Shown here: piece after piece, positions 1 to 64,000 of the stretch
Layout: every line of letters begins with the position of its first letter
How positions within the stretch are numbered: position 1 is the first letter of the stretch
Source of the DNA: Roseococcus microcysteis
Lineage (GTDB): Bacteria; Pseudomonadota; Alphaproteobacteria; Acetobacterales; Acetobacteraceae
Length of the DNA: 64,000 nucleotides
Direction of reading: 5' to 3'
Assembly (NCBI RefSeq): GCF_014764365.1
Contig: NZ_CP061718.1
Coordinates: 1,116,001-1,180,000, forward strand
Translations under genes and position numbers: made by a program
The notes under the pieces: model-generated
Databases searched by the model: none
Seen by the model: the letters and a program-made list of their open reading frames with translations, nothing else
What the model was told of the DNA's origin: nothing

Positions 1-353
1 TCGCCCTCGATGATTTCGGCAGCGGGCATTCGGGCCTGCCCCATGTGGTGCGGCTGCCGGTGCAGCGCCTCAAGCTCGACCGCTCCATCGTCGCGCAACT
101 GCCCGAGGACGCGAAGGCCCTGGCCGTGCTGCGCGCCACCATGGCGCTGGCGAGGGGGATGGGAATCGAGGTGGTGGGCGAGGGGGTGGAGACCGAGGCC
201 CAGGCCGCTGCCCTGCGCGAGGCCGGTTGCCAGGTCATCCAGGGTTGGCTTGTGGCGCGGCCCATGCCGGTGGAAGCCTTCCTGGCCTCGCTGCCGCCGC
301 CCCTGCTGCTGCCCGCCCCGGCCCAAACAGCCCGCGCCGGCGCCGGAATGTAA
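1..353 (+). CDS. EAL-domain protein (c-di-GMP phosphodiesterase), C-terminal part
   Basis: This is the 3' end of a gene that begins outside the window; the reading frame is open from base 3. It shows the EAL-family signature [11 protein letters not shown] (bases 6-38), then [16 protein letters not shown] and a terminal QGWLVARP, in the order found at the C-terminus of EAL phosphodiesterases that hydrolyse cyclic-di-GMP. The two Asp of DDFG and the Glu of EGVET, which bind metal or catalyse in the family, are present, so this part looks active. The N-terminal half, including the EAL tripeptide and any sensor or GGDEF domain, is not visible. A second EAL protein lies at 33326-34981. Confidence 0.85.
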
Positions 354-472
354 CGGGAAATCCTTGGTTGTTCCGCGACATATGGCGATAATTTCGCCTT
401 GCGGCGCAGGGTCGTGATGGTTAGGCAAAGGGCCATGGCCCGTCGGAAGGCCGTGGGGAAAATACACACCGC

Positions 473-1867
473 ATGATGAAGTTGCGCCGCGCGACAAGCT
501 TGCTGCTGCCCGCCCTCCTGTTGCTGCCCGCCGTGCATTTCGCATGGCCGACAGCGGAACAGGTGAACGTGGAAGCCGCGGCCTTACCCGACGCGGCGCT
601 GGCCCCCGCCCCGATGGCCCCCTTCGCGGAGGAGCCGGCCGTCGGGGAACTGGCCGAAGCACCCCTCACCCTCGATGCGCCCGAGGCCGCGCTGGTCGAG
701 GCCGTGCCCTATGCGGCCCCCGGCACCCCGGACCCGGAGCCCGAGCCCGCCTTCACGGAGCAGAGCGTGACGGTCGCTTCCGGTGATACGCTGCTCGGCC
801 TGCTCACCGAGGCGGGCGTGCCCAGCGGCGACGCCCATGCGGCGCTGGCCGAATTGCTGCCTCTCTTCCCGGCCAACCGCCTCCGCCCCGGGCAGGAATT
901 GCTCCTGCGCTTCGACGTCGAGGACGAGACGCGCCTCATGGCGCTGGAGATCAACCCCGGACCCGGCCACACGGTTGCAGTGGAACGCCAGGGCGAAGGC
1001 TGGCAGGCCGATGAGGCCCGCCTGCCCGAGCACCCGCACCTCGCCCAGGTGGAGGCGGTGGTGACGGGCGGCGTCTTCCCGGCGCTGGTGAATGCGGGCC
1101 TTCCGCCCCAGCTCGCCTATTCGATCGTGCGCGCCTATTCGCACCGCGTGGACTTCCAGCGCGACCTGCGCGCGGGCGACCGCGTGGCCGTGGCCTTCGA
1201 GCGCATGCGCAGCGAGGATGGCACGCTGCTGCGGCACGGGCGCGTGCTCTACGCCGCCCTCACCCTCTCCGGCCAGACCCAGGAAATCTGGCGCCACGAA
1301 GGCCCGGATGGCGAGGTGGGCTGGTATGACGCGGCCGGCCGGCCGCTCGCCGGCGGCTTCCTGCGCACGCCGCTGAACGGGGCGCGCATGTCCTCGGGCT
1401 TCGGCCCGCGGCGGCACCCCATCCTGGGCTACAACCGCATGCATCGCGGCGTGGATTTCGCGGCCCCCACCGGCACGCCCATCTACGCGGCCGCCGATGG
1501 CGTGGTGCATTCCGTGCGGCGTGAGCGCGGCTATGGCAACGTCATCCGCGTCCGTCACCCGAACAATGTCATGACCCTCTACGCCCACCTCTCGCGCTTC
1601 GCGCCCGGCATGGCGGCCGGCACCCGCGTCCGCCAGGGGCAGACCATCGGCCGCGTGGGCTCCACCGGCATGTCCACCGGCCCCCACCTGCACTACGAGC
1701 TGCACGTGAACGGCCAGGCGGTGAACCCCGCCACCAGCCGCCTGCCCGCCCCGCCCGCCCTGGCCGGCCGCGCCCTGCTGCAATACCAGACCGCCCGCGC
1801 CGACCTGAACCGCCAACGCGCCCGCCTGGCCCGCGGCCTGACCGAAGTGGCCCTGGCGCCGCAATAG
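473..1867 (+). CDS. M23 family metallopeptidase with LysM/OapA-like domain (envelope peptidoglycan hydrolase)
   Basis: A 464-residue exported protein. Residues 1-25 form a signal sequence with a basic start and a long Leu/Ala core. A Pro/Ala/Glu-rich spacer follows. Around residues 96-150 comes a LysM/OapA-like segment (SGDTLLGLLTEAG, then NRLRPGQELLL), and at about 300-430 a lysostaphin-like M23 domain. The metal ligands are visible as H324-x3-D328 (HRGVD) and H405-L-H407 (HLH). Proteins of this build cut peptide crosslinks in peptidoglycan, or act as activator-type scaffolds when ligands are missing; here the ligands are intact. Met codons at 473 and 476 are both possible starts. The stop lies six bases before the first copy of the large hairpin element. 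Confidence 0.85.
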   Translation: MMKLRRATSLLLPALLLLPAVHFAWPTAEQVNVEAAALPDAALAPAPMAPFAEEPAVGELAEAPLTLDAPEAALVEAVPYAAPGTPDPEPEPAFTEQSVTVASGDTLLGLLTEAGVPSGDAHAALAELLPLFPANRLRPGQELLLRFDVEDETRLMALEINPGPGHTVAVERQGEGWQADEARLPEHPHLAQVEAVVTGGVFPALVNAGLPPQLAYSIVRAYSHRVDFQRDLRAGDRVAVAFERMRSEDGTLLRHGRVLYAALTLSGQTQEIWRHEGPDGEVGWYDAAGRPLAGGFLRTPLNGARMSSGFGPRRHPILGYNRMHRGVDFAAPTGTPIYAAADGVVHSVRRERGYGNVIRVRHPNNVMTLYAHLSRFAPGMAAGTRVRQGQTIGRVGSTGMSTGPHLHYELHVNGQAVNPATSRLPAPPALAGRALLQYQTARADLNRQRARLARGLTEVALAPQ

Positions 1868-1872
1868 GGCGA

Positions 1873-2090
1873 GGGTGCGCCCTGGCAGGGGCTGCCGCCC
1901 CCGCCAGACCACCCCCGCCAGGGGCCATGGGCCCCTGACCCCATGTGTGATGGCCATTTGCAGGGAGGGGCATGACGTGTCCGTGATCACGGGCGCGCCC
2001 CTGACGCCCCTCCCTGCAAATGGCCATGAGACGGGTTCCGAGGGCCTGGGCCCTCGGCGGGAGGGGTCCGGGGAGGGCGGCGCCCTCCCC
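1873..2090 (+). repeat. Five-hairpin intergenic element, copy 1
   Basis: About 218 bases between the convergent M23 and M20 genes, made of consecutive inverted repeats. The first is a GC hairpin near 1886-1905. The second is CAGGGGCC/GGCCCCTG (1919-1926/1930-1937). The third is a perfect 22-base stem, 1950-1971 with 2006-2027, starting ATGGCCATTTGC. The fourth is CCGAGGGCC/GGCCCTCGG (2038-2046/2049-2057). The fifth is GGGGAGGGC/GCCCTCCCC (2070-2078/2082-2090). The whole unit recurs inverted at 20984-21191. None of the stems has a T-tract, so it is not a textbook terminator. No plausible gene lies inside. It could act as a bidirectional transcription barrier, a structured RNA or a REP/BIME-like repeat. 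Confidence 0.8.
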
Positions 2091-2118
2091 GGGACGCACC
2101 CCCTGCCCCATCGCGGCG

Positions 2119-3360
2119 TCAGGGCCGTCGGTTGGCGCGGGCCAGGACGGCTTCGAACAGCACCTGGCAGCCGGCTTCGGCTTCCTCGGGGAGGATGCTT
2201 TCCGCTTCGTTGTGGCTGAGGCCATCCTTGCAGGGCGTGAAGATCATGGCGGCCGGGATGCGGCGGGCGGCGTAGACGGCGTCGTGCCCGGCGCCCGAGA
2301 CCATGTCGCGCGCCTTGTAGCCCAGGCGGGCGGCGGCCTCGCGCACCAGGGCGACGCAGCTTTCGTCGAAGGGCTGGTGCGGGATGCGGAAGAGTTCCGT
2401 CAATTCCAGGCGGCAGCCGGTTTCCGCGACAAGGGCCGCGGCCTCTTCCGGGAAGCGGGCGGCGATGGCCTCCATTTCCTCCGTGCGCGGGTGGCGGAAT
2501 TCGACGGAGAAGCGCACCTCGCCCGGCACCACGTTGCGGCTGTTGGGCAGCACCGTCAGTTGCCCGACGGTGCCGCGGCCATCGGCGCCGCGCGCGCGCA
2601 TGGTGGCATCCACATGGGTGATGACGCGGGCGGCCGCCACCAGCGCGTCGCGCCGGTTGGCGGGCGGCGTGGTGCCGGCATGGCTGTCCTGGCCGGTGAT
2701 GACGGCGTCATACCACACCTGCGCCTGGGCGCCGGTGACGACGCCGATCATCTTGCCCTCGGCCTCCAGGATGGGCCCCTGCTCGATATGCAGCTCGAAA
2801 TAGGCGTCGGCGGGGAAGGGCTTGGCGGGGTGCGGGCCGCGGGCGCCGATGGCGTCCAGCGCCTCGCCCACGGTCACGCCGTCCAGGTCGCGCAGCGCCT
2901 CGGCCTTCTCCAGCTCATAGACGCCGGACCACACACCACTGCCCATCAGCGAATGGCCGAAGCGGCTGCCCTCCTCATCGGTCCAGTTCACCAGCTCGAT
3001 GGGCGCCTCGGTCTCGATGCCGAGGTCGTTCAGCGTGCGGATCACCTCCAGGCCGGCGATGACGCCGAGCGCCCCGTCGAACTTGCCGCCCGTGGGCTGG
3101 CTGTCGAGGTGGCTGCCCATGAGCACGGGCGGGCGCGCGGGGTCGCGCCCCTCGCGGCGGGCGAACATGTTGCCGATGGCGTCCACGCGCATGGTCAGCC
3201 CCTGCGCCGCGCACCATTCGGCGAAGCGGGCGCGGCCCTGGCGGTCCACCTCGGTCAGCGTCAGCCGCTTCACGCCGCCCTTGGGGGTGGCGCCGATCTC
3301 CGCCATGGCCATCAGGCTGTCCCACAGCCGCTTGCCGTCGATGCGCTGGTTGGTGGCCAT
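2119..3360 (-). CDS. M20-family Zn-dependent hydrolase (N-carbamoyl-L-amino-acid / allantoate amidohydrolase type)
   Basis: A 413-residue cytoplasmic enzyme of the hydantoinase/carbamoylase branch of peptidase family M20. The di-metal ligands are visible: H84 and D86 in GSHLDS, D95 in GGKFDG, E129-E130 in TDEEGSRF, H191 in ELHIEQGP and H383 in GLSHNEAE. Members cleave N-carbamoyl amino acids, allantoate or ureidoglycolate. The exact substrate cannot be read from the sequence, and no hydantoinase or allantoinase gene lies nearby. The start ATG at 3360 gives the usual family length. Its 3' end faces hairpin element copy 1, and it is divergent from the aldolase gene at 3450. Confidence 0.85.
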   Translation of the reverse strand: MATNQRIDGKRLWDSLMAMAEIGATPKGGVKRLTLTEVDRQGRARFAEWCAAQGLTMRVDAIGNMFARREGRDPARPPVLMGSHLDSQPTGGKFDGALGVIAGLEVIRTLNDLGIETEAPIELVNWTDEEGSRFGHSLMGSGVWSGVYELEKAEALRDLDGVTVGEALDAIGARGPHPAKPFPADAYFELHIEQGPILEAEGKMIGVVTGAQAQVWYDAVITGQDSHAGTTPPANRRDALVAAARVITHVDATMRARGADGRGTVGQLTVLPNSRNVVPGEVRFSVEFRHPRTEEMEAIAARFPEEAAALVAETGCRLELTELFRIPHQPFDESCVALVREAAARLGYKARDMVSGAGHDAVYAARRIPAAMIFTPCKDGLSHNEAESILPEEAEAGCQVLFEAVLARANRRP

Positions 3361-3449
3361 GGGCCGCGGTCCCCTTCCTGTTCCTGCGCGGCACCATAAG
3401 GAGTTGGGCGATGATTGGCAGGGGCGCCAGGGCGCGCCATGCTGCGCCC

Positions 3450-4232
3450 ATGGCCCATGCGCTGAACACCGCCCCCGCCCTGCTCCGCAACAGCGACCTC
3501 GACCGGCCGGAGGTGCGCCAGGCGCGCCTCGATCTCGCCGCCTGCTTCCGCATGGCGGCCAAGCTCGGCCTCAGCGAAGGCATCTGCAACCACTTCAGCT
3601 TCGTCGTGCCCGGGCGCGACGACCTGATGCTGGTGAACCCCTATGGGTATTCCTTCGCGGAGGTGACGGCCTCCAACCTCGTCATCTGCGACTTCCAGGG
3701 GCGCGTGGTGGCGGGCCACGGCGTGCCGGAGGCGACCGCCTTCTACATCCACGCCCGCCTGCACATGAAGCACCCGCGCGCCAAGGCCGCCTTCCACACC
3801 CACATGCCCAACGCCACGGCGCTGTCCATGCTGGAGGGCCCGCCGCTGGTCTGGGCCGGGCAGACGGCGCTGAAATTCTACGGCCGCACCCTGGTGGACG
3901 AGCACTACAACGGCCTCGCGCTCGACGAGGCCGAGGGCGACCGCATCGCGGCGTCGCTGGGTGACGCCGACATCGTCTTCATGAAGAACCACGGCGTGAT
4001 GGTGGTGGGCCCCAGCATCGCCGAGGCCTGGGATGACCTCTACTACCTCGAGCGCGCGGCCGAGGTGCAGCGCCTGGCCATGGCCACGGGGCGCACGCTG
4101 AAGCCCGTCTCGCCCGAACTGGCCCAGGCCACCTATGCCCAGATGCGCGAGGGCGACCGCGAGAGCGCCCGCCTGCACCTGGAAAGCGTCAAGCGCATCC
4201 TGCTGAAGGAACAGCCGGACTTCGCGGACTGA
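3450..4232 (+). CDS. Class II aldolase/adducin family protein
   Basis: About 260 residues with the class II aldolase fold. The metal-binding histidines are visible in AAFHTHMPN and in MKNHGVMVVG, together with EGICNHFS near the N-terminus. Family members include fuculose/ribulose-phosphate aldolases and sugar-acid decarboxylases, and many copies in proteobacteria have no assigned substrate. An in-frame ATG at 3411 would add 13 residues of Arg/Gly-rich sequence not typical of the family, so the ATG at 3450 (MAHALNTAP) is preferred. Transcribed divergently from the M20 hydrolase. The pair may serve one catabolic route, but that is inference from position only. Confidence 0.82.
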   Translation: MAHALNTAPALLRNSDLDRPEVRQARLDLAACFRMAAKLGLSEGICNHFSFVVPGRDDLMLVNPYGYSFAEVTASNLVICDFQGRVVAGHGVPEATAFYIHARLHMKHPRAKAAFHTHMPNATALSMLEGPPLVWAGQTALKFYGRTLVDEHYNGLALDEAEGDRIAASLGDADIVFMKNHGVMVVGPSIAEAWDDLYYLERAAEVQRLAMATGRTLKPVSPELAQATYAQMREGDRESARLHLESVKRILLKEQPDFAD

Positions 4233-4241
4233 GGCCTGACG

Positions 4242-4442
4242 CTACCCCTGCCGGGCGCGCAGCACGAACAGCCGGTGGCTCGCGATGTCCACGAAGCGGG
4301 CCATGCCCTCGCGCCAGCGGCGGATGGCCGATTCCTCGTCATGGAAGGGGCCGTAGAATTCCTCCTTGCCCTGTTCCAGCGTGGTGAAGGTCATGTCGGT
4401 GAAGACGCCGCCCCACACGACCCAGATCTGCGGTTCCGCCAT
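4242..4442 (-). CDS. DUF4170 family small protein
   Basis: A 66-residue protein. The pattern WVVWGGVFTDMTFTTLE, EEFYGPFHDEESA and a C-terminal FVLRARQG matches the alphaproteobacterial DUF4170 family, which has no known function. There is no signal peptide or membrane segment. It ends 9 bases from the 3' end of the convergent aldolase gene. Judged from remembered family pattern, not from a search. Confidence 0.7.
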   Translation of the reverse strand: MAEPQIWVVWGGVFTDMTFTTLEQGKEEFYGPFHDEESAIRRWREGMARFVDIASHRLFVLRARQG

Positions 4443-4566
4443 GCTTTACCTCTTCCTCAACACCGTCATGTTGCGGTGCGGCATGGGTGTGCCGCAAACC
4501 GCGCGCGGGCGCTACCGCATGATCAAGTTTCGTCGATCATGCTTTCGAGATTGTTGAGCGGCCGGT

Positions 4567-4601
4567 CCACGGCGCCGTCGGCTCCGAAGCCGATCAGGCG
4601 C
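4567..4601. repeat. REP-like palindromic sequence (CCGAAGCC variant)
   Basis: Lies in the 217-base gap between the DUF4170 gene and the VOC gene. It contains CGGCTCCGAAGCCGATCAGG, closely matching the right half of the palindrome at 33285-33326, and a GTGAATCAC half-site follows at 4637-4645. The rest of the gap shows nothing else I can name. A 40-codon reading frame (4523-4645, minus) runs through it, but its codons come largely from the repeat. Confidence 0.4.
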
Positions 4602-4659
4602 CAGCATCCATGATCGCCGGAGGGCAAGCCGAAGACGTGAATCACGGCGCCAGGCAATT

Positions 4660-5064
4660 TCAGACCTCCGGCCAGTCCTCGCGCTCGAAACGCTGGAATT
4701 CGATGGTGTAGCCGGCCGGGTCGGTCACGAAGAAATGCGTGACGCGATAGGCCTCGGAATATTCCGGCTTGGGCGGCAGCGCCACGCCGCGCGCCTTCAG
4801 GAATTCGTGCCAGCCCTCGACATCCGGCGTCACGAAGGTGAAGACCACGCCCCCCACCACCCGCGGATTGTCGCTGGCGCGCGGCGCGCGGGCGCGGCAG
4901 ACGCCCAGGAAGGCGCGGTCGCCCGGCGCGGCGGCGTAGATGCGGCAGGTGCCCTGGTCCTGCACCAAAGGCAGTTCCAGGGTCTCTTCGTAGAAGCGCC
5001 AGGAGGCTTCGGTGTCCTCGGCGTAGAGGAAGGTCACCTGCTGGGCGAGATCGGGGCGTGTCAT
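4660..5064 (-). CDS. VOC family protein (glyoxalase/bleomycin-resistance-like)
   Basis: A 134-residue protein with two beta-alpha-beta-beta-beta repeats typical of the vicinal-oxygen-chelate superfamily. The N-terminal repeat runs from VTFLYAEDTEASWRFYEE. The C-terminal one contains VTHFFVTDPAGYTIEFQRFER, whose Glu is a usual metal ligand. The family covers glyoxalase I, dioxygenases and drug-binding proteins; the substrate here is unknown. Its ATG overlaps the stop of the upstream helicase gene by 4 bases, so the two are probably translated from one mRNA. Confidence 0.78.
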   Translation of the reverse strand: MTRPDLAQQVTFLYAEDTEASWRFYEETLELPLVQDQGTCRIYAAAPGDRAFLGVCRARAPRASDNPRVVGGVVFTFVTPDVEGWHEFLKARGVALPPKPEYSEAYRVTHFFVTDPAGYTIEFQRFEREDWPEV

Positions 5065-8000
5065 GCCCCCGATCCTGCCACGAGCCTGCCCGAAGCGGAA
5101 AGCAGGGCGATGCGCGCCAGCAAGGCCGTGCTGGCGGAAGCCTCCAGCCCCAGCATCCGCGCCACGCCGGCGGCCAGTTCCGCCTCCGTCGCGCGGGGCT
5201 GCAGTTCCAGCAGCAGGCGGGCGGCGGCCTCGATCTCGGCGGGCGGGACCATGGCGGCGCGGCGCAGATGGGGGCTGGCGGCGCGGCGGTCGCGGGGCGT
5301 GGGGGGCGGCGTGTCCTCCAGCACGTAGAACCCGCCCGATTCGCGGGCGCCGTGCAGCAACTCCGCCTCGCGCAGCGCGGCGGCCGTCTCGCGCGCGTCA
5401 AAACCCTCGCCCAGCAGCAGGCGCGCGCGTTCCAGCAGCGCGTCGCGATGGATGGGCGCCTCGATGCGCAGGATGGCGACGACCAGATCGGTCAGCTCCG
5501 CGCGGTTGGTGGGCGCGCGTTCCAGCACCGCCTCGCGATAGGGTTCGGCCAGCGCGGCCCCCACGGGCCCGACAGGGGCGGCCGCGGCCGGCGCCTCCAG
5601 CCCCAGCGCCGCGCGCATCCTGGCCCGCGCCGCCTCGGGCTGGTTCAGCCAGTCGAGCGACCAGGCGCGCGCCAGCCGCCAGCCCATCATCTCCAGCGCC
5701 ATCTGCCGGCCGCGATCACGGTCACGCGCGCAGCGCAGCCCGGCCCAGTCGGCGGCGTCGAGTTCCACGCCGAGTTCGAAGCCCTCGGCCCCCCGACCGG
5801 CCACGTCGAGGAACAACCCCGACAGCCCCACGCGCGGCACCGCCTCCTGCCCCGCCTCGGCCATCACCTGGCCGATCAGCGCGGCGATGGGCGAGGCCTC
5901 GCCCGCCACGATTTCGCGCACCCCGCCATTGGCCGCGAAGCCCAGGAAGGTCTTGAGTGCCGCCACGCCGCGGCCCTTGGCACGCTCCGTGTCCACCTCC
6001 TCCGCGCCGATGCCCGAGAAGACGATGCAGCGCTTCTTGGCCCGCGTGATGAGCACGTTCAGCCGCCGCTCGCCGCCGTCATTGGACAAAGGCCCGAAGC
6101 GCATGGCCAGGCGCCCATTCGCGTCGCGCCCATAGCCCACGCTGATCAGGATGGCGTCGCGTTCGTCGCCCTGCACGTTCTCCAGGTTCTTGATGAAGAA
6201 GGGCTCGTCGGGGTGGGCGTTGAAGAAGGGTTCCGTCTCAGGGCTGTCACGCCGCAGCCGCTCCACCGCGTCCATGATCGCATCGCGCTGCGTGACGGAG
6301 AAGGCGGCGACGCCCAGCGTATCCCCCGGCGTCTCGCGCGCGTGGCGCATCACGGCTTGCGCCACGGCCTCCGCCTCGGCGGCGTTGCCGCTCGCCACGA
6401 AGCGTCCCTCCACCCGCACCAGCGACAGGCCAAGTGCGGCGCTGCGCGGCCGTGGCGAGGGCAGCACCAGCAGCCGGTTCTCGTAGAACTCGGCGTTGGA
6501 GGTCGCGATCAGACTCTCATGCCGGCTGCGGTAGTGCCAGCGCAGCATCATGCGCGGGATGCCGCGCGCATTGGCGAGGCCCAGGATGCTCTCGACGTCG
6601 CGCGCCGCCAGCGCGGCGTCCTCGTCCTGCGGCGCCTCGGCATCGTCCTCGGTCATGCGCTGAAAGAAGCGGGTGGGCGGCATCTGCCGGTCATCGCCCA
6701 CCACCACCACCTGGCGCGCGCGGGCGATGGCGCCCAGCGCGTCCACGGGCTCGATCTGGCTGGCCTCGTCCATCACCAGCAGGTCGAATTCGGGGAAGCC
6801 CGGCAGCGTCGCGTGGTGCGGGTTGCCCAGGAACTGCGCGACCGAGAGCGGGCTCATCATCAGAATGGGCTTGGCCTGGCGGATCAGCGGCGCGGCGCGC
6901 GAGAGCAGGACGCGCACCGGGGCATGGCCGCGCTTTCGCTCGAACTCGCCGCGCAGGAAAGCGAGTGCCGCGGGATGGGCGCCCTGGCGCAGCTCCGCCA
7001 CGCGGGCGGCATGGACGGAGGCCGCCTCGTGCCGCGCAAGCCGCACGCGCGCGGCATCGGCGTGGCGGAAATCGGCCACCAGCCGATCCGCGCCCTCGCC
7101 GTCGAAACCGGCCAGCGCCGGGTGCTCGCGCAAGGCGATACCGCGCAGGGATTCCATCAGCGCGAATTCGAAGGCCTCTGGCGCCGCCTCGGGCAGCAGT
7201 GTGCCGCCCTCCAACGCGCCCGCGAGCGCCGCCAGCTCCGGCGCCGCCGCCACCGCCCGCGCCCAGCCCTGCCACGCCGCCAGCCCCTCGGGCTCCGCGG
7301 CCCAGAGGGCGAGCGTCTCGGCAAGCGCGGCGAAGCTCGGCGGCGCGGCGATGCCCGTCGCGGCGTGCAGCCCCTCCCAGGCTTCCAGCGCCGCGCGCTG
7401 CGCGGCATCCGGCCCGGGCAGGGCCAGGCGCTGGGCATGGGCCTCCATCCAGCCGATCTCGCGCGCCAGGGCGGCGGCGGCCAGTCCGGCGGATTCGGGG
7501 CCATGGCGCAGCCGCAGGGCCGCCGCCTGCGCGGCCAGCAGCGCGTCCAGCGCCGCGCCATCCTCGGGGTCGCGCAGTGCCGCCGCGAGGCGCGCCCTCG
7601 CCTCCCGCCGCGCCCCGTTCAGGAAGCCCAGCATGCCGCCGGGCTGCGCGAGCGTGGCCCGCGCCGCCTCCAGCCCCGTGGCGCCCAAGGCGCCCGAGAG
7701 GAAGCGCGGGTCCCGCCCCGCCGCGTCCAGCAATTGCAGGTCCGCGAGGCGTGCGCGGGCGGCGGGGAGTGTCTCCAGCGGCATGGGGGCCTGGGCACGC
7801 AGCGCCTCGGCCTCCACGGCCGCCCGTGCCTCGGCCACGCCGCCAGGGCAGGCGGCGAAGGCGCGCAGCAGGCGGGGCAGGTCGGCCAGCAGGCGTTCGG
7901 CGGCCAGCGCGTCGAAGTCCGGCCGCACGCCGCGCCAGGGGCTGCGCGCGCCGGGCAATCGCGCCACCAGCTCCGTCACCGCACCGCGCAACGTGGTGAT

Positions 8001-9365
8001 GCGCGCGGCATCCCAGCCCGAGGCATCCAAGGTGAAGCCCGGCGCCGCCGCGCCCCGCGCCCGCAGCGCGGCCAGGCGCGCGATCACCTCCTGCACGGCA
8101 AGCCCGCTCTCGCCCACCCGTGCGCGCATGGAGGCAGCATGGCGGTTCAGCCGGCCGCGCAATTCGCCCAGCCGCTGGATCGCCTCTTCCCGCGCGTGCG
8201 CCGGCACGGGGGGCAGGGCGAGCGTCGCGCGCAGCTCATCCAGCACGGCGCGCTTGCTGGGCTTGCCGCTGTGCAGTTCCAGCACCGCCGCCCCCAGGCC
8301 CAGCGCGTCCATGCGGCGCTTCACCACCTCCAGCGCCGCGGCCTTCTCCGCCACGAACAGCACGCTGCGCCCGTCCAGCACCGCCTGGGCCAGGATGTTC
8401 ACGATGGTCTGGCTCTTGCCCGTGCCGGGCGGGCCCTGGACCACGAGCGAATGCCCGCGCCGCACCGCCTCGGCCGCCAGCGCCTGGCTGCCATCCATCT
8501 CCTGCACATGGTCCAGCTTCTCGACCGGGATTTCCTTGTCCACGTCCGCGTCGTCAGGGAACGGCACAGGGTCGGGCGGCGGCGGCGCGGGGTCGAGCAG
8601 GCGGCGCAGCAGGGGGTGTTCCAGCAGGCCGGGATGGATCTCGGGGTTCAGGTCCCGCCACATCAGGAATTTCGTGAAGGCGAAGAGCCCAAGGGCCATG
8701 GCATCCGCCTCCACCGACCAGCCCTCGCGCCCCGTGGCGGCGGAGGCGACGGCGGCGGCCCAGGCTTCCGGATCGTAGTCACCGAATTCGGGCAGGGTGA
8801 TCTGGAACTCGGCCGCCAGCTTCTCCCGCAGCGAAAGGTTCTCCTGCACCTCCTCCGGATTGGCGCGCAGGCGGAAGCGGCTGGTGGCGCCCTCGCGTTC
8901 CAGTGTGGCAGGGATCAGCGCCAAAGGGGCCAGGCGTGGCGTCGCCGGCGTGCCCGGGTCGCGCCAATGCAGCCCGCCCACCGCCAGGAACAGGCTCGGC
9001 ACGCCGCTCTCCTCCCGCGTGGTGCGGGCATCGGTCAGGATGTCGCGCAGGCGGCGGGCCAGTTCCTCCGGCGGGACGGCCACGCGCAGATGGTCATCGG
9101 CCTGCCACTCGGCCTCGGTCGCGCTGGCGCTGGCCGCGCGCACGCCCTCGGACTTGCGACGCCCGCGCGCCTGGCTGGCCTCGGTGGCCTCGAAACCGAA
9201 GGCGCGGCCGGCGGCCAGCCGCTCCACCACGAAGGCGGCCCGCTCGCCCTCGATGCGCAGCACCCCGCGCGCGCGGGATGTGGCGGGCAAGGCCAGCAGG
9301 CGGTTGCGGGTGGAGAGGTCGAGCAGGGCGCGGCGCGCGTCCTGGAGCGTGGCGGCGAGGGTCAT
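5061..9365 (-). CDS. DUF4011/DUF3320-type superfamily I helicase with Vsr-like nuclease domain
   Basis: A 1434-residue protein. The N-terminus (ARRALLDLSTRNRLLAL) fits DUF4011. A SF1 (COG1112-type) helicase core follows: Walker A GPPGTGKS near residue 310, motif II VMDEASQ near 865, GDDRQMPPT near 890, and motif VI RRLNVLITRAKKR near 1095. Residues around 1190-1240 (VELDAADW, then RDRDRGRQMALEMMGW) resemble the Vsr/MTES_1575 PD-(D/E)XK endonuclease fold. The C-terminal NRAELTDLVVAILRIEAP resembles DUF3320. Such proteins are predicted nucleic-acid helicase-nucleases; some relatives sit in anti-phage loci. Here the neighbours are metabolic, and only the VOC gene overlaps its end. Codon use looks like the rest of the window. 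Confidence 0.85.
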   Translation of the reverse strand: MTLAATLQDARRALLDLSTRNRLLALPATSRARGVLRIEGERAAFVVERLAAGRAFGFEATEASQARGRRKSEGVRAASASATEAEWQADDHLRVAVPPEELARRLRDILTDARTTREESGVPSLFLAVGGLHWRDPGTPATPRLAPLALIPATLEREGATSRFRLRANPEEVQENLSLREKLAAEFQITLPEFGDYDPEAWAAAVASAATGREGWSVEADAMALGLFAFTKFLMWRDLNPEIHPGLLEHPLLRRLLDPAPPPPDPVPFPDDADVDKEIPVEKLDHVQEMDGSQALAAEAVRRGHSLVVQGPPGTGKSQTIVNILAQAVLDGRSVLFVAEKAAALEVVKRRMDALGLGAAVLELHSGKPSKRAVLDELRATLALPPVPAHAREEAIQRLGELRGRLNRHAASMRARVGESGLAVQEVIARLAALRARGAAAPGFTLDASGWDAARITTLRGAVTELVARLPGARSPWRGVRPDFDALAAERLLADLPRLLRAFAACPGGVAEARAAVEAEALRAQAPMPLETLPAARARLADLQLLDAAGRDPRFLSGALGATGLEAARATLAQPGGMLGFLNGARREARARLAAALRDPEDGAALDALLAAQAAALRLRHGPESAGLAAAALAREIGWMEAHAQRLALPGPDAAQRAALEAWEGLHAATGIAAPPSFAALAETLALWAAEPEGLAAWQGWARAVAAAPELAALAGALEGGTLLPEAAPEAFEFALMESLRGIALREHPALAGFDGEGADRLVADFRHADAARVRLARHEAASVHAARVAELRQGAHPAALAFLRGEFERKRGHAPVRVLLSRAAPLIRQAKPILMMSPLSVAQFLGNPHHATLPGFPEFDLLVMDEASQIEPVDALGAIARARQVVVVGDDRQMPPTRFFQRMTEDDAEAPQDEDAALAARDVESILGLANARGIPRMMLRWHYRSRHESLIATSNAEFYENRLLVLPSPRPRSAALGLSLVRVEGRFVASGNAAEAEAVAQAVMRHARETPGDTLGVAAFSVTQRDAIMDAVERLRRDSPETEPFFNAHPDEPFFIKNLENVQGDERDAILISVGYGRDANGRLAMRFGPLSNDGGERRLNVLITRAKKRCIVFSGIGAEEVDTERAKGRGVAALKTFLGFAANGGVREIVAGEASPIAALIGQVMAEAGQEAVPRVGLSGLFLDVAGRGAEGFELGVELDAADWAGLRCARDRDRGRQMALEMMGWRLARAWSLDWLNQPEAARARMRAALGLEAPAAAAPVGPVGAALAEPYREAVLERAPTNRAELTDLVVAILRIEAPIHRDALLERARLLLGEGFDARETAAALREAELLHGARESGGFYVLEDTPPPTPRDRRAASPHLRRAAMVPPAEIEAAARLLLELQPRATEAELAAGVARMLGLEASASTALLARIALLSASGRLVAGSGA

Positions 9366-9382
9366 GGCGCACCCGTATAGGG

Positions 9383-10932
9383 TCAGCCCAGGGCGCGTCG
9401 CAGCCGATTCTCCTCATAGTCCAGCTCCTCGGCGAGCTTGGTCAGCATGTCCTCCGGCACCTCGCCGCGCGCATGGTGTTCGCGCAGCACCGCCCGCGCC
9501 GCCTCCAGCCCCTCCAGGCGCAGGGCGCGACGGGCCGCGCGCTCGGCCGCCGCGGCGCCGCCCCCGCGTGAGACGCGCTCCAGATGCGCCGCGCGGTCCC
9601 GGTGCTCGGCCAGCAGGTCCTGCGCCATGGGGCCGTAGAGCACGTCCGTGGCGCGCCGCTCGATGGCGCCCAGCATGGCGCGGGCCGCCTGGTGGCGCAG
9701 CGCGGCCTCCTGCAGGTTGATGCCATCCCGGTGCGGCGGCTGGACCAGGCGCAGGCGGCGGATCAGCCAGCCCAGCGTCGTGCCCTGCACCACCAGCGTG
9801 GCGAGGATGGCGCAGAAGGCGAGGAAGACGATGAGTTCCCGCTCCGGGAAGTCGAGCGGCAGGGCGATGGCCGCCGCCAGCGACACCACGCCCCGCATCC
9901 CCGCCCAGGACAGAACGGTGAGCTGCGCCACGGGCATCCGGTCGCCCAGCAGGGCCTGCGCGCCCCCCGCCACGAAGACCCACAGGAAGCGCGAGGCGAT
10001 GAGCCCGGCCGAGATGGCGAAGGCGAGCCAGGCCAGATCCCAGGCGCCGCGCCCGGCCAGCCCCTCCAGCACGCCACGCAGCTGCAGCCCGATCAGGATG
10101 AACACCAGCGAGGTCAGCACGAATTCGACGAACTGCCACACCACCCGCGTCTCGATCCGCGTGCGGGCGGAGAAGACGCGGTATTGCGCGCGCGAGAGCA
10201 TGATGCCCGTGGTGACGACCGCCAGCACGCCGGAGACGCCGATCGCCTCCGCCGCCAGGAAGGCGCCGTAGCAGGCCAGGAAGGAGAGCGCGGTTTCCAG
10301 CAGCGTGTCGTTCAGCCGCGCCATGGCCCAGAGCGTGCCACGCGCCACCAGCCAGCCCACCAGCACGCCCCCACCGCCACGGCCAGGAAGCTCGCCGCGG
10401 CCAGGTGCGGCGCCACGCTGCCCACCGCCGCCGCCGCGATGGCGAAGCGGTAGAGCACCAGCGCCGTGGCGTCGTTCATCAGGCTCTCGCCCTCCAGCAG
10501 GGTGACGAGGCGGCGGGGCAAATTGAGGCGTTGCAGCACGGCGGCCGCGGCCACCGCATCAGGGGGGGCCAGGATGGCGCCCAGCGCGAGGGCGGCCGCC
10601 CAGGGCATTTCCGGCACCAGCACGCGGGCCAGTGCGCCCATCAGGAAGGCGGTGAAGATGACGGCGCCGACGGCCAGCAGCAGGATGGGCCGCAGGTCGC
10701 GGCGGAAGGCCTTCCAGTCGGTGCGATAGGCGCTGCCTTGCAGCAGCGGCGGCAGGAAGAAGGCCAGCGCCAAGGCGGGGTCCAGCGTCACGACCGGGAC
10801 GCCGGGGAGGAAGGCCAGCACCATGCCGGCCAGGATCAGCACCACCGCGTAGGGAAGTCGCAGCCGCCGCGCCAGCAGGGCCAGCAGCACGCAGGCCCCC
10901 ATCAGGGCCAGGACGAGCTGCACGACCTCCAT
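9383..10932 (-). pseudogene. Na+/H+ antiporter (CPA1/NhaP-like), frameshifted
   Basis: Two consecutive reading frames together encode one cation/proton antiporter of about 515 residues. The first (10932 to about 10372) carries the N-terminal membrane helices with EMPWAAALALGAILAPPDAVA and LEGESLMNDATALVLYR, the ion-binding region of CPA1 exchangers. The second (from about 10366 to 9383) carries the remaining helices (WAGMRGVVSLAAAIALP) and a cytosolic tail. They join at a run of five C (plus strand, 10368-10372); one extra base there restores LAVAVGGVLVGWLVA. No other damage is seen, so a sequencing error or very recent mutation is likelier than an old pseudogene. It sits downstream of mlaC on the same strand. 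Confidence 0.8.
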
Positions 10933-10959
10933 CGGCGCGGCGTGGCTGGGCGGTGGCGG

Positions 10960-11580
10960 TCAGCCCATCCGTTCGATCTGGCCGCGCATGGCGTCCAGCA
11001 GGGCGGCGATGCGGTTGCCGCTGCGGGTGATGACCGCGCTGTATTCGCTGCGCTGCGTCAGGCGGAGCGAGGCGCCCTCGGCCACCAGGTCCACGATGCG
11101 CGGTTGCCCGCCCACCTCGCCCACGCGCCAGTCCAGCGTCACGGCCGGCGCGTTGGGGCGCTCGACCACGGTCGTGACCAGCACGTCCTCCTCGCTGCGC
11201 GTCTGGCTGCGGCCCACGGTGAAGCGCACGCCCTGGAACTCGCCGAAGCGGGAAGCGAGGTTGCGGATCAGCGTCTCTTCGAAGAGGCGCAGATATTCGC
11301 GCTGCTCCTCAGGCGTCGCCACGCGCCACCAGCGGCCCAGGATGAAGCGGCCCGTGCCCTCGATGTCCACCGCGCGGCGCAGGATGGTGGCCACGCGCTC
11401 ACGGCGCTGCTCCACGGGCGCGTCGCTGTTCAGCACGGCCACCAGCTCCTCGCCGGTGGTGGTGATGAAGCCCGCGGCGCGGCCGGGGTCCATGGTCTGG
11501 CCCTGGGCGGGGAAGGCGAACGGGGCCAACGCCGGCAGCGCCAGCAGGCCGAGCGCCAGGCGGCGCGTCACGGCGCTCAC
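10960..11580 (-). CDS. mlaC: MlaC, periplasmic phospholipid-binding protein
   Basis: A 206-residue periplasmic protein with an N-terminal signal peptide (LALGLLALPALAPFAFPAQG) ending near residue 28. It has the MlaC/Ttg2D pattern, including RAVDIEGTGRFILGRWWR, EYLRLFEETLIRNLASRF and a C-terminal amphipathic helix. MlaC ferries phospholipids between the outer-membrane MlaA complex and the inner-membrane MlaFEDB transporter, keeping the outer membrane asymmetric. Its ATG overlaps the mlaA stop by 4 bases. The mlaFEDB genes are not in the window, which is common in alphaproteobacteria. Confidence 0.88.
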   Translation of the reverse strand: MSAVTRRLALGLLALPALAPFAFPAQGQTMDPGRAAGFITTTGEELVAVLNSDAPVEQRRERVATILRRAVDIEGTGRFILGRWWRVATPEEQREYLRLFEETLIRNLASRFGEFQGVRFTVGRSQTRSEEDVLVTTVVERPNAPAVTLDWRVGEVGGQPRIVDLVAEGASLRLTQRSEYSAVITRSGNRIAALLDAMRGQIERMG

Positions 11581-12350
11581 GGCGTGAGCCCGGTGCGGCG
11601 GCCGGCCGGCACGAGTTCGTTGCGGATCTCGGCCTCACGCCGCTGACGGTAGCCGCTGCGAATGGTCGTGTAGGGGTCGAGGGAGGTGCGGTTGATGTCG
11701 TCCAAGGTATCGATCACCCCTTCGCGCGTGTCCACGATGGTGGCGCCGGTGCGCGAGTACCGCAGCGCCTCCACGGCGGTGCCCTGCCCCACCCAGAACC
11801 AGGGGCTGGCCACCGCGTCCACCCCAAACCCGAAAAGGTCGCGCGGGTTGCTGGGGCCGAGGCCGGGGACGAAGAGGTAGGGGCCGCCCTGCACGCCCCA
11901 GGCGGCCAGGGTCTGGCCGAAATCCTCGTTGTGCCCGCGGATGCCGAAGCCGCGGTCCGCGACGTCGATGATGCCGCCGAGGCCCAGCGTGGAATTGATC
12001 ACGAAGCGCGAGGCGGTGCGGCCCGCGCGCTGGGTCTGGCCCTGCAGCAGGTCATTGGCCAGCACGGTGGGCGCGCGCAGATTGGTCAGGACGTTGCGGA
12101 CGCCGAGCCGAACCTCATAAGGCAGGAAGAAGCGGTAGATCTCGGCCGCGGGCCGCAGCACCAGCGTGTCCAGGCCCTCATTCACCTGGTACATGGTCCG
12201 GTTCAGCGGTTCGAGCGGGTCATTGGCCGCCTGGAACTCCGCCAAGGCCTCCGGCTCGCTGGCCGGGGGGCGGGTGGCGCAGGCGCTGAGGCCCGCCGCC
12301 AGGGCGGCCATCGCAAGGAGACGGGGGGCGAGAAGGCGGGAGAGGCGCAT
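11577..12350 (-). CDS. mlaA: MlaA (VacJ) outer-membrane lipoprotein
   Basis: A 257-residue lipoprotein. The signal MRLSRLLAPRLLAMAALAAG is followed by the lipobox LSAC, and the body shows NDPLEPLNRTMYQVNEGLD, FINSTLGLGGIIDVA-like and PYLFVPGLGPSNPRDLFG motifs of MlaA/VacJ. It removes mislocalised phospholipid from the outer leaflet and passes it to MlaC, encoded next with a 4-base overlap. The frame is open far upstream, but the ATG at 12350 places the lipoprotein signal at the N-terminus and is preferred; an in-frame ATG 14 codons upstream is less likely. Confidence 0.88.
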   Translation of the reverse strand: MRLSRLLAPRLLAMAALAAGLSACATRPPASEPEALAEFQAANDPLEPLNRTMYQVNEGLDTLVLRPAAEIYRFFLPYEVRLGVRNVLTNLRAPTVLANDLLQGQTQRAGRTASRFVINSTLGLGGIIDVADRGFGIRGHNEDFGQTLAAWGVQGGPYLFVPGLGPSNPRDLFGFGVDAVASPWFWVGQGTAVEALRYSRTGATIVDTREGVIDTLDDINRTSLDPYTTIRSGYRQRREAEIRNELVPAGRRTGLTP

Positions 12351-12536
12351 GGCCGGGTGGAAACCTTTCCGGGCGCAAGGCCCATGGGACATCAGGCCGA
12401 GGCGCGGCTGACGATTGAGGAAAACACACACCCCTCCCCAAGGCAAGTATCGCGGGCCGGCGGGGCTCCCCGACATTGTATCAACGGCCTCGGCAAACCC
12501 CTTGCGCAAACTCCGGCAAGCCCCCATTCCGACCGC

Positions 12537-13481
12537 ATGGACACCGCGCCCCCGAACACGCTGGAACGCTGGCTCACCGGGCCGCGCGTCGGCACCCTGC
12601 CCGCCCCCGCCGCCATGCCGGCCCCGAAGCTCTCCTTCGAGTTCTTCCCGCCGAAGAACGAGAAGCTGGAGGCCGACCTCTGGGCCTGCATCCGCCGGCT
12701 CGAGCCGCTGGGGCCGCGCTTCGTCTCCGTCACCTATGGCGCGGGCGGCTCCACCCGCAGCCGCACCCATGACACGGTGGCGCGCCTGGCACGCGAGACC
12801 TCGCTGACGCCCGCCGCGCACCTCACCTGCGTGGGCGCCACCCAGGACGAGGTGAACGAGGTGGCCCGCGAATACCTGGCGGCCGGCGTGCGCCACATCG
12901 TGGCCCTGCGCGGCGACCCGCCGGCCGGGGCCTCGCGCTACGAACCCCATCCGGGCGGCTATGCCCAGGCCGAGGACCTTGTGCGCGGCCTGCGCCGAAT
13001 CGGGGATTTCGACATCAGCGTGGGCGCCTATCCGGAGACCCACCCGGCCGCGCTGAACGCCGACGCCGATCTCGACTTCCTGAAGCGCAAGATCGATGCC
13101 GGCGCCAACCGCGCCATCACGCAGTATTTCTTCGACACCGACATCTATCTGCGCTTCCTCGACCGCTGCCACGCGCGTGGCATCACGGTGCCGATCGTCC
13201 CCGGCATCATGCCGGTGACCAATTTCGCCAGCGTGAAGCGGTTCTCGGCCATGTGCGGCGCCTCGGTGCCCGACTGGCTGGGCAAGCTGTTCGAGGGCCT
13301 GGACGAGGATGAGAGCACGCGCCGCATGGTGGCCGCGACGGTGGCCGCCGAGCAGGTCCGCATCCTGCAGGCCAATGGCGTGGACGAGTTCCACTTCTAC
13401 ACGCTGAACCGCCCGGATCTGACCTATGCCATCGCGCATATCCTGGGCGCGCGCCCGGCCGGGGTCAGCGCCTCCGCCTGA
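12537..13481 (+). CDS. metF: Methylenetetrahydrofolate reductase
   Basis: A 314-residue TIM-barrel flavoprotein that reduces 5,10-methylene-THF to 5-methyl-THF for methionine synthesis. Hallmarks are KLSFEFFPPKNEK (catalytic Glu), FVSVTYGAGGSTR, AHLTCVGAT, VALRGDPP, FDISVGAYPETHP and ITQYFFDTD. The ATG at 12537 leaves a roughly 28-residue non-conserved leader, so a later start cannot be excluded. The 186 bases upstream hold divergent promoters for metF and mlaA; I could not recognise a SAM riboswitch there. A strong terminator follows at 13491-13541. Confidence 0.93.
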   Translation: MDTAPPNTLERWLTGPRVGTLPAPAAMPAPKLSFEFFPPKNEKLEADLWACIRRLEPLGPRFVSVTYGAGGSTRSRTHDTVARLARETSLTPAAHLTCVGATQDEVNEVAREYLAAGVRHIVALRGDPPAGASRYEPHPGGYAQAEDLVRGLRRIGDFDISVGAYPETHPAALNADADLDFLKRKIDAGANRAITQYFFDTDIYLRFLDRCHARGITVPIVPGIMPVTNFASVKRFSAMCGASVPDWLGKLFEGLDEDESTRRMVAATVAAEQVRILQANGVDEFHFYTLNRPDLTYAIAHILGARPAGVSASA

Positions 13482-13490
13482 GTAGCTTCT

Positions 13491-13541
13491 GGGCAAACAT
13501 GCGGATTCACCCGTTGAATCCAGCATGTTTGCCCATTTTTT
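13491..13541 (+). terminator. Rho-independent terminator after metF
   Basis: A long hairpin 10 bases after the metF stop. The outer stem pairs GGGCAAACATG with CATGTTTGCCC, and an inner stem pairs GGATTCA with TGAATCC around a short loop. ATTTTTT follows directly. This is the clearest intrinsic terminator in the window and separates metF from the following receptor gene. Confidence 0.9.
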
Positions 13542-13610
13542 CGCCGCCCCGCTTTTGACAAGCCGGGGCGGAGGCGGTCTCCTCCGCGCCATATCCGCCG
13601 GAGACATGCC

Positions 13611-14557
13611 ATGGCCAGCCGCCGTTCCCTCCTTGCCGCGCCGCTTCTGCTGCCCGCCGCCGCCCTCGCCCAGCCGCGCTGGCCCGATCGCCCGGTCCGG
13701 ATCATCGTGCCCTTCAACGCGGGGGGGTGATCGACGTCACCGCGCGGCTGGTCCAGGAGCCGCTGGGCCAGGAGCTCGGCCAGACCGTGGTGGTCGAGAA
13801 CATGGGCGGCGCCGGCACCACCATCGGGGCGCGCCATGTGGCCCGCGCCACGCCGGATGGCCATACCATCATGGTGACGGGGGCGGCGCACAGCGTCATT
13901 CCCGCGCTGTTCCCCGATGCGGGCTTCGACAATGTCGCGGATTTCGCGCCGATCTCGCTGATTTCCGAGCAGCCCTTCGTGCTCTGCGTCCATCCCGGCG
14001 TGCCGGCCAACACCCTGCCCGAGCTGCTGGCCTGGCTGCGGACGCGCGGCGGGGACGCGACCTTCTCCACCACCGGCATCGGCGCCGCCTCGCATCTGGC
14101 GGGCGAGCTGCTGAAGAACATGGCCGGGGTGAACTTCACCTTCGTCTCCTACCGCGGCACGCCGGCGGCGGTGACCGACTTCCTGGCTGGCCGCGTGGAC
14201 ATGATGATCGACAGCCAGACCCTGCTGGCGCCCATGATCCGCGACGGGCGGGTGAAGGGCATCGCGGTGACCACCGCCCGGCGCTCCGCCATGCTGCCCG
14301 ACCTGCCGACCATGGCGGAGGCCGGGGTGGCGGGCTACCAGACCTCCTCGCTGCAGATGATGCTGGCGCCGGCGGCGACCCCCGCGCCCATCCTGGCCAC
14401 GCTGGGCGCCGCCATGAAGAAGGTGCTGGACGACCCCGCCGTGCGCGCCCGCTTCACCGAGCGCGGGATCGAGGTGATCAACGGCGATGCCTCGGCGCTG
14501 GCCCGCACCATCCGCGAAGAGGGTGCGCGCTGGCTGCCCATCCTGCGGAGGGCCTGA
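13611..14557 (+). pseudogene. TctC/Bug-family tricarboxylate-type receptor, frameshifted
   Basis: A periplasmic solute receptor of the tripartite tricarboxylate transporter family. The first 39 codons encode a signal peptide (MASRRSLLAAPLLLPAAALA) and the start of the mature protein (RWPDRPVRIIVPFNAGG), then hit TGA at 13728. One extra G in the seven-G run at 13721-13727 restores NAGGVIDVTARLVQEPLGQ and a continuous frame to 14557 (about 315 residues) with the usual HVARATPDGHTIMV and PVRARFTERGIEV-like regions. No TctA/TctB membrane genes are nearby, as is usual for these orphan receptors. The only lesion is in a homopolymer. Confidence 0.82.
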
Positions 14558-14560
14558 GCC

Positions 14561-15448
14561 ATGGCGCAGCTTCTGCTGATGGAGCCCTTCCGGGCCGTCT
14601 TCTACACCCCCTACTACGTGGCGCTCGATCGTGGCCTCTTCGCCGCGCATGGCGCCGACATCCGCATCGAGACGGCGGGCACGCCGGACGCCGCCGCCGC
14701 CCGCCTGCTGGATGGCAGCGCGGATTTGGCTTGGTCCGGCCCCATGCGCCCCATGCTGGAGCGCAGCCGCAACGACGCAAGCCCGCTGCGCAGCTTCGGC
14801 GCGGCCATCATGCGCGACCCCTTCCTGCTGATGGGCATGGGCGCGCGCCCCGGCTTCGCCATGGCGGAGCTGGCTTCGATGCGCGTCGCCATCCCCTCCG
14901 AGGTGCCCACCCCCTGGTGGTGCCTGCAACAGGATCTGCGCGACGCGGGCGTGGACCCGGCCGCCATGCCCGGCATTCGCTTCATGCCCATGGGCGAGGG
15001 CGCGAAGGCGCTGCTGGCGGGCGAGGTGGATGCGGTGCTGCTGTTCGAGCCCTTCGCCTCGGCGCTGGAGGAACAGGGCGCCGCGCTGTGGTATGCGGCG
15101 GCCAGCCGCGGGCCCACGGCCTATAGCGCGCTCTATGCCATCACACCGCGCATCGCGGAGAAGGAGGCGGCCTTCCGCGGCGCCGTGGCGGCCCTCGGCG
15201 AGGCGCTGGACTGGATCGCCGCCAGCACGCCCGAGACCATCGCGGAATTGCTGGCGCCCCGCTTCGCGGACACCAAGCCCGCCCACCTGCTGGCCGCGGT
15301 GCGGCGCTACAAGTCGCTGGGGCTATGGGAGGGCACGACGCGCCTGCCGGAAGCGGCGCTGGACCGGCTGGCGGTGTCCATGATCGGCGCCGGGGCGATG
15401 AGCCACCACCCCGGCTATGCGGCGTGCATCGACAGCCGCTTCGATTAA
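14561..15448 (+). CDS. NMT1/THI5-like substrate-binding protein lacking a signal peptide
   Basis: A 295-residue protein of the SsuA/ThiY/NMT1 periplasmic-binding fold, with FRAVFYTPYYVALDRGLFAAHGADI, RLLDGSADLAWSGPMRPML and GEGAKALLAGEVDAVLLFEP. Relatives bind sulfonates, nitrate or pyrimidine precursors for ABC importers. Unlike these, the protein begins directly with the mature fold (MAQLLLMEPFRAVFY) and has no export signal. It starts 3 bases after the preceding receptor gene, leaving no room for one. It may act in the cytosol or depend on a partner. No ABC permease or ATPase genes adjoin it. Confidence 0.72.
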   Translation: MAQLLLMEPFRAVFYTPYYVALDRGLFAAHGADIRIETAGTPDAAAARLLDGSADLAWSGPMRPMLERSRNDASPLRSFGAAIMRDPFLLMGMGARPGFAMAELASMRVAIPSEVPTPWWCLQQDLRDAGVDPAAMPGIRFMPMGEGAKALLAGEVDAVLLFEPFASALEEQGAALWYAAASRGPTAYSALYAITPRIAEKEAAFRGAVAALGEALDWIAASTPETIAELLAPRFADTKPAHLLAAVRRYKSLGLWEGTTRLPEAALDRLAVSMIGAGAMSHHPGYAACIDSRFD

Positions 15449-15460
15449 GGAGCGAGAGGG

Positions 15461-15850
15461 TCAGTCCAGCACCGCCGTGCACTCGATCTCCAGCAGGAAG
15501 TTCGGGCGCGGCAGGGAGTAGACGATGCAGGTGGTCCGGGCGGGGTATTTCCCGTCCGGGAAATGCGCCGCGTAGATGCGGTTCATCTCTTCGAAATCCT
15601 CGCGCCGGGTGAGGAAGACGTTCACCTTCACCACCCGGTCCCAGCCCGCGCCGGCCTCCTTCAGGATCTTGGTGATGATGGCCATCACCTGGTTCATCTG
15701 CGCGGTGAAGTCGCCCACCGCCAGCTTTCCCTGCGAATCATAGGCCGGGATGCCCGAGATCCAGAGCTGGTTGCCGCAGCGCACGGCGGGCGAAAGCGGG
15801 GCCGAGACCTTGAACTCGCCCTCGGGGAAAATGTGTTCCAGCGGCGTCAT
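15461..15850 (-). CDS. RidA family (YjgF/YER057c/UK114) protein
   Basis: A 129-residue trimer-forming family member. It shows LSPAVRCGNQLWISGIPAYDSQGKL-type N-terminal strands, QMNQVMAIITKILKEAGAGWDRVVKVNVFL, and YPARTTCIVYSLPRPNFLLEIECTAV at the C-terminus, with the conserved Arg of PARTT. Canonical RidA deaminates reactive enamine/imine intermediates; other subfamilies act in catabolic pathways with unknown substrates. It is 14 bases upstream of a TctC receptor gene on the same strand, which suggests a link to uptake and breakdown of one compound. Confidence 0.85.
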   Translation of the reverse strand: MTPLEHIFPEGEFKVSAPLSPAVRCGNQLWISGIPAYDSQGKLAVGDFTAQMNQVMAIITKILKEAGAGWDRVVKVNVFLTRREDFEEMNRIYAAHFPDGKYPARTTCIVYSLPRPNFLLEIECTAVLD

Positions 15851-15864
15851 GTGGCGTTCCTTCC

Positions 15865-16830
15865 TCAGTTCACGGTGATGTTGTTGGCGCGGATCACCTG
15901 CGCGTAGGTCTCGGCATAGCGGCGGATTTCCGTGCCGAACTGGTCGGCGGGCCGCGCCAGCACGGTGAAGCCCTGTTCCTCCAGCCGCGCCTTCACCTCG
16001 GGCCTGGCCAGGGCGGCCACCCAGGCGGCCTCCAGCCGGGCGCGGGCCGGCGCGGGCACCTCCGCGCGGGTGATCAGGCCGAACCAGCTGTCGGACAGCA
16101 CCAGCGGGAAGCCCAGCTCCGCCATGGTGGGCACGTCGGGCAGTTCCCGCGCGCGGGTCTCGTTGGAGATGCCCACCGCCACCACCCGCCCCGACTGCAC
16201 CAGCGGGATCATGTCCGGCAGGTTCGCGAACATGAAGTGCAGCCGCCCGCCGATGAGGTCCGTATTGGCCTGGCTGGAGCCGCTATAGGGCACATGGGTG
16301 GCGTTGAGCCCCGCCAGCTCGCGGAATTGCTCGCCGCCCAGGTGGTTGGAGGTGCCGATGCCGTAGGAGCCGAAGCTCATCCCCTGCCCCGGCCGGCGCG
16401 CCGCCTCCAGGAAGCCCGCGAAGTCGCGCGCCACCGAGGGGTGCACGGCCAGCACATGCGGCACCACGGTCGCCATCACCAGCGGCGCGAAGTCGCGCAA
16501 CCCGTTGTAGGGGGTGTTGGGCCGCAGGGTGACATTCGCGGAAAAGCTGTTCGCGATCATCAGCATGGTGTGGCCATCGGCGGGTGCGCGCTGCAATTCG
16601 ATGGTGCCGACCACGGTGGCCCCGCCCGGCCGATGCTCCACCACCACGGGCCGGCCCAGATCGGCCGCCAGGATATCCTGCGCGAGGCGCACCACGGGGT
16701 CCATGGTGCCGCCCGGCGGAAAGGGGATGATGACGCGCAGCGGCTGGGTCGGCGCCCATCCTTGGGCGCTGGCCAGGCCCGGCAGGAGGAAGGGGGAGGC
16801 CAGCAGACCGGCCCGGCGGGAGAAACGCAT
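15865..16830 (-). CDS. TctC/Bug-family tripartite tricarboxylate transporter receptor
   Basis: A 321-residue periplasmic binding protein with signal peptide MRFSRRAGLLASPFLLPGLASA and mature start QGWAPTQPLRVIIPFPPGGTMD. PPGGTMDPVVR binds carboxylates in this family, and GTSNHLGGEQFRELAG and FMFANLPDMIPLVQSGRV follow. It captures an organic acid of unknown identity for a TctAB-type importer encoded elsewhere. It is divergent in sequence from the frameshifted receptor at 13611. It is probably transcribed before, and together with, the RidA gene 14 bases downstream. Confidence 0.88.
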   Translation of the reverse strand: MRFSRRAGLLASPFLLPGLASAQGWAPTQPLRVIIPFPPGGTMDPVVRLAQDILAADLGRPVVVEHRPGGATVVGTIELQRAPADGHTMLMIANSFSANVTLRPNTPYNGLRDFAPLVMATVVPHVLAVHPSVARDFAGFLEAARRPGQGMSFGSYGIGTSNHLGGEQFRELAGLNATHVPYSGSSQANTDLIGGRLHFMFANLPDMIPLVQSGRVVAVGISNETRARELPDVPTMAELGFPLVLSDSWFGLITRAEVPAPARARLEAAWVAALARPEVKARLEEQGFTVLARPADQFGTEIRRYAETYAQVIRANNITVN

Positions 16831-16893
16831 GCCCGAAATCCCTCGATGGAGATGCCAAGCCTGTGGGCACCCTGCCAGGGCGTCAAGCAGTCC

Positions 16894-17808
16894 TCAGGTC
16901 ACAATCGCCCCTTTGCCCAGAAGGCGTGCATAAATGGGCCGCAACAGGAAGGGGCTGAGAAACAGGGGAAACTGGCACAGCACCAGGAACAGCAGCACCA
17001 GCGGGTCCGTCGCCGCCGGCAGCACCGCCAGGTAGAGCGCCATGTTCCGGTTGCCTGACAGCAGCCCCGCCGACAGCCCCAGCCGCAGCCCCGCCCCCCG
17101 GAAGGCCAGCGCCGTGATCAGGTTCAGCCCCAGCATGCCTGCGAAGGCCAGCGCGATGCCGCCCAGCACCAAGGCGGGGTCGGCCAGCAGCAGGGCCAGC
17201 ACGCCATCCATCACGCCAAAGCCGTAGAAGACCACCAGCAGCACCACGGCCCCATCCACCGACCGGCCCCAATAGCCCAGCCGCACCGGCCCCATCAGGC
17301 GCCGGAGAAGGATGGAAATCACCAGCGGCAACCCCACCAGCAGCGCGAGCCGCAGCATCAGCCCCGGCAGCGATATGGCGAGGTCTATGCCCATCAGTCC
17401 CAGCGCCAGCGGCGGCGCGGTGAAGGGCACCAGCAGGGTGGACAGCAGGGAAACCACCAGCGCGATCTCGCCATCCAGCCCCACCAGCCGCGCGAAGGCG
17501 GGGGAGGAGGTGGCGGCACAGCCTGTCGCCACCACGACCAGCCCCGCGGCCAGCCCGCCGCTGAAGCCCATGGCGCTCACCACCGCCCAGGCCAGCACCG
17601 GGCATGCCACCAGCAGGAAGAGCAGCATGGCGCCGACCAGCACGGGCCGACGCAGATAGGCCAGCACCTGCGCGGGGTCCACGCGCAGCAGCACCAGCAC
17701 CATCAGGAAGAAGACCACAGCCGTGATCGCGTCGCGGAACAGCGCGGCCAGCGGGGGCACGAAGAGCCCCACGAAGATCGCGGCCGCCAGGAGCTGCGCG
17801 CCGCGCAT
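16894..17808 (-). CDS. BASS-family (bile acid:Na+ symporter-like) transporter
   Basis: About 304 residues with 9-10 predicted membrane helices. Two internal repeats carry VVVATGCAATSSPAFARLVG and LSAGLLSGNRNMALYLAVLP, matching the crossover regions of the bile acid/sodium symporter superfamily, which also includes arsenite and pantoate carriers. The substrate is unknown. The ATG at 17808 (MRGAQLLAAAIFVGLF) is chosen. An upstream non-ATG start that adds IRTFLEGCA is possible, because that segment is also in frame. Divergent from uvrD with about 65 bases between the chosen starts. Confidence 0.75.
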   Translation of the reverse strand: MRGAQLLAAAIFVGLFVPPLAALFRDAITAVVFFLMVLVLLRVDPAQVLAYLRRPVLVGAMLLFLLVACPVLAWAVVSAMGFSGGLAAGLVVVATGCAATSSPAFARLVGLDGEIALVVSLLSTLLVPFTAPPLALGLMGIDLAISLPGLMLRLALLVGLPLVISILLRRLMGPVRLGYWGRSVDGAVVLLVVFYGFGVMDGVLALLLADPALVLGGIALAFAGMLGLNLITALAFRGAGLRLGLSAGLLSGNRNMALYLAVLPAATDPLVLLFLVLCQFPLFLSPFLLRPIYARLLGKGAIVT

Positions 17809-17873
17809 GGCGCAGCCTTCGAGGAAGGTCCGGATCAGGGGCGTTCCTCCGCGCGGTTGGTGGGCCAGGGGCA

Positions 17874-20090
17874 GTGTTCTATACCCCCCCGGTGTCCGCA
17901 ACACCGTCCCCCTCCGAATACCTGTCCCGCCTGAACCCGGAGCAGCGTGCCGCCGTCGAAACCCTCGACGGCCCGCTGCTGGTCCTGGCCGGCGCCGGCA
18001 CGGGCAAGACCCGCGTGCTGACCACGCGCTTCGCCCATCTGCTCATGACGGGCCGCGCCCAGCCGCACCAGGTGCTCTCCGTCACCTTCACCAACAAGGC
18101 CGCGCGCGAGATGCGCGAGCGTGTGGGCGCCATCATCGGCCGGCCGGTGGAAGGCCTCTGGCTCGGCACCTTCCATGCGCTCGCCGCCCGGATGCTGCGC
18201 CGCCATGCGGAGTTGGTGGGGCTGAAATCCGACTTCACCATCCTCGACCCCGATGACCAGACGCGGCTGCTCAAGCAGGTGATGGAGGCGGGCGGCGTGG
18301 ACATGAAGCGCTGGCCGGTGGCCGGGCTCATGGGCATCATCCAGCGCTGGAAGGACCGGGGGCTCACGCCGGGGCGCATCCCGGTGGCGGAAAGCTCCGA
18401 CTACGCGAACAACCGCGCGGAAGCCCTCTATGCCGCCTACCAGGCGCGGCTGGTCGCGCTCAACGCCGCGGATTTCGGCGACCTGCTGCTGCACGTGACG
18501 GAAATCCTCCGCACCAACCCCGAGGTGCTGGAACGCTACCACCGCCTCTTCCGCTACATCCTGGTGGACGAATACCAGGACACGAACCTGGTCCAATATC
18601 TCTGGCTGCGGCTGCTCGCGCAGGGGCACAGGAACATCTGCTGCGTGGGCGACGATGACCAGTCCATCTATTCCTGGCGCGGCGCCGAGATCGAGAACAT
18701 CCTGCGCTTCGAGAAGGATTTCCCCGGCGCCGTCATCGTGCGGCTGGAGGCGAATTACCGTTCCTCCCGCCCCATCCTCGCCGCCGCCTCGGGGCTGATC
18801 GCCAAGAACGAAGGGCGCCTTGGCAAGACTTTGCGCCCCGGCCGCGCCGATGCCTCGGGCGAGAAGGTCCGCGTCGTCTCGCTCTGGGACAGCGAGGAGG
18901 AGGCCCGCATGGTGGGCGGCCGCATCGAGGAAGCCCAACGCGCGGGCCAGGACCTGAGCGAAATCGCCATCCTCGTGCGCGCGGGTTTCCAGACGCGCAG
19001 CTTCGAGGAACGCCTCGTCACCCAGGGCATCCCGTACCGCGTCTATGGCGGCGCCAAGTTCTATGAGCGGCAGGAAATCCGCGACGCCATCGCCTATTTC
19101 CGCGCCATGGTGAACCCGGCCGATGATCTGGCCTTCGAGCGCATCGTGAACACCCCGAAGCGCGGCCTGGGCGACACGGCGCTGGCCACGCTGCACCGCG
19201 CCGCGCGCGAACAGGGCGTGCCGCTGCGCATCGCCGCCGGTCAACTCATCCAGACCGACGCGCTCCGCCCCCGCCCCCGCGCCGCCCTGCGCGACCTGCT
19301 GGAAGGCTTCGCGCGCTGGCATGCGGGGCTGGAATCGCTTGGCCACATCGTCGTCGCCTCCCAGATCCTGGAGGAGAGCGGCTATATCGAGATGTGGAAG
19401 CAGGACCGCACGCCCGAGGCGCCGGGCCGCCTCGACAACCTCAAGGAACTGCTCCGCGCCATGGGGGATTTCGGCACCATGGCCGCCTTCCTCGAACACA
19501 TCGCCCTCGTCATGGAGAATGACCAGAACGCGGAGGGCGCCCGCGTTTCGCTCATGACGCTGCACGCGGCCAAGGGCCTCGAATTCGACATGGTCTTCCT
19601 GCCGGGCTGGGAAGAGGGCCTCTTCCCCAGCCAGCGCAGCCTCGATGAGGGCGGCAACAAGAGCCTGGAGGAGGAACGCCGCCTCGCCTATGTCGGCATC
19701 ACCCGCGCGCGGCGGCACTGCATCATCAGCCACGCCGCCAACCGCCGCATCTATGGCAACTGGACCAGCACCATCCCCTCGCGCTTCCTCGACGAATTGC
19801 CGCCGGAGGAGGTGGTGCGCGAGGGCGCCGAGCCCGTCCGCCACATCCCCAGCTCCGTCTTCGGCGCGGGCCCCCTCTCCAGCCAGCGCCGCCCGCGGCT
19901 GATCGAGGCCGGCGCCTGGGAGGTCGCGGCCCGCCCCGCGCGCGAGGGCGGCTTCGCCGCGGGCCAGCGCGTCTTCCACCAGAAATTCGGCTATGGCCGC
20001 GTCATCGCCGTCGAGGATGACAAGCTCGACATCGCATTCGAGAAGGCGGGCCAAAAGCGCGTCCTCGACCGCTTCGTGGACCCCGCATGA
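17874..20090 (+). CDS. uvrD: UvrD/PcrA-type ATP-dependent DNA helicase
   Basis: A 738-residue SF1A 3'-5' helicase for nucleotide-excision and mismatch repair. All motifs are visible: Q motif LNPEQRAAV, Walker A AGAGTGKTR, Ia TFTNKAAREM, II VDEYQDTN, III GDDDQSIYSWRGA, IV EANYRSS, V LHAAKGLEFD and VI RRLAYVGITRARR. The C-terminal tail FHQKFGYGRVIAVEDDKLDI is typical of PcrA/UvrD. The start is GTG at 17874, with a second GTG at 17892; no ATG is suitable. The stop overlaps the prmA start by 4 bases. Confidence 0.92.
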   Translation: MFYTPPVSATPSPSEYLSRLNPEQRAAVETLDGPLLVLAGAGTGKTRVLTTRFAHLLMTGRAQPHQVLSVTFTNKAAREMRERVGAIIGRPVEGLWLGTFHALAARMLRRHAELVGLKSDFTILDPDDQTRLLKQVMEAGGVDMKRWPVAGLMGIIQRWKDRGLTPGRIPVAESSDYANNRAEALYAAYQARLVALNAADFGDLLLHVTEILRTNPEVLERYHRLFRYILVDEYQDTNLVQYLWLRLLAQGHRNICCVGDDDQSIYSWRGAEIENILRFEKDFPGAVIVRLEANYRSSRPILAAASGLIAKNEGRLGKTLRPGRADASGEKVRVVSLWDSEEEARMVGGRIEEAQRAGQDLSEIAILVRAGFQTRSFEERLVTQGIPYRVYGGAKFYERQEIRDAIAYFRAMVNPADDLAFERIVNTPKRGLGDTALATLHRAAREQGVPLRIAAGQLIQTDALRPRPRAALRDLLEGFARWHAGLESLGHIVVASQILEESGYIEMWKQDRTPEAPGRLDNLKELLRAMGDFGTMAAFLEHIALVMENDQNAEGARVSLMTLHAAKGLEFDMVFLPGWEEGLFPSQRSLDEGGNKSLEEERRLAYVGITRARRHCIISHAANRRIYGNWTSTIPSRFLDELPPEEVVREGAEPVRHIPSSVFGAGPLSSQRRPRLIEAGAWEVAARPAREGGFAAGQRVFHQKFGYGRVIAVEDDKLDIAFEKAGQKRVLDRFVDPA

Positions 20091-20974
20091 AACGCCACAT
20101 CCAACCCCTCGAAACCCTCATCCTCGACCAGCTTCCGGACGAGGCGGTGCCGGCCTATGAGGCCGCGCTCCAGGCCGTCAGCGCCACGGTCGCCCTCTTC
20201 CGCGACGAGGCCACCGACACCTGGCGCATCGAGGCGGTGCGCGAGGCGACGGCCGACCAGGATGCGCTGTCCGCCGCGCTGGCGCTCGCCGCCGGCCTCA
20301 CCGGCCATGACGCGACCCTCGCCCGCAACCCCACCGAGGCCGAGGGCTGGCTCGCGCGCACCGTCGAGGCCTTTCCCGAACAGCCCATCGCGACGCGCTT
20401 CCTGGTCCGCCCCTCCCATGCCGAGCAGCGGCGCGTCTGGGGGCGCCATGTGCTGACGCTGGATGCGGGCCTGGCTTTCGGCTCGGGCGAGCATTCCTCC
20501 ACCCGCGGCTGCCTCACCGCCCTCGAAGCCCTGCGCCTGCCGCCCAATGCCCGCGTGTTGGATTTGGGCGCGGGCAGCGGCATCCTCGCCATGGGCGCGG
20601 CCAAACTGTCCCATGTGCGCGTGCTGGCCAGCGACCTCGACCCCTGGTCGGTGCGCGTGGCCGAGGAGAACGCCATCGCCAACGGGCTGCGCGGGCGCAT
20701 CCGCGCCGTGCTGGCCCTCGGCTGGAACCACCGCGAAATCCACGCCCGCGCGCCCTATGACCTCGTCTTCGCCAACATCCTGGCCCGGCCCCTCTGCGCC
20801 ATGGCCAAGGAATTGGCCCAACACCTGGCCCCGGGCGGCCGCGCCATCCTGGCCGGCCTCCTCGACAGCCAGGTCCGGATGGTCCTCGCCGCGCACCGCC
20901 GCCAAGGCCTCGTCCTGGAACGCCGGATCTCGCTCACCCCCTGGAGCACCCTGGTGCTGCGGCGGAGGGGATAG
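20087..20974 (+). CDS. prmA: Ribosomal protein L11 methyltransferase
   Basis: A 295-residue SAM-dependent methyltransferase. It has an N-terminal substrate-recognition domain, then the PrmA core: LDAGLAFGSGEHSSTRGCL, motif I LDLGAGSGILAMGAAK, ASDLDPWSVRVAEENA, and the amino-acceptor motif FANILARPL. It trimethylates amino groups of L11. It overlaps uvrD by 4 bases, so it is probably translationally coupled, an arrangement seen in other alphaproteobacteria. The second copy of the five-hairpin element begins about 10 bases after its stop. Confidence 0.9.
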   Translation: MKRHIQPLETLILDQLPDEAVPAYEAALQAVSATVALFRDEATDTWRIEAVREATADQDALSAALALAAGLTGHDATLARNPTEAEGWLARTVEAFPEQPIATRFLVRPSHAEQRRVWGRHVLTLDAGLAFGSGEHSSTRGCLTALEALRLPPNARVLDLGAGSGILAMGAAKLSHVRVLASDLDPWSVRVAEENAIANGLRGRIRAVLALGWNHREIHARAPYDLVFANILARPLCAMAKELAQHLAPGGRAILAGLLDSQVRMVLAAHRRQGLVLERRISLTPWSTLVLRRRG

Positions 20975-20983
20975 GGCGCCACT

Positions 20984-21191
20984 GCGGAGGGCGCTGCCCT
21001 CCCCAGACCCCTCCCGCCGAGGGCCTTGGCCCTCGGAACCCGTCTCATGGCCATTTCTGGGGAGGGGCATGGCGTGCCCTTCATCACGGATGCGACCTTG
21101 ATGCCCCTCCCCACAAATGGCCATCACACATGGGGTCAGGGGCCCATGGCCCCTGGCGGGGGTTCGGAGGCGGCAGCCCCCGCCGGCACCC
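20984..21191 (-). repeat. Five-hairpin intergenic element, copy 2 (inverted)
   Basis: Inverted copy of the element at 1873-2090, between the convergent prmA and exonuclease genes and ending directly at the exonuclease stop codon. The stems, in plus-strand order, are 20984-20992/20996-21004, 21017-21025/21028-21036, 21047-21070/21101-21124 (23 of 24 positions paired) and 21137-21144/21148-21155, followed by a GC hairpin near 21157-21185. Relative to copy 1, the long stem differs at neighbouring positions in both arms, so that two base pairs have changed while staying paired. The loop of the long stem is not conserved. Confidence 0.8.
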
Positions 21192-21779
21192 TCAGCGCCG
21201 CCCTTCCCCCGCGTCGCGCAGCAGGGTTCCCAGGAGGTGGGCGTAGCCTTCGGCGTCGTCCAGCGCGATGTGGGAGTGGGGGTATCCGCCGAGCCAGGTG
21301 TCGGGGAAGGATTTGCGGGTGAGGCTGTCGTAGTCCAGCCGCGTGCGGCCGAGGGCGAAGGAGGCGATGTCGAGGCCTCCGCCCAGGAAAAGGGTCTCCG
21401 TGCTGCGCGGCGCGGTCAGCAGGCGCAGGCTGGCGTAGCGGCGCAGGTACCAGTCCACCCAGGCCCCGTCGAAGATGAGGGGGTAGGCCGCGAAGACCGG
21501 CGTGCCGCCCAAACCGCGCACCCAGGCGACGTAGCGGGCGATGGCCTCGGCGGGCGGCAGGCGGTTCGAGAGGGTCGCGGCCCAGGCTTCGGGTTCGGTC
21601 GCCCACCATGCCATCGTGCCCGGGTCGGCGGCGTGGCCGGGGATGGGTTCGAGGTTGAGGGCCAGGTGGGACAGGCGCGCCCCTGTTTCATCACAGGCGA
21701 CGGCAGCCAGGCTGATCATGGAATGGATGCCGGGATCGGGCCCATCCGTCTCGATATCCGTCACCACATGGATCAGCAC
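21192..21779 (-). CDS. DnaQ-like 3'-5' exonuclease/exoribonuclease
   Basis: About 195 residues with the DEDDh exonuclease fold: D and E in VTDIETDGPDPG, D in LIFDGAWVDWYL, and H/D in HSHIALDDAEGYAHLL. It degrades nucleic acid from 3' ends; the exact substrate is unknown. The start is GTG at 21779 (VLIHVVTDIETD), since the frame further upstream is Arg/Gly-rich noise. The stop codon abuts the hairpin element copy 2. Confidence 0.75.
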   Translation of the reverse strand: MLIHVVTDIETDGPDPGIHSMISLAAVACDETGARLSHLALNLEPIPGHAADPGTMAWWATEPEAWAATLSNRLPPAEAIARYVAWVRGLGGTPVFAAYPLIFDGAWVDWYLRRYASLRLLTAPRSTETLFLGGGLDIASFALGRTRLDYDSLTRKSFPDTWLGGYPHSHIALDDAEGYAHLLGTLLRDAGEGRR

Positions 21780-21838
21780 GCGCGCACCTCCGGCAAAGCA
21801 CCACAGTGCCGGGATGGCGGTGTGGCTGGAAGGGGCGA

Positions 21839-22837
21839 TCAAGCCTCCGCGAGAACCTCCTCCAGCGGGCGGCGGACGGAGGGACGGATGTCCGGCCCAT
21901 GCCCGGCCCGCATCAGCATTTGCGGGAATTCGCGCGTGCCCAGCAGCGCGGCGAGCTTCGGGCGCAGCGCCGGCACCTCGATGGGCTGGTTCAGGTAGGA
22001 ATGCTTCAGCCCCGCGGCGGTGAGGGCCAGAATCGCGCGGCTCAGCGCCTCGCCCGCCCGCAGCCAGTCCAGCGGCGTGTCGCCCGGCGTGGTGAGGACG
22101 CCCAGCGCGGGCGAATTCTCGGCCAGCGCCATGTCGTGCGCCGCCTGCCCCGCCCCCATGTCGAAGCGGCGGATGGCCATGGCGCCCACGAAGCTGAGCA
22201 GGTCCGGCATGCCGAAGGCGGCGCCCGACATGCCATCGCGCGAGGCGGCGTGGCGGGACCGCACCCAGGCGGCGAGCTCGCCCCGGAAGCCAGGGTCGGC
22301 CATCTGCGCGCGATCCCCTTCCGCCACGAGTTCCGCGATGGCGTGGCGCTCGGCCGGCGCGGTGCGCCAATGCAGGGTGACGCCCGGCGCCTCGGCCAAG
22401 GGGAGCGGCTGCGCCAAAGCTTCGGTGGTGAAGGCGGCGCGGGTGGTGCGGCGGGCGTGGATCGCGGCCAGCAATTCGGGCCGGTGCGGCGCGCAGGCGG
22501 GGCCGGGCCGGATGCGCGCCAACAGGTCAGGCTCCGCCGGGTCGGGCAGGAGGGTGACATCCAGCCCCTGCCCCAGCGCCTCCGCCGCCACGCGCAGATG
22601 GCCGAGTGCGGCGCCGCAGGAGATGACCAGCGCCCGGTCCTCGGGGTCCACCACCGGCAGGGCGCGGCTGCGGTCGGCCAGCAGGTCCAGCCGATCGGCG
22701 CCCAGGCGGAACCGCCAGGGCTGGGTGTTGTGCGAGGAGGGGGCCAGGATGGCATGGCCCGCCAGCACAAGCAGCCGGGCCCGCGGCGTGGCGAGGCCGG
22801 CGAAACCATCGGCGGAGAGGGTCCAGGGATCATTCAT
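21839..22837 (-). CDS. Nitroreductase-family protein (Acg-like)
   Basis: A 332-residue FMN-dependent oxidoreductase-fold protein. LVLAGHAILAPSSHNTQPWRF near residues 24-45 is the FMN-binding start of the nitroreductase superfamily, and HARRTTRAAF lies mid-protein. As in the long Acg/Rv2032-like group, there are two half-repeats and a C-terminal PALRPKLAALLGTREFPQMLMRAG. Acg-like proteins bind flavin but some lack enzymatic turnover. Start ATG at 22837 (MNDPWTL). Divergent from the hydrolase at 22908. Confidence 0.75.
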   Translation of the reverse strand: MNDPWTLSADGFAGLATPRARLLVLAGHAILAPSSHNTQPWRFRLGADRLDLLADRSRALPVVDPEDRALVISCGAALGHLRVAAEALGQGLDVTLLPDPAEPDLLARIRPGPACAPHRPELLAAIHARRTTRAAFTTEALAQPLPLAEAPGVTLHWRTAPAERHAIAELVAEGDRAQMADPGFRGELAAWVRSRHAASRDGMSGAAFGMPDLLSFVGAMAIRRFDMGAGQAAHDMALAENSPALGVLTTPGDTPLDWLRAGEALSRAILALTAAGLKHSYLNQPIEVPALRPKLAALLGTREFPQMLMRAGHGPDIRPSVRRPLEEVLAEA

Positions 22838-22907
22838 GCCCGGCAATATGGAACATGTGCCGGCGCATGCCCTTGCGCCGGCGCAAGCCCTGCGGGAGGC
22901 TGCCGCC

Positions 22908-23702
22908 ATGCGACGCCTGGCTGCCCTCCTCCTGCTGCTCGCGCTGCCCGCGCGGGCCGAAATCATCGCCCTTCCCGGCCCGAAGGGGGTCACGCTGCGC
23001 GCCATCCTGGAACGCCCCGCCGAGGCCACGCGCCCCACCATCATCGCCCTGCATGGCTGCGGCGGGCTGGGCGGGGCCGCGCGCCCGCCCCGGCTTTCGG
23101 CGCGGGAGCGCGAATGGGTGGCGCTGCTGGTGGCGGCGGGGCACCCGGTGGTCTTTCCCGACAGCTTCGGCAGCCGCGACCTCGGCCCCGCCTGCGGCCG
23201 CGCCGACCACGCAGCCCCGCCCGCCTTGCGCGCCGGCGATGCCCTGGCCGCGCGCGACTGGGCGGCGGCGCAGCCCTGGAATCGGGGCGCGCCGGTGCTG
23301 CTGGGCTGGTCGCATGGCGGCAGCACCACCTTGCATGCCTGGGCGCGGGCGGCGCCCGGCACGATTTCGGCGGCCATCGCCTTCTATCCGGGCTGCGGCC
23401 CGGTCCCGATGGGCCGCGGCTGGCAGCCCCGCGGCACCGCGCCCCTGCTGATGCAACTGGGCGACGCCGATGACTGGACGCCCGCCTTCCGCTGCGTGGA
23501 GCTGGCCGCGCGGTCCGGGGGGCGCATGGCCTATGACCTCCACGCCGGCGCCCATCACGCCTTCGACGCGCCGGACACGGTGGCGCTGCGCCGCGTCAGC
23601 CTGCCCAATGGCCGCGACGTGACGGCCGGCCCCAACCCGGCCGCGCGCTTGGCCGCGCGCGCGGCGGTGATGGAGTTCCTCGCGCGGCACGCGCAGCCCT
23701 AA
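22908..23702 (+). CDS. Exported dienelactone-hydrolase-like alpha/beta hydrolase
   Basis: A 264-residue protein with a short signal peptide (MRRLAALLLLLALPARA). The alpha/beta-hydrolase triad is visible: Ser in LLGWSHGGSTT, Asp in LGDADDWTP and His in AGAHHAFDAP, with an oxyanion region IALHGCGGLGG. It resembles the dienelactone hydrolase family, members of which hydrolyse lactones or esters. The natural substrate is unknown, and the periplasmic location is inferred from the signal. An unrelated frame upstream is open, but the ATG at 22908 places the signal correctly. Confidence 0.8.
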   Translation: MRRLAALLLLLALPARAEIIALPGPKGVTLRAILERPAEATRPTIIALHGCGGLGGAARPPRLSAREREWVALLVAAGHPVVFPDSFGSRDLGPACGRADHAAPPALRAGDALAARDWAAAQPWNRGAPVLLGWSHGGSTTLHAWARAAPGTISAAIAFYPGCGPVPMGRGWQPRGTAPLLMQLGDADDWTPAFRCVELAARSGGRMAYDLHAGAHHAFDAPDTVALRRVSLPNGRDVTAGPNPAARLAARAAVMEFLARHAQP

Positions 23703-23776
23703 CCTGCTTGGGGCGCGATTGCGCCATGCCGCTTGCGCGCTTCATGTGGGCCGCGTGACTTGGTAAGCGGCCGGGC

Positions 23777-24211
23777 ATGATCATCGCCATCGGCTCCGAC
23801 CATGCCGGCCTGCCGCTGAAGCAGGCCCTCAAGACCGCGCTGGAGGCCCAGGGCCATTCGGTGCTCGACGCCGGGACCCATGGCCCCGACAGCGTGGACT
23901 ATCCGGACTTCGCCCATGCGGTGTCGCGCCAGGTGGCGGCCGGCTGCGCGCGCTTCGGCGTGCTGGTCTGCGGCAGCGGCATCGGCATGGCGATCGCGGC
24001 CAACCGCCACCCCGGCATCCGCGCCGCCGTCCTGCATGATGCCACCGAGGCGCGGCTGACCCGCGCGCACAATGACGCCAACATCGCCTGCTTCGGCGCC
24101 CGCACCCTGGGGGTGGAGGTGGCGCTGGACGCGCTGACCGCCTTCCTCGCCACCACCTATGAGGGCGGGCGGCATGACAACCGCTTGGCCAAGCTCGCCC
24201 CCACAGGCTGA
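23777..24211 (+). CDS. rpiB: Ribose-5-phosphate isomerase B
   Basis: A 144-residue RpiB/LacAB enzyme interconverting ribose-5-P and ribulose-5-P. Motifs are [11 protein letters not shown] at the N-terminus, [17 protein letters not shown] (catalytic Cys in CGSG) and [13 protein letters not shown]. Full length. The ATG at 23777 is followed directly by the conserved [10 protein letters not shown]. Lies 80 bases upstream of glyA on the same strand and may share a transcript with it, as in other alphaproteobacteria. Confidence 0.92.
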
Positions 24212-24291
24212 GCCGCGCCCATATCCCCCGCACCGCCCCCTGTGGTAATCCCGGGGCAGCCAGCGATTCCGCCCGAGAAAAGGCCAGGCCG

Positions 24292-25590
24292 ATGAACGAG
24301 AGCACCGCCCGCTTCCTCCCCGCCCGCTTCTTCCAGGCGCCCGTGGCGGAAAGCGACCCCGAGATCGCCGCCGCCATCGGCCAGGAGCTGACGCGCCAGC
24401 AGGACGGCATCGAGCTGATCGCCTCCGAGAATATCGTCAGCCGCGCCGTGCTGGAAGCGCAGGGCTCGGTGCTGACCAACAAGTATGCCGAGGGCTATCC
24501 CGGCCGGCGCTATTATGGCGGCTGCGAATATGTGGACGTGGCCGAGACGCTCGCCATCGAGCGCGCGAAGCAGCTCTTCGGCGCGCAATTCGCCAATGTG
24601 CAGCCGCACAGCGGCGCCAGCGCGAACCTGGCCGTGTTCTTCGCCCTGCTCCAGCCGGGTGACAGCTTCCTGGCGATGGACCTGGCGGCGGGCGGGCACC
24701 TGACCCATGGCGCGCCGGTGAACTTCTCCGGCAAGTGGTTCAAGCCCATCGCCTATGGCGTGCGCGAGGCCGATGGCCTGCTGGACTACGAGACGATGGA
24801 GCGCCTGGCGCGCGAGCACCGGCCCAAGCTGATCATCGCCGGTGGTTCCGCCTATTCGCGCGAGATTGATTTCGCCCGCTTCCGCGCCGTGGCCGATGAG
24901 GTGGGCGCCATCCTGATGGTGGACATGGCGCATTACGCGGGGCTGGTGGCGGCGGGCGCCTACCCCTCGCCCGTGCCGCACGCGCATGTGACGACCACCA
25001 CCACCCACAAGACCTTGCGCGGCCCGCGCGGCGGCCTCGTGCTGACCAATGACGAGGCCATCGCGAAGAAGATCAATTCCGCGATGTTCCCGGGCCTGCA
25101 GGGCGGGCCGCTGATGCATGTCATCGCAGCCAAGGCCGTGGCCTTCGGCGAGGCGCTGCGCCCCGAATTCCGCGCCTATGCGAAGCAGGTGGTGGCCAAT
25201 GCCCGCGCGCTGGCCGATGAGCTGGTGAAGGGTGGCCTCGCCATCGTCTCGGGCGGCACGGACAGCCACCTGATGCTGGTGGACCTCCGCCCCAAGAGCC
25301 TGACGGGCAAGGCGGCGGAGGCAGCGCTGGGCCGCGCGCACCTCACCTGCAACAAGAACGCCATCCCCTTCGACCCCGCCAAGCCCATGGTGACGAGCGG
25401 CATCCGCCTCGGCACCCCCGCCGGCACCACGCGCGGCTTCACGGAGACGGAGTTCCGCGAGGTGGGCCGCATGATCGTGCGCGTGCTGGACGGGCTTTCC
25501 CAGGCGAACGACCCCGAGGCGAACAGCGCGGTGGAGCAGGCGGTGGCCAAGGATGTGAAGGCGCTCTGCGCCCGCTTCCCGATCTACTGA
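24292..25590 (+). CDS. glyA: Serine hydroxymethyltransferase
   Basis: A 432-residue PLP enzyme converting serine plus THF to glycine plus methylene-THF. It has [37 protein letters not shown], the PLP-lysine motif [14 protein letters not shown] and a C-terminal [17 protein letters not shown]. Full length and undamaged. It starts the block glyA-nrdR-rib genes. Its product methylene-THF is also the substrate of the metF enzyme encoded about 11 kb away. Confidence 0.96.
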
Positions 25591-25594
25591 CCAG

Positions 25595-25741
25595 ATGACG
25601 CCACGCCGCAAAACCAGCGGTCCCTTCCCACGCTCCGGCCGCAACGCGGCCGGCGCCGCCCACATGACCGCGCGGCCCGGCGCACCTGCCGCGCGGCGAA
25701 GCCAAGCCGCCGGAGGCGGCGCCCGGCACTTGAGGGCATAA
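25595..25741 (+). CDS. Possible 48-residue Arg/Ala-rich small protein
   Basis: An open frame beginning with ATG 4 bases after the glyA stop and ending TAA 4 bases before the nrdR ATG, so it fills the 155-base gap exactly. The product would be rich in Arg, Ala, Pro and Gly, with no domain or membrane segment. In such GC-rich DNA a frame of this length can arise by chance. Only its tight spacing on both sides argues for it. Function unknown. Confidence 0.2.
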
Positions 25742-25745
25742 AAAA

Positions 25746-26198
25746 ATGCGCTGCCCCTACTGCGGTAACGACGACACCCAGGTGAAGGACAGCCGCCCCT
25801 CCGAGGACGGCTCCTCCATCCGTCGCCGCCGCTTCTGCCCCGCCTGCGGCAACCGCTTCACCACCTTCGAGCGCGTGCAGCTCAAGGAACTCGTCGTCAC
25901 GAAATCCGATGGCCGCCGCGTGCCCTTCGACCGCGACAAGATGGCGAAGTCCATCCGCATCGCCTGCCGCAAGCGCCCCGTGGATGATGAACGGATCGAG
26001 CGCGTGGTGAACGGCATCCAGCGCCGCCTGGAGATGGAGACCGAGGCCGAAATCCCCTCCCGCCGCATCGGCGAGATGGTGATGGAGGCGCTGCGCGGCG
26101 TGGACGAGGTGGCCTATGTCCGCTTCGCCTCCGTCTACCAGAATTTCTCCGAGGCAAAGGATTTCGGCGCCTTCCTCAGCGACCTCGAGAAGCCCTGA
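25746..26198 (+). CDS. nrdR: Transcriptional repressor NrdR
   Basis: A 150-residue regulator. A zinc ribbon (C3, C6, C31, C34) is followed by an ATP-cone domain from about residue 49 ([16 protein letters not shown]). NrdR senses ATP/dATP and represses ribonucleotide reductase genes by binding NrdR boxes; no nrd gene is in the window. It sits between glyA and ribD, the usual alphaproteobacterial position. The start ATG at 25746 lies after an A-rich leader with a weak GAGGG ribosome-binding sequence. Confidence 0.95.
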
Positions 26199-26199
26199 C

Positions 26200-27306
26200 G
26201 TGGCGGCGGAGGACGAGGCCCATATGCGCGCCGCACTCCGGCTCGCGGCGCGGGGCCTTGGCAACACCTGGCCCAACCCGGCGGTCGGCTGCGTGCTGGT
26301 GCGTGACGGCCAGGTGGTGGGCCGCGGCTGGACCCAGCCCGGCGGCCGCCCCCATGCCGAGGTGGAGGCGCTGACCCGCGCCGGCGAGGCCGCCCGTGGC
26401 GCCACCGCCTATGTCACCCTCGAACCCTGCTCCCATTACGGCCGCACGCCGCCCTGCTGCGACGCGCTGATTCGCGCCGGCGTCTCGCGCGTGGTGGTCG
26501 CCATGCGCGACCCCGACGCCCGCGTGGATGGCCGCGGCTTCCGCCGCCTGCGCGAGGCCGGCATCGCGGTGGAGGAAGGCCTGTTCGGCGCCGAGGCCGC
26601 GCGGCTGAACGCGGGCTTCGTGAACCGCATCACCCAGGGCCGGCCGCTCGTCACGCTCAAGCTCGCCGCCACGCTGGACGGGCGCATCGCCACCGCCACC
26701 GGGGAAAGCCGCTGGATCACGGGCGCCGAGGCCCGCCGCGCCGTCCATGCCCTGCGGGCGCGCCATGACGCGGTGATGGTGGGCAGCGGCACCGTCATCG
26801 CCGATGACCCGGACCTGACCTGCCGCATCGCGGGGCTCGATCCCGTGCCCATGCTGCGCGTGGTGGCCGATGCGCGGCTGCGCACGCCCCCCGGCGCGCG
26901 CCTGGTGCGCGACGCCCCCGCCCACCCCACATGGCTGCTGACGGGTTCGGGCCATCGCCCTTCCGCGCTTTCGCCCTATATCCGCGCGGGCGTGCAGGTG
27001 ATCAGCATCCGCCGCGCGCCGGGGGGCGGTTTGCAGCCGCGGGGCATGCTGGCCGCGCTCGGCACCCGGGGCGTCACGCGGGTGCTGGTGGAAGGCGGCG
27101 CGGGGCTGGCCGCCGGGCTGCTGGCCGCGGGGCTGGTGGACCGGCTGGTCTGGTTCCACGCTCCCGGCGTGATGGGGGCGGAGGGCTGGCCCAGCGCGGG
27201 CCCCTTGCACGTCGCGCCGCTGGCGCGCATGCCCCGTTTCCGGCGCGTGTCGGTGGCCGCGGTGGGCGAGGATGTGATGACCGAGTTCGAAAAGGAGCCT
27301 GGCTGA
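26200..27306 (+). CDS. ribD: Bifunctional diaminohydroxyphosphoribosylaminopyrimidine deaminase / reductase
   Basis: About 368 residues. The N-terminal CDA-type deaminase has zinc ligands in PHAEVEAL and EPCSHYGRTPPCC; the C-terminal reductase has KLAATLDGRIATATGESRWITG and VGSGTVIADDP. It carries out steps 2 and 3 of riboflavin synthesis. The likely start is GTG at 26200, one base after the nrdR TGA; the upstream open frame overlaps nrdR and is not conserved. First gene of the tightly overlapping riboflavin run. Its TGA shares a base with the ribE ATG (TGATG). Confidence 0.92.
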   Translation: MAAEDEAHMRAALRLAARGLGNTWPNPAVGCVLVRDGQVVGRGWTQPGGRPHAEVEALTRAGEAARGATAYVTLEPCSHYGRTPPCCDALIRAGVSRVVVAMRDPDARVDGRGFRRLREAGIAVEEGLFGAEAARLNAGFVNRITQGRPLVTLKLAATLDGRIATATGESRWITGAEARRAVHALRARHDAVMVGSGTVIADDPDLTCRIAGLDPVPMLRVVADARLRTPPGARLVRDAPAHPTWLLTGSGHRPSALSPYIRAGVQVISIRRAPGGGLQPRGMLAALGTRGVTRVLVEGGAGLAAGLLAAGLVDRLVWFHAPGVMGAEGWPSAGPLHVAPLARMPRFRRVSVAAVGEDVMTEFEKEPG

Positions 27307-27908
27307 TGTTCACGGGGATCGTCACGGCGCTGGGCAGCCTGCGCGAGGTGCAGCCCATCGGCGGCGGGCACGACATGCGCCTGGTCATCGGCGTGGAGCC
27401 GGACTTCCTGGCCGGCGCGGTGGTGGGCTGTTCCATCGCCTGCTCCGGCGCCTGTCTCACGGCGGTGGACCTCTATGCCGACAGCTTCTCCGCCAATGCC
27501 AGCGCCGAGACGCTGTCCAAGACCACGCTCGGCGCCTGGAAGCCCGGGCGGCGCATCAATCTGGAGCGGTCCCTCAAGCTCGGCGACGAGCTGGGCGGGC
27601 ACCTCATGTCCGGCCATGTGGACGGGGTGGGCGAGGTGCTCTCCGCCACGCCGGAGAACGCCTCGGTGCGCTGGCGCTTCCGCGCGCCGGCCCATGTGGC
27701 CCCGCATATCGCGGTGAAGGGCAGCATCGCCATTGATGGCGTCTCCCTGACGGTCAATGAGGTTGACGGGCTGGAATTCGGGGTGAACATCATCCCCCAC
27801 ACCGCCGCCGTGACCAGCTTCGGCACGCTGCAGCCCGGCGACGCGGTGAACCTCGAAATCGACACGCTGGCGCGCTACGTGGCCCGCCTGATGGAGTTCC
27901 GCGCGTGA
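27306..27908 (+). CDS. ribE: Riboflavin synthase, alpha chain
   Basis: A 200-residue enzyme with two lumazine-binding repeats. Repeat 1 begins MFTGIVTALGSL and contains CSGACLTAVDL; repeat 2 contains GHLMSGHVDGVG and SIAIDGVSLTVNEV. It dismutates two 6,7-dimethyl-8-ribityllumazine molecules into riboflavin. Start ATG at 27306 overlaps the ribD stop by one base, and its stop overlaps the GTG start of ribB by 4 bases. Also named ribC in some genera. Confidence 0.93.
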   Translation: MFTGIVTALGSLREVQPIGGGHDMRLVIGVEPDFLAGAVVGCSIACSGACLTAVDLYADSFSANASAETLSKTTLGAWKPGRRINLERSLKLGDELGGHLMSGHVDGVGEVLSATPENASVRWRFRAPAHVAPHIAVKGSIAIDGVSLTVNEVDGLEFGVNIIPHTAAVTSFGTLQPGDAVNLEIDTLARYVARLMEFRA

Positions 27909-29032
27909 GCGTCCAGACCACCACCACCAGCCTGCATGAATTCATCACCCCCACCGAGGAGCTGCTCGAGGAGGCGCGGCGCGGCCGCATGTTCATCCTG
28001 GTGGATGACGAGGACCGCGAGAATGAGGGTGACCTCGTCATCCCCGCCCAGTTCGCGACCCCCGACGCCATCAACTTCATGGCCCGCCACGCGCGCGGGC
28101 TGATCTGCCTCGCCATGACGCGGCAGCGGGTGGAGCAGCTTGGGCTGCCGCTGATGGCGCAGTCCAATGGCACGCGGCACCAGACGGCCTTCACCGTCTC
28201 CATCGAGGCGCGCGACGGCGTGACCACCGGCATCAGCGCCGCCGACCGCGCGCGCACCGTCGCCGTCGCCATCAACCCGGAACTGGGGCGCGAGCACATC
28301 GTAACCCCGGGCCATGTCTTCCCGCTCGTGGCGCGCGAGGGCGGCACGCTGGTCCGCGCCGGCCACACCGAGGCGGCCGTGGACTTCGCGCGGCTGGCGG
28401 GCCTCAACCCCTCGGGCGTGATCTGCGAGATCATGAACGATGACGGCACCATGGCCCGCCTGCCGGACCTGGTGGCCTTCGCGCAGCACCATGGCCTGAA
28501 GCTCGGCACCATCGCGGACCTGATCGCCCATCGCCGCCGCACCGAGCGCATGGCCAAGCGCGTGGAGGAGGGCACCATCCGCAACGCCATCGGCGGCGAA
28601 TGGAAGCTCTATGTCTATGAATCCGGCCTGGAGCGGGGCGAGCACATCGCCCTGGTGAAGGGCGACATCACCGGGCCGGAGCCGGTCCTGGCCCGGATGC
28701 ACGCGGGCAACCTGCTGAACGACATGGTGGTGGGGCGCTCGATCTTCGAGCTGCACGCGGCCATGGAGGCCATCGCGGCCGAGGGGCGCGGCGTGGTCGT
28801 CATCCTGCGCGACTGGCGGCGCGACGGGCTGTCCAGCCAGCTCCGCGCCGAGCGCCTGCCCTCGGGCCAGCCCATGCTGCGCGACTATGGCATCGGCGCG
28901 CAGATCCTGGCCGATCTGGGCGTCACCGACATCATCCGCCTGTCCAACCACCCGCGCCCGCTGGTGGGGCTGGAGGGCTGGGGGCTGCGCGTGGTCGAGA
29001 CGCGGCCGCTCGCCGGGGAAAAACAGCGATGA
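27905..29032 (+). CDS. ribB: 3,4-dihydroxy-2-butanone-4-phosphate synthase with degenerate GTP cyclohydrolase II-like domain (RibBX type)
   Basis: A 375-residue fusion. Residues about 15-215 are an intact DHBP synthase: ILVDDEDRENEGDLVIPA, RHARGLICLAMT, DGVTTGISAADRA, TPGHVFPL and AGHTEAAVDFARLAGL. It makes the four-carbon unit of riboflavin from ribulose-5-P. The C-terminal half aligns with GTP cyclohydrolase II (RDYGIGAQILADLGV, GLEGWGLRVVE). However, where active enzymes have a zinc site with three Cys around GSLRCDCG, this protein reads ARMHAGNLLNDMVVGRSIF, with no Cys. This domain is therefore predicted inactive, as in RibBX proteins. GTG start with 4-base overlaps at both ends. Confidence 0.9.
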   Translation: MSVQTTTTSLHEFITPTEELLEEARRGRMFILVDDEDRENEGDLVIPAQFATPDAINFMARHARGLICLAMTRQRVEQLGLPLMAQSNGTRHQTAFTVSIEARDGVTTGISAADRARTVAVAINPELGREHIVTPGHVFPLVAREGGTLVRAGHTEAAVDFARLAGLNPSGVICEIMNDDGTMARLPDLVAFAQHHGLKLGTIADLIAHRRRTERMAKRVEEGTIRNAIGGEWKLYVYESGLERGEHIALVKGDITGPEPVLARMHAGNLLNDMVVGRSIFELHAAMEAIAAEGRGVVVILRDWRRDGLSSQLRAERLPSGQPMLRDYGIGAQILADLGVTDIIRLSNHPRPLVGLEGWGLRVVETRPLAGEKQR

Positions 29033-29523
29033 GCACCGCCGACGCCCCCGCCCGCGAGACCATTCGCCTCGACGGCCCCGCCCCCCGCCTGCTGCTGATC
29101 CAGGCGCCCTACTACGCCGAGATCGTGGGCGGCATGCGCGCCGGCGTGGAGCGCGTGGCCGCCGAGGCCGGCGCGACCCTGGAGGTGGTGGACGTGGCCG
29201 GCGCCTATGAACTGCCCGCCACCCTCCGCATGGCGCTGAACGCCGCGCCCAACCCCGCCCCCCGCTGGGACGCCTATGTGCTGCTGGGCTGCGTCATCCG
29301 CGGCGAGACGGACCATTACGACCACATCTGCCGCGAGGCGATGTCGGGCGTGATGCAGATCTCCGCCGAAACCGGGGCCGCCATCGGCTGCGGCCTGCTG
29401 ACCGTCCACACCGAGGCCCAGGCCATCGCCCGCTCGCGCGACGACCACCACAACAAGGGCGCCGAGGCCGCGCAGGCCGCGCTCATGCAGCTGGGCCTGC
29501 GGCGCCGCTGGGGGCTCGCGTGA
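29029..29523 (+). CDS. ribH: 6,7-dimethyl-8-ribityllumazine synthase
   Basis: A 164-residue lumazine synthase that condenses the RibB and RibD products. It has LLLIQAPYYAEIVGGM, VDVAGAYELPATLRMAL, LGCVIRGETDHYDHIC (catalytic His) and GLLTVHTEAQAIARS. The first about 20 residues form a variable extension. Its ATG overlaps the ribB stop (ATGA) and its stop overlaps the nusB GTG. Confidence 0.93.
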   Translation: MSTADAPARETIRLDGPAPRLLLIQAPYYAEIVGGMRAGVERVAAEAGATLEVVDVAGAYELPATLRMALNAAPNPAPRWDAYVLLGCVIRGETDHYDHICREAMSGVMQISAETGAAIGCGLLTVHTEAQAIARSRDDHHNKGAEAAQAALMQLGLRRRWGLA

Positions 29524-30014
29524 AGGCGCGCCCGCCGCAGAATCCCGCCCGCCCCCGCACGGGCGCGCGCGTGGCCGCCGTCCAGGCGCTGTTCCAGGCC
29601 GAGCAATCGGGCGAGAGCGTGGAGACGGTGCTGGACCAGTTCGTCCGCCACCGCCTGGGCTCCATCCCCGGCCAGGAGGGTTTCGAGGATGGCCGCGTCG
29701 AGGCCGCCGATGTCTCGCTCTTCGCCCGCGTGCTGCGCGGCGCCGCCACCAACCCCGATGACCTCGACCAGGTCATCACCCAGCACCTGGCCCAGGGCTG
29801 GGCGCTGAACCGCCTTGACCCCGTGCTGCGCGCCATCCTGCGCGCCGCCGGGGGCGAGATGCGCGACATGGGCGGCCCGCCCGCCCGCGTCGTCATCAAG
29901 GAGTACATGGACATTGCCCATGGCTTCTTCGGCGGCGAGGAACCCCGCTTCTGCAACGGCGTGCTGGACGCCATGGCCCGCAGCTTCCGGGCGGAGGAGT
30001 TCGCGCGGCAGTGA
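29520..30014 (+). CDS. nusB: Transcription antitermination factor NusB
   Basis: A 164-residue all-helical protein: ARVAAVQALFQAEQSGESVETV at the N-terminus, LDPVLRAILRAAGGEM in the middle and IKEYMDIAHGFFGGEEPRFCNGVLDAMAR at the C-terminus, a typical NusB end. With NusE (S10) it binds boxA RNA and supports antitermination in rRNA operons. ribH-nusB-thiL is a widespread gene order. GTG start, 4-base overlaps on both sides. Confidence 0.92.
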   Translation: MKARPPQNPARPRTGARVAAVQALFQAEQSGESVETVLDQFVRHRLGSIPGQEGFEDGRVEAADVSLFARVLRGAATNPDDLDQVITQHLAQGWALNRLDPVLRAILRAAGGEMRDMGGPPARVVIKEYMDIAHGFFGGEEPRFCNGVLDAMARSFRAEEFARQ

Positions 30015-30952
30015 GCCTGCCCCCGGAGTTCTCCCTCATCGGCCGTCACTTCCGGCCGCTGGCGGGGGAAGGGGCGCTGGACCTCGCCGATGACGCGGCG
30101 CTGCTGACCCCGCCCGCGGGCCAGGAACTGGTGCTGGCCGCCGATGCCATGGTGGCCGGCGTGCATTTCCTGCCCGATGACCCGGCTGAGACCATCGGGC
30201 GCAAGCTGCTGCGCGTGAACCTCTCAGACCTCGCGGCCATGGGCGCGGACCCGCTGGGCTACCTCATGACGGTGGCCCTGCCCCGCGGCACGCAAGATGA
30301 CTGGGTGGCGGGCTTCGCCGCCGGGCTGCTGGAGGATCAGCGGGAATTCGGGCTTTCCGTGCTGGGGGGCGACACCGTGTCCACGCCCGGGCCGCTCACC
30401 CTGTCGCTGACCATCCTCGGCACCGTCCCGCGCGGACAGGCGCTGCGGCGGGAGGGCGCGCTTGCGGGCGATGACCTCTGGGTCAGCGGGCGCATCGGGG
30501 ATGGCTGGCTCGGCCTGCGCGCGGCGCGGGGCGAGCGTCCGGACCCCGATGGCGCCCTGGCCCGCCGCTACCGCCTGCCGGAGCCGCGCCTCGCCCTGGG
30601 GCGCGCGCTGCGGGGCCTGGCCCATGCCGCCATGGATGTCTCGGACGGGCTGTTGCAGGACCTCTCCCACCTCTGCCGCGCGGGGGGCCTGGCGGCCGAG
30701 GTCGAGGCCGCCCGCGTGCCCGTCTCCGACCCCATGGCCCCCATCGCCGCCCTGGTGACGGGCGGCGACGACTACGAGCTCCTCTTCGCCGCCGCCCCGC
30801 AGGACCGCGCCCGCATCGAGGCCGCGGCCGCCGCAGCCCGCACGCCCGTCATGCGCCTGGGTCGCTTCACCCAAGGCGAACCCCGTGTGACGCTGCGCGA
30901 CGCGGACGGGGCCGACATCACGCCCGCGACCCTGGGCTGGAGCCATCTGTGA
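30011..30952 (+). CDS. thiL: Thiamine-monophosphate kinase
   Basis: A 313-residue enzyme phosphorylating thiamine-P to thiamine-PP. Metal and ATP sites are visible in LADDAALLTPPAG, VNLSDLAAMGADPLGY, SVLGGDTVST and AMDVSDGLLQDL, with GGDDYELLFAA near the C-terminus. GTG start overlapping nusB, and a stop overlapping the GTG of the MFS gene. Confidence 0.92.
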   Translation: MSLPPEFSLIGRHFRPLAGEGALDLADDAALLTPPAGQELVLAADAMVAGVHFLPDDPAETIGRKLLRVNLSDLAAMGADPLGYLMTVALPRGTQDDWVAGFAAGLLEDQREFGLSVLGGDTVSTPGPLTLSLTILGTVPRGQALRREGALAGDDLWVSGRIGDGWLGLRAARGERPDPDGALARRYRLPEPRLALGRALRGLAHAAMDVSDGLLQDLSHLCRAGGLAAEVEAARVPVSDPMAPIAALVTGGDDYELLFAAAPQDRARIEAAAAAARTPVMRLGRFTQGEPRVTLRDADGADITPATLGWSHL

Positions 30953-32139
30953 GCGACATCGAAGACCGCGCCATGAAGGCCACCGTGTGGCGGCTCTTCT
31001 TCTGCCAGGCGCTGATGAACGCCACCATGATCGGCCAGGTGGCGATGGGCGCGCTCATCGGCCATTCCCTCTCGGGCGACGCCGCGCTCGCCACCCTGCC
31101 CATGGCCGTGCAGATGACGGCGGTGATGGCCATTTCCATCCCGGCCTCCTTCGTCTTCAGCCGTTATGGCCGCCGCACGGGCTTCTTCCTGGGTGCGGTG
31201 CTGTCCATCCTGGGCTCCGTCACCTTCGCCACCGGGCTGCTGGTGCAGGATTTCGTGGTCTATTGCGCGGGCGCGGTCTTCGCGGGCGCGGGCTTCGGCA
31301 TCGCCCAGCATTACCGCTTCGCCGCCGCCGAGGCCGCCACCCCCGCCTATCGCCCCCGCGCCATCGCGCTGGTCATGGCCGGGCCCGTGCTGTCCGCGAT
31401 CTTCGGCCCCGAGATCGTGAAGCACACCAACCAGCTCTTCCTGCCCTACATGTTCCTGGGCACCTACATGGTCATGGCGCTGCTGCCGCTCGCCTGCATG
31501 GTGCTTCTGGCGGGGCTGCGCCTGCCGCCGCCGCCGCCCAAGCCCAAGGTGGCGACCCCGGTGGGCGAGATCATCCGCCGCCCCGCCTTCGTGGCCGCCG
31601 CCGTGGCGGGGCTGGTGGCCTATGGCACCATGAACCTCGCCATGACGGCCACGCCGCTGGAGATGATGCTCTGCGGCTTCACGGTCAGCGCGTCGGCCAC
31701 CGTCATCCAGGCGCATGCGGTGGCGATGTTCGCGCCGGGCTTCGTCACCGGCCACCTCATCGCCCGCTTCGGCGTGATGCGCATCATCACCACCGGTGCG
31801 GGGCTGACGGCCGCCAGCGTGGCCGTAGCACTCACGGGGCAGAGCTTCTGGCATTTCTCCACCGGCCTCGCCCTGCTGGGCGTGGGGTGGAACTTCATGT
31901 TCGTGGGCGCCACCACCCTGCTCGCCACCAGCTACGCGCCCGAGGAGAGGGTGCGGGCCCAGGCCGCCAATGACTTCATCGTCTTCGGCACCGTGGCCTG
32001 CACGGCCTTCCTTTCGGGCTTCCTCCATGCCCGGTTCGGCTGGTCCATCCTGAACCTGACCTTGCTGCCGCCGCTGGTGGCGGCGCTGGCGCTGCTGGCC
32101 TGGCAGAGGGCGCGGGCGGCGAAGGTGGCGGCGGCCTGA
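30949..32139 (+). CDS. MFS transporter translationally coupled to thiL
   Basis: A 396-residue protein with about 12 hydrophobic helices and the MFS loop pattern SRYGRRTGFF between helices 2 and 3. The central loop is short and Pro-rich (LPPPPPKPKVATP). The substrate cannot be read from the sequence. It is the last gene of the overlapping ribD-thiL run (GTGA overlap with thiL), so a role in vitamin or cofactor transport, or export, is plausible but unproven. It ends 4 bases before the stop of the convergent ada gene. Confidence 0.8.
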   Translation: MSDIEDRAMKATVWRLFFCQALMNATMIGQVAMGALIGHSLSGDAALATLPMAVQMTAVMAISIPASFVFSRYGRRTGFFLGAVLSILGSVTFATGLLVQDFVVYCAGAVFAGAGFGIAQHYRFAAAEAATPAYRPRAIALVMAGPVLSAIFGPEIVKHTNQLFLPYMFLGTYMVMALLPLACMVLLAGLRLPPPPPKPKVATPVGEIIRRPAFVAAAVAGLVAYGTMNLAMTATPLEMMLCGFTVSASATVIQAHAVAMFAPGFVTGHLIARFGVMRIITTGAGLTAASVAVALTGQSFWHFSTGLALLGVGWNFMFVGATTLLATSYAPEERVRAQAANDFIVFGTVACTAFLSGFLHARFGWSILNLTLLPPLVAALALLAWQRARAAKVAAA

Positions 32140-32140
32140 G

Positions 32141-32157
32141 GATTCACCGCTCCGGCG
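32141..32157 (+). repeat. Partial REP-like sequence at the convergent MFS/ada junction
   Basis: GATTCACCGCTCCGGCG is identical to the left half of the REP-like units at 52301-52341 and 52353-52393. On the minus strand it encodes the last residues TPER and the stop of ada. The right half of the unit is absent. Confidence 0.6.
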
Positions 32158-33205
32158 TTGCCGCCCCCTCCCCCGCCAGCAGCCGCTTCTTCGCCGCCAA
32201 CCCCCAGCGATAGCCCGTCAGGTTCCCATCCTTCGCCACCACCCGGTGGCAGGGAATGATCGGCGCCAGCGGGTTCTGCGCGCAGGCCCGGGCCACGGCG
32301 CGCGTGGCCGCCGGCGCGCCCATCTCGGCCGCCAGCCCCGCATAGCTGCGCGTCTCGCCAGAGGGGATGGCCTGCAACGCCTCCCACACCCGCCGCTGGA
32401 AGGCGGTGCCGCGGATGTCCAATGGAAGGTGCAGCGCCGCCGCGGGTTCGCGCAGATGCGCCGCGATGGCGGCCACCGTCTCCGCCAGTGCAGGGTCTTC
32501 TTGCAAGGTCGCGTGGGGGAAGCGGCGGCGCAAATCGCCCTCCAGCGCCTCGAAGGGTTCCGCGAAGCCGATGAAGCAGACGCCGCGCGCGGTCGCGCCC
32601 ACCAGCAGCGGCCCCATGACCGACTCCGCGCGGGCGATGGAGATCACCTCCCCCCGCGCGCCCCGGCGCGCCGCACCCGGCGTCATGCCCAGCGCGGGCC
32701 GCCCGTAGACGCGGCTTTCGCTGCCGAACCCCGCCTCGGCCACCGCATCGGCCACCCTGGCACCCCCGGCCAAGGCCGCCTGCAAGCGCCGCCCGCGCAC
32801 GGATTCGGCGAAGGAACGCGGCGTGACGCCCGTCACCTCGCGGAACATCCGCAGGAAATGGTGGCGGGCATAGCCGGCGCGGGCGGCCAGCGCCTCCAGA
32901 CTCGGGATGGTCTCGGACGCCTCGATCAGCGCGCAGGCGGCGGCGACCGCGTCGCGGTGCAAGGCGGCGCGGTCCCCCTTGGGGTCGCAGCGCTTGCAGG
33001 CGCGGAAGCCCGCGGCCTCGGCGGTGGCGACGCAGGCGAAGAAGCGGGTGTTGCGCCGCAAGGGCGGCCGCGCCGGGCAGCCCGGCCGGCAAAAGACGCC
33101 CTGGGTGGTGACGGCGTAAAGGAAATCCCCGCAGGCGGGCGCGGCGTCCCGCCCCAGCACCGCCTGCCAGCGGAGATCGTCGAGGTTGGGGGCAATGCTG
33201 TCCAT
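32144..33205 (-). CDS. ada: Ada: methylphosphotriester-sensing regulator / O6-methylguanine-DNA methyltransferase
   Basis: A 353-residue multidomain protein. The N-terminal zinc domain (FCRPGCPARPP, later CKRCDP) has the Cys that accepts methyl groups from phosphotriesters. An AraC-type helix-turn-helix follows (LEALAARAGYARHHFLRMFREVTGVTPRSF). The C-terminal methyltransferase has the active site IPCHRVVAKDGNLTGYRWGLAAKK. It repairs alkylated DNA and, once methylated, activates the adaptive response. All three acceptor and binding elements are intact. The last codons and stop lie in a REP-like half-site. Confidence 0.93.
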   Translation of the reverse strand: MDSIAPNLDDLRWQAVLGRDAAPACGDFLYAVTTQGVFCRPGCPARPPLRRNTRFFACVATAEAAGFRACKRCDPKGDRAALHRDAVAAACALIEASETIPSLEALAARAGYARHHFLRMFREVTGVTPRSFAESVRGRRLQAALAGGARVADAVAEAGFGSESRVYGRPALGMTPGAARRGARGEVISIARAESVMGPLLVGATARGVCFIGFAEPFEALEGDLRRRFPHATLQEDPALAETVAAIAAHLREPAAALHLPLDIRGTAFQRRVWEALQAIPSGETRSYAGLAAEMGAPAATRAVARACAQNPLAPIIPCHRVVAKDGNLTGYRWGLAAKKRLLAGEGAATPER

Positions 33206-33284
33206 GGCGGCGAGTGTGGCGCGAGGTGCCCCCCTCGCGCCATCCGCGCGTTGCCCCGTTACGGGCGCCGCTGCACGAAGGCGG

Positions 33285-33326
33285 CTGATTCACGGCTTCG
33301 GCAGAACCCCGAAGCCGATCAGACGC
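33285..33326. repeat. REP-like palindrome (GGCTTCGG/CCGAAGCC variant)
   Basis: CTGATTCACGGCTTCGG, a short spacer AGAAC, then CCGAAGCCGATCAGACGC. The halves GGCTTCGG and CCGAAGCC pair as an 8-base stem. It abuts the stop codon of the EAL gene and lies between it and the divergent ada promoter region. The outer bases (CTGATTCAC, GATCAG) match the other REP-like family at 52301 and 44753, while the stem differs. Confidence 0.6.
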
Positions 33327-34981
33327 TAGAGCGGCCCCGCCTTCCCGAACAGCCAGCCCTGGCCGAACTTCACGCCCAGCTCCCGCATCAGGGCGGCGCA
33401 TTCCTCGGTCTCGATATGCTCGGCCACCACGGCGGCACCCACGGCCTGGGAGAGGTCCACCATGGCCTGCACGAAGCTGCGGTCCCGCTCACTGGTCAGG
33501 GCGGCGACGACATAGCTGCCATCCACCTTCACGTAATCCACCGGGAAGGCACGCAAATAGCGGAAGGAGGCCGCGCCCGCGCCGAAATCATCGAGGCAGA
33601 CCCGCACCCCCCGCTCCCGCAGCTCGGACAGGGTGAGGGCGGCGCTGGCCTGGTTCTCGATCTCGGCGCTCTCGGTCAGCTCCACCATCAGCCGGGCGGC
33701 GGCGCGGCGGTCGCGGTCCACCAGGGCCAGCAGCCGCGCGCGGAAGGTCTTGGACTGCGCCGACAGGCCGGAGATGTTGAAGGCCAGATGCCGCCCCGCC
33801 GGCAGCGCGGGAATGGAGGCGATGGCGAGCGAGGCCACGGCCAGATCCAGCTCCTCCGTCAGCCCCACCGTCTCGGCCAGGGTGATGAAGTCCTGCGGGC
33901 CCTCGCCGGGCTTCAGCACCTCGGGGTGGGGGCGCAGCAGGGCCTCGTAATGGTGGATCTGGCGGGTGGCGAGGGCCGCGATGGGCTGGAATTCCAGCCG
34001 GAAGCGGCGTTCGGCCACCGCGAGGCGCAAGGCCCCCGCCCGCGCCGCGATGCGCGAGACGATGCCCTCCAGCCCGTTCTCGAAGCCGGCCTCCTTCAGC
34101 CCCTCCGCCCCCAGCCGCGCGAAGACCGACAGCCCGTGCCGCAGCGCGCGCGCGGCCTGGATGGGCGAGAGCGCGCCGGGCGCCAGGTCAATTTGCGCGG
34201 CAAGGTTCACCGAGACCTCCGCCTGGTCGCCCAGCACCGCCTCGACCGCGCGGGCGATGGCGGCGAGATCGGGCGTGGCGTCGGGTTCCTGCAACACCCC
34301 GTAGCGGCCCGGGGCCAGGCGCGCGACCAGGGCGCCGCCCGTCTCCCGCGTCAGGATGTTGCGGAGCGATTCCATTTCCGGAAGGCGCGCGCGGATGGGG
34401 TGGTCCGGGCCCGCCCCCGGCGCGGTGGGGTCATGGCAGAAGGACAGCCCGCCCCCCCGGCCGGAGGCGAGCATCCCGCGCAGCGCGTCCGCCTCGGCCT
34501 CCGGCACGCCCGCCACCTCGATGAGGGCGAGGCGCGCCCTCTCCCCCTCCCGCAGGCGTTGCTCGGCCGCGCGGGTCAACAGGCTGGGGCTGGTCTTGGT
34601 GGCGGCATGCGCGCTGCCCTGGGGCAGCGGCGCGAAGGTCAGGCAGAAGCGGGAGGTGCCGCAGGCATGGGGCATGGAGAGGCCCGCCACGGCGAAGGGC
34701 GTGCGCTCGCCATCATTGAGCGCATAGGCGCTGGGTGGCAGGCGGCCGCGGGTGGGCAGCAGCGCCATGGCGGCGGCGAAGGCGTCACGGTCCTCGGGGG
34801 CGAGGATTTCGCTGGGCAGGCGCCCCACCAGGCTTTCGGGTTCGCGCCCCAGGCGCTGGCGAAAGGCGCCGGCGGCGAAGACGACCCGGCCATCCGCCCC
34901 CACCTCCACCAGAAGCTCGGCGGCGGCGAAGGCGAAGGCGATGAAACGCTCTCGGTCGGCCTGGTGGCGCGGTAAGTCCAT
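33326..34981 (-). CDS. PAS-like and EAL domain protein (c-di-GMP phosphodiesterase)
   Basis: A 551-residue soluble protein. Residues about 10-120 resemble a PAS sensor (LLVEVGADGRVVFAAGAFRQRLG). A degenerate GGDEF-like region (about 140-280) has no GGDEF motif. The EAL domain occupies about 310-545: HYEALLRP (E-A-L), LAFNISG (Asn), MVELTES (Glu), CLDDFGAGAASFRYL (two Asp), VKVDGSY (Lys), AEHIETEE (Glu) and GQGWLFGK. The catalytic set is complete, so cyclic-di-GMP hydrolysis is likely. There are no membrane segments. The stop codon lies at a REP-like palindrome. Confidence 0.85.
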   Translation of the reverse strand: MDLPRHQADRERFIAFAFAAAELLVEVGADGRVVFAAGAFRQRLGREPESLVGRLPSEILAPEDRDAFAAAMALLPTRGRLPPSAYALNDGERTPFAVAGLSMPHACGTSRFCLTFAPLPQGSAHAATKTSPSLLTRAAEQRLREGERARLALIEVAGVPEAEADALRGMLASGRGGGLSFCHDPTAPGAGPDHPIRARLPEMESLRNILTRETGGALVARLAPGRYGVLQEPDATPDLAAIARAVEAVLGDQAEVSVNLAAQIDLAPGALSPIQAARALRHGLSVFARLGAEGLKEAGFENGLEGIVSRIAARAGALRLAVAERRFRLEFQPIAALATRQIHHYEALLRPHPEVLKPGEGPQDFITLAETVGLTEELDLAVASLAIASIPALPAGRHLAFNISGLSAQSKTFRARLLALVDRDRRAAARLMVELTESAEIENQASAALTLSELRERGVRVCLDDFGAGAASFRYLRAFPVDYVKVDGSYVVAALTSERDRSFVQAMVDLSQAVGAAVVAEHIETEECAALMRELGVKFGQGWLFGKAGPL

Positions 34982-35028
34982 GCGCGCATCAGGCGCATGG
35001 CGCGGTTAATGGGAGGTGAAGTCCTGTC

Positions 35029-35559
35029 TCAGGCGGCGAGCGCGGCCTCGGCGTCCAGCGTGGCGGCGGTGGCATGGACCACCGCGGCGATGCGGACGGC
35101 GGCCTGGACCTGCTCCTTGCTCACGCCGTGCTGAAGCAGGATTTTCTCGTGGCTTTCCATGCACATGCCGCAGCCATTGATGGCCGAGACGGCGAGCGAC
35201 CACAGCTCGAAATCCATCTTCTCCACGCCGGGCTTGGCCATGATGTTCATCCGCAGCTTGGCCGGCATGGTCGCATAGTCGCCATGCACCAGATGCGTGA
35301 AGCGGTAGTAGATGTTGTTCATGCCCATGATGGAGGCCGCGGCCTTGGCGGCGTTCAGCGCCTCGGCCGAAAGCTGCGGGCCGAACTCCGCCACGATGTG
35401 CTTCGAGACCATGGCGTTGCGGCTGGCGAGTGCGGAGACGATGAAGCAGCCCGCGCGCTGCTGCTGGGTGAGCGAGGGCTCGGTGGAGAGCGAACCGAGG
35501 TTCAGCTTCTGGTCCTTGGCGTATTCGGGCAGGGCATTGCGCAGCGCTTCCAGCGACAT
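35029..35559 (-). CDS. ahpD: Alkyl hydroperoxide reductase AhpD
   Basis: A 176-residue AhpD-fold protein with the redox motif CGMC in [22 protein letters not shown], and His residues of the proton relay nearby. AhpD reduces AhpC using lipoamide-linked electrons, as in mycobacteria. Encoded downstream of ahpC in the same direction; the 158-base gap holds a large inverted repeat. Start ATG 35559 ([14 protein letters not shown]). Confidence 0.9.
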
Positions 35560-35590
35560 GGCGGGCTCCAACAACAGATGGCAAGGGGAA

Positions 35591-35686
35591 CACACCAACC
35601 TTTCGGCCGCGCAGGCGGCCGAAAGCGGGGGGTCTAAGGGGGGCTGGATGCCCCCCCTTTCGCCGGCGGCGGTAGGGTTGGTGTGG
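35591..35686. repeat. 96-base interrupted palindrome between ahpC and ahpD
   Basis: The outer arms CACACCAACC and GGTTGGTGTGG pair. Inside are CGGCCGCG/CAGGCGGCCG and a GGGGGG/CCCCCC stem flanked by AAAG/CTTT. Transcribed from ahpC, the RNA could form a long structured hairpin that attenuates or stabilises the ahpC message relative to ahpD. There is no T-tract. Alternatively it is a non-autonomous repeat insertion. No coding potential. Confidence 0.65.
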
Positions 35687-35717
35687 CGGCTACCGCTGCC
35701 GGCGACAGACGCGGCCT

Positions 35718-36293
35718 TCAGGCCGCCTTTTCGAACAGTTCCTGCGGCTTCAGGGCCTCTTCGCCCTTCGTCCAGTTGCAGGGGCACAGCTCGTCGGTCT
35801 GCAGCGCGTCGAGCACGCGCAGCGTCTCCTGCGGGTTGCGGCCCACATTCAGCCCGTTCACCGTCACATGCTGGATGGTGTTGTCGGGGTCCACGATGAA
35901 GGTCACGCGCAGGGGCACGCCGGCCTCCTTGTCCAGCACGCCGAGCGCGGTGGACAGCTCGCGCTTCACATCCGCCAGCATGGGGAAGGGCAGCGTCTTG
36001 ATGTCCTCGTTGTAGACGCGCCAGTTCAGGTGCACGAACTCGCTGTCGGTGGACACGCCATAGACCACGGCGTCACGGTCGGCGAACTCGGTGTTGAGCT
36101 TGCCGAAGGCCGCGATCTCGGTCGGGCAGATGAAGGTGAAGTCCTTCGGCCAGAAGAAGACGATCTTCCACTTGCCGGGATTGCTGTCGGAGGTGATCTC
36201 CTCGAAGGACTTGCCGGGGCCGCCCAGGCCCTCGGGGCCACCCTTGACGGCGGTGAGCTTGAAGGCGGGGAACTTGTCGCCAACGGTCAGCAT
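35718..36293 (-). CDS. ahpC: Alkyl hydroperoxide reductase AhpC (peroxiredoxin)
   Basis: A 191-residue 2-Cys peroxiredoxin. The peroxidatic Cys is in FTFICPTEI, and the C-terminal resolving pair is in [15 protein letters not shown], the pattern of AhpD-partnered AhpC proteins of the mycobacterial type. It reduces H2O2 and organic peroxides. First gene of the ahpC-ahpD pair. The upstream 140 bases are comparatively AT-rich and should hold the promoter; no oxyR gene is adjacent. Confidence 0.93.
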
Positions 36294-36415
36294 GCGGCTT
36301 CTCCTGTGGTGCCGCGCGGGGCGCGGCGCCGGTTCAGATGCGCCGGTTCGTTCCGGCTGCGCGCTCACATATCGCAACGCAGCATGATTTGGCCAATGAA
36401 GAGTTTTCAACGGCC

Positions 36416-36434
36416 TGATCGAGATTCCCGATCA
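36416..36434. promoter_or_regulatory. Palindrome upstream of ahpC (possible operator)
   Basis: TGATCGAGATTCCCGATCA is a perfect 6-base inverted repeat with a 7-base spacer (TGATCG-N7-CGATCA), about 125 bases upstream of the ahpC start. Its right end overlaps the stop of the aminotransferase gene. The dyad spacing fits a dimeric regulator such as a LysR-type protein, but no OxyR consensus can be claimed. It may also be chance. Confidence 0.3.
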
Positions 36435-37589
36435 AAGCCCCGCGCTGACGGCGGCGCAGACGCGCTCCACCTCCGCCTCGGTCAGGTAGGGGTGCATGGG
36501 CAGGGAGAGCACCTGGTCGCACAGGCCTTCACTGACGGGCAGAGCGGGCGGCGTGCCCGCGAAACCCGCCGCATGGGCGGCCTGATAGGCCGGCTGGTGG
36601 TGCAGGGGCTTGGGATAATACACGCCGAAGGGAATGCCCTGGCCCTTCAGCGACGCCTGCACCCGCGCCCGTTCGGCCGCATCGGCGCAGCGGATGGTGT
36701 AGAGGCCCCAGGCGCTCTCGCAGCCCGCCGGCTGGGCCTGGAGCGCCACCTGGCCGGTCAGCCGCTCGGCATACCAGCCGGCCACGCGGGCGCGGGCGGC
36801 GATTTCGCCGGGGAAGAGCGTCATCTTGCACAGCAGGATCGCGGCCTGGAGCGTGTCCAGCCGGCCGTTCATGCCGGTCCGCAGCACCTCGTAGCGCGAC
36901 CCGCCCTCGCCATGGGTGCGCAGCGAACGATACAGCTCCGCCCGCTCGGCGCTGTTGGTCAGCAACGCGCCGCCATCGCCGTAGCAGCCCAGCGTCTTGG
37001 TCGGATAGAAGCTCAGCGCCGTCGCCTCCGCATGGCCCCCCAGCGGGCTGCCATGCAGCCGGGCGCCGAAGGCCTGGGCCGCGTCGTCCAGGGTGAACAT
37101 GCCATGCCGCGCGCAAAGCCCGCGGATGGCGGGCCAGTCCGCCGGCAGGCCGAAGAGGTCCACGCCCACCACGGCGCGGGGGCGCAGGCGGCCCTCGCGC
37201 GCCACCTGCTCCACGCGGGAAGCGAGGTCCGCCATGTCCATGTTGAAGGTCTCGCGGTCCACATCCACGAAGATGGGGGTGGCGCCCAGCACCAGCGGCA
37301 CCTCGGCCGTGGCGGTGTAGGTGAAGGCGGGCAGGAAGACCGCGTCGCCCCGGCCGATTCCCTCGGCCATCATGGCGATCTGCAAGGCATCCGTGCCGGA
37401 GGAGACGCCGACGGCGTGCGCCACCCCCGCGAAGGCGGCGAGCTGGGCTTCCAGCTCCGCCACCTCGGGCCCATTGATGAAGCGGCCGGAGGAAAGGACG
37501 GAGGCGATGCGCGCATCCAGCGCCTCGCGGATCAGCGCCTGCTGCGCCTGCATGTCGAAGAGGGCGATGGGCTTTGGCATGACGTTCAT
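36432..37589 (-). CDS. DegT/DnrJ/EryC1 (WbpE-type) sugar aminotransferase
   Basis: A 385-residue PLP enzyme of the sugar-aminotransferase family: SSGRFINGPEVAELEAQLA, SSGTDALQIAMMAEG, FTYTATAEVPLVLGATPIF, VDLFGLPAD, DDAAQAFGA and the PLP-lysine region SFYPTKTLGCYGDGGAL. This is close in pattern to WbpE, which aminates UDP-3-keto sugars in O-antigen synthesis. Start chosen at ATG 37589 (MNVMPKPIALFD); the open frame continues 28 codons upstream without conservation. Last gene of the surface-sugar cluster. Confidence 0.85.
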   Translation of the reverse strand: MNVMPKPIALFDMQAQQALIREALDARIASVLSSGRFINGPEVAELEAQLAAFAGVAHAVGVSSGTDALQIAMMAEGIGRGDAVFLPAFTYTATAEVPLVLGATPIFVDVDRETFNMDMADLASRVEQVAREGRLRPRAVVGVDLFGLPADWPAIRGLCARHGMFTLDDAAQAFGARLHGSPLGGHAEATALSFYPTKTLGCYGDGGALLTNSAERAELYRSLRTHGEGGSRYEVLRTGMNGRLDTLQAAILLCKMTLFPGEIAARARVAGWYAERLTGQVALQAQPAGCESAWGLYTIRCADAAERARVQASLKGQGIPFGVYYPKPLHHQPAYQAAHAAGFAGTPPALPVSEGLCDQVLSLPMHPYLTEAEVERVCAAVSAGL

Positions 37590-37691
37590 GATGGCCTCGT
37601 CCAACGCCGCGCGGGAAGGATCAAGCCCCCTCCCCCCCTTGGGGCGGTCCCGTTTCATGTCCCCATGTGACAAAGCATGGCCCGGGCGGCT

Positions 37692-39629
37692 TCAGCCCGC
37701 CGCACTGCCGCTTTGGCCAGGGTTCGCCTCATGCTCGAATTCCGGCACCAGCCGCGAGAGCTGCGCGAGGGCGAGCCGCGCCTGCCCCGCCCGCGCCGTG
37801 GCCGCGATCTCCTCCAGCGCGCGGCCGACCAGCGCCGGATCGGCCGTGCGGGGCGTCGCCACCAGCAGGCCCGGGAAGGCGGTGGGGCGCGGCGGCTCCT
37901 GCCCGTGGAACATCTCCTCGAACAGCTTCTCGCCAGGGCGCAGGCCGGTGAAGCGGATTTCCACATCCTCGTCCGGGCGCAGGCCGGCCAGGCGGATCAT
38001 GCGCCGGGCCAGGTCCACGATCTTCACGGGGTTGCCCATGTCGAGCACGAAGATGCCGCCATCGCGCAATTCGGGCGGCGCGTCCTCGCGGTCGGTGGCC
38101 CCCACCACCGCGGCCTGGAGCACGAGGCCCACCGCCTCGCGCACCGTCATGAAATAGCGGCGCATGTCGGGGTGGGTCACGGTCAGCGGCCCGCCGCGTT
38201 CGAGCTGCCGGCGGAACAGCGGCACCACGCTGCCCGTGCTGCCCAGCACATTGCCGAAGCGCACGGTGATGCAGCGCATCTGGCCCTCCCCGGCCCGCGC
38301 CTGCTTGTCCAGCGCCTGGCAGAACATCTCGGCCAGGCGCTTGGTGGCGCCCATCACGCTGGTCGGGTTCACCGCCTTGTCGGTCGAGATGAACACCATC
38401 AGCCCGCAGCCCACGGCGCGCGCGGCCTCGGCCACCACGCGGGTGCCATGGGCGTTGGTCAGCATGCCCTCCAGCGGGTCGTTCTCGACCATCGGCACAT
38501 GCTTGAGCGCGGCGGCGTGGAACAGCAATTCGGGCCGCGCCTCCTCCATGATGCGGCGCAGGCGCGCCTCGTCGCGGATATCGGCCAGGATGGCGCGGCG
38601 GGGCACGCCCGGATGGCGCTCGCTCAGTTCGAGGTTGATCTCATAAAGCGCGTATTCCCCGTGATCGAGCAGCGTCAGCATGGCGGGACCAAGGGCCGCC
38701 ACCTGCCGCGCCAGCTCGCCGCCGATGGTGCCCCCGGCACCCGTGATCAGCACGCGCCGCCCCTGCACGAGGCGCGCCATCCCCTCGCGGTCCAGCGGCA
38801 CCTGGGGGCGGTCGAGCAATTCCTCGATGGAGACGGGGCGGAGGTCCATGCGCGGCCCTTCGCCCGAGGACCGCGCGGCATGGCTCAGCGCCGTGGGCAG
38901 GGGGGCGGCACGCACCGGGATGCCGTGGCGGTCGGCGGCGTCGAGCAGCGTCTCCAGCGCGGGCCCGCGCGTCTCGGGCGCGGCCAGCACCAGCAGGGCG
39001 GGCAGGCGGCCCTCGGCGCGCAGCCGGTCCAGCACCGCCTCCACCTCCTCGATCGCGCCCAGGATGGGCTGGCCGTGCAGGCGCCTTCCCGTCTGGCGCG
39101 TGCGGCGCGTCAGCACGCCCAGCACGCGGTAGCTGGGGCGCTTCTCCCGCGCCAGGGCATGGATGAAGATGTCCACCTGGTCGGCCGAGCCCGCCACCAG
39201 GATGGGCGGCAGCCCCTGCTGCTCCCACACGCGGCGCAGCGCCTGCAGCCGGCTGACCAGCCGCGGCACCCCCAACAGGCCGGCCAGCACCATGGCATGC
39301 AGCACCGGAAAAGCGGGGTTGGCGGGCCGCCAGGCCCCCAGGGCCGCGGTCACCAGCCAGAAGAACAGCGCGGCCATGAGTGAGGCGGCCATCACCGCCA
39401 GCAGGTCGCGCAGCCCGGCGAAGCGCCAATACTGGTTGTGCAGGCCGAAGGCCCAGGCCGGAAGCAGCACCGTCAGCGCCGCCAGGGTGAAGCCCATGCC
39501 CCACCAACCGGAGCCGGGCGGCCAGCTGCCCGGCCCCGAGAGCCAGAGCGCCAGCGGAAGAGCCAGCACCGCGAGGGCCGCATCCAGCGCGAAGTTCAGC
39601 AGGACGCGGGCCGAGGCAAGCTTGTTCAT
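37692..39629 (-). CDS. CapD/PglF/WbpM-type UDP-N-acetylhexosamine 4,6-dehydratase (membrane)
   Basis: A 645-residue protein with four membrane helices in the first about 120 residues, a nucleotide-binding linker, and an SDR domain from about 285 (ITGAGGTIGGELARQV). The catalytic stretch FISTDKAVNPTSVMGATKR has the Met-for-Tyr substitution and Lys typical of large membrane-bound 4,6-dehydratases (WbpM, PglF). HAAALKHVPMVE and RFGNVLGSTGSVVPLF are also classical. It makes UDP-4-keto-6-deoxy-HexNAc, the precursor for amino sugars used by the adjacent aminotransferases. Confidence 0.92.
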   Translation of the reverse strand: MNKLASARVLLNFALDAALAVLALPLALWLSGPGSWPPGSGWWGMGFTLAALTVLLPAWAFGLHNQYWRFAGLRDLLAVMAASLMAALFFWLVTAALGAWRPANPAFPVLHAMVLAGLLGVPRLVSRLQALRRVWEQQGLPPILVAGSADQVDIFIHALAREKRPSYRVLGVLTRRTRQTGRRLHGQPILGAIEEVEAVLDRLRAEGRLPALLVLAAPETRGPALETLLDAADRHGIPVRAAPLPTALSHAARSSGEGPRMDLRPVSIEELLDRPQVPLDREGMARLVQGRRVLITGAGGTIGGELARQVAALGPAMLTLLDHGEYALYEINLELSERHPGVPRRAILADIRDEARLRRIMEEARPELLFHAAALKHVPMVENDPLEGMLTNAHGTRVVAEAARAVGCGLMVFISTDKAVNPTSVMGATKRLAEMFCQALDKQARAGEGQMRCITVRFGNVLGSTGSVVPLFRRQLERGGPLTVTHPDMRRYFMTVREAVGLVLQAAVVGATDREDAPPELRDGGIFVLDMGNPVKIVDLARRMIRLAGLRPDEDVEIRFTGLRPGEKLFEEMFHGQEPPRPTAFPGLLVATPRTADPALVGRALEEIAATARAGQARLALAQLSRLVPEFEHEANPGQSGSAAG

Positions 39630-39652
39630 GGCGCCCTCCTTAACTCAGAGGT

Positions 39653-40759
39653 TCAAGCGACTCCACCCAAGAGCACACGATACAACCCCACGAGGCGAGA
39701 GGCCTCCGCCGGCCAACCCCAGCGTGTGGACGCCGCCTCGCGCCCGGCCTCCCCCATCGCCGCTCGCCGGGCGGGGTCGGCCAGTTCGGCCACGGCGCCC
39801 GCGATGGCCTCGGGCCGCGTCACATCCACCAGCAGGCCGCAGCCGGTGTCCTCCACTATGGCGGCCACCGGCTCCGCGAAGCCGGGCGCGATGACGGGCA
39901 GGCCCAGCGCCATGCCGTCGAACAGCTTGTGCGGCAGGGCGAGGCGGTGATTTTCCTCCCCGGGCTGGAAGAGGATGAGGTTCACATCCGCCTCCACCGC
40001 CGCGCGCGCCAGCGCCGCCTCGGCCGGCATCCAGCCCGCCAGCGTGACGCGCGGCGTGAGGCCGAGCGCCTCCGCCCGCGCACGGAAGCCCTCCTCGCTG
40101 CCATCGGTGAAGCGGCCGATCACGAGCAGCCGCGTGTCGGGCGGGGCGAGCGCCAGCGCGTCCAGCATCTGCGGCCAGCCCCGCGCGACGCCGATGGCCC
40201 CCAGATGCAGCAGGGTCAGCGGCCCCGGCCCATGGCGGCGCGGCGCGATGCCCTCGGGCGCCAGGGCGTGATTGCGGACCTCCACGGCGCGGGGTGCCGC
40301 GGGGTAGTCGGCCGCCAGCCCCTCCTTGGCCAGCACCACCGCGTCGGAGCCGCGCGCCAGCCCGCCCAGCACGCGGCGCAGCACCGCCCGCGCCGGCGGG
40401 CGCAGGGGCGCGGGCAGGCGCGCATCGAGGCGCGAGGGGTAGTGCTCATGCACATCCAGCACCACCGGGCAGCCCAGCCGTGCGCCGGCCAGCCGCGCCA
40501 CGGCCCAGGCATCGGGCTCGGAGGCATGGATGGCCCGCGGCCGCAGCGCCATGGCGCGCCGATAGAGCGCCGGCAGGCGGGCGAGCCGCCCGCGCCCGGC
40601 CACCGTCTCGATGGCCACGCCGGCCACCGGGGGCAGCGCGCCACCCGGCCCGGGGCAGAGATGCGTCACCTCCCACCCCGCCGCCGCCAGCGCCGCGCCC
40701 TCCTTGCGGACCACGCGCATGTCATCGGCCGGATGGGCGGCGGAGAGCATCAGGATCAT
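39653..40759 (-). CDS. Glycosyltransferase family 4
   Basis: A 368-residue GT-B glycosyltransferase. The N-terminal domain (MILMLSAAHPADDMRVVRKEGAALAAAGWEV, DVHEHYPSR) would bind acceptor. The C-terminal domain (LTLLHLGAIGVARGWPQML, PHKLFDGMALGLPVIAPGF) carries the nucleotide-sugar-binding Glu region in shortened form. It probably adds a sugar to a polysaccharide or lipid-linked oligosaccharide. ATG overlaps the previous glycosyltransferase gene by 4 bases. Confidence 0.82.
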   Translation of the reverse strand: MILMLSAAHPADDMRVVRKEGAALAAAGWEVTHLCPGPGGALPPVAGVAIETVAGRGRLARLPALYRRAMALRPRAIHASEPDAWAVARLAGARLGCPVVLDVHEHYPSRLDARLPAPLRPPARAVLRRVLGGLARGSDAVVLAKEGLAADYPAAPRAVEVRNHALAPEGIAPRRHGPGPLTLLHLGAIGVARGWPQMLDALALAPPDTRLLVIGRFTDGSEEGFRARAEALGLTPRVTLAGWMPAEAALARAAVEADVNLILFQPGEENHRLALPHKLFDGMALGLPVIAPGFAEPVAAIVEDTGCGLLVDVTRPEAIAGAVAELADPARRAAMGEAGREAASTRWGWPAEASRLVGLYRVLLGGVA

Positions 40760-41961
40760 GGCAGGCAGGCCTCCACCTCAGCCACGAAGCGCGCCGTCAG
40801 CAGGCGGCGGTCGAAGCGGCGCAGGGCCAGCGCCCGGGCGGCCTCGCCCATGGCGCGGCGGCGGGCGGGGTCGTCGGCCAGGCGCGTCAGGGCATCGGCC
40901 AGGCCCGCCGCGTCGCGCGGGCCCACCGTCTCGCCCGCGCCATGGGTGGCCAGCAGCTCGGCCGTCTCGCCGGGCAGGTTGGACAGCACGGGCAGGCCGG
41001 CCGCCAGCACGTCCACCAGCTTGTTGGGCGCCACATGCCCCGCGAATTCCGGCACGGGGGCAAGGCAGAGAAGCCCCACCTGCGCGCCCGCCAGCAGCCC
41101 GGCCACCTGGCACTTGGGCAGGGGGTCCAGGAAGGTGAGGTTGGGCAGGCCCGCCGCCTGCGCGACCAGGGCGGGCTTCGTGGCCCCCTCGCCCACCAGA
41201 ACCAGCCGCACCCGCCGTTCACCCCGCGCGGCCAGCAGGCGCGCGGCCTCCAGCAGCAGGCCGAGCCCGTTGGCCGCCCCATGCGCCCCCGCATAGACGG
41301 CCAGGATCTCGTGGCTGCCCACCCCCTCAGGCCGCCAGGGCGCCACCTGCGGGCCGAAGAGGTCGAGATCGGCCCCCTGGGGAATGACCGCCACCTCCGC
41401 CGCACCGCGACCGCGGGCGATGGCCGCCATGCCCTCGCTCAGCGCCACCACGCGCCGCGCGCGGCGGCAGGCGGCATCGGCCAGGGCCCCCATCGCCGCC
41501 AGCACGGGCCGCGCGCGCAGGCCCAATGCGGCGGGCAGCTCGGGCCAGGGGTCGCGCATCTCGAACAGGAAGGGCGTGCCATGCCGCCGCCGCGCCTCCA
41601 GCGCCGGCAGCGCCACCGTGAGCGGCGTGGAGGAGGCGATCACCGCATCCCAGGGCTCCGCCGCCGCCAGCCGCGTGGCGCGCGCCGCATAGCGCAGGAA
41701 GGCCAGGCTGCGCGCGGCGAGGCCCATCGCGTTGCCGTAGGGGATGGCGAACTCCACCACGCGGATGCCGTCCACCCTCCCCTCCCGCCGTCCGCGCCGG
41801 AAGGGGGTGTCGAGGCCCGTCACCGCGCCCTCGAAGCGGCCGGTGGCCAGCGTCACCGCATGGCCCGCCCGCACCAGCGCCCGCGCCTGGGCATGGCTGC
41901 GCGTGGCCGTGCTGCCGGCGGGCGTGGAGAAATGCTGGTGCAGGTAGAGGAGGCGCGCCAT
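40756..41961 (-). CDS. Glycosyltransferase family 4 (WbuB-like)
   Basis: A 401-residue GT-B enzyme: LYLHQHFSTPAGSTATRSHAQARALVRAGH at the N-terminus, VIASSTPLTVALPALEARRRHGTPFLFEMRDPWPELPAALG, and in the C-domain VYAGAHGAANGLGLLLEAARLL and PNKLVDVLAAGLPVLSNLPGE. The pattern resembles WbuB-type fucosaminyl- or N-acetylamino-sugar transferases. It lies 5 bases after the aminotransferase gene and overlaps the next glycosyltransferase. Confidence 0.82.
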   Translation of the reverse strand: MARLLYLHQHFSTPAGSTATRSHAQARALVRAGHAVTLATGRFEGAVTGLDTPFRRGRREGRVDGIRVVEFAIPYGNAMGLAARSLAFLRYAARATRLAAAEPWDAVIASSTPLTVALPALEARRRHGTPFLFEMRDPWPELPAALGLRARPVLAAMGALADAACRRARRVVALSEGMAAIARGRGAAEVAVIPQGADLDLFGPQVAPWRPEGVGSHEILAVYAGAHGAANGLGLLLEAARLLAARGERRVRLVLVGEGATKPALVAQAAGLPNLTFLDPLPKCQVAGLLAGAQVGLLCLAPVPEFAGHVAPNKLVDVLAAGLPVLSNLPGETAELLATHGAGETVGPRDAAGLADALTRLADDPARRRAMGEAARALALRRFDRRLLTARFVAEVEACLP

Positions 41962-41966
41962 CGGCC

Positions 41967-43166
41967 TCAGCCCCGCCGCGCCACCCCGAGGACCGCCTCG
42001 ATGACGCGCCCCTGCTCGGCCGCGGTCAGCCCGCTGCCGGAGGGCAGGCAGAGCCCGTCCTCGAACAGCCCCGTCGCGAAGGCCCCGCCCGAGCGCGGCG
42101 CGTCGCGGAAGGCAGGCTGCAGGTGCATGGGCTTCCAGACCGGGCGGCTCTCGATGCCCTGGGCGGCCAGCGCCATGCGGATCAGCTCGCGGTCGGCGCC
42201 GAAGCGCTGCGGGTCCACCACCATGGCGGTGAGCCAGCGCGAGGACCGCGCCCAGCCCGGTTCCGGCATGAAGGTGATGCCGGGCAGATGGCCCAGCGCC
42301 TCCTGGTAGCGGCGGAAGATGGCGCGCCGCGCGGCGACCCGGCGCTCCAGCTCCGGCAGCTGGGCCAGGCCGATGGCGGCGGTGACGCTGCCCATGGCGT
42401 AGTTGTGGCCGGTCGTCTCGTGCTGGTAGTGCGCCGCGACCTCCCGCGCCTGGGTGGCCAGGTGCCGGGCGCGGGCCAGCAGGGCGGGGTCCCCCAGCAG
42501 GGCGCCGCCGCCGCCGGTGGTGATGATCTTGTTGCCGTTGAAGCTGACCACCGACAGATCGGCCCCCGCCCCGGCCGGCCTTCCGTGCTGGAGCCCGCCC
42601 ATGGCGCAGGCGCTGTCCGACAGCACGGGCACGCCCCAGCGCGCGCAGGCGGCGCGGATGGCCGGCATGTCGGAGGGCTGGCCGAAGAGGTCCGCCGGCA
42701 CCACCACCCGCGGCAGACGGCCCCGCCGCGCCGCGGCCGCGAGTTCGCGCCGCAGCCGCGCGGGGTCGAGCGTCCAGCTCTGCGGGCAGACGTCGAGGAA
42801 GCGCGGGGTGGCGCCCATCTGCACGGCTGGGGCGATGGTGGCGATGAAGGTGAGGGTGGTGGTCCAGACCTCGTCGCCGGGTGCGACGCCCAGCACGCGA
42901 TAGGCCAGGTGCAGCGCCGCCGTGCCCGAGTTCAGCGCGATCGCCTCGGGCGCCTGCATGCTCTCGGCCACGGCCTGTTCGAAGGCCGCCAGGGTGGGGC
43001 CGGCGGGGGCGAGCCAGCCGCTGCGCAGGGCCTGCGCCACCTCGTCCAGCTCGTTGCCCGAGAGCTCGGGCGGCGAGAGGAGGATGGGTCGCGGCGCGAT
43101 TCGGGCTTCGCGGGGGAAGGGAAGGATCGCGGCGGCGGACGGGGTCAATATTGAGTTAAGTTGCAC
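41967..43166 (-). CDS. PglE/DegT-family aminotransferase
   Basis: About 399 residues. ILLSPPELSGNELDEVAQALRSGWLAPAGP is a typical start of PglE/LegC-like sugar aminotransferases. PLP contacts are in ALNSGTAALHLA, and the PLP-lysine is in SFNGNKIITTGGGGAL. It would aminate UDP-4-keto-6-deoxy-GlcNAc made by the CapD-like enzyme. The start is uncertain: the open frame reaches an ATG at 43238 through AT-rich DNA, but GTG 43166 or TTG 43148 fit the conserved N-terminus better. Probably the first gene of the surface-sugar cluster. Confidence 0.8.
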   Translation of the reverse strand: MQLNSILTPSAAAILPFPREARIAPRPILLSPPELSGNELDEVAQALRSGWLAPAGPTLAAFEQAVAESMQAPEAIALNSGTAALHLAYRVLGVAPGDEVWTTTLTFIATIAPAVQMGATPRFLDVCPQSWTLDPARLRRELAAAARRGRLPRVVVPADLFGQPSDMPAIRAACARWGVPVLSDSACAMGGLQHGRPAGAGADLSVVSFNGNKIITTGGGGALLGDPALLARARHLATQAREVAAHYQHETTGHNYAMGSVTAAIGLAQLPELERRVAARRAIFRRYQEALGHLPGITFMPEPGWARSSRWLTAMVVDPQRFGADRELIRMALAAQGIESRPVWKPMHLQPAFRDAPRSGGAFATGLFEDGLCLPSGSGLTAAEQGRVIEAVLGVARRG

Positions 43167-43280
43167 TTTTTGTGACAACCTTGCATGAATAAATTTACCT
43201 AGAGCGAAACTCCACTTGCATGCAATCAGGGAAAGCATAAATTATTAGTTAATTGCGATGAAAGAAATTGACATCACGGC
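43167..43280 (-). promoter_or_regulatory. AT-rich region upstream of the surface-sugar cluster
   Basis: A roughly 110-base stretch that is strikingly A+T-rich against its surroundings (e.g. AATAAATTTACC, TAAATTATTAGTTAATTG). It lies upstream of the minus-strand aminotransferase and is the likely promoter of the five-gene cluster. Low GC is also typical of horizontally acquired surface-sugar loci and of nucleoid-protein binding sites. The remaining bases up to the terminator at 43392 show no recognisable gene. Confidence 0.45.
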
Positions 43281-43391
43281 GACGCGACCCGCCGTCGCAC
43301 CCATCGGATAGGTTGCACGAAGCCCCCCAAACACTCGTCCAACGGGATGATGGCCGAGGCTTTACCCCTCGACAAGCACTTATACGGAAAG

Positions 43392-43420
43392 AAAAAACCG
43401 GGCGGCGAAGGCCTGCCCGG
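43392..43420 (-). terminator. Rho-independent terminator after secB
   Basis: On the minus strand CCGGGC, an 11-base loop and GCCCGG are followed by six T (plus-strand AAAAAA at 43392-43397). About 70 bases downstream of the secB stop. It insulates the surface-sugar cluster from secB. Confidence 0.85.
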
Positions 43421-43488
43421 TCGGGTTCGCCGGGCCTTGGCCCGGACGGCGGAGGGGTGGGGAACCGGGCGCGCGGCCCGGCGCCGGA

Positions 43489-43989
43489 TCAGGCGTGGCC
43501 GACGGAAGGCGAGGCACCCGCCTGCTGCTGGCGCTTGGCGTGCAGAAGCTGCGCCACGTCAATGGGCGGCAGCATCAGCGTGGGGAAGCCGCCCTGGGCG
43601 CTGAGTTCGGACACCATCGTCCGCGCATAGGGATAGAGCAGCCGCGGGCAATCCACGTGCAGCACCTGGTCCGCGTGCTCGGCCGGCAGGTTCAGCGTGA
43701 AGACGCCGCAATAGGTGACCTCGACGATGTAGCACACCGCCTCCTGCGCGCGGGCCTCCACGCGCAGCATCAGCGCCACCTCGAAGACATTGGCGCCTTC
43801 CTGGAGCTGCTTCACCTCCAGGTCCGCATCCAGGTTCACCTGGGGCTGGCTGCGGAGCGTGGTGAAGATGGCGGGCGCGCCCGGCACCTCGAAGGAGATG
43901 TCCTTCGCATACTGGATCTCGACGATGAGCGGCGGCGGCGGGTTGCCGTTGGCGTCGCCATTCTGGGTGGGGTTGGGCTGGTCGGACAT
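43489..43989 (-). CDS. secB: Protein-export chaperone SecB
   Basis: A 166-residue SecB with an extended Asn/Pro-rich N-terminus. The core shows IQYAKDISFEVPGAPAIF, ANVFEVALMLRVEA, VTYCGVFTLN and HVDCPRLLYPYARTMVSELSAQGGFPTLMLPPIDV. Tetrameric SecB keeps preproteins unfolded and hands them to SecA. Followed by an intrinsic terminator; divergent from the DUF2889 gene. Confidence 0.95.
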   Translation of the reverse strand: MSDQPNPTQNGDANGNPPPPLIVEIQYAKDISFEVPGAPAIFTTLRSQPQVNLDADLEVKQLQEGANVFEVALMLRVEARAQEAVCYIVEVTYCGVFTLNLPAEHADQVLHVDCPRLLYPYARTMVSELSAQGGFPTLMLPPIDVAQLLHAKRQQQAGASPSVGHA

Positions 43990-44071
43990 CGGGGGTGGCC
44001 CCTTCTCTGGCTCTGGAACAGGTGGGGCGCGCTACCACGCCCCCCGCCGGGCCGGAAGCCCGCAGGCCCTG

Positions 44072-44137
44072 GCGCGCCGCTTTGCGAGGCATCCCCCGCG
44101 CCGCTTTGCGGCGTCTTTCCCCGCGCCTTTGCGGCGA
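44072..44137. repeat. Triple short repeat with hairpin potential between secB and DUF2889
   Basis: Three imperfect tandem units of about 22-24 bases built on CCCGCGCCGCTTTGCGGCG: near 44072-44094 (degenerate), 44096-44117 and 44119-44137. In the middle unit CGCCGC pairs with GCGGCG around a TTT loop. They lie just upstream of the DUF2889 start in the divergent gap, so they may affect expression of either gene. Confidence 0.55.
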
Positions 44138-44153
44138 CGCAGCATTCCGCCTA

Positions 44154-44753
44154 TTGTCCGGACATGCCCCTCCCCGCCCCCGCCCCCGCAAGCTCGAACA
44201 CCTGCGCGACATCTCGCTGCGCGGCTACCTGCGCGAGGATGGGCTGGTGGACGTGGAGGCGCACCTCACCGACACCAAGACCTACGGCTTCCCCTCCGAG
44301 CACCGCGGCCAGGTGAACCCGGGCGACCCCATCCATGGCATGTGGATCCGCCTGACGGTGAACGAGGACATGGTCATCACCGCCTGCGAGGCCGCCTCCG
44401 ACCACACGCCCTTCGCCGTCTGCCCCGGCGCCACGCCCAATTTCGCGCGGCTGGCGGGGCTCTCCATCGGTCCGGGCTTCAACCGCGCGGTGAATGAGCG
44501 TGTGGGCGGCGTGGAGGGCTGCACCCATCTGCGCGAATTGCTGGCCCAGATGGCCACCGTCGCCTTCCAGACCATGTGGCCCATCCGCAGCCGCCGCCAG
44601 GCCGCCCAGCGCGCGGCCGAGGCGAAGGGCGCGCCCCGCAAGCGCCCCGCGCTGCTCGGCACCTGCCATGCCTATGCGCCGTCGAGCCCGGTCGTCCGGA
44701 AGAAATGGCCGGAATGGAGCGACCAGCCGCCTGAACCCGCGAAGGCCGAATAG
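44154..44753 (+). CDS. DUF2889 domain-containing protein (N-terminal frame uncertain)
   Basis: The conserved body begins RKLEHLRDISLRGYLREDGLVDVEAHLTDTKTY and ends QPPEPAKAE, matching DUF2889, a family of unknown function in proteobacteria. The expected N-terminus MPLPAPAP is present at ATG 44164, but in another frame; one extra C in the runs at 44177-44187 would join it to RKLEHL. As written, the frame can only start at TTG 44154 (LSGHAPPRPRPRKLEH). No signal peptide or membrane segment. Its stop codon touches a REP-like unit. Confidence 0.75.
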   Translation: MSGHAPPRPRPRKLEHLRDISLRGYLREDGLVDVEAHLTDTKTYGFPSEHRGQVNPGDPIHGMWIRLTVNEDMVITACEAASDHTPFAVCPGATPNFARLAGLSIGPGFNRAVNERVGGVEGCTHLRELLAQMATVAFQTMWPIRSRRQAAQRAAEAKGAPRKRPALLGTCHAYAPSSPVVRKKWPEWSDQPPEPAKAE

Positions 44754-44795
44754 CGCCTGATCCGCGGAGGCGGAATCGCCGGAGCGGTGAATCAG
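44753..44795 (-). repeat. REP-like palindromic unit at the DUF2889/bolA convergent junction
   Basis: Reads on the minus strand CTGATTCACCGCTCCGGCGA, then TTCCGCCTCCGCGGATCAGGCGC. It matches the two tandem units at 52301-52393 at both ends. It occupies most of the 55-base gap between two convergent genes. Confidence 0.7.
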
Positions 44796-44808
44796 TCGCT
44801 CAGCAAGG

Positions 44809-45084
44809 CTAACCCACTTCCTCCGGCGCGCGCAGCGTCAGCGCCAGCGCGTGCAGCCCATTGGCGAATTCCGCCGCCAGCGTGGCGTGCACGGCGCGCG
44901 AACGGTTCACGCGTGACATGCCCGAGAAGATGGGGCTGACCAGCAGCACGCTGTAATGCGTCTCGCCCTCCGGCCGCGCGCCGGCATGGCCCGCATGCAT
45001 GTGGCTGTCATCCACCACCTCCAGGTGAAGCGGCTGGAATTGCGCGTCAAGCGCGGTGCGGATGCGGGTGGCGCGATCGGACAT
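44809..45084 (-). CDS. bolA: BolA family protein
   Basis: A 91-residue BolA-fold protein: FQPLHLEVVDDSHMHAGHAG and HYSVLLVSPIFSGMSRVNRSRAVHATLAAEF, with the conserved His of SHMHAGH and the final Leu-rich helix ANGLHALALTL. BolA proteins work with monothiol glutaredoxins in Fe-S handling and iron regulation. Start ATG 45084; divergent by 63 bases from the J-domain gene. Confidence 0.9.
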   Translation of the reverse strand: MSDRATRIRTALDAQFQPLHLEVVDDSHMHAGHAGARPEGETHYSVLLVSPIFSGMSRVNRSRAVHATLAAEFANGLHALALTLRAPEEVG

Positions 45085-45147
45085 GCCACGAAACTTGCCC
45101 AACGCCGCGATGTTGCCAAGCCCGCACCGCAAACCCATAACCGACCG

Positions 45148-45732
45148 ATGGCCCGGCGCACGAGCTTCCAGCCCCAGACCGACCCGAAGGCCCCGCCCCG
45201 TGGCTGCGCCGCGCCCGGCTGCACCGAGGCCGGGGAATTCCGTGCGCCCAAGGATCGCCGCCTGAGCGAATATCTCTGGTTCTGCCTGGAGCATGTGCGC
45301 GAATACAACAAGGGCTGGGATTTCTACCGCGGCATGGGTCCCAACGACATCGAGCACGCCATCCGCTCCGACACCGGCTGGCAGCGTCCCACCTGGCCGC
45401 TGGGCCGCCTGGGCGCGCGGCTGGACCCCGATCGGGTCGCGGACCCGCTGGGCATCCTGCGCGACACCGCCCTGCACGAGAAGCGCCGCGTCGAGCCCAA
45501 GCGCGAGGCCCCGCCCGAGCTGCGCGCGGCCTTGGGCCTGCTGGAACTCTCCTGGCCGCTGGAGGCCGCCACGCTCAAGGCGCGCTACAAGGAACTCGCC
45601 AAGCGCTACCATCCGGACGCGAACGGCGGCGACCGCAGCGCCGAAGAACGACTGAAGGACATCAACCGCGCCTATTCCCTGCTGCGCCGCCGCGTGGGCA
45701 CCCAGGCCGAGCCCGCGGCCGCGGCGGGCTGA
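45148..45732 (+). CDS. J-domain (DnaJ-like) protein
   Basis: A 194-residue protein. Residues about 15-55 contain CAAPGCTEAGEFRAPKDRR and YLWFCLEHVREYNKGWDFY, a Cys/His cluster that could bind metal. The C-terminal J domain (about 125-185) has the HPD motif in KRYHPDANGG and DINRAYSLLRR. J domains stimulate Hsp70 (DnaK) ATPase. This architecture and its place between bolA and cobS recur in alphaproteobacteria, suggesting a link with cobaltochelatase assembly, though this is not proven. TGATG overlap with the next gene. Confidence 0.85.
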   Translation: MARRTSFQPQTDPKAPPRGCAAPGCTEAGEFRAPKDRRLSEYLWFCLEHVREYNKGWDFYRGMGPNDIEHAIRSDTGWQRPTWPLGRLGARLDPDRVADPLGILRDTALHEKRRVEPKREAPPELRAALGLLELSWPLEAATLKARYKELAKRYHPDANGGDRSAEERLKDINRAYSLLRRRVGTQAEPAAAAG

Positions 45733-46433
45733 TGCCCAGCCGCCGCGCCGTCCTCGCCGCTTCCCTGCTGCCGGGCTGCGCCAGCCTGCACCAGCCGCAG
45801 GTCACCTCCTGCGCGCTCGATCCGGGCGGGCTGCCGGCCTGGGTGGTCGCCATCTCCTGGCACAGCGACGTGGCATTGCCGATGGAGGCGCTGCAGGGCC
45901 CCGTGCTGGGCGCGCTGGCCGCCCGCCTGCCGGACGCGCACACGGTCATGTTCGGCTTCGGCAAGCGCAGCTTCATCACCTCGCCCGAGCCCTCGCTGGG
46001 GGAATGGCTGCGCGGCCCCCTGCCCGGCCCCGCCGCCCTCCAGGTCACGCCGCTGCGCGCACCGCCCGGACAGGCGGTGCCGGGGCGCGACATCTCGGCC
46101 CTGCCCATGGCGCCCGCCACCCGCGCGCGCCTGGCGGCCTTCATCGCCGACGCCTTCGCGGGCCAGGCACCCATCCCCATCCGCGTGGACGCCCTGCCGC
46201 ATCTTCTCTTCTTCGAGGCGCGCGAGACCTATACGCTGGAGAACAACTGCAACGCCTGGACGGCGCGGGCGCTGGCGAGTGCCGGCCTGCCCTTCAGCCC
46301 CACGGGCGTGACCTGGCCCGATGCGGTGATGCGCCAGGCGCGCGCGCTGGAACGGGCTTGCGGCCTCGCGCCGCATCACCATGCCTTGCTAGGCCCCTCG
46401 CCCCGGGGTGACGCCCGGGAACGACTGCCCTAA
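45732..46433 (+). CDS. DUF2459-like putative exported protein
   Basis: A 233-residue protein starting [20 protein letters not shown], an export or lipoprotein-like leader (LLPGC). [14 protein letters not shown] and [22 protein letters not shown] match the Trp-His and Asn-Cys-Asn-x-Trp pattern of DUF2459, a family without known function whose conserved His and Cys suggest a papain-like fold. Translationally coupled to the J-domain gene (TGATG). It interrupts the usual direct dnaJ-like/cobS neighbourhood. Confidence 0.6.
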
Positions 46434-46471
46434 CATCCCGAAACTCTCCCTTGCAGCGAAGCGGAAGCGTG

Positions 46472-47473
46472 ATGAACCAAGTGGCCCCGATCGGTGAAGT
46501 GCGCCCGACCAGCGCGATCAACATGCCGGATGTGACGGTGAACGCGCGCGAGGTCTTCGGCCTCGACATCGACATGGAAGTGCCGGCCTTCTCCGTCCGG
46601 ACCGAGCATGTGCCGGAGCCCGACCCCGCCTACCGCTTCGACCGCGAGACCACGCTCGCCATCCTGGCCGGCTTCGCGCACAACCGCCGCGTGATGATCC
46701 AGGGCTACCACGGCACGGGCAAGTCCACCCATGTCGAGCAGGTGGCCGCGCGCCTCAACTGGCCCTGCATCCGCGTGAACCTGGACAGCCACATCAGCCG
46801 AATTGATCTCATCGGCAAGGACGCCATCGTCCTCAAGGACGGCAAGCAGGTGACGGAGTTCCGCGAGGGCATCCTGCCCTGGGCGCTCCAGCACCCCTGC
46901 GCGCTGGTTTTCGACGAGTATGACGCGGGCCGTCCGGACGTGATGTTCGTGATCCAGCGCGTGCTGGAGGTCGAGGGCAAGCTGACGCTGCTCGACCAGA
47001 ACCGCGTGATCCGCCCGCACCCGATGTTCCGGCTGTTCGCCACCGCCAACACGGTGGGCCTGGGCGACACGACGGGCCTCTATCACGGCACGCAGCAGAT
47101 CAACCAGGGCCAGATGGACCGCTGGAACATCGTGGCGACGCTGAACTACCTGCCGCACGCGCAGGAGACGGAGATCGTCCTCGCCAAGATCGGCAGCAGC
47201 GACCCCAAGATGAAGAAGCAGGTCGAGGCGATGGTGGCGCTGGCGGACCTGACGCGCGCCGGCTTCATCGCGGGCGACATCAGCACCGTCATGTCGCCGC
47301 GCACCGTCATCACCTGGGCGGACAATGCGCGCATCTTCGGCGATGTGGGCTTCGCCTTCCGCCTGACCTTCCTCAACAAGTGCGACGAGGCCGAGCGTTC
47401 GACGGTGGCGGAGTACTACCAGCGCTGCTTCAACGAGGAGATCGCGACCGGCCTCTACAAGAAGGCGGGCTGA
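46472..47473 (+). CDS. cobS: Cobaltochelatase subunit CobS
   Basis: A 333-residue AAA+ ATPase: Walker [18 protein letters not shown] near residues 80-90, Walker [15 protein letters not shown], sensor [20 protein letters not shown]. With CobN and CobT it inserts cobalt into hydrogenobyrinic acid a,c-diamide in aerobic B12 synthesis; cobN is not in the window. ATG 46472 follows a GGAAG ribosome-binding sequence; a TTG at 46451 is less likely. Confidence 0.93.
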
Positions 47474-47480
47474 GGCGAGG

Positions 47481-47798
47481 GTGGGGCGCAGGGCGGCACA
47501 GGCCATTCCACGCAGCGCCCGGCAAAGGCTGGGGCCGCGCCGGCGCGCGCCCAAGGCGCAGGCCGCCACGGCCCCGCCCCGCCCCGTCCAGACCCCCGCG
47601 CAGGAGCGCGCCGCCACCTTCACCCGCTGGATGGTGGCGGGCGCGCTGGCCGGCCTCATCCTCTCGCTGACCCAGGCGTCCAACCCCTGGGTCGGTTCGG
47701 GCGTCACTTCCAATCTCGTCCAGGCGCTGGGCGCCTCGATCGCCACCGGCCTGCTCGCGCGCGGCGCGTGCTGGATCTGGCTCGCAAGGCAGGCATGA
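47481..47798 (+). CDS. Small membrane protein between cobS and cobT
   Basis: 105 residues from a GTG start. A basic N-terminal segment (about 35 residues, many Arg) is followed by two hydrophobic helices, [18 protein letters not shown] and [19 protein letters not shown]. No family recognised. It lies 7 bases after cobS and 1 base before cobT, so it is co-transcribed and probably coupled. It could tether the chelatase to the membrane or be unrelated. Confidence 0.6.
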
Positions 47799-47799
47799 C

Positions 47800-49665
47800 A
47801 TGAGCAAACAGGACCTCACGCGGCAGGAAGAGTTCAAGCGGGCGACCGCTGGCGCCGTGCGCGCCATCGCGCAACAGACGGAAGTCCAGGTCGCCTTCCA
47901 GCCTGGCCCCGCCGGCGTCTCGGGCAAGCGCGCCCGCCTGCCGCTGCCCACCCGCAGCCTTCCCCCCGCCGAGATGGCCAAGCTGCGCGGGGCCGCCGAT
48001 GCCGTGGCGCTCAAGCTGCGCCACCACGACGAAGCGACCCACGCCGCCCGCGCGCCTGCCCGCAAGGAGGCGCGCGAGGTCTTCGACGCGCTGGAGGATG
48101 TGCGCGTGCAGACGGTGGGCAGCCGGCACATGGCGGGTGTGGCCGCCAACCTCCGCGCCCGCCTCTCGGAGGAGTGCGAGGCGGAGGGCTATGACCGCAT
48201 GACGCGCAAGGACCAGCTGCCGCTGCATTCGGCGCTGGCCCTGATGGCGCGCGAACGCATCTCGGGCGAGGCCGTGCCGCCCGCGGCCCAACGCGTGCTG
48301 GACATGTGGCGCGACAGCCTGGACGACAAAGCCAGCGCCGCGATGGACGAGCTCTGCTCCGCCACCGATGACCAGGAGGGCTTCGCCCGCGCCGCGCGCA
48401 AATTGCTCGCCGCCATGGATCTGGCCGAGGCCGAGCTGGAAAGCGAGGCCAACGAAGACCAGGAGGGCGACGAGGGCGCCGAGGAAGCCAGCCAGCAGGA
48501 CCAGTCCTCGGCCGGCGAGGCGCAGTCGCAGGACCAGGAATCCATGCAGGGCGCCGAGCCCGAGACCATGGAGGGCGACGCCGCCGACGAGGAGGCCCAG
48601 GAATCCGAGGAAGAGGGCGCGGCCGCCGAGGGCGACGAGAAGCCCGGCGGCCCCCAGGCCCGCCGCGAGGTCCCCGTCACCGACGATGCCAGCCGCTACC
48701 GCGCCTTCTCCACCCAGTTCGACGAGGTGGTGGAGGCCGATGACCTTTGCGACCCCGACGAACTCACCCGCCTGCGCCAGCAGCTCGACCAGCAATTGCA
48801 GCACTTGCAGGGCGTGGTCTCCAAGCTCGCCAACCGGCTCCAGCGCCGGCTGATGGCGCAGCAGCAGCGCGCCTGGGATTTCGACCTGGAGGAGGGCATC
48901 CTGGACGTGGCGCGCCTCGCGCGCGTCGTGGCCAACCCCACCCTCTCGCTCTCCTACAAGCGGGAGCGCGACGCGGATTTCCGCGACACCGTCGTGACCC
49001 TGCTCATCGACAATTCTGGCTCCATGCGCGGCCGCCCCATCACGGTGGCCGCCATGTGCGCCGACATCCTGGCCCGCACGCTGGAACGCTGCGCGGTCAA
49101 GACCGAGATCCTGGGCTTCACCACCCGCGCCTGGAAGGGCGGCCAGAGCCGCGAGCGCTGGGTGGCCGAGGGCAAGCCCCGCAACCCCGGCCGCCTGAAC
49201 GATTTGCGCCACATCGTCTACAAGGCCGCCGACGCGCCCTGGCGCCGCGCCCGCCGCTCCATCGGGCTGATGCTGCGCGAGGGGCTACTGAAGGAGAACA
49301 TTGACGGCGAGGCGCTGGACTGGGCCTACAAGCGCCTGCTGACCCGCAGCGAGCATCGCCGCATCCTGATGGTGATCAGCGACGGCGCGCCGGTGGATGA
49401 CAGCACGCTCTCGGTGAACCCGGGCAACTACCTGGAACGCCATCTGCGCGACGTGATCAAGACCATCGAGACGCGCAACCAGGTGGAGCTGATCGCCATC
49501 GGCATCGGCCATGACGTGACGCGCTACTACCGCCGCGCCGTGACGATCGTGGACGCCGAGGAGCTGGGCGGCACCATGATGAAGAAGCTGGCCGAACTCT
49601 TCGACGAGGACGCGGCCGAGGCGTGGCAACGGGCCGCCTCCGAACGCGCGCCGGCTGTCATCTGA
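47800..49665 (+). CDS. cobT: Cobaltochelatase subunit CobT
   Basis: A 621-residue protein. The N-terminal helical domain (about 1-210) is followed by a long Glu/Asp/Gln-rich acidic linker (about 210-290). The C-terminal VWA domain has the MIDAS motif [12 protein letters not shown] at about residue 405, with [13 protein letters not shown] and [15 protein letters not shown]. CobT pairs with CobS as the chaperone-like motor of cobalt chelation. Full length. Confidence 0.93.
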
Positions 49666-49687
49666 TGCGGCGCGCCCCGGCGGTGAT

Positions 49688-50635
49688 CTGACCCCACGCC
49701 GCGCCTTCCTGGCCCTCCCCCTCGCCCTGCCCGCCTGCGCGGCGCGGGGCGACCCGCTGCCGCGCGCCGGCGCCTTCCCCCTGCCCGAGCCAGCTACGCC
49801 CGGCCTGCGCCCTCTGGGCGGGCTGGTGCTGGACACCGGCGCCTGGGGCTTCGGCGGGTTTTCCGGCCTGCACATGAGGCCCGACCTCACCCTGACCGCC
49901 GTCAGCGACCGCGGCCGCTGGTGGCGGGCGCGGCTGGAGTTGGACGCGGCGGGCGCGCCCCGCGCCCTCTCCGGCGTGCGGCACGGCCCGCTGCGTGACG
50001 CCGCCGGCGCGCCCCTGCGGGGCATCACCCATGGCGATGCGGAGGCGCTGACCCGCCTGCCCGATGGCGACTGGCTGGTGGGCTTCGAGCGCCGCCACCG
50101 CATTCAGCGCCACCGCCAGCTGGAAGGGCCTGGCGCACCCTTCCCCACCCCGCCGGGCCTCAACGAGGCGCCCTCCAATGGTGGGTTGGAGGGGCTGACC
50201 CTGCTGGCCGATGGAAGGCTGCTGGCCCTGGCCGAGCAGTTGCGCGGCACCGCGCCCGGCACCACCCGCGCCTGGCTCGGCACAATCCAGGGCCGCCGCG
50301 TGGCCTGGACCCCGCGCGACTACGCCCCGGCCACCCCCATGGTGCCGACCGGCGCGGCCGGCCTGCCCGATGGCGGCGCGCTGGTGCTCGAACGGGATTT
50401 TTCGCTGTTCGGTGGCTTCCGGTGCCGGCTGGCGCATCTGCCGCCCCAGGCCTTCGCGGGCCAGGCCCCGCTGCGCGGTGAGACGCTGCTGCGCCTGCCC
50501 GGCGATGGCCCAGCCGACAATTGGGAAGGCGTGGCCGTGGCCCGTCGGGCCGGGCGCACCCTGGTCGCCCTCATCTCCGACGACAATGAACGCGCCGCCC
50601 AGCGCAGCATGATCCTGCTGTACGAGATGCCCTGA
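49688..50635 (+). CDS. Phytase-like (esterase-like activity) lipoprotein
   Basis: About 315 residues: a Tat/lipoprotein-type leader TPRRAFLALPLALPACAA, then a beta-propeller-like body with LVLDTGAWGFGGFSGLHM, HGDAEALTRLPDGDWLVGFERRHRI, LEGLTLLADGRLLALAEQ and LVLERDFSLFGGFRCRL, matching the esterase-like-activity-of-phytase family. The frame has no ATG; it would begin at CTG 49688. An ATG at 49665 overlapping the cobT stop (TGATG) would lead in if one base were added in the C run near 49673-49676. It follows cobT directly. Confidence 0.7.
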   Translation: MTPRRAFLALPLALPACAARGDPLPRAGAFPLPEPATPGLRPLGGLVLDTGAWGFGGFSGLHMRPDLTLTAVSDRGRWWRARLELDAAGAPRALSGVRHGPLRDAAGAPLRGITHGDAEALTRLPDGDWLVGFERRHRIQRHRQLEGPGAPFPTPPGLNEAPSNGGLEGLTLLADGRLLALAEQLRGTAPGTTRAWLGTIQGRRVAWTPRDYAPATPMVPTGAAGLPDGGALVLERDFSLFGGFRCRLAHLPPQAFAGQAPLRGETLLRLPGDGPADNWEGVAVARRAGRTLVALISDDNERAAQRSMILLYEMP

Positions 50636-50643
50636 GGGGCGCG

Positions 50644-51414
50644 TCAGTTCGCCACCACCCGGTTCGCGGGCAGGGAGAGGAAGGCACGCGCGCCCACGCC
50701 GGGTGCGGCCTCCATCACCAGCTCCCCGCCATGGGCGCGCAGCAGGGCGCGGGCGAGCGAAAGGCCCAGCACCAGGCCGCGCGTGCGCGGCTCCTCACCG
50801 CAATGCAGGGTGGGCGAGAGATCATCCACAGCGAGGCCCAGCCCCTCATCCTCCACCACGATGGTGACGCCCTGGGGGGTCTGCACGGCGCGGATGTCAA
50901 TGAAGTCGCCCTCGCCCGTCGCGCGGGCGGCGCGGCAGAGCACCTGCACCAGCGCGCCCCGCAGCGCCCGGGCATCGGCCCGCACCACCAGCGATTCGAG
51001 CACGGGGTCGAGGCGCCAATGGCGCAGCCCGGGGCCGAGTTGGCGCTGCGCGGCTTCCACCGAATCGGCCAGGACGGGGCCCAGGGCGAAGCGCTCATCG
51101 CGCAGGGCGCGCGCGGCGCTGACCACGCCATGCGCCTCCACCACCGCATCGGCGAGGGAGAGGATGCGCCGCGCCTCGGCCTCGAAGCCGGCCCCCGCCT
51201 CGCCGCCCAGCACCTGGGCGCGGCCGAGCAGGCCCAGGCCCAGCCCGTGCACCTCCCGCGCCATGAGGTCGAGGGCGCGGCCGCCGCGGGTGGCGCGTGC
51301 CTCCGCGGCGGCCAGGCGCGCCGTCAGTTGGCGCTGCCGGAAGAGGGACACCACGACCAGGCCCGCCGCGAGGACCAGGAAGGAGAGGCAGAAGAGGATG
51401 GAACCGCTCGACAT
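50644..51414 (-). CDS. Histidine-kinase-like membrane protein with degenerate ATP-binding domain
   Basis: A 256-residue protein. One membrane helix (about 7-24) is followed by a dimerisation-like helix pair containing REVHGLGLGLLGRAQ, which may hold the phospho-accepting His. A GHKL domain follows with G1 VVEDEGLGL and G2 RTRGLVLGLSLARALLRAHGG. The N-box region reads ALVQVLCRAARAT, without the usual Mg2+-binding Asn. It may be a weak kinase, a phosphatase or a ChpT-like phosphotransferase; no response regulator gene is adjacent. Confidence 0.7.
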   Translation of the reverse strand: MSSGSILFCLSFLVLAAGLVVVSLFRQRQLTARLAAAEARATRGGRALDLMAREVHGLGLGLLGRAQVLGGEAGAGFEAEARRILSLADAVVEAHGVVSAARALRDERFALGPVLADSVEAAQRQLGPGLRHWRLDPVLESLVVRADARALRGALVQVLCRAARATGEGDFIDIRAVQTPQGVTIVVEDEGLGLAVDDLSPTLHCGEEPRTRGLVLGLSLARALLRAHGGELVMEAAPGVGARAFLSLPANRVVAN

Positions 51415-51478
51415 GACGCGGAAGATAACTGGGGAGGGTTAAGAAACCCTGGACCGTCTCATCCGGCGAGACTCGGTG

Positions 51479-51516
51479 AAAACGAAAACGCGCCGGCCCT
51501 TGCGGGCGCGGCGCGC
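51479..51516 (-). terminator. Putative intrinsic terminator after rpmB
   Basis: On the minus strand a GC-rich hairpin (GCGCGCCG with CGGCGCG, loop near CCCGCAAGGG) is followed by TTTTCGTTTT. It lies about 30 bases downstream of the rpmB stop. Confidence 0.7.
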
Positions 51517-51544
51517 TTGCTCGGGCTTGCGCCCGTTCGTGCTG

Positions 51545-51841
51545 TCAGGCCGCGGCCTTCTTCGCCTGGGCGCGCTCGACGCGGCGCTTCAGGGTGATGG
51601 CCTCGGCCGGCAGGCGACGGTCCGGCGTGGTGAGCAGGAAGGCGTCGAGGCCGCCATTGTGCTCGATGGTGCGGATGCCGTGCGTCGTCAGGCGGATCTG
51701 GATGGAGGTGCCCAGCACGTCCGACCAGAAGGACTGGTGCTGCAGGTTGGGCAGGAAGCGCCGGCGCGTCTTGTTGTTCGCGTGGCTGACATTGTTGCCA
51801 GACTGAACCGTCTTGCCGGTGATGCCGCAGCGGCGAGCCAT
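51545..51841 (-). CDS. rpmB: 50S ribosomal protein L28
   Basis: A 98-residue L28: [29 protein letters not shown] at the N-terminus, [32 protein letters not shown], and a Lys/Ala-rich tail. Start ATG 51841; the open frame continues upstream through non-conserved codons. Monocistronic, with its own terminator at 51479-51516. Its position near cobT is common in alphaproteobacteria. Confidence 0.96.
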
Positions 51842-51965
51842 GATCGTGATCCCAAACGAAAAGCGCGCGCGGCATACCGCGCGCGGTGTCAATGCGTGGG
51901 GTTGTTTGCGTCAGCCGGCGCGCGAAGTCAAGCGCGCGCGGCGATTCCCGCCCCCGTGGAAGGCC

Positions 51966-52208
51966 TCAGCGCGGCAGGGTCGGAAGCTGGCGCAGCTCCC
52001 CCGCCTCCACGCTCGCCAGCGCCTGGCGCAGCACGCCCGCGATGGAGCGGTCATCCATGCTGCGCGAGAGCAATCCCAGCGCCCCGCCCAGCAGGGCCGA
52101 GGCCGCCGAGACCGGCGCGATGTTCTGCTCCAGCATGTATTCGATCGCCTTGTCCACGACCGAGCCCGCGTGGCTCAGATCCTCGGGCGTCTGTTGCTCC
52201 ATGCTCAT
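51966..52208 (-). CDS. Conserved-looking hypothetical protein, 80 residues
   Basis: An 80-residue protein, acidic at the N-terminus, with one hydrophobic stretch (APVSAASALLGGALGLLSR). Start ATG 52208 is preceded by a GGAAAGAATG context with a reasonable ribosome-binding sequence. No family recognised. Same strand as the ABC exporter upstream and rpmB downstream, but with more than 100 bases on each side, so it is probably independent. Confidence 0.55.
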   Translation of the reverse strand: MSMEQQTPEDLSHAGSVVDKAIEYMLEQNIAPVSAASALLGGALGLLSRSMDDRSIAGVLRQALASVEAGELRQLPTLPR

Positions 52209-52300
52209 TCTTTCCCGGTTACATACGCAGGCCCCGACATGGGGCAGGCGGTGCCGCGACGGAAGGGGGCAAAGCTTACGGCTGCTTCATGTATGGACAA

Positions 52301-52393
52301 CTGATTCACCGCTCCGGCGTCCGTCGGCGCGGATCAGGCGCTGGCTGGGCGACTGATTCACCGCTCCGGCGTCCGCCGGCGCGGATCAGGCGC
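52301..52393 (+). repeat. Two tandem REP-like palindromic units
   Basis: Units at 52301-52341 and 52353-52393, each reading CTGATTCACCGCTCCGGCG, then TCCGNCGGCG, then CGGATCAGGCGC, separated by an 11-base spacer. They differ at one base in the middle. The outer and inner parts form imperfect dyads. The second unit overlaps the restored 3' end of the ABC exporter gene and supplies its TGA. Related copies: 44753-44795, 32141-32157 (half), 33285-33326 and 4567-4601 (variants). Confidence 0.75.
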
Positions 52394-54268
52394 CGGAGGG
52401 AAGTTCGCCCTGTCGCCGCGCACTCATCTCCTCGCCGAAGCGCGCCTCCGCCTCCGCCCGCGCCGCCGCCTCGGCGGCCGCCACCGCATCGGCCTGGCGC
52501 TGCCACATCTGGGCGTAGAGCCCCCCTCCGCGATCAGCCCCGCATGGGTGCCGCGCTCCGCGATGCGCCCCTCCTGCAGCACGATGATCTCATCCGCCTC
52601 CACCACCGTGGAAAGCCGGTGCGCGATGACCAGCGTGGTCCGCCCCGTCGCCACCTGCCGCAGCGCGGACTGGATCTCCTGTTCCGTCGCGGTGTCGAGC
52701 GCGCTGGTCGCCTCGTCCAGGATCAGCACGCGGGGGTTCTTCAGGATGGTGCGCGCGATGGCCACGCGCTGCTTCTCGCCACCCGAGAGCTTCAGGCCCC
52801 GCTCACCCACCCGCGTCTTGTAGCCATCGGGCAGCTTCATCACGAAGTCATGCACCTGGGCGAGCTTAGCGGCCTCGATGACCTCGGCCTCGTTCGCCCC
52901 CGGCCGCCCATAGCCGATATTGTAGGCGATGGTGTCGTTGAACAGCACCGTGTCCTGCGGCACCACGCCGATGGCGTGGCGCAGGCTGTCCTGCGTCACG
53001 CCGCGCACATCCTGCCCATCCACCAGCACGCGCCCGCCCGTCGCATCATAGAAGCGGAACAGCAGGCGCGAGATGGTGGACTTCCCCGCCCCCGTGGGCC
53101 CCACGATGGCCAGCATCCGCCCCGGCGGCACCTCGAAGCTGACGCCCTTCAGGATTTCGCGGTCGGGGCGGTAGTGGAAGCGGACGTCGTCGAACACCAC
53201 GCGCCCCTCCGGCACGCTCAGCGCGGGGGCGCCGGGCGCGTCCTCGACCTCGCGCGGGACATCGAGCAGGGAGAACATCTGCTCCATATCCGTCAGCCCC
53301 TGGCGGATTTCGCGGTAGGCGAAGCCCAGGATGTTCAGCGGCAGGTAGAGCTGGATGAGGTAGGTGTTCACCATCACGAAGTCGCCCACGCTCATCGTGC
53401 CGTTCGCGATGCCGCCGCCGGCCAGCAGCATCACCACCGTCAGCCCCGCCGCCATGATCAGCGCCTGGCCCGCGTTGAGCATGTTCAGCGTGGTCTCGCT
53501 GCGGGTATAGGCGCGTTCGTAGCGCTGCAGGCTTTCGTCGTAGCGCGCGGCCTCGTGGCGCTCATTGTTGAAATACTTCACCGTCTCGTAGTTCAGCAGG
53601 CTGTCAATGGCCTTGGTGTTCGCCTCCTCGTCCATCGCGTTCATCGCGCGGCGGAAGCGCAGCCGCCAATTGGTGAAGATCAGCGTGAAGGCGATGTAGC
53701 CCACGATGGTGACGATGACCGTCAGCGCGAAGCTGACGTCGAACATCCACCACAGGATGCCCGCCACCAGGAAGATTTCCACGATGGTCGGGATGATGTT
53801 GAACAGCAGGAAGTTCAGCGCGATGGCGATACCGCGCGTGCCGCGCTCGATCACGCGCGACAGCCCGCCCGTGGCGCGGTCCATGTGGAAGCGCATGGAC
53901 AGCGCGTGCAGGTGGCGGAACACCCGCAGCGCCACCCAGCGCGCGGCCCGCGCCTGCACCTTGGCGAAGACGGCGTTGCGAAGCTCCGCCAGCCCCGCGC
54001 TCACCACCCGCAGCAGCCCGTAGCCCAGGATGAGCGCGATGGGGATGGCGAGCATGGCCCCCACCCCCTCGCGCGGGGCCAGCGCGTCCACCGCGCGGGC
54101 ATAGGCGATGGGCACCAGCACGCCCGCGGCCTTGGCGAGGATGAGGCAGATCACCGCCACCACCACCCGGACCTTCATCTCCGTCTCGCCGCGTGGCCAG
54201 AGATAGGGGAGGATGGAGATCAGGGCGCTGCGGTGGTTTCCGGGGGGCTTCGGTTGCATCGCAGCCAC
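52386..54268 (-). CDS. ATM1/HMT-type ABC exporter (fused permease-ATPase), C-terminal frameshift
   Basis: A half-size ABC exporter of about 625 residues. Six membrane helices (about 30-310) precede a nucleotide-binding domain with Walker A VGPTGAGKST, signature LSGGEKQRVAIAR, Walker B VLILDEATSALD and H-loop LVIAHRLSTV. The membrane part resembles ATM1/HMT1 exporters of glutathione-linked or Fe-S-related compounds. After IAEGG the frame runs into Arg-rich sequence ending at 52424. One extra base in the six-C run at 52521-52526 restores LYAQMWQRQADAVAAAEAAA and a stop at 52386. All ATPase motifs precede the shift. Confidence 0.88.
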
Positions 54269-54312
54269 ATGGCGCGGAACGCGCAGGTTGGAAAGCGCGG
54301 GCCCGGTGTTAG

Positions 54313-55173
54313 ATGGATGACATGTCCTCCACGCTGATGCGCCACATCCTGGCCTGCAACAACACGCCCTCTCCCGCGCACCTCCTGCCCTTCCGCTTCG
54401 GCGGGCCGCAGGTGGGCTGGGTGTCGAAGGAGCTGGCCCAGGCGCTGACCTTCCTGCCGCAGAGCTTCCATTTCGACGGGGATGGCGTCGCCATGGCGGG
54501 CCGGCTGCGCAGCGCCGGCGCGCGGTCCGACGCCCTGGCCGCCGCCTGCCGCGACCTGGCCAAGCAGGGCTTCCTGCGCATCCGCGGCGAGAATTTCGAC
54601 ATCCGCACGGGCTTCGAGGGGCCGGTGCTGGGCACGCTCGACCGCGGCGCCATCCCCGCCTTCGGCATCATCGGGCATGGCGTCCACCTGAACGGGCTGG
54701 TGCGGCGCGCCGATGGGCTGCATGTCTGGGTGGGGGTGCGGGCGCGCGACAAGGCGGTGGCCCCGGGGCAGCTCGACAACCTGGTGGGCGGCGGGGTGCC
54801 GGCGGGACTGACGCCGGCCGAGACGCTGGTGAAGGAAGCCGCGGAGGAAGCCTCCATCCCCTCCGCGCTGGTGGCGGGCGCCCGCCCCGCCGGCCGCGTC
54901 TCCTACATCCTGACGCTGCCCGAGGGCCTCCGGCGCGACGTGCTGCACGTCTATGACCTGGACCTGCCCGAAGACTTCACCCCCACCCCCAACGACGACG
55001 AGGTGGAGCGCTTCGAGCTCTGGCCCGCCGCCCGCCTGCTGGAGGCGGTGCGCGAGACGGACAGCGTGAAGTTCAACGTGAACCTGGTGCTGATCCACCT
55101 CTTCCTGCGCGAGGGGTTGCTGCCCGAGGCCGAGGCCGCCGCCCTGGCGCCGCTGCTCGACCAGGGCGCCTGA
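54313..55173 (+). CDS. DUF4743/Nudix hydrolase (thiamine-pyrophosphokinase-like)
   Basis: A 286-residue protein. An N-terminal DUF4743-like domain (LMRHILACNNTP to FDIRTGFEG) is followed by a Nudix domain. The Nudix box is GGGVPAGLTPAETLVKEAAEEASIP, with the metal-binding EE pair intact and Lys in place of the usual Arg. Similar proteins, including the C-terminal half of yeast Tnr3, hydrolyse damaged thiamine diphosphates such as oxythiamine-PP; this role is inferred. Start ATG 54313; ATG 54322 is also possible. Divergent from the ABC exporter by 44 bases. Confidence 0.82.
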   Translation: MDDMSSTLMRHILACNNTPSPAHLLPFRFGGPQVGWVSKELAQALTFLPQSFHFDGDGVAMAGRLRSAGARSDALAAACRDLAKQGFLRIRGENFDIRTGFEGPVLGTLDRGAIPAFGIIGHGVHLNGLVRRADGLHVWVGVRARDKAVAPGQLDNLVGGGVPAGLTPAETLVKEAAEEASIPSALVAGARPAGRVSYILTLPEGLRRDVLHVYDLDLPEDFTPTPNDDEVERFELWPAARLLEAVRETDSVKFNVNLVLIHLFLREGLLPEAEAAALAPLLDQGA

Positions 55174-55263
55174 CCCGGCCGGATCGGCCTTGCAACTCAG
55201 GGCCGTATCTGGAAGCCTTCACGCAACCGGGCCGCTTCATGGGCCGCAGGGGAGTGATGCGCC

Positions 55264-56049
55264 ATGCCCTACCTCGCCCTTGGCATGCTCAAGGTGGACA
55301 AGAACGGCTTCGGGGCGAACCCCGCGAACCGTGCCGCCGAGTTCGACATGACGGTCCAGCAGGCGAATGCGATCCTGAAGACCAAGCAGGGCGGCAGGCC
55401 CGGCGTGCGCATGCTGGTGGCGCCCGAGTATTTCTGGTCCGGCTACGGGCAGATCGGCAAGGTGGTGGCGCAGCATGGCCCCCTCGCCATGGACCGCGAC
55501 GACAAGCACGCGATCTATTCGGCGCTGAAATCCACCTCCAAGAAGGCCGGCTCGCTCGTGCTGGTGGCGGGCTCGATCTTCTACCATAAGCCGCAGGGGA
55601 CGAATGACGCGGCCTACAATGTCTGCCCCGTGCTGCGGAACGGCAGCTTCCTGCTGAAGGCCTACAAGGAGTTCGACGACGGCGCCGCGAGCAAGAACCC
55701 AGGCACGCTCGACTACGACACCAAGGACAGCGACCCCTACTTCAAGGTGGAAGGCATCGGCTTCGGCCTCGAGGTCTGCGGCGAGCACGGGCGCCTCGCC
55801 ACCTGGAACGCCACCGCCGGCAAGACCATCCATGTGCAGATCCTGGTGTCCGACAGCATGTCCATCCGCGCGCCCATGGTCGTCGCCACGCGCTATGTCG
55901 CGCAATGCGATATCGGCGGCAGCGCCATGGCGGTCGCGGTCTATCCCGCGGCGGGCCCATTCGGCACGGCCACCGCCATCCCGGCCGAGGGGATTTCCAC
56001 GGCCCAGGTCAATGGCGGCACCGTCCATTACTGGGGCCTGGACATCTGA
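55264..56049 (+). CDS. Divergent nitrilase-superfamily (carbon-nitrogen hydrolase) protein
   Basis: A 261-residue protein with the three nitrilase catalytic positions in order: Glu in MLVAPEYFWSG, Lys in LKAYKEFDDG and Cys in GFGLEVCGEHG. Surrounding sequence is far from common amidases, with unusual Lys-rich segments (SALKSTSKKAGSL) and no C-terminal tail. The substrate is unknown. The AUG at 55264 follows a GGGGAG ribosome-binding sequence. It converges on a small gene only 3 bases away. Confidence 0.65.
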   Translation: MPYLALGMLKVDKNGFGANPANRAAEFDMTVQQANAILKTKQGGRPGVRMLVAPEYFWSGYGQIGKVVAQHGPLAMDRDDKHAIYSALKSTSKKAGSLVLVAGSIFYHKPQGTNDAAYNVCPVLRNGSFLLKAYKEFDDGAASKNPGTLDYDTKDSDPYFKVEGIGFGLEVCGEHGRLATWNATAGKTIHVQILVSDSMSIRAPMVVATRYVAQCDIGGSAMAVAVYPAAGPFGTATAIPAEGISTAQVNGGTVHYWGLDI

Positions 56050-56052
56050 GGC

Positions 56053-56262
56053 TCAGGGCGAGCGTTGGAAGTCCTGCCAGATGTTCTGCGCGGCCTGCAC
56101 CTCGCGCGCCGAGGCGTTTCGCTCCGTCTCAAGATAGGCGCGCAGTTCCTCCCAGGAACCCGCGCCATGGATCCGCCCATCGGCCAGGGCCGCCTGGACG
56201 AAATCGGCCTCGGGTGAATCCTGGAACCTGCACATTTCCAGATAGCCTTTGAACGACACCAT
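56053..56262 (-). CDS. Small YozE-like (SAM-fold) protein
   Basis: A 69-residue protein: SFKGYLEMCRFQDSPEADFVQAALADGRI, WEELRAYLETERNASAREVQAAQNIWQDF. The spacing of aromatic and Leu residues fits the YozE SAM-like family, which has no clear function. Start ATG 56262; the open frame upstream is non-conserved. Its stop is 3 bases from the stop of the convergent nitrilase-like gene. Confidence 0.5.
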   Translation of the reverse strand: MVSFKGYLEMCRFQDSPEADFVQAALADGRIHGAGSWEELRAYLETERNASAREVQAAQNIWQDFQRSP

Positions 56263-56339
56263 ATCGCGAACTCCTTCCGCCACCACAGGGAAGGAACGCG
56301 ATGGGTGCGGGGTGGCTGCACGCGCGCCGCCAGGCGGCG

Positions 56340-57607
56340 TCAAAGCCCCCGGGCGCCGATGTCCCGCCGGCAGAAGCCGCCCGGCCAGTCCACCCGGTCC
56401 ACCGCGGCATAGGCGGCCGCGCGGGCCTCGCGCAGGCTGGCCCCCACCGCCGCCACCCCCAGCACGCGCCCGCCGGCGGCGACCAGCGCGCCATCCTCGC
56501 GCCGCGCCGTGCCGGCATGGAAGATGGTCACATCCGGCACCTGCGCCGCCGCCTCCAGCGCGCGGATCTCGCTGCCCGTGACGGGGGCGGCGGGATAACC
56601 CTCCGCCGCCATCACCACCACGATGGAGGACAGCCCCTCCCACCGCAGGTCGAAATGCGCGAGTTCGCCCTGGGTCGCGGCCAGCAGGGCGGGCAGCAGG
56701 TCGCTCTTCAGGCGCAGCATCAGCGCCTGGCATTCGGGGTCGCCGAAGCGGGTGTTGAATTCCAGCAGCTTGGGTCCCGCCTCGGTCAGCATCAGCCCGG
56801 CGAAGAGCACGCCGCGGAAGGGCGCGCCGCGCCGCGCCATCTCGGCCAGCACGGGGCGGATGCAGGTGGCCATCACCTCCTCCTGCAGCGCGGGCGTGAA
56901 GGCGGGCGGGGGCGAATAGGCGCCCATGCCGCCGGTGTTCGGCCCCGTGTCGCCGTCATGGGCGCGCTTGTGGTCCTGCGCGGCGCCGAAGGGGATGGCG
57001 GAGACACCGTCACAAAGCGCGAAGAAGCTGATCTCCTCGCCCACCAGGCATTCCTCGATGACGACGCGCGCGCCGGCCGCGCCATGGATGCCGGCCTCCA
57101 TCATGTCGGTGACGGCCTCCAGCGCCTCGGCTTCCGTCGTGGCGACGACCACGCCCTTGCCGGCGGCCAGCCCATCGGCCTTCACCACGATGGGCGCGCC
57201 GCGGCCGCGGATATGGGCACGCGCGGCATCGGCCTCGGTGAAGACGGCGTAGTGCGCGGTGGGCGCGCCGGCGGCCACCGCCACCTCCTTGAAGAAGGCC
57301 TTGCTGCCCTCGAGTCGCGCCGCCGCGGCACTCGGGCCGAAGCAGGGAATGCCCGCCGCCGCGCAGGCATCGGCGATCCCCAATGTCAACGGCGCCTCCG
57401 GGCCAACCACGACGAGGTCCACGCGTTCAGACTTCGCAAACGCCACCAGGGCTTCGATGTCCGTGGCACCGATCGCCACGCATTCCGCCACCTCCGCGAT
57501 GCCCGGGTTGCCCGGCGCGCACCACAGCTTGCTCAACAAGGGCGAGGCCGCGATGGCCCAGCACAGCGCGTGTTCCCGCCCCCACCACCCACCACGAGAA
57601 CCCGCAT
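56340..57607 (-). CDS. purD: Phosphoribosylamine-glycine ligase, with apparent N-terminal frameshift
   Basis: About 422 residues after correction. This ATP-grasp enzyme makes GAR in purine synthesis. It has CAPGNPGIAEVAECVAIGA, VVGPEAPLTLGIADACAAAG, GPSAAAARLEGSKAFFKEVA, VVKADGLAAGKGVVVA, LLEFNTRFGDPECQALM and a PurD C-domain. The proper start is ATG 57607 (MRVLVVGGGG). One base is missing from the C run at 57579-57583; adding it joins VVGGGG to REHALCWAIAAS. As written, the frame enters from unrelated codons upstream. purD is normally unique and needed for purine prototrophy, so a sequence error is likely. Confidence 0.93.
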
Positions 57608-57651
57608 GCCACTGCCTCCGCAAAACCCGAAACGTTCCGTATAAGGCCCCA

Positions 57652-59085
57652 ATGGACGGAACCATCTCCAACATCCCGGAATACGGTGTCGGCGAATTGG
57701 CGGGCGCCATCAAGCGCACCCTGGAAGGGAGTTTCGCGCGCATCCGCGTGCGCGGCGAATTGACGGAGGTGAAGCCCTACCCCTCCGGCCACATCTACCT
57801 CTCGCTGAAGGACCAGGACGCCAAGATCGAGAGCGTGGTGTGGAAGAGCGCCGTGCGGAACCTGGGCCTCAAGCCCGAGAACGGCGTGGAGGTGATCGCG
57901 ACGGGCCGCGTCTCCACCTATGGCGACCGCTCGAAATACCAGCTCATCATCGAGAAGCTGGAATATGCCGGCGAGGGCGCGCTGCTGGCGCGCATCGAAC
58001 GCCTGCGCGTGGCCCTGCTCAAGGAAGGCCTGTTCGAGCGCAAGCGGCCCCTGCCCCTGCTGCCCCGCGTCATCGGCGTGGTGACGAGCGAGCGCGGGGC
58101 CGTCATCCAGGACATCCGCACCACGCTGGCCCGCCGCTTCCCGCGCCATGTGATCCTGTGGCCGGTCGCGGTGCAGGGCGAGGGTGCCGCCGCGCAGATC
58201 GCGGCCGCCATCAACGGATTCTCGGCGCTGCCCGCGGATGGCCCCATCCCGCGCCCGGACGTGATCATCGTGGCGCGCGGCGGCGGCTCCCTCGAAGACC
58301 TCATGGCCTTCAACGAGGAGGAGGTGGTCCGCGCCGCCGCCACCTGCACCATCCCGCTGATCTCGGCGGTGGGCCACGAGACCGACACCACGCTGATCGA
58401 TTTCGCCTCCGACCGCCGCGCGCCCACGCCGACCGCGGCGGCGGAGCTGGCCGTGCCCTCCCGCGTCGAGATCGCGGCCGACATCGCGCAGAAATCCGCG
58501 CGGCTGGACCAGGCCGTGCAGGCCCGGCTGCGCGCCGCGCACCTGAACCTGACACGCGCCGAACGCTTCATCCCCGACGCGCCGGCCTTGCTGGCCCAGG
58601 CCCGGCAGCGCCTCGACGACCGGGGCGAAAGGCTGGCCGGCGCCCTGCCCGCCTTGGTGCAGGTGAAGCGCGGGCAACTCGTTCGCGCCGAGGCGGGGCT
58701 GCGCCACCCGCGCGAGATCCTGGCCGCCGCCCGCGCCCAGGTCGCCTCCCTCGCCCAGCGCGCCGATGCCGCCTGGGCGCGCTGCCAGCAGCGCCGTTCG
58801 GCCGCGCCGGCGCTGAGCCGCCTCTCCTCCGCGCCGGTCTCGGCACTGATCCGCGAGCGCGGCGCGCAGCTCGCCGGGCTCTCGGCGCGGCTGGAGGCCG
58901 TCAGCTACCACGCCGTGCTCGCGCGCGGCTTCGCCCTGGTGCAGGACGCCAAGGGGGCTGCCGTCACCACCGCCGCCGCCGTCCGGCCGGGCCAGAAGCT
59001 GCGCCTCACCTTCCAGGATGGGCAGGTGGAGGCCCAATCCGCCCGCGCGCCCAGCGCCGAGGACAAGCAAGGGACGCTGCTATGA
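57652..59085 (+). CDS. xseA: Exodeoxyribonuclease VII large subunit
   Basis: A 477-residue protein. It has an N-terminal OB fold (YGVGELAGAIKRTLEGSFARIRVRGEL, SGHIYLSLKDQDAKI) and a catalytic domain with VIGVVTSERGAVIQDI, DVIIVARGGGSLEDLMAFNEE and ISAVGHETDTTLIDFASD. A long helical region and a C-terminal strand domain (HAVLARGFALVQDAKGA) follow. With XseB it degrades single-stranded DNA to oligonucleotides. ATG 57652 lies 44 bases from the divergent purD start. Its stop overlaps the following M23 gene. Confidence 0.94.
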   Translation: MDGTISNIPEYGVGELAGAIKRTLEGSFARIRVRGELTEVKPYPSGHIYLSLKDQDAKIESVVWKSAVRNLGLKPENGVEVIATGRVSTYGDRSKYQLIIEKLEYAGEGALLARIERLRVALLKEGLFERKRPLPLLPRVIGVVTSERGAVIQDIRTTLARRFPRHVILWPVAVQGEGAAAQIAAAINGFSALPADGPIPRPDVIIVARGGGSLEDLMAFNEEEVVRAAATCTIPLISAVGHETDTTLIDFASDRRAPTPTAAAELAVPSRVEIAADIAQKSARLDQAVQARLRAAHLNLTRAERFIPDAPALLAQARQRLDDRGERLAGALPALVQVKRGQLVRAEAGLRHPREILAAARAQVASLAQRADAAWARCQQRRSAAPALSRLSSAPVSALIRERGAQLAGLSARLEAVSYHAVLARGFALVQDAKGAAVTTAAAVRPGQKLRLTFQDGQVEAQSARAPSAEDKQGTLL

Positions 59086-59867
59086 TCGCGCGCCGCCTCG
59101 CCCTCGCCCTGCCCGCACTGGCCCTTTCCCGGCCCGCCGCCGCCTTCACCTTGCAAGGGCGCCCCGAACAGGGCGGGCTACTGCGCGGCGAAGGGGCGGC
59201 GGGCCGAGCCGTCACTCTCGACGGCCGCGCGGTGCGCGTCTCGCCAGATGGCCGCTTCGCGCTAGGTTTCGGCCGTGACCACGCCTCGCGCGCCACGCTG
59301 CGCGTGGGCGCCGAGACGCGCGTGCTGGAGGTGGCGCCGCGCGACTGGCGCATCCAGCACATCACCGGCCTGCCGCCCGCCCAGGTCACGCCCGATGCCG
59401 AGGCGCTGCGCCGCATCGGCGCGGAGCGCACGCGCCTGGCCCAGGCGCGCGCCACGGATACGCCGCGCACGGATTTCACCGGCGACCTCGCCTGGCCCGC
59501 GCGCGGGCGCATCAGCGGCGTCTTCGGCAGCCAGCGCGTGCTGAACGGCCAGCCCCGCGCGCCGCATTATGGGCTCGACATCGCGGGGCCGGTGGGCACG
59601 CCCATCGCCGCCACCCTGCCCGGCCGCGTGACGCTGGCGGCGGATTTCTTCTTCTTCGGCAAGCTGGTGGTGCTGGACCACGGCCATGGGGTCCACAGCC
59701 TCTACGCCCACCTGAACGACATCCATGTGGCCGAGGGCGCCGAGGTGAACCAGGGCGCCCGCATCGCCGACATGGGCGCCACGGGCCGTGTCACCGGCCC
59801 GCATCTCCATTTCAGCCTGGGCTGGTATGCGACCTGGCTGGATCCGGAGCCGCTGCTGCCGGGATGA
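59082..59867 (+). CDS. Exported M23 family metallopeptidase
   Basis: A 261-residue protein with signal peptide MIARRLALALPALALSRPAAA, an Ig-like N-terminal region and an M23 domain. The zinc ligands are in PHYGLDIAGPVGTP (H-x3-D) and TGPHLHFSLGWY (H-x-H), with LVVLDHGHGVHSLYAHL between them. It probably cleaves peptidoglycan peptide bonds. Its ATG overlaps the xseA stop by 4 bases. Its last 56 bases overlap the 3' end of the opposite-strand membrane-protein gene. Confidence 0.87.
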   Translation: MIARRLALALPALALSRPAAAFTLQGRPEQGGLLRGEGAAGRAVTLDGRAVRVSPDGRFALGFGRDHASRATLRVGAETRVLEVAPRDWRIQHITGLPPAQVTPDAEALRRIGAERTRLAQARATDTPRTDFTGDLAWPARGRISGVFGSQRVLNGQPRAPHYGLDIAGPVGTPIAATLPGRVTLAADFFFFGKLVVLDHGHGVHSLYAHLNDIHVAEGAEVNQGARIADMGATGRVTGPHLHFSLGWYATWLDPEPLLPG

Positions 59868-61230
59868 CGACCTGCCGCGGGCGCCAGAACACCACCGCCG
59901 CCAGCGGCAGGAACCAGGCGATGCGCGCCTGGTAGCGCGGATGCGGCCCCGACAGCGCGCCCACCGCCAGCGCATTGCCCGTCATCCCCACCAGCAGCGC
60001 CAGCAGCAGCCCCAGCGCCCGCGCATCCCGCGCCGCATGGGCCCGTGCCCAGGCCAGCAGCGCGAAGGGCGCGGCCAGGATCAGCACCAGGGGGAAGACC
60101 CGCGCCACGGCCAGGGCCCAGGCGTTCAGCTCGTCGCGCTGCTGCAGGGCGGACTGGAAACGGGCCACCTCGGCGGCCGGGAAGCCGTTGCGCAGATGCG
60201 GGATGACGCCATAGCCCACATCCCGCCGGCGGGTGGTGTCGCCGAGGCCGGACAAGGTCATCTGCGTCAGGAAATTGCCCAGCCCCAGCATCACCACCGT
60301 GCCGGGCTCGCGCCGCAGGGTCTCCATCACGATCTCGCGCGCCTCCGGGGCGATCTCGCGGCCGCCCAGGAAGATGGCCGTGCCGTCGGGGCGGCGGTTC
60401 ATCGCGCTGGTGTTGTTCCAGAGGAACTCATCCGCATCATCCGGCAATTGGCCCACGAATTGGCAGAGATACCAGCCGCGCTCCGGGCAGAGGGCCGCGA
60501 TGGTGCGCTGGGCCGGCCCGTCCGCGATCATCCGCGCCAGCAGGAAGGTGCTGCCATAGGGCGAGATGGAGAGGCGCCCATGTCCCACCACATTCGTCAC
60601 CAGCAGCAGGGCGATGGCGCCCAGCAGCGGCACCGCGGCCCGCAGCGCCACGCCCCAGCCCGCCCGCAGCAGCAGGGCCAGCACCAGCACCGCGAAGATC
60701 ACCGGCAAATTCGACAGATGCGAGGCCACGGCGATGGGCGTCAGCAGCAGCAGCCAGGCGCGCTCGGCCCGGCTCAGTGCCGGCCAGCCCCAGGCCAGCA
60801 GCGCCGTGCCCAGGATGGCGACCGGCGTCAGCACATCGGGCATGACGATGGAGACGGACCAGGGCAGCGCCGTCAGCGCCGCAAGCCCCAGGCACAGCGC
60901 CACATGCCGGCGCGGCGAGCCCCACCCCACCACGCGCCCCAGCAGCCACACCATGTGCGAGACGATGAGCGCATGGGCGATGACGGTGAACCACAGCGAG
61001 ACATGCTGGTGGAACACCCAGGCGAAGGGCCCGTAGATCCAGGGCTTGTCCCAGATCATCAGCGGCACGACGGTCTGGGAGATGAAGGCCCCCGTGTCGC
61101 TGAAGATGACCGGATAGCCGTTCAGCACCGCGGGCCAGAGCAGCAGCAGCGCCCCGCCCAGTATGGCGACCAGCGCCGCCGCCCTCTTGATGGGAGGGGG
61201 CGCGGGGACAGGCTTCGGCGGGGCTACCAA
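59812..61230 (-). CDS. Polytopic membrane protein, unknown function
   Basis: A 472-residue protein with about 10 hydrophobic helices, starting after a Pro-rich N-terminus (APPKPVPAPPPIKR). Between helices 1 and 2 it has NGYPVIFSDTGAFIS, reminiscent of membrane glycosyltransferases with an acidic first loop. A large loop (about 225-330) contains CPERGWYLCQF. No family confidently recognised. It overlaps moaE by 7 bases on the same strand and overlaps the M23 gene tail to tail by 56 bases. Confidence 0.7.
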   Translation of the reverse strand: MVAPPKPVPAPPPIKRAAALVAILGGALLLLWPAVLNGYPVIFSDTGAFISQTVVPLMIWDKPWIYGPFAWVFHQHVSLWFTVIAHALIVSHMVWLLGRVVGWGSPRRHVALCLGLAALTALPWSVSIVMPDVLTPVAILGTALLAWGWPALSRAERAWLLLLTPIAVASHLSNLPVIFAVLVLALLLRAGWGVALRAAVPLLGAIALLLVTNVVGHGRLSISPYGSTFLLARMIADGPAQRTIAALCPERGWYLCQFVGQLPDDADEFLWNNTSAMNRRPDGTAIFLGGREIAPEAREIVMETLRREPGTVVMLGLGNFLTQMTLSGLGDTTRRRDVGYGVIPHLRNGFPAAEVARFQSALQQRDELNAWALAVARVFPLVLILAAPFALLAWARAHAARDARALGLLLALLVGMTGNALAVGALSGPHPRYQARIAWFLPLAAVVFWRPRQVVIPAAAAPDPARSHTSPG

Positions 61231-61667
61231 CGCGCGGCCGCCGCGTCATCCTCGGCGCGCGCTTCGACCCAGCGCGGCGCGCCCTCCCGCGGTTCCTCGC
61301 GCTTCCAGAAGGGGGCCTTGGTCTTGAGCCAGTCCATCAGGAAGGCGCAGGCTTCCAGCGCCGCGGCCCGGTGAGCGCTGGCGGCCAGGACCAGCACGAT
61401 CGGCTCGCCGGGGGTGAGGCGCCCCACGCGATGGATGATGGTGCAGCCCGTCAGCGGCCAGCGTTGCATGGCGTCCTCCGCGATGCGCGTCAGCGCCCGT
61501 TCCGTCATGGCGGGGTAATGCTCCAGCACCATGGCGGCCAGGCCGTCATCGGCGCGGCAAATCCCCGTGAAGCTGGCCAACGCGCCAATGTCGTCGCGGG
61601 ATGCGGTGAGGCGCGCCATTTCGGCCGCCACGTCGAAGGGAGCTTCCTGGACGAGGATGCGGGGCAT
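61224..61667 (-). CDS. moaE: Molybdopterin synthase catalytic subunit MoaE
   Basis: A 147-residue protein: ALASFTGICRADDGLAAMVLEHYPAM, WPLTGCTIIHRVGRLTPGEPIVLVLAASAHR, and active-site lysines in MDWLKTKAPFWKREE. It transfers sulfur from MoaD thiocarboxylate onto cPMP to form molybdopterin. Six bases downstream of moaD. Confidence 0.93.
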   Translation of the reverse strand: MPRILVQEAPFDVAAEMARLTASRDDIGALASFTGICRADDGLAAMVLEHYPAMTERALTRIAEDAMQRWPLTGCTIIHRVGRLTPGEPIVLVLAASAHRAAALEACAFLMDWLKTKAPFWKREEPREGAPRWVEARAEDDAAAARW

Positions 61668-61673
61668 GGGGGG

Positions 61674-61925
61674 TCAGCCCCCCGTGACGGGGGGGAAGAA
61701 GGCCACCTCATCGCCGGGCTTCACCGGGTCATCGGGGGTCGCGAAGTCGAGGTTCACCGCGCAGCGCACCCCCTTGCCGGCGGCGAAGGCCTCGGCATGG
61801 GCGGGGCTGCGCGCGGCCATGTGCGCGATGAGGTCGCGGACGGTGACGACGCCTTCCGGCGGCGTGATCTCCTCCTCGGCCAAGCCGAGCTTTTCGCGCA
61901 GCCAGGCGAAATACAGGATCTTCAT
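61674..61925 (-). CDS. moaD: Molybdopterin synthase sulfur carrier MoaD
   Basis: An 83-residue ubiquitin-fold protein starting MKILYFAWLREKLGL and ending in the Gly-Gly needed for thiocarboxylation (PPVTGG). Partner of MoaE, encoded immediately downstream. Five bases after the preceding lipoprotein gene. Confidence 0.93.
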   Translation of the reverse strand: MKILYFAWLREKLGLAEEEITPPEGVVTVRDLIAHMAARSPAHAEAFAAGKGVRCAVNLDFATPDDPVKPGDEVAFFPPVTGG

Positions 61926-61930
61926 GCCGC

Positions 61931-62506
61931 TCAGCGGGGCGCGGGCACGAGTCGGGGCGGCGTGCCGGGCTCGATGATGGTGACGGTCCCGCCATCGCGG
62001 ATCGCCACGCCCGAGCCGCGCGGCGAGAGCGTGCCCTGCACCCGGTCATTGCCGCCGGTGGTCACGGCCGCGCCATCGGGCGTGTTGATGATGCGCCCAT
62101 CGGCGCGGGGCGCGATGCGCTGCATGGGCGGCTGGCGGGGCGCCTCGGGGAAGGTGGCGCGCGGCAGGCCGCGCAGGGCGGCGTCGGGGTCGGCCATGGT
62201 GGCGCGCTGGCCTTCCTGCTCCGGCCAGACATTGCCGGGCTCGACCGTCAGCACCGGGGCATCGGCCACGGGGCCGCTGCGGAGGCGCTGGATGGTCAGG
62301 CTGTCGGTCGGGAAATCCACGCCCCCGCCCGAGTAGGACGGTGACAGCCCCGGCACGCGCATCCCGCCCATGCCGCCACAGGCCGAGAGCAGCAGCCCGG
62401 CCAGGGCGAGGGCGGCGATATTTCCAGCAGGGATCAAAGGCTTGGCCACTTGCGGCACCTTTCCTATCGCGGCGCGCGCGGCGCCGGGAAGAGCGTGTTC
62501 GGTCAT
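61931..62506 (-). CDS. Hypothetical lipoprotein between pgsA and moaD
   Basis: A 191-residue protein with an unusually long leader and a hydrophobic core IAALALAGLLLSACGG ending in a lipobox (LSAC) at about residue 44. The rest is Pro/Gly-rich and low in structure signals (GGGVDFPTDSLTIQRL, TVEPGNVWPEQEG). The start ATG 62506 overlaps the pgsA stop by 4 bases; a start nearer the signal is possible. No family recognised. Probably exported and lipid-anchored. Confidence 0.6.
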   Translation of the reverse strand: MTEHALPGAARAAIGKVPQVAKPLIPAGNIAALALAGLLLSACGGMGGMRVPGLSPSYSGGGVDFPTDSLTIQRLRSGPVADAPVLTVEPGNVWPEQEGQRATMADPDAALRGLPRATFPEAPRQPPMQRIAPRADGRIINTPDGAAVTTGGNDRVQGTLSPRGSGVAIRDGGTVTIIEPGTPPRLVPAPR

Positions 62507-63105
62507 CGGCGGTCGGCCTCGGGGGCCGCGCCGGGGGGGCGGGCGGCGTGGCGCAGCCCGGCCACCCAGTAGTCCCACCCTGTCATGAGGGTGAGCGCGG
62601 CCGCCGTCCAGAGCATGGCCTCGCCGATGATGGAGACGGGCAGGAAGCCGAGGCCGATCACCGCCGCCCCCGTATCGCCGGCCAGCAGCACACCCAGCGC
62701 GCCCATCTGGAAGCCCGTCTTCCACTTGGCGAGCTTCGTCACCGGCAGCCCCACCTTCAGCCCCGCCAGATATTCGCGCAGGCCCGAGACCAGGATCTCG
62801 CGCAGCAGGATGACGATGGCGGGCAGCAGGCCGAATTCGCCCAGCCGGTCGAAGCCGGCCAGCAGCATCAACGCGGCGCCGACCAGCAGCTTGTCCGCGA
62901 TGGGGTCCAGCATGCGGCCGAAATCGGAGGTGATCTGCCAGTCCCGCGCCAGCTTGCCGTCGAAATAGTCGGTGATGGCGGCGGCGGAGAACACGGCGCA
63001 GGCCGCCATGTCCGCCCAGGGCGCCTGGATGGCGACCAGGAGCACCATCACCGGAATGGCGAGGATGCGGGAGATGGTGAGCAGGTTGGGAAGATCGGTG
63101 GGCAC
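62503..63105 (-). CDS. pgsA: CDP-diacylglycerol-glycerol-3-phosphate 3-phosphatidyltransferase
   Basis: A 200-residue membrane enzyme with the CDP-alcohol phosphotransferase motif visible in full: D-x2-DG-x2-AR-x8-G-x3-D-x3-D (from DYFDGKLAR to MLDPIADK). It makes phosphatidylglycerol phosphate from CDP-diacylglycerol. The N-terminus NLLTISRILAIPVMV is typical. Encoded 5 bases downstream of uvrC and overlapping the lipoprotein gene, so uvrC-pgsA-lipoprotein-moaD-moaE probably form one transcript. Confidence 0.93.
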   Translation of the reverse strand: MPTDLPNLLTISRILAIPVMVLLVAIQAPWADMAACAVFSAAAITDYFDGKLARDWQITSDFGRMLDPIADKLLVGAALMLLAGFDRLGEFGLLPAIVILLREILVSGLREYLAGLKVGLPVTKLAKWKTGFQMGALGVLLAGDTGAAVIGLGFLPVSIIGEAMLWTAAALTLMTGWDYWVAGLRHAARPPGAAPEADRR

Positions 63106-63110
63106 AGGGG

Positions 63111-64000
63111 TTATGTAGCTTGCCCGAGGCCCGGGTGGAAATGCTGATGAATGCGTTTCGCCAGCCCCGGCCCCACGCCCGGGCAGTTGGCGAGGTCCGC
63201 CTCCCCCGCCTGCTTCACCCCCCGCGCCGAGCCGAAATGGTTCAGCAAACGGCGCTTCACCGCGGGTCCGACGCCTGGAATGTCGTCCAGCTCGGATTTC
63301 GTCAGCGCCTTGGCCCGCCCCGCGCGGTGGCTGCCGATGACGAAGCGGTGCGCCTCGTCGCGCAGACGTTGCAGATAATACAGCACGGGGTCACGTGGCG
63401 GCAGCTGGAAGGGCTCGCGCCCGGCCATGAAGAACCATTCGCGGCCAGCATCGCGGTCGGGCCCCTTGGCCATGGCCAGCAGCGGGATGTCGTGCAGGCC
63501 CAGCTCCTCCATCACCGCCGCCGCGGCCGAAAGCTGCCCCTGCCCGCCATCGATGACCACCAGATCGGGCCAGCCCTCGCCGGTGCGGGAGGGGTCCTCC
63601 TTCAGCGCACGGCCGAAGCGGCGTTCCAGCATCTCGCGCATCATGCCGAAATCGTCGCCGCCCTTGGCTTCCTTGATGCCGAACTTGCGATAGGCCGACT
63701 TCACGAAGCCCTGCGGCCCGCCCACGATCATCGCGCCATAGGCGTTGGTGCCCATGATATGGCTGTTGTCATAGACCTCGATCCGCTCCGGCCGGTCGGG
63801 CAGGTCGAGCAGCCTTTGCACCCCCTCCAGAAGCTGCCCCTGGGCGGTGGATTCCGCGAGGCGCCGCTCCAGCGCCTCGCGCGCATTGGTCTCGGCGTGC
63901 TCCACCACGGCGCGCTTGTCGCCGCGCTGGGGGCGGTGCAGCTCCACGCGCCGCCCGGCCTTCAGCGCCAGCGCCTCGGCCACCAGCGCGGCCTCGGGCA
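63111..64000 (-). CDS. uvrC: Excinuclease ABC subunit C (UvrC), C-terminal part
   Basis: The 5' end lies beyond the window; about 296 residues are visible. The RNase H-like endonuclease domain shows [28 protein letters not shown] and [14 protein letters not shown]. The C-terminus carries a tandem helix-hairpin-helix ([30 protein letters not shown]). UvrC makes the dual incisions in nucleotide-excision repair with UvrA/UvrB; uvrD, encoded at 17874, acts downstream of it. uvrC-pgsA adjacency is widespread. Confidence 0.94.

What the first reader, a model, noticed from the sequence alone, without database searches (positions are those of the whole stretch)
20984..21191. Inverted second copy with compensatory changes in the long stem
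The unit recurs in opposite orientation. Compared with copy 1, the stem changed C to T and A to G in one arm and, matching, G to A and T to C in the other, so two base pairs changed while staying paired; one further position is unpaired. Loop sequences are unrelated. Paired change in stems with free loops suggests selection on the fold, or arm-to-arm gene conversion.
Basis: seen in the sequence. Interest (0 to 1): 0.7.

Follow-up and report, generated by a model that had tools for sequence, protein, structure and literature searches.

The report
Self-flipping palindrome with triple-strand motifs
Beside gene ends in Roseococcus bacteria sit about fourteen 210-letter near-palindromes whose matching letters seem to stay matched largely because the DNA copies and flips pieces of itself, and whose end hairpins follow a three-strand pairing rule, so paired changes there do not by themselves prove a working RNA.

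Summary
In detail: copy 2 (window 20983-21189) and copy 1 (1879-2091) differ at three of 22 stem pairs, two changed on both sides and one a C.C mismatch. One claim is wrong: the loops are related but inverted (25/34 identical inverted, 12/34 direct). The element is a ~210-bp nested palindrome directly after stop codons (43 locus groups: 23 convergent, 19 codirectional, 1 divergent). It occurs in 24 of 36 genomes searched in this family, 0 of 24 outside. Stem covariation far exceeds a tree-based null, but copying explains much of it. Copy 2's inner cassette is 99% identical to a non-orthologous locus and 82% to its orthologue, while its outer hairpins follow the orthologue. Layers are reversed in 10 of 20 orthologue groups. 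The terminal hairpins obey a third-strand rule: the spacer is the parallel complement of the purine arm (30 arm types, p<=1e-5; tree null 3.16 against at most 1.76), as in intrastrand triplex motifs; the inner hairpins do not clearly obey it. Best reading: a palindromic triplex-motif DNA element evolving by template switching and interlocus conversion. Triplex formation and function are untested.

The parts
20983..21189 (+). Copy 2, whole element (the finding)
   Evidence: Model R1 hit, 206.8 bits
20986..21002 (+). Copy 2 terminal hairpin H1 (decayed: second base of the usual purine arm GGGGAGGGC is C)
   Evidence: Sequence; hairpin call
21008..21016 (+). Copy 2 spacer CCCCTCCCG: candidate third strand, parallel complement of the usual H1 purine arm GGGGAGGGC
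21017..21036 (+). Copy 2 hairpin H2
21047..21070 (+). Copy 2 central stem, left arm (one C.C mismatch with the right arm)
21069..21102 (+). Copy 2 loop of 34 nt between GGGGC and GCCCC (its two outermost bases on each side can also pair); inverted relative to copy 1
21101..21124 (+). Copy 2 central stem, right arm
21138..21154 (+). Copy 2 hairpin H3
   Evidence: sequence
21169..21184 (+). Copy 2 terminal hairpin H4
   Evidence: sequence
21017..21155 (+). Inner cassette (H2-linker-stem-loop-stem-linker-H3) inferred to be imported by conversion; borders are those set for the comparison, approximate
   Evidence: 99% to non-orthologous L053/L024, 82% to orthologue L098; outer parts 80% and 93%
1879..2091 (-). 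Copy 1, whole element (inverted second copy)
   Evidence: Model R1 hit, 196.4 bits
1950..1971 (-). Copy 1 central stem arm
1972..2005 (-). Copy 1 loop, 34 nt
2006..2027 (-). Copy 1 central stem arm
2059..2090 (+). Copy 1 perfect class I (purine-motif) intrastrand triplex motif GGGAGGGG-TCC-GGGGAGGG-CGGCG-CCCTCCCC; the only class I hit of my scan in the window (8-nt stem, <=1 third-strand mismatch). The other three terminal hairpins of the two copies do not pass it
   Evidence: 1 in window, 0 in each of 10 dinucleotide shuffles
20087..20974 (+). Convergent neighbour, PrmA (ribosomal protein L11 methyltransferase)
   Evidence: Pfam PF06325, E 3.5e-52
21192..22370 (-). Convergent neighbour, ORF of 392 aa, no Pfam match at E 0.001; start not determined

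Best explanation
It is one copy of a ~210-bp intergenic DNA element: a nested palindrome of five hairpins (H1-H2-central stem/loop-H3-H4) whose terminal hairpins (H1 and H4), each with its neighbouring spacer, follow the sequence rule of intrastrand triplex motifs; for H2/H3 the rule is not established. SHOWN by comparison: position directly after stop codons; conserved locations among close species; a central stem that is almost always fully paired though its sequence varies; reversed loop, inner part or whole element at orthologous sites; inner cassettes that match other loci better than their own orthologues; third-strand covariation in H1/H4. INFERRED: replication forks stall at the palindrome, the nascent strand switches to the other arm (or recombines with another copy), and this copies one arm onto the other (which looks like compensatory change) and flips whatever lies between the arms. 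INFERRED, weaker: the element persists because a DNA structure at gene ends (a cruciform or triplex formed behind converging RNA polymerases) is tolerated or useful as a two-sided barrier.
For: Stem: 1656 of 1680 cells Watson-Crick with all four pair types in several columns; tree-based null far exceeded; 126 both-sided against 42 one-sided Fitch events. Copying: copy 2's inner cassette 0.99 to L024/L053, 0.82 to its orthologue, outer parts the reverse (0.80, 0.93); 9 of 37 elements show the same kind of discordance. Inversion: L046/L089 element 0.73 direct, 0.94 inverted with flanks in the same order, and none of the other listed elements of the three closest genomes is nearer than 0.61 to that type, so a donor in the other orientation is unlikely; L059/L131 H1/H4 0.67 against 0.99 inverted; L033/L088 inner layers inverted with H1/H4 unmoved; L029/L084 loop alone; 10 of 20 orthologue groups show at least one reversed layer (groups). 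In 9 of 82 elements the loop is under 16 nt, in several because the arms extend through it. Template switching is reported to cause both arm homogenisation and spacer inversion (PMC8604942, abstract and passages) and compensatory changes (PMC8794818, abstract and one section). Triplex rule for H1/H4: parallel complement score 7.90 against shuffled 5.25, z 18.8; type-level p<=1e-5; mutual information 0.294 on the parallel diagonal, 0.061 antiparallel, 0.051 elsewhere, 31 concerted changes. Place: 23 convergent to 1 divergent locus groups, p 3e-6 under 1:1.
Against: The orthologue groups are few and the inversion calls use an identity margin of 0.08 without a permutation test. Some reversals (L028/L082, L077/L099) coincide with imported cassettes, so they need not be in-place flips. 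Among close orthologues both-sided and one-sided stem differences are equal, 5 and 5 in 366 pairs, so stepwise change also occurs. Of the 24 non-Watson-Crick cells 14 are wobble-type on one strand, which does not exclude RNA pairing. The third-strand rule is not established for H2: parallel z 4.9 (6.4 with A-A allowed) but antiparallel z 4.3. In 18 units of other Acetobacteraceae/Rhodospirillales and 17 of other taxa it is not significant (z 1.3 and 1.5). At the fixed register A of the arm meets C in 19 of 70 cases, and arm and third base change singly 55 times against 31 together. Only one of the four terminal hairpins in the window passes a strict triplex scan. PIT/BoxC triplex motifs of E. 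coli showed no terminator or promoter activity, and no triplex was seen by in vivo footprinting (PMC4666352).
Confidence: 0.66

Rival explanations
1. A selected RNA: the transcribed 3' end folds into the hairpins (terminator, exonuclease barrier or small RNA), and the stem stays paired by selection on the RNA of both converging genes.
For: Strong fold, covariation above a tree null, position 3' of genes with median 10 nt from the stop in convergent cases, near absence from divergent junctions; 14 of the 24 unpaired cells are wobble-type on one strand.
Against: No U-tract: 0 of 163 sites after H1, 0 of 163 after H2 and 5 of 164 after the central stem have >=4 T in 8 nt. No Rfam match in the window. 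Reversals and cassette imports give paired change without RNA selection. Purine-motif triplexes are stated not to form in RNA (PMC4666352).
Confidence: 0.27
2. A non-autonomous transposon (MITE-like) moved and flipped by a transposase or invertase acting on the terminal hairpins.
For: Dispersed full-length copies, few free halves in the own genome (27 of 30 half-model matches lie in the 14 elements), lineage-specific types in G020; inversion is known for Correia elements (passage in PMC10969869).
Against: Two sites lacking the element keep a remnant of one terminal hairpin and show no clean empty target or target duplication. No Y1/RAYT transposase family PF01797 in the own genome; other transposase families were not searched. 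Inner layers are reversed while H1/H4 stay (L033/L088, L127/L129), which a transposase acting on the ends does not explain.
Confidence: 0.2
3. The mirror rule reflects a G-quadruplex, or another constraint on G-runs, not a triplex.
For: Copy 1 reads GGGAGGGGTCCGGGGAGGG, which also fits four G-runs.
Against: The positions of A co-vary in register (G to A with C to T 16 times, the reverse 6, G to A with C to A 3), although a quadruplex needs no mirrored interruptions; arms with interrupted G-runs such as GAGAGGGGC/CTCTCCCCA and GGGGAGGAC/CCCCACCTG keep the mirror.
Confidence: 0.15
4. Shared ancestry and GC-rich composition alone produce the paired changes.
For: Copies are related and very GC-rich (0.71 and 0.75); the trees mix paralogues that exchange sequence, which the nulls do not model.
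Against: Tree-based nulls exceeded for the stem and for the third strand; 0 of 200 fold shuffles as stable.
Confidence: 0.04

Closest known systems
Intrastrand triplex motifs / PIT elements / BoxC (TMECO; Holder et al. 2015, PMC4666352)
   Same: Intergenic GC-rich hairpin plus a third, mirror block with GGC, AAT and TAT triads; palindromic pairs of motifs occur; linked there to local instability and deletions that leave hairpins.
   Different: Order on the G-rich strand here is third strand-purine-pyrimidine (class I), not the TMECO order pyrimidine-purine-third (class II). Here motifs end a 210-bp nested palindrome with a long central stem, sited at gene ends, with many different arms obeying the rule. 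The paper reports no bias in strand orientation and its main text does not use the word covariation.
Template-switch evolution of hairpins (Monttinen and Loytynoja 2022, PMC8794818; Abraham and Hazkani-Covo 2021, PMC8604942)
   Same: Arm homogenisation that looks like compensatory mutation, and inversion of the sequence between the arms.
   Different: There loop inversions with compensatory change were 'extremely rare' and inverted loops typically 4 nt (rRNA), or spacers short (yeast genes). Here 34-nt loops and whole ~200-bp elements are reversed, and cassettes also move between loci.
Small hairpin-loop inversions of chloroplast intergenic regions
   Same: Flip-flop of a loop between inverted arms in non-coding DNA; known to me by recall, with a search listing of papers on small inversions in plastomes.
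   Different: Organelle DNA, single loci; nested layers not recalled.
CIR elements of Caulobacter (Chen and Shapiro 2003)
   Same: Alphaproteobacterial, strictly intergenic repeats (passage in PMC10969869); inverted repeats of >100 bp (recalled).
   Different: CIRs are named for CcrM sites; GANTC occurs in only 22 of 82 of these elements.
Correia repeat enclosed elements of Neisseria
   Same: Dispersed inverted-repeat elements of ~100-150 bp (size recalled) that can undergo inversion (passage in PMC10969869).
   Different: Correia elements lie immediately upstream of genes and carry promoters (same passage); these sit at gene ends and almost never at divergent junctions.

Membership tests
Intrastrand triplex motif (ITx/PIT, class I) | Three consecutive blocks of 6-15 nt with triads GGC, AAT, TAT and loops of 1-6 nt | tested here: met
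   Copy 1 2059-2090 perfect, 0 in 10 shuffled windows; rule holds over 30 H1-type arms as a set. The other three terminal hairpins in the window, including both of copy 2, fail the strict scan.
Intrastrand triplex motif (ITx/PIT, class I) | Third strand changes together with the duplex it would bind (my criterion) | tested here: met
   H1/H4: parallel mutual information 0.294 vs 0.061 and 0.051; tree null 3.16 vs max 1.76 of 500. H2/H3: not distinguished from antiparallel.
Intrastrand triplex motif (ITx/PIT, class I) | Physical triplex formation | not testable with these tools
   Needs CD/NMR or chemical probing.
TMECO / BoxC proper | Pattern CCCTCNCCC-N3-6-GGGNGAGGG-N3-GGGNGAGGG | tested here: not met
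   Compared by eye: block order differs (class I, not class II); sequences, pattern. No pattern search was run.
Template-switch hairpin evolution | Arm homogenisation together with spacer inversion | tested here: met
   the molecular event itself was not observed.
Intrinsic (Rho-independent) terminator | GC hairpin followed at once by a U-tract | tested here: not met
   0 of 163, 0 of 163, 5 of 164.
REP/RAYT | RAYT (Y1 transposase, PF01797) in the genome | tested here: not met
   0 matches in the own genome; the control set rings in 5 of 14.
MITE | Clean empty sites with target-site duplication | tested here: inconclusive
   Two absent sites keep hairpin remnants; a third site is rearranged.
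CIR (Caulobacter) | CcrM site (GANTC) in the repeat | tested here: not met
   22 of 82 elements have one; 1.43 per kb vs 0.69 in the window.
Structured RNA family (Rfam) | Match to a curated covariance model | tested here: not met
   0 matches at gathering score in the window.

The most novel reading that the evidence does not exclude
The element is a naturally selected DNA triplex/cruciform device at gene ends: its terminal hairpin units keep a third-strand match through some 31 inferred concerted substitutions, which would be evolutionary evidence that intrastrand purine-motif triplexes matter in living bacteria, and its nested palindrome is kept in repair, and flipped, by replication template switching rather than by RNA-level compensatory selection.
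Probability: 0.3. Interest if true: 0.85.

Novelty: new variant of a known kind. Interest (0 to 1): 0.65.

Why it matters
Compensatory base changes are normally taken as the best proof of a functional RNA stem. Here a family with very strong covariation also carries loop inversions and imported cassettes, so the same statistic can arise by copying. Monttinen and Loytynoja (PMC8794818) name compensatory change plus loop inversion as the strongest possible support for template switching and found it extremely rare; this family offers several reversed loops and layers at orthologous sites, and the two window copies themselves differ by both. Separately, whether intrastrand triplexes matter in cells is open (PMC4666352), and third-strand covariation is a kind of evidence that can be extended to other genomes by computation.

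Tried and rejected
First pattern for H3-like hairpins: wrong spacing; of 5 matches only two lay in elements; replaced by covariance model R1. Intrinsic terminator idea: no U-tract. REP/RAYT: no PF01797. CIR/CcrM: GANTC in 22 of 82. Clean insertion site at the PrmA locus: of 23 loci read, the element follows PrmA in G000, G003 and G010; where the others could be read a different sequence follows, so they give no empty site. One search read the seven minus-strand loci on the wrong strand; reread them, six successfully (G004 is cut by the contig end). Two other sites gave remnants. First gene-orientation method (GC3 minus GC2) was misled by antisense frames and replaced by a codon-likelihood caller; its calls for L029/L084, L115, L116 and L124 remain doubtful (long distances or low scores). 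Locus groups were first counted with L104 placed beside L103 because their fetched stretches overlap (42 groups); corrected (43 groups). Mirror rule in other taxa: consistent by eye, not significant. G-quadruplex considered: see rivals. Half-model R2 found almost no free halves, with the caveat that only 150 of 6102 first-look candidates were scored. On checking the draft I lowered the claim for H2/H3 (antiparallel z 4.3 beside parallel 4.9) and the wobble argument (14 of 24 mismatches are wobble-type), and moved confidence from 0.68 to 0.66 and the novel case from 0.33 to 0.30.

Rows dropped: of the elements listed (listing truncated; weaker matches not shown) I used 82 from 11 of the 24 matching genomes; left out were the partial copy of G017, the remnant at G000:174439, and the genomes with weaker matches. 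Searches left out L134 (truncated stem), and one duplicate (80 rows). One search used 150 of 163 halves. One search used H1 arms of >=7 nt (101 distinct). One search found 37 distinct units and scored 35, after leaving out Roseococcus records already used.

Full report
What is there. The window lies in a 4.2-Mb genome of the genus Roseococcus, Acetobacteraceae. The stated 208 bp belong to an element at 20983-21189 that fills the space between the TAG of PrmA and the TGA of a convergent ORF. The second copy lies at 1879-2091 in the other orientation between an M23 peptidase gene and an M20 peptidase gene, also convergent. Folded as RNA, copy 2 with short flanks reaches -150.3 kcal/mol, z -8.1, 0 of 200 shuffles as stable; as DNA z -5.7. 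No Rfam family matches the window at gathering score.

The stem difference is as reported, the loop statement is not. Copies 1 and 2 differ at pairs 11-13 of a 22-pair stem: G-C to C.C, C-G to T-A, A-T to G-C. Their 34-nt loops agree at 12 of 34 positions directly and at 25 of 34 when one is inverted; none of 20,000 shuffles reaches 25. Over the family the loop has a modal length of 34 nt (48 of 82) and lies, relative to the outer arms, forward in 48, reversed in 24, short in 9 and undecided in 1 of 82 elements; its consensus is GTCACGGGCGCGCCCGTGATCACGGGCGCGCCAT (70 loops).

Family. A covariance model from nine own copies finds 15 places in the own genome: 14 elements, one of them lacking its right half, and one remnant; only 150 of 2523 first-look candidates were scored. 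In 60 genomes it matches 24, all within the family (24 of 36), and none of 24 outside it. I analysed 82 listed elements from 11 genomes. Architecture: H1 - spacer - H2 - GGACCC - linker - central stem - loop - stem - linker - GGGTCC - H3 - spacer - H4, so that the right half is a diverged reverse complement of the left half. Falsiroseomonas contigs show the same plan by eye (L141, L159, L185; L185 is labelled Roseomonas ponticola).

Position. By a codon-likelihood gene call, 44 elements lie between convergent genes, 36 between codirectional genes and 2 between divergent ones, with a median of 10 nt from stop codon to element in the convergent cases; a few calls are doubtful. Collapsed to 43 locus groups: 23, 19 and 1. 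Convergent and divergent junctions are equally numerous on a circular chromosome, so 23 to 1 has p = 3e-6. There is no U-tract after the hairpins.

Covariation. In 21 stem columns, 1656 of 1680 cells are Watson-Crick; GT 9, AC 5, other 10. Against a null that re-places the same substitutions on a FastTree tree, the paired fraction is 0.986 against at most 0.560, and summed G 1960 against at most 630 in 300 runs; 12 of the 21 pairs have family-wise p of 0.02 or less; 126 both-sided and 42 one-sided changes are inferred. Stem borders were chosen by complementarity, which inflates the outer pairs, and the tree mixes paralogues that exchange sequence, so these figures show coupling, not its cause. 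Among 17 close orthologue pairs there are 5 both-sided and 5 one-sided differences in 366 base pairs compared.

Cause of the coupling. (a) Import. For copy 2 the inner cassette is 0.99 identical to L053/L024, a different locus, and 0.82 to its orthologue in G010, while its outer hairpins are 0.80 and 0.93. Copy 1's inner cassette is 0.95 to the G010 orthologue of copy 2 and 0.75 to its own best orthologue. In G003 the inner cassettes of the two corresponding copies are 0.96 identical to each other. In all, 9 of 37 elements have an inner cassette closer to a non-orthologous locus. The two changed pairs in the finding were therefore most likely carried in as a block. (b) Inversion. With flanks matched, layers were compared directly and inverted and several were read side by side. 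L046/L089: whole element 0.73 direct, 0.94 inverted; no other listed element of the trio exceeds 0.61 for this type, so an in-place flip is likely. L059/L131: H1/H4 0.67/0.99. L135/L130: H1/H4 0.69/0.95. L033/L088: H2-to-H3 and loop inverted, H1/H4 not. L127/L129: H2/H3 only. L128/L132: H1/H4 only. L029/L084: loop only (all). At a margin of 0.08, 10 of 20 multi-member groups show a reversed layer. (c) In several short-loop elements the loop is replaced by an extension of the arms, for example 28- and 29-bp arms around 0-2 nt in L059, L063 and L094. Arm homogenisation and spacer inversion are the reported footprints of template switching between inverted repeats (PMC8604942: abstract and passages), as is compensatory change (PMC8794818: abstract and the section 'Footprints of CMs'). 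[quoted passage not shown] That switching happens at stalled forks here is inference.

Loss. At the L026 site G003 is shorter by about 185 bp but keeps H4; at the L048 site G010 keeps part of an H1-like hairpin. These look like deletions inside the palindrome. No target duplication was seen; only these two sites were informative, and the third (L097) is rearranged. At the PrmA locus the element is found in G000, G003 and G010; in the other genus members that could be read, different sequence follows PrmA.

Third-strand rule. In the alignment of 39 half-elements the spacer after H1 repeats, base by base and in parallel, the complement of the H1 purine arm: GGGGAGGAC/CCCCACCTG, GGGAAGGGC/CCCATCCCG, GGGGAGAGC/CCCCTCTCG, GAGAGGGGC/CTCTCCCCA, GGGAGGGAC/CCCTCCCTG. 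On the other strand this is a mirror repeat around about three bases followed by the hairpin, which is the sequence of a class I intrastrand triplex. Best-register score 7.90 against 5.25 with spacers shuffled, z 18.8; antiparallel z 6.2. With one representative for each of 30 distinct arms, 22.92 against a permuted maximum of 17.88, p <= 1e-5; 20 of 30 arms match their own spacer best or jointly best. With a fixed register, mean mutual information is 0.294 on the parallel diagonal, 0.061 on the antiparallel, 0.051 elsewhere (45 distinct combinations); the sum exceeds all 500 tree-based simulations (3.16 against at most 1.76); arm and third base change on the same branch 31 times and singly 55 times. 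Opposite A in the arm, the fixed register gives T 40, A 10, C 19, G 1 of 70; A is commoner there than opposite G (6 of 241; Fisher p 0.0005), which fits the T-A-T triad of the purine motif, but the 19 C cases do not. For H2 the rule is not established: parallel z 4.9 (6.4 with A-A allowed), antiparallel z 4.3. In 18 units of other Acetobacteraceae/Rhodospirillales and 17 of other taxa it is not significant (z 1.3 and 1.5). In the window, one of the four terminal hairpins passes a strict scan.

Comparison with what is known. Holder et al. 2015 (PMC4666352; abstract, the text part with the end of the Introduction and most of the Methods, two results sections, first part of the discussion, and passages) describe intrastrand triplex motifs in 5246 genomes and plasmids, a class II motif in E. 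coli (BoxC, PIT, TMECO), local instability and deletions at palindromic pairs, no terminator or promoter activity in earlier tests, and no in vivo footprint; they state that purine-motif triplexes do not form in RNA. The present element uses class I order, motifs at both ends of a nested palindrome, and a place at gene ends. Searches of the held library for alphaproteobacterial intergenic palindromes, Roseococcus/Roseomonas/Acetobacteraceae with palindromic or intergenic repeats, and intrastrand triplex/PIT/BoxC (listings of at most 20 titles, of which only PMC4666352 was opened) showed no description of this family; most subscription papers are not in that library.

Verdict. A real, ordered and strongly covarying element; a new variant of the known class of palindromic, triplex-motif intergenic repeats. 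The most interesting part was not in the finding: nested reversals at orthologous sites and a third-strand rule in the terminal hairpins. Function is unknown beyond position; a DNA-structure barrier at gene ends is my best guess and is untested.

Noticed in passing
L097 (G010:C3:288042-288254); G000:279515-300087; G003:C1:102881-123585: The two flanks of a G010 element lie about 20 kb apart in G000 and G003, so a 20-kb gain or loss has its border at or near an element site.
   Followed up: partly
L103 and L104 (G010:C6:3923-4139 and 5170-5386): Two oppositely oriented elements with identical inner cassettes about 1.2 kb apart (start to start) around one segment.
   Followed up: no
   Followed up: partly
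window 21069-21102 and 1972-2005; family loop consensus: The 34-nt loop has a conserved length and a consensus containing a perfect 26-bp palindrome centred on TGATCA; no reason for either is known.
   Followed up: partly
L195 (contig labelled Opitutaceae MAG): Carries a half-element like those of Falsiroseomonas (by eye), which suggests a mis-binned contig.
   Followed up: no
G000:174439-174584 (L052, L265): Remnant with part of the left half and an intact H3/H4, central stem lost.
   Followed up: partly
G020 elements (L062, L111-L124): The 15 elements read from this genome share their own set of H2/H3 hairpin types and, except L112 (both flanks) and partly L118 and L121, have no flank match to the other species, pointing to spread within the lineage.
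   Followed up: partly
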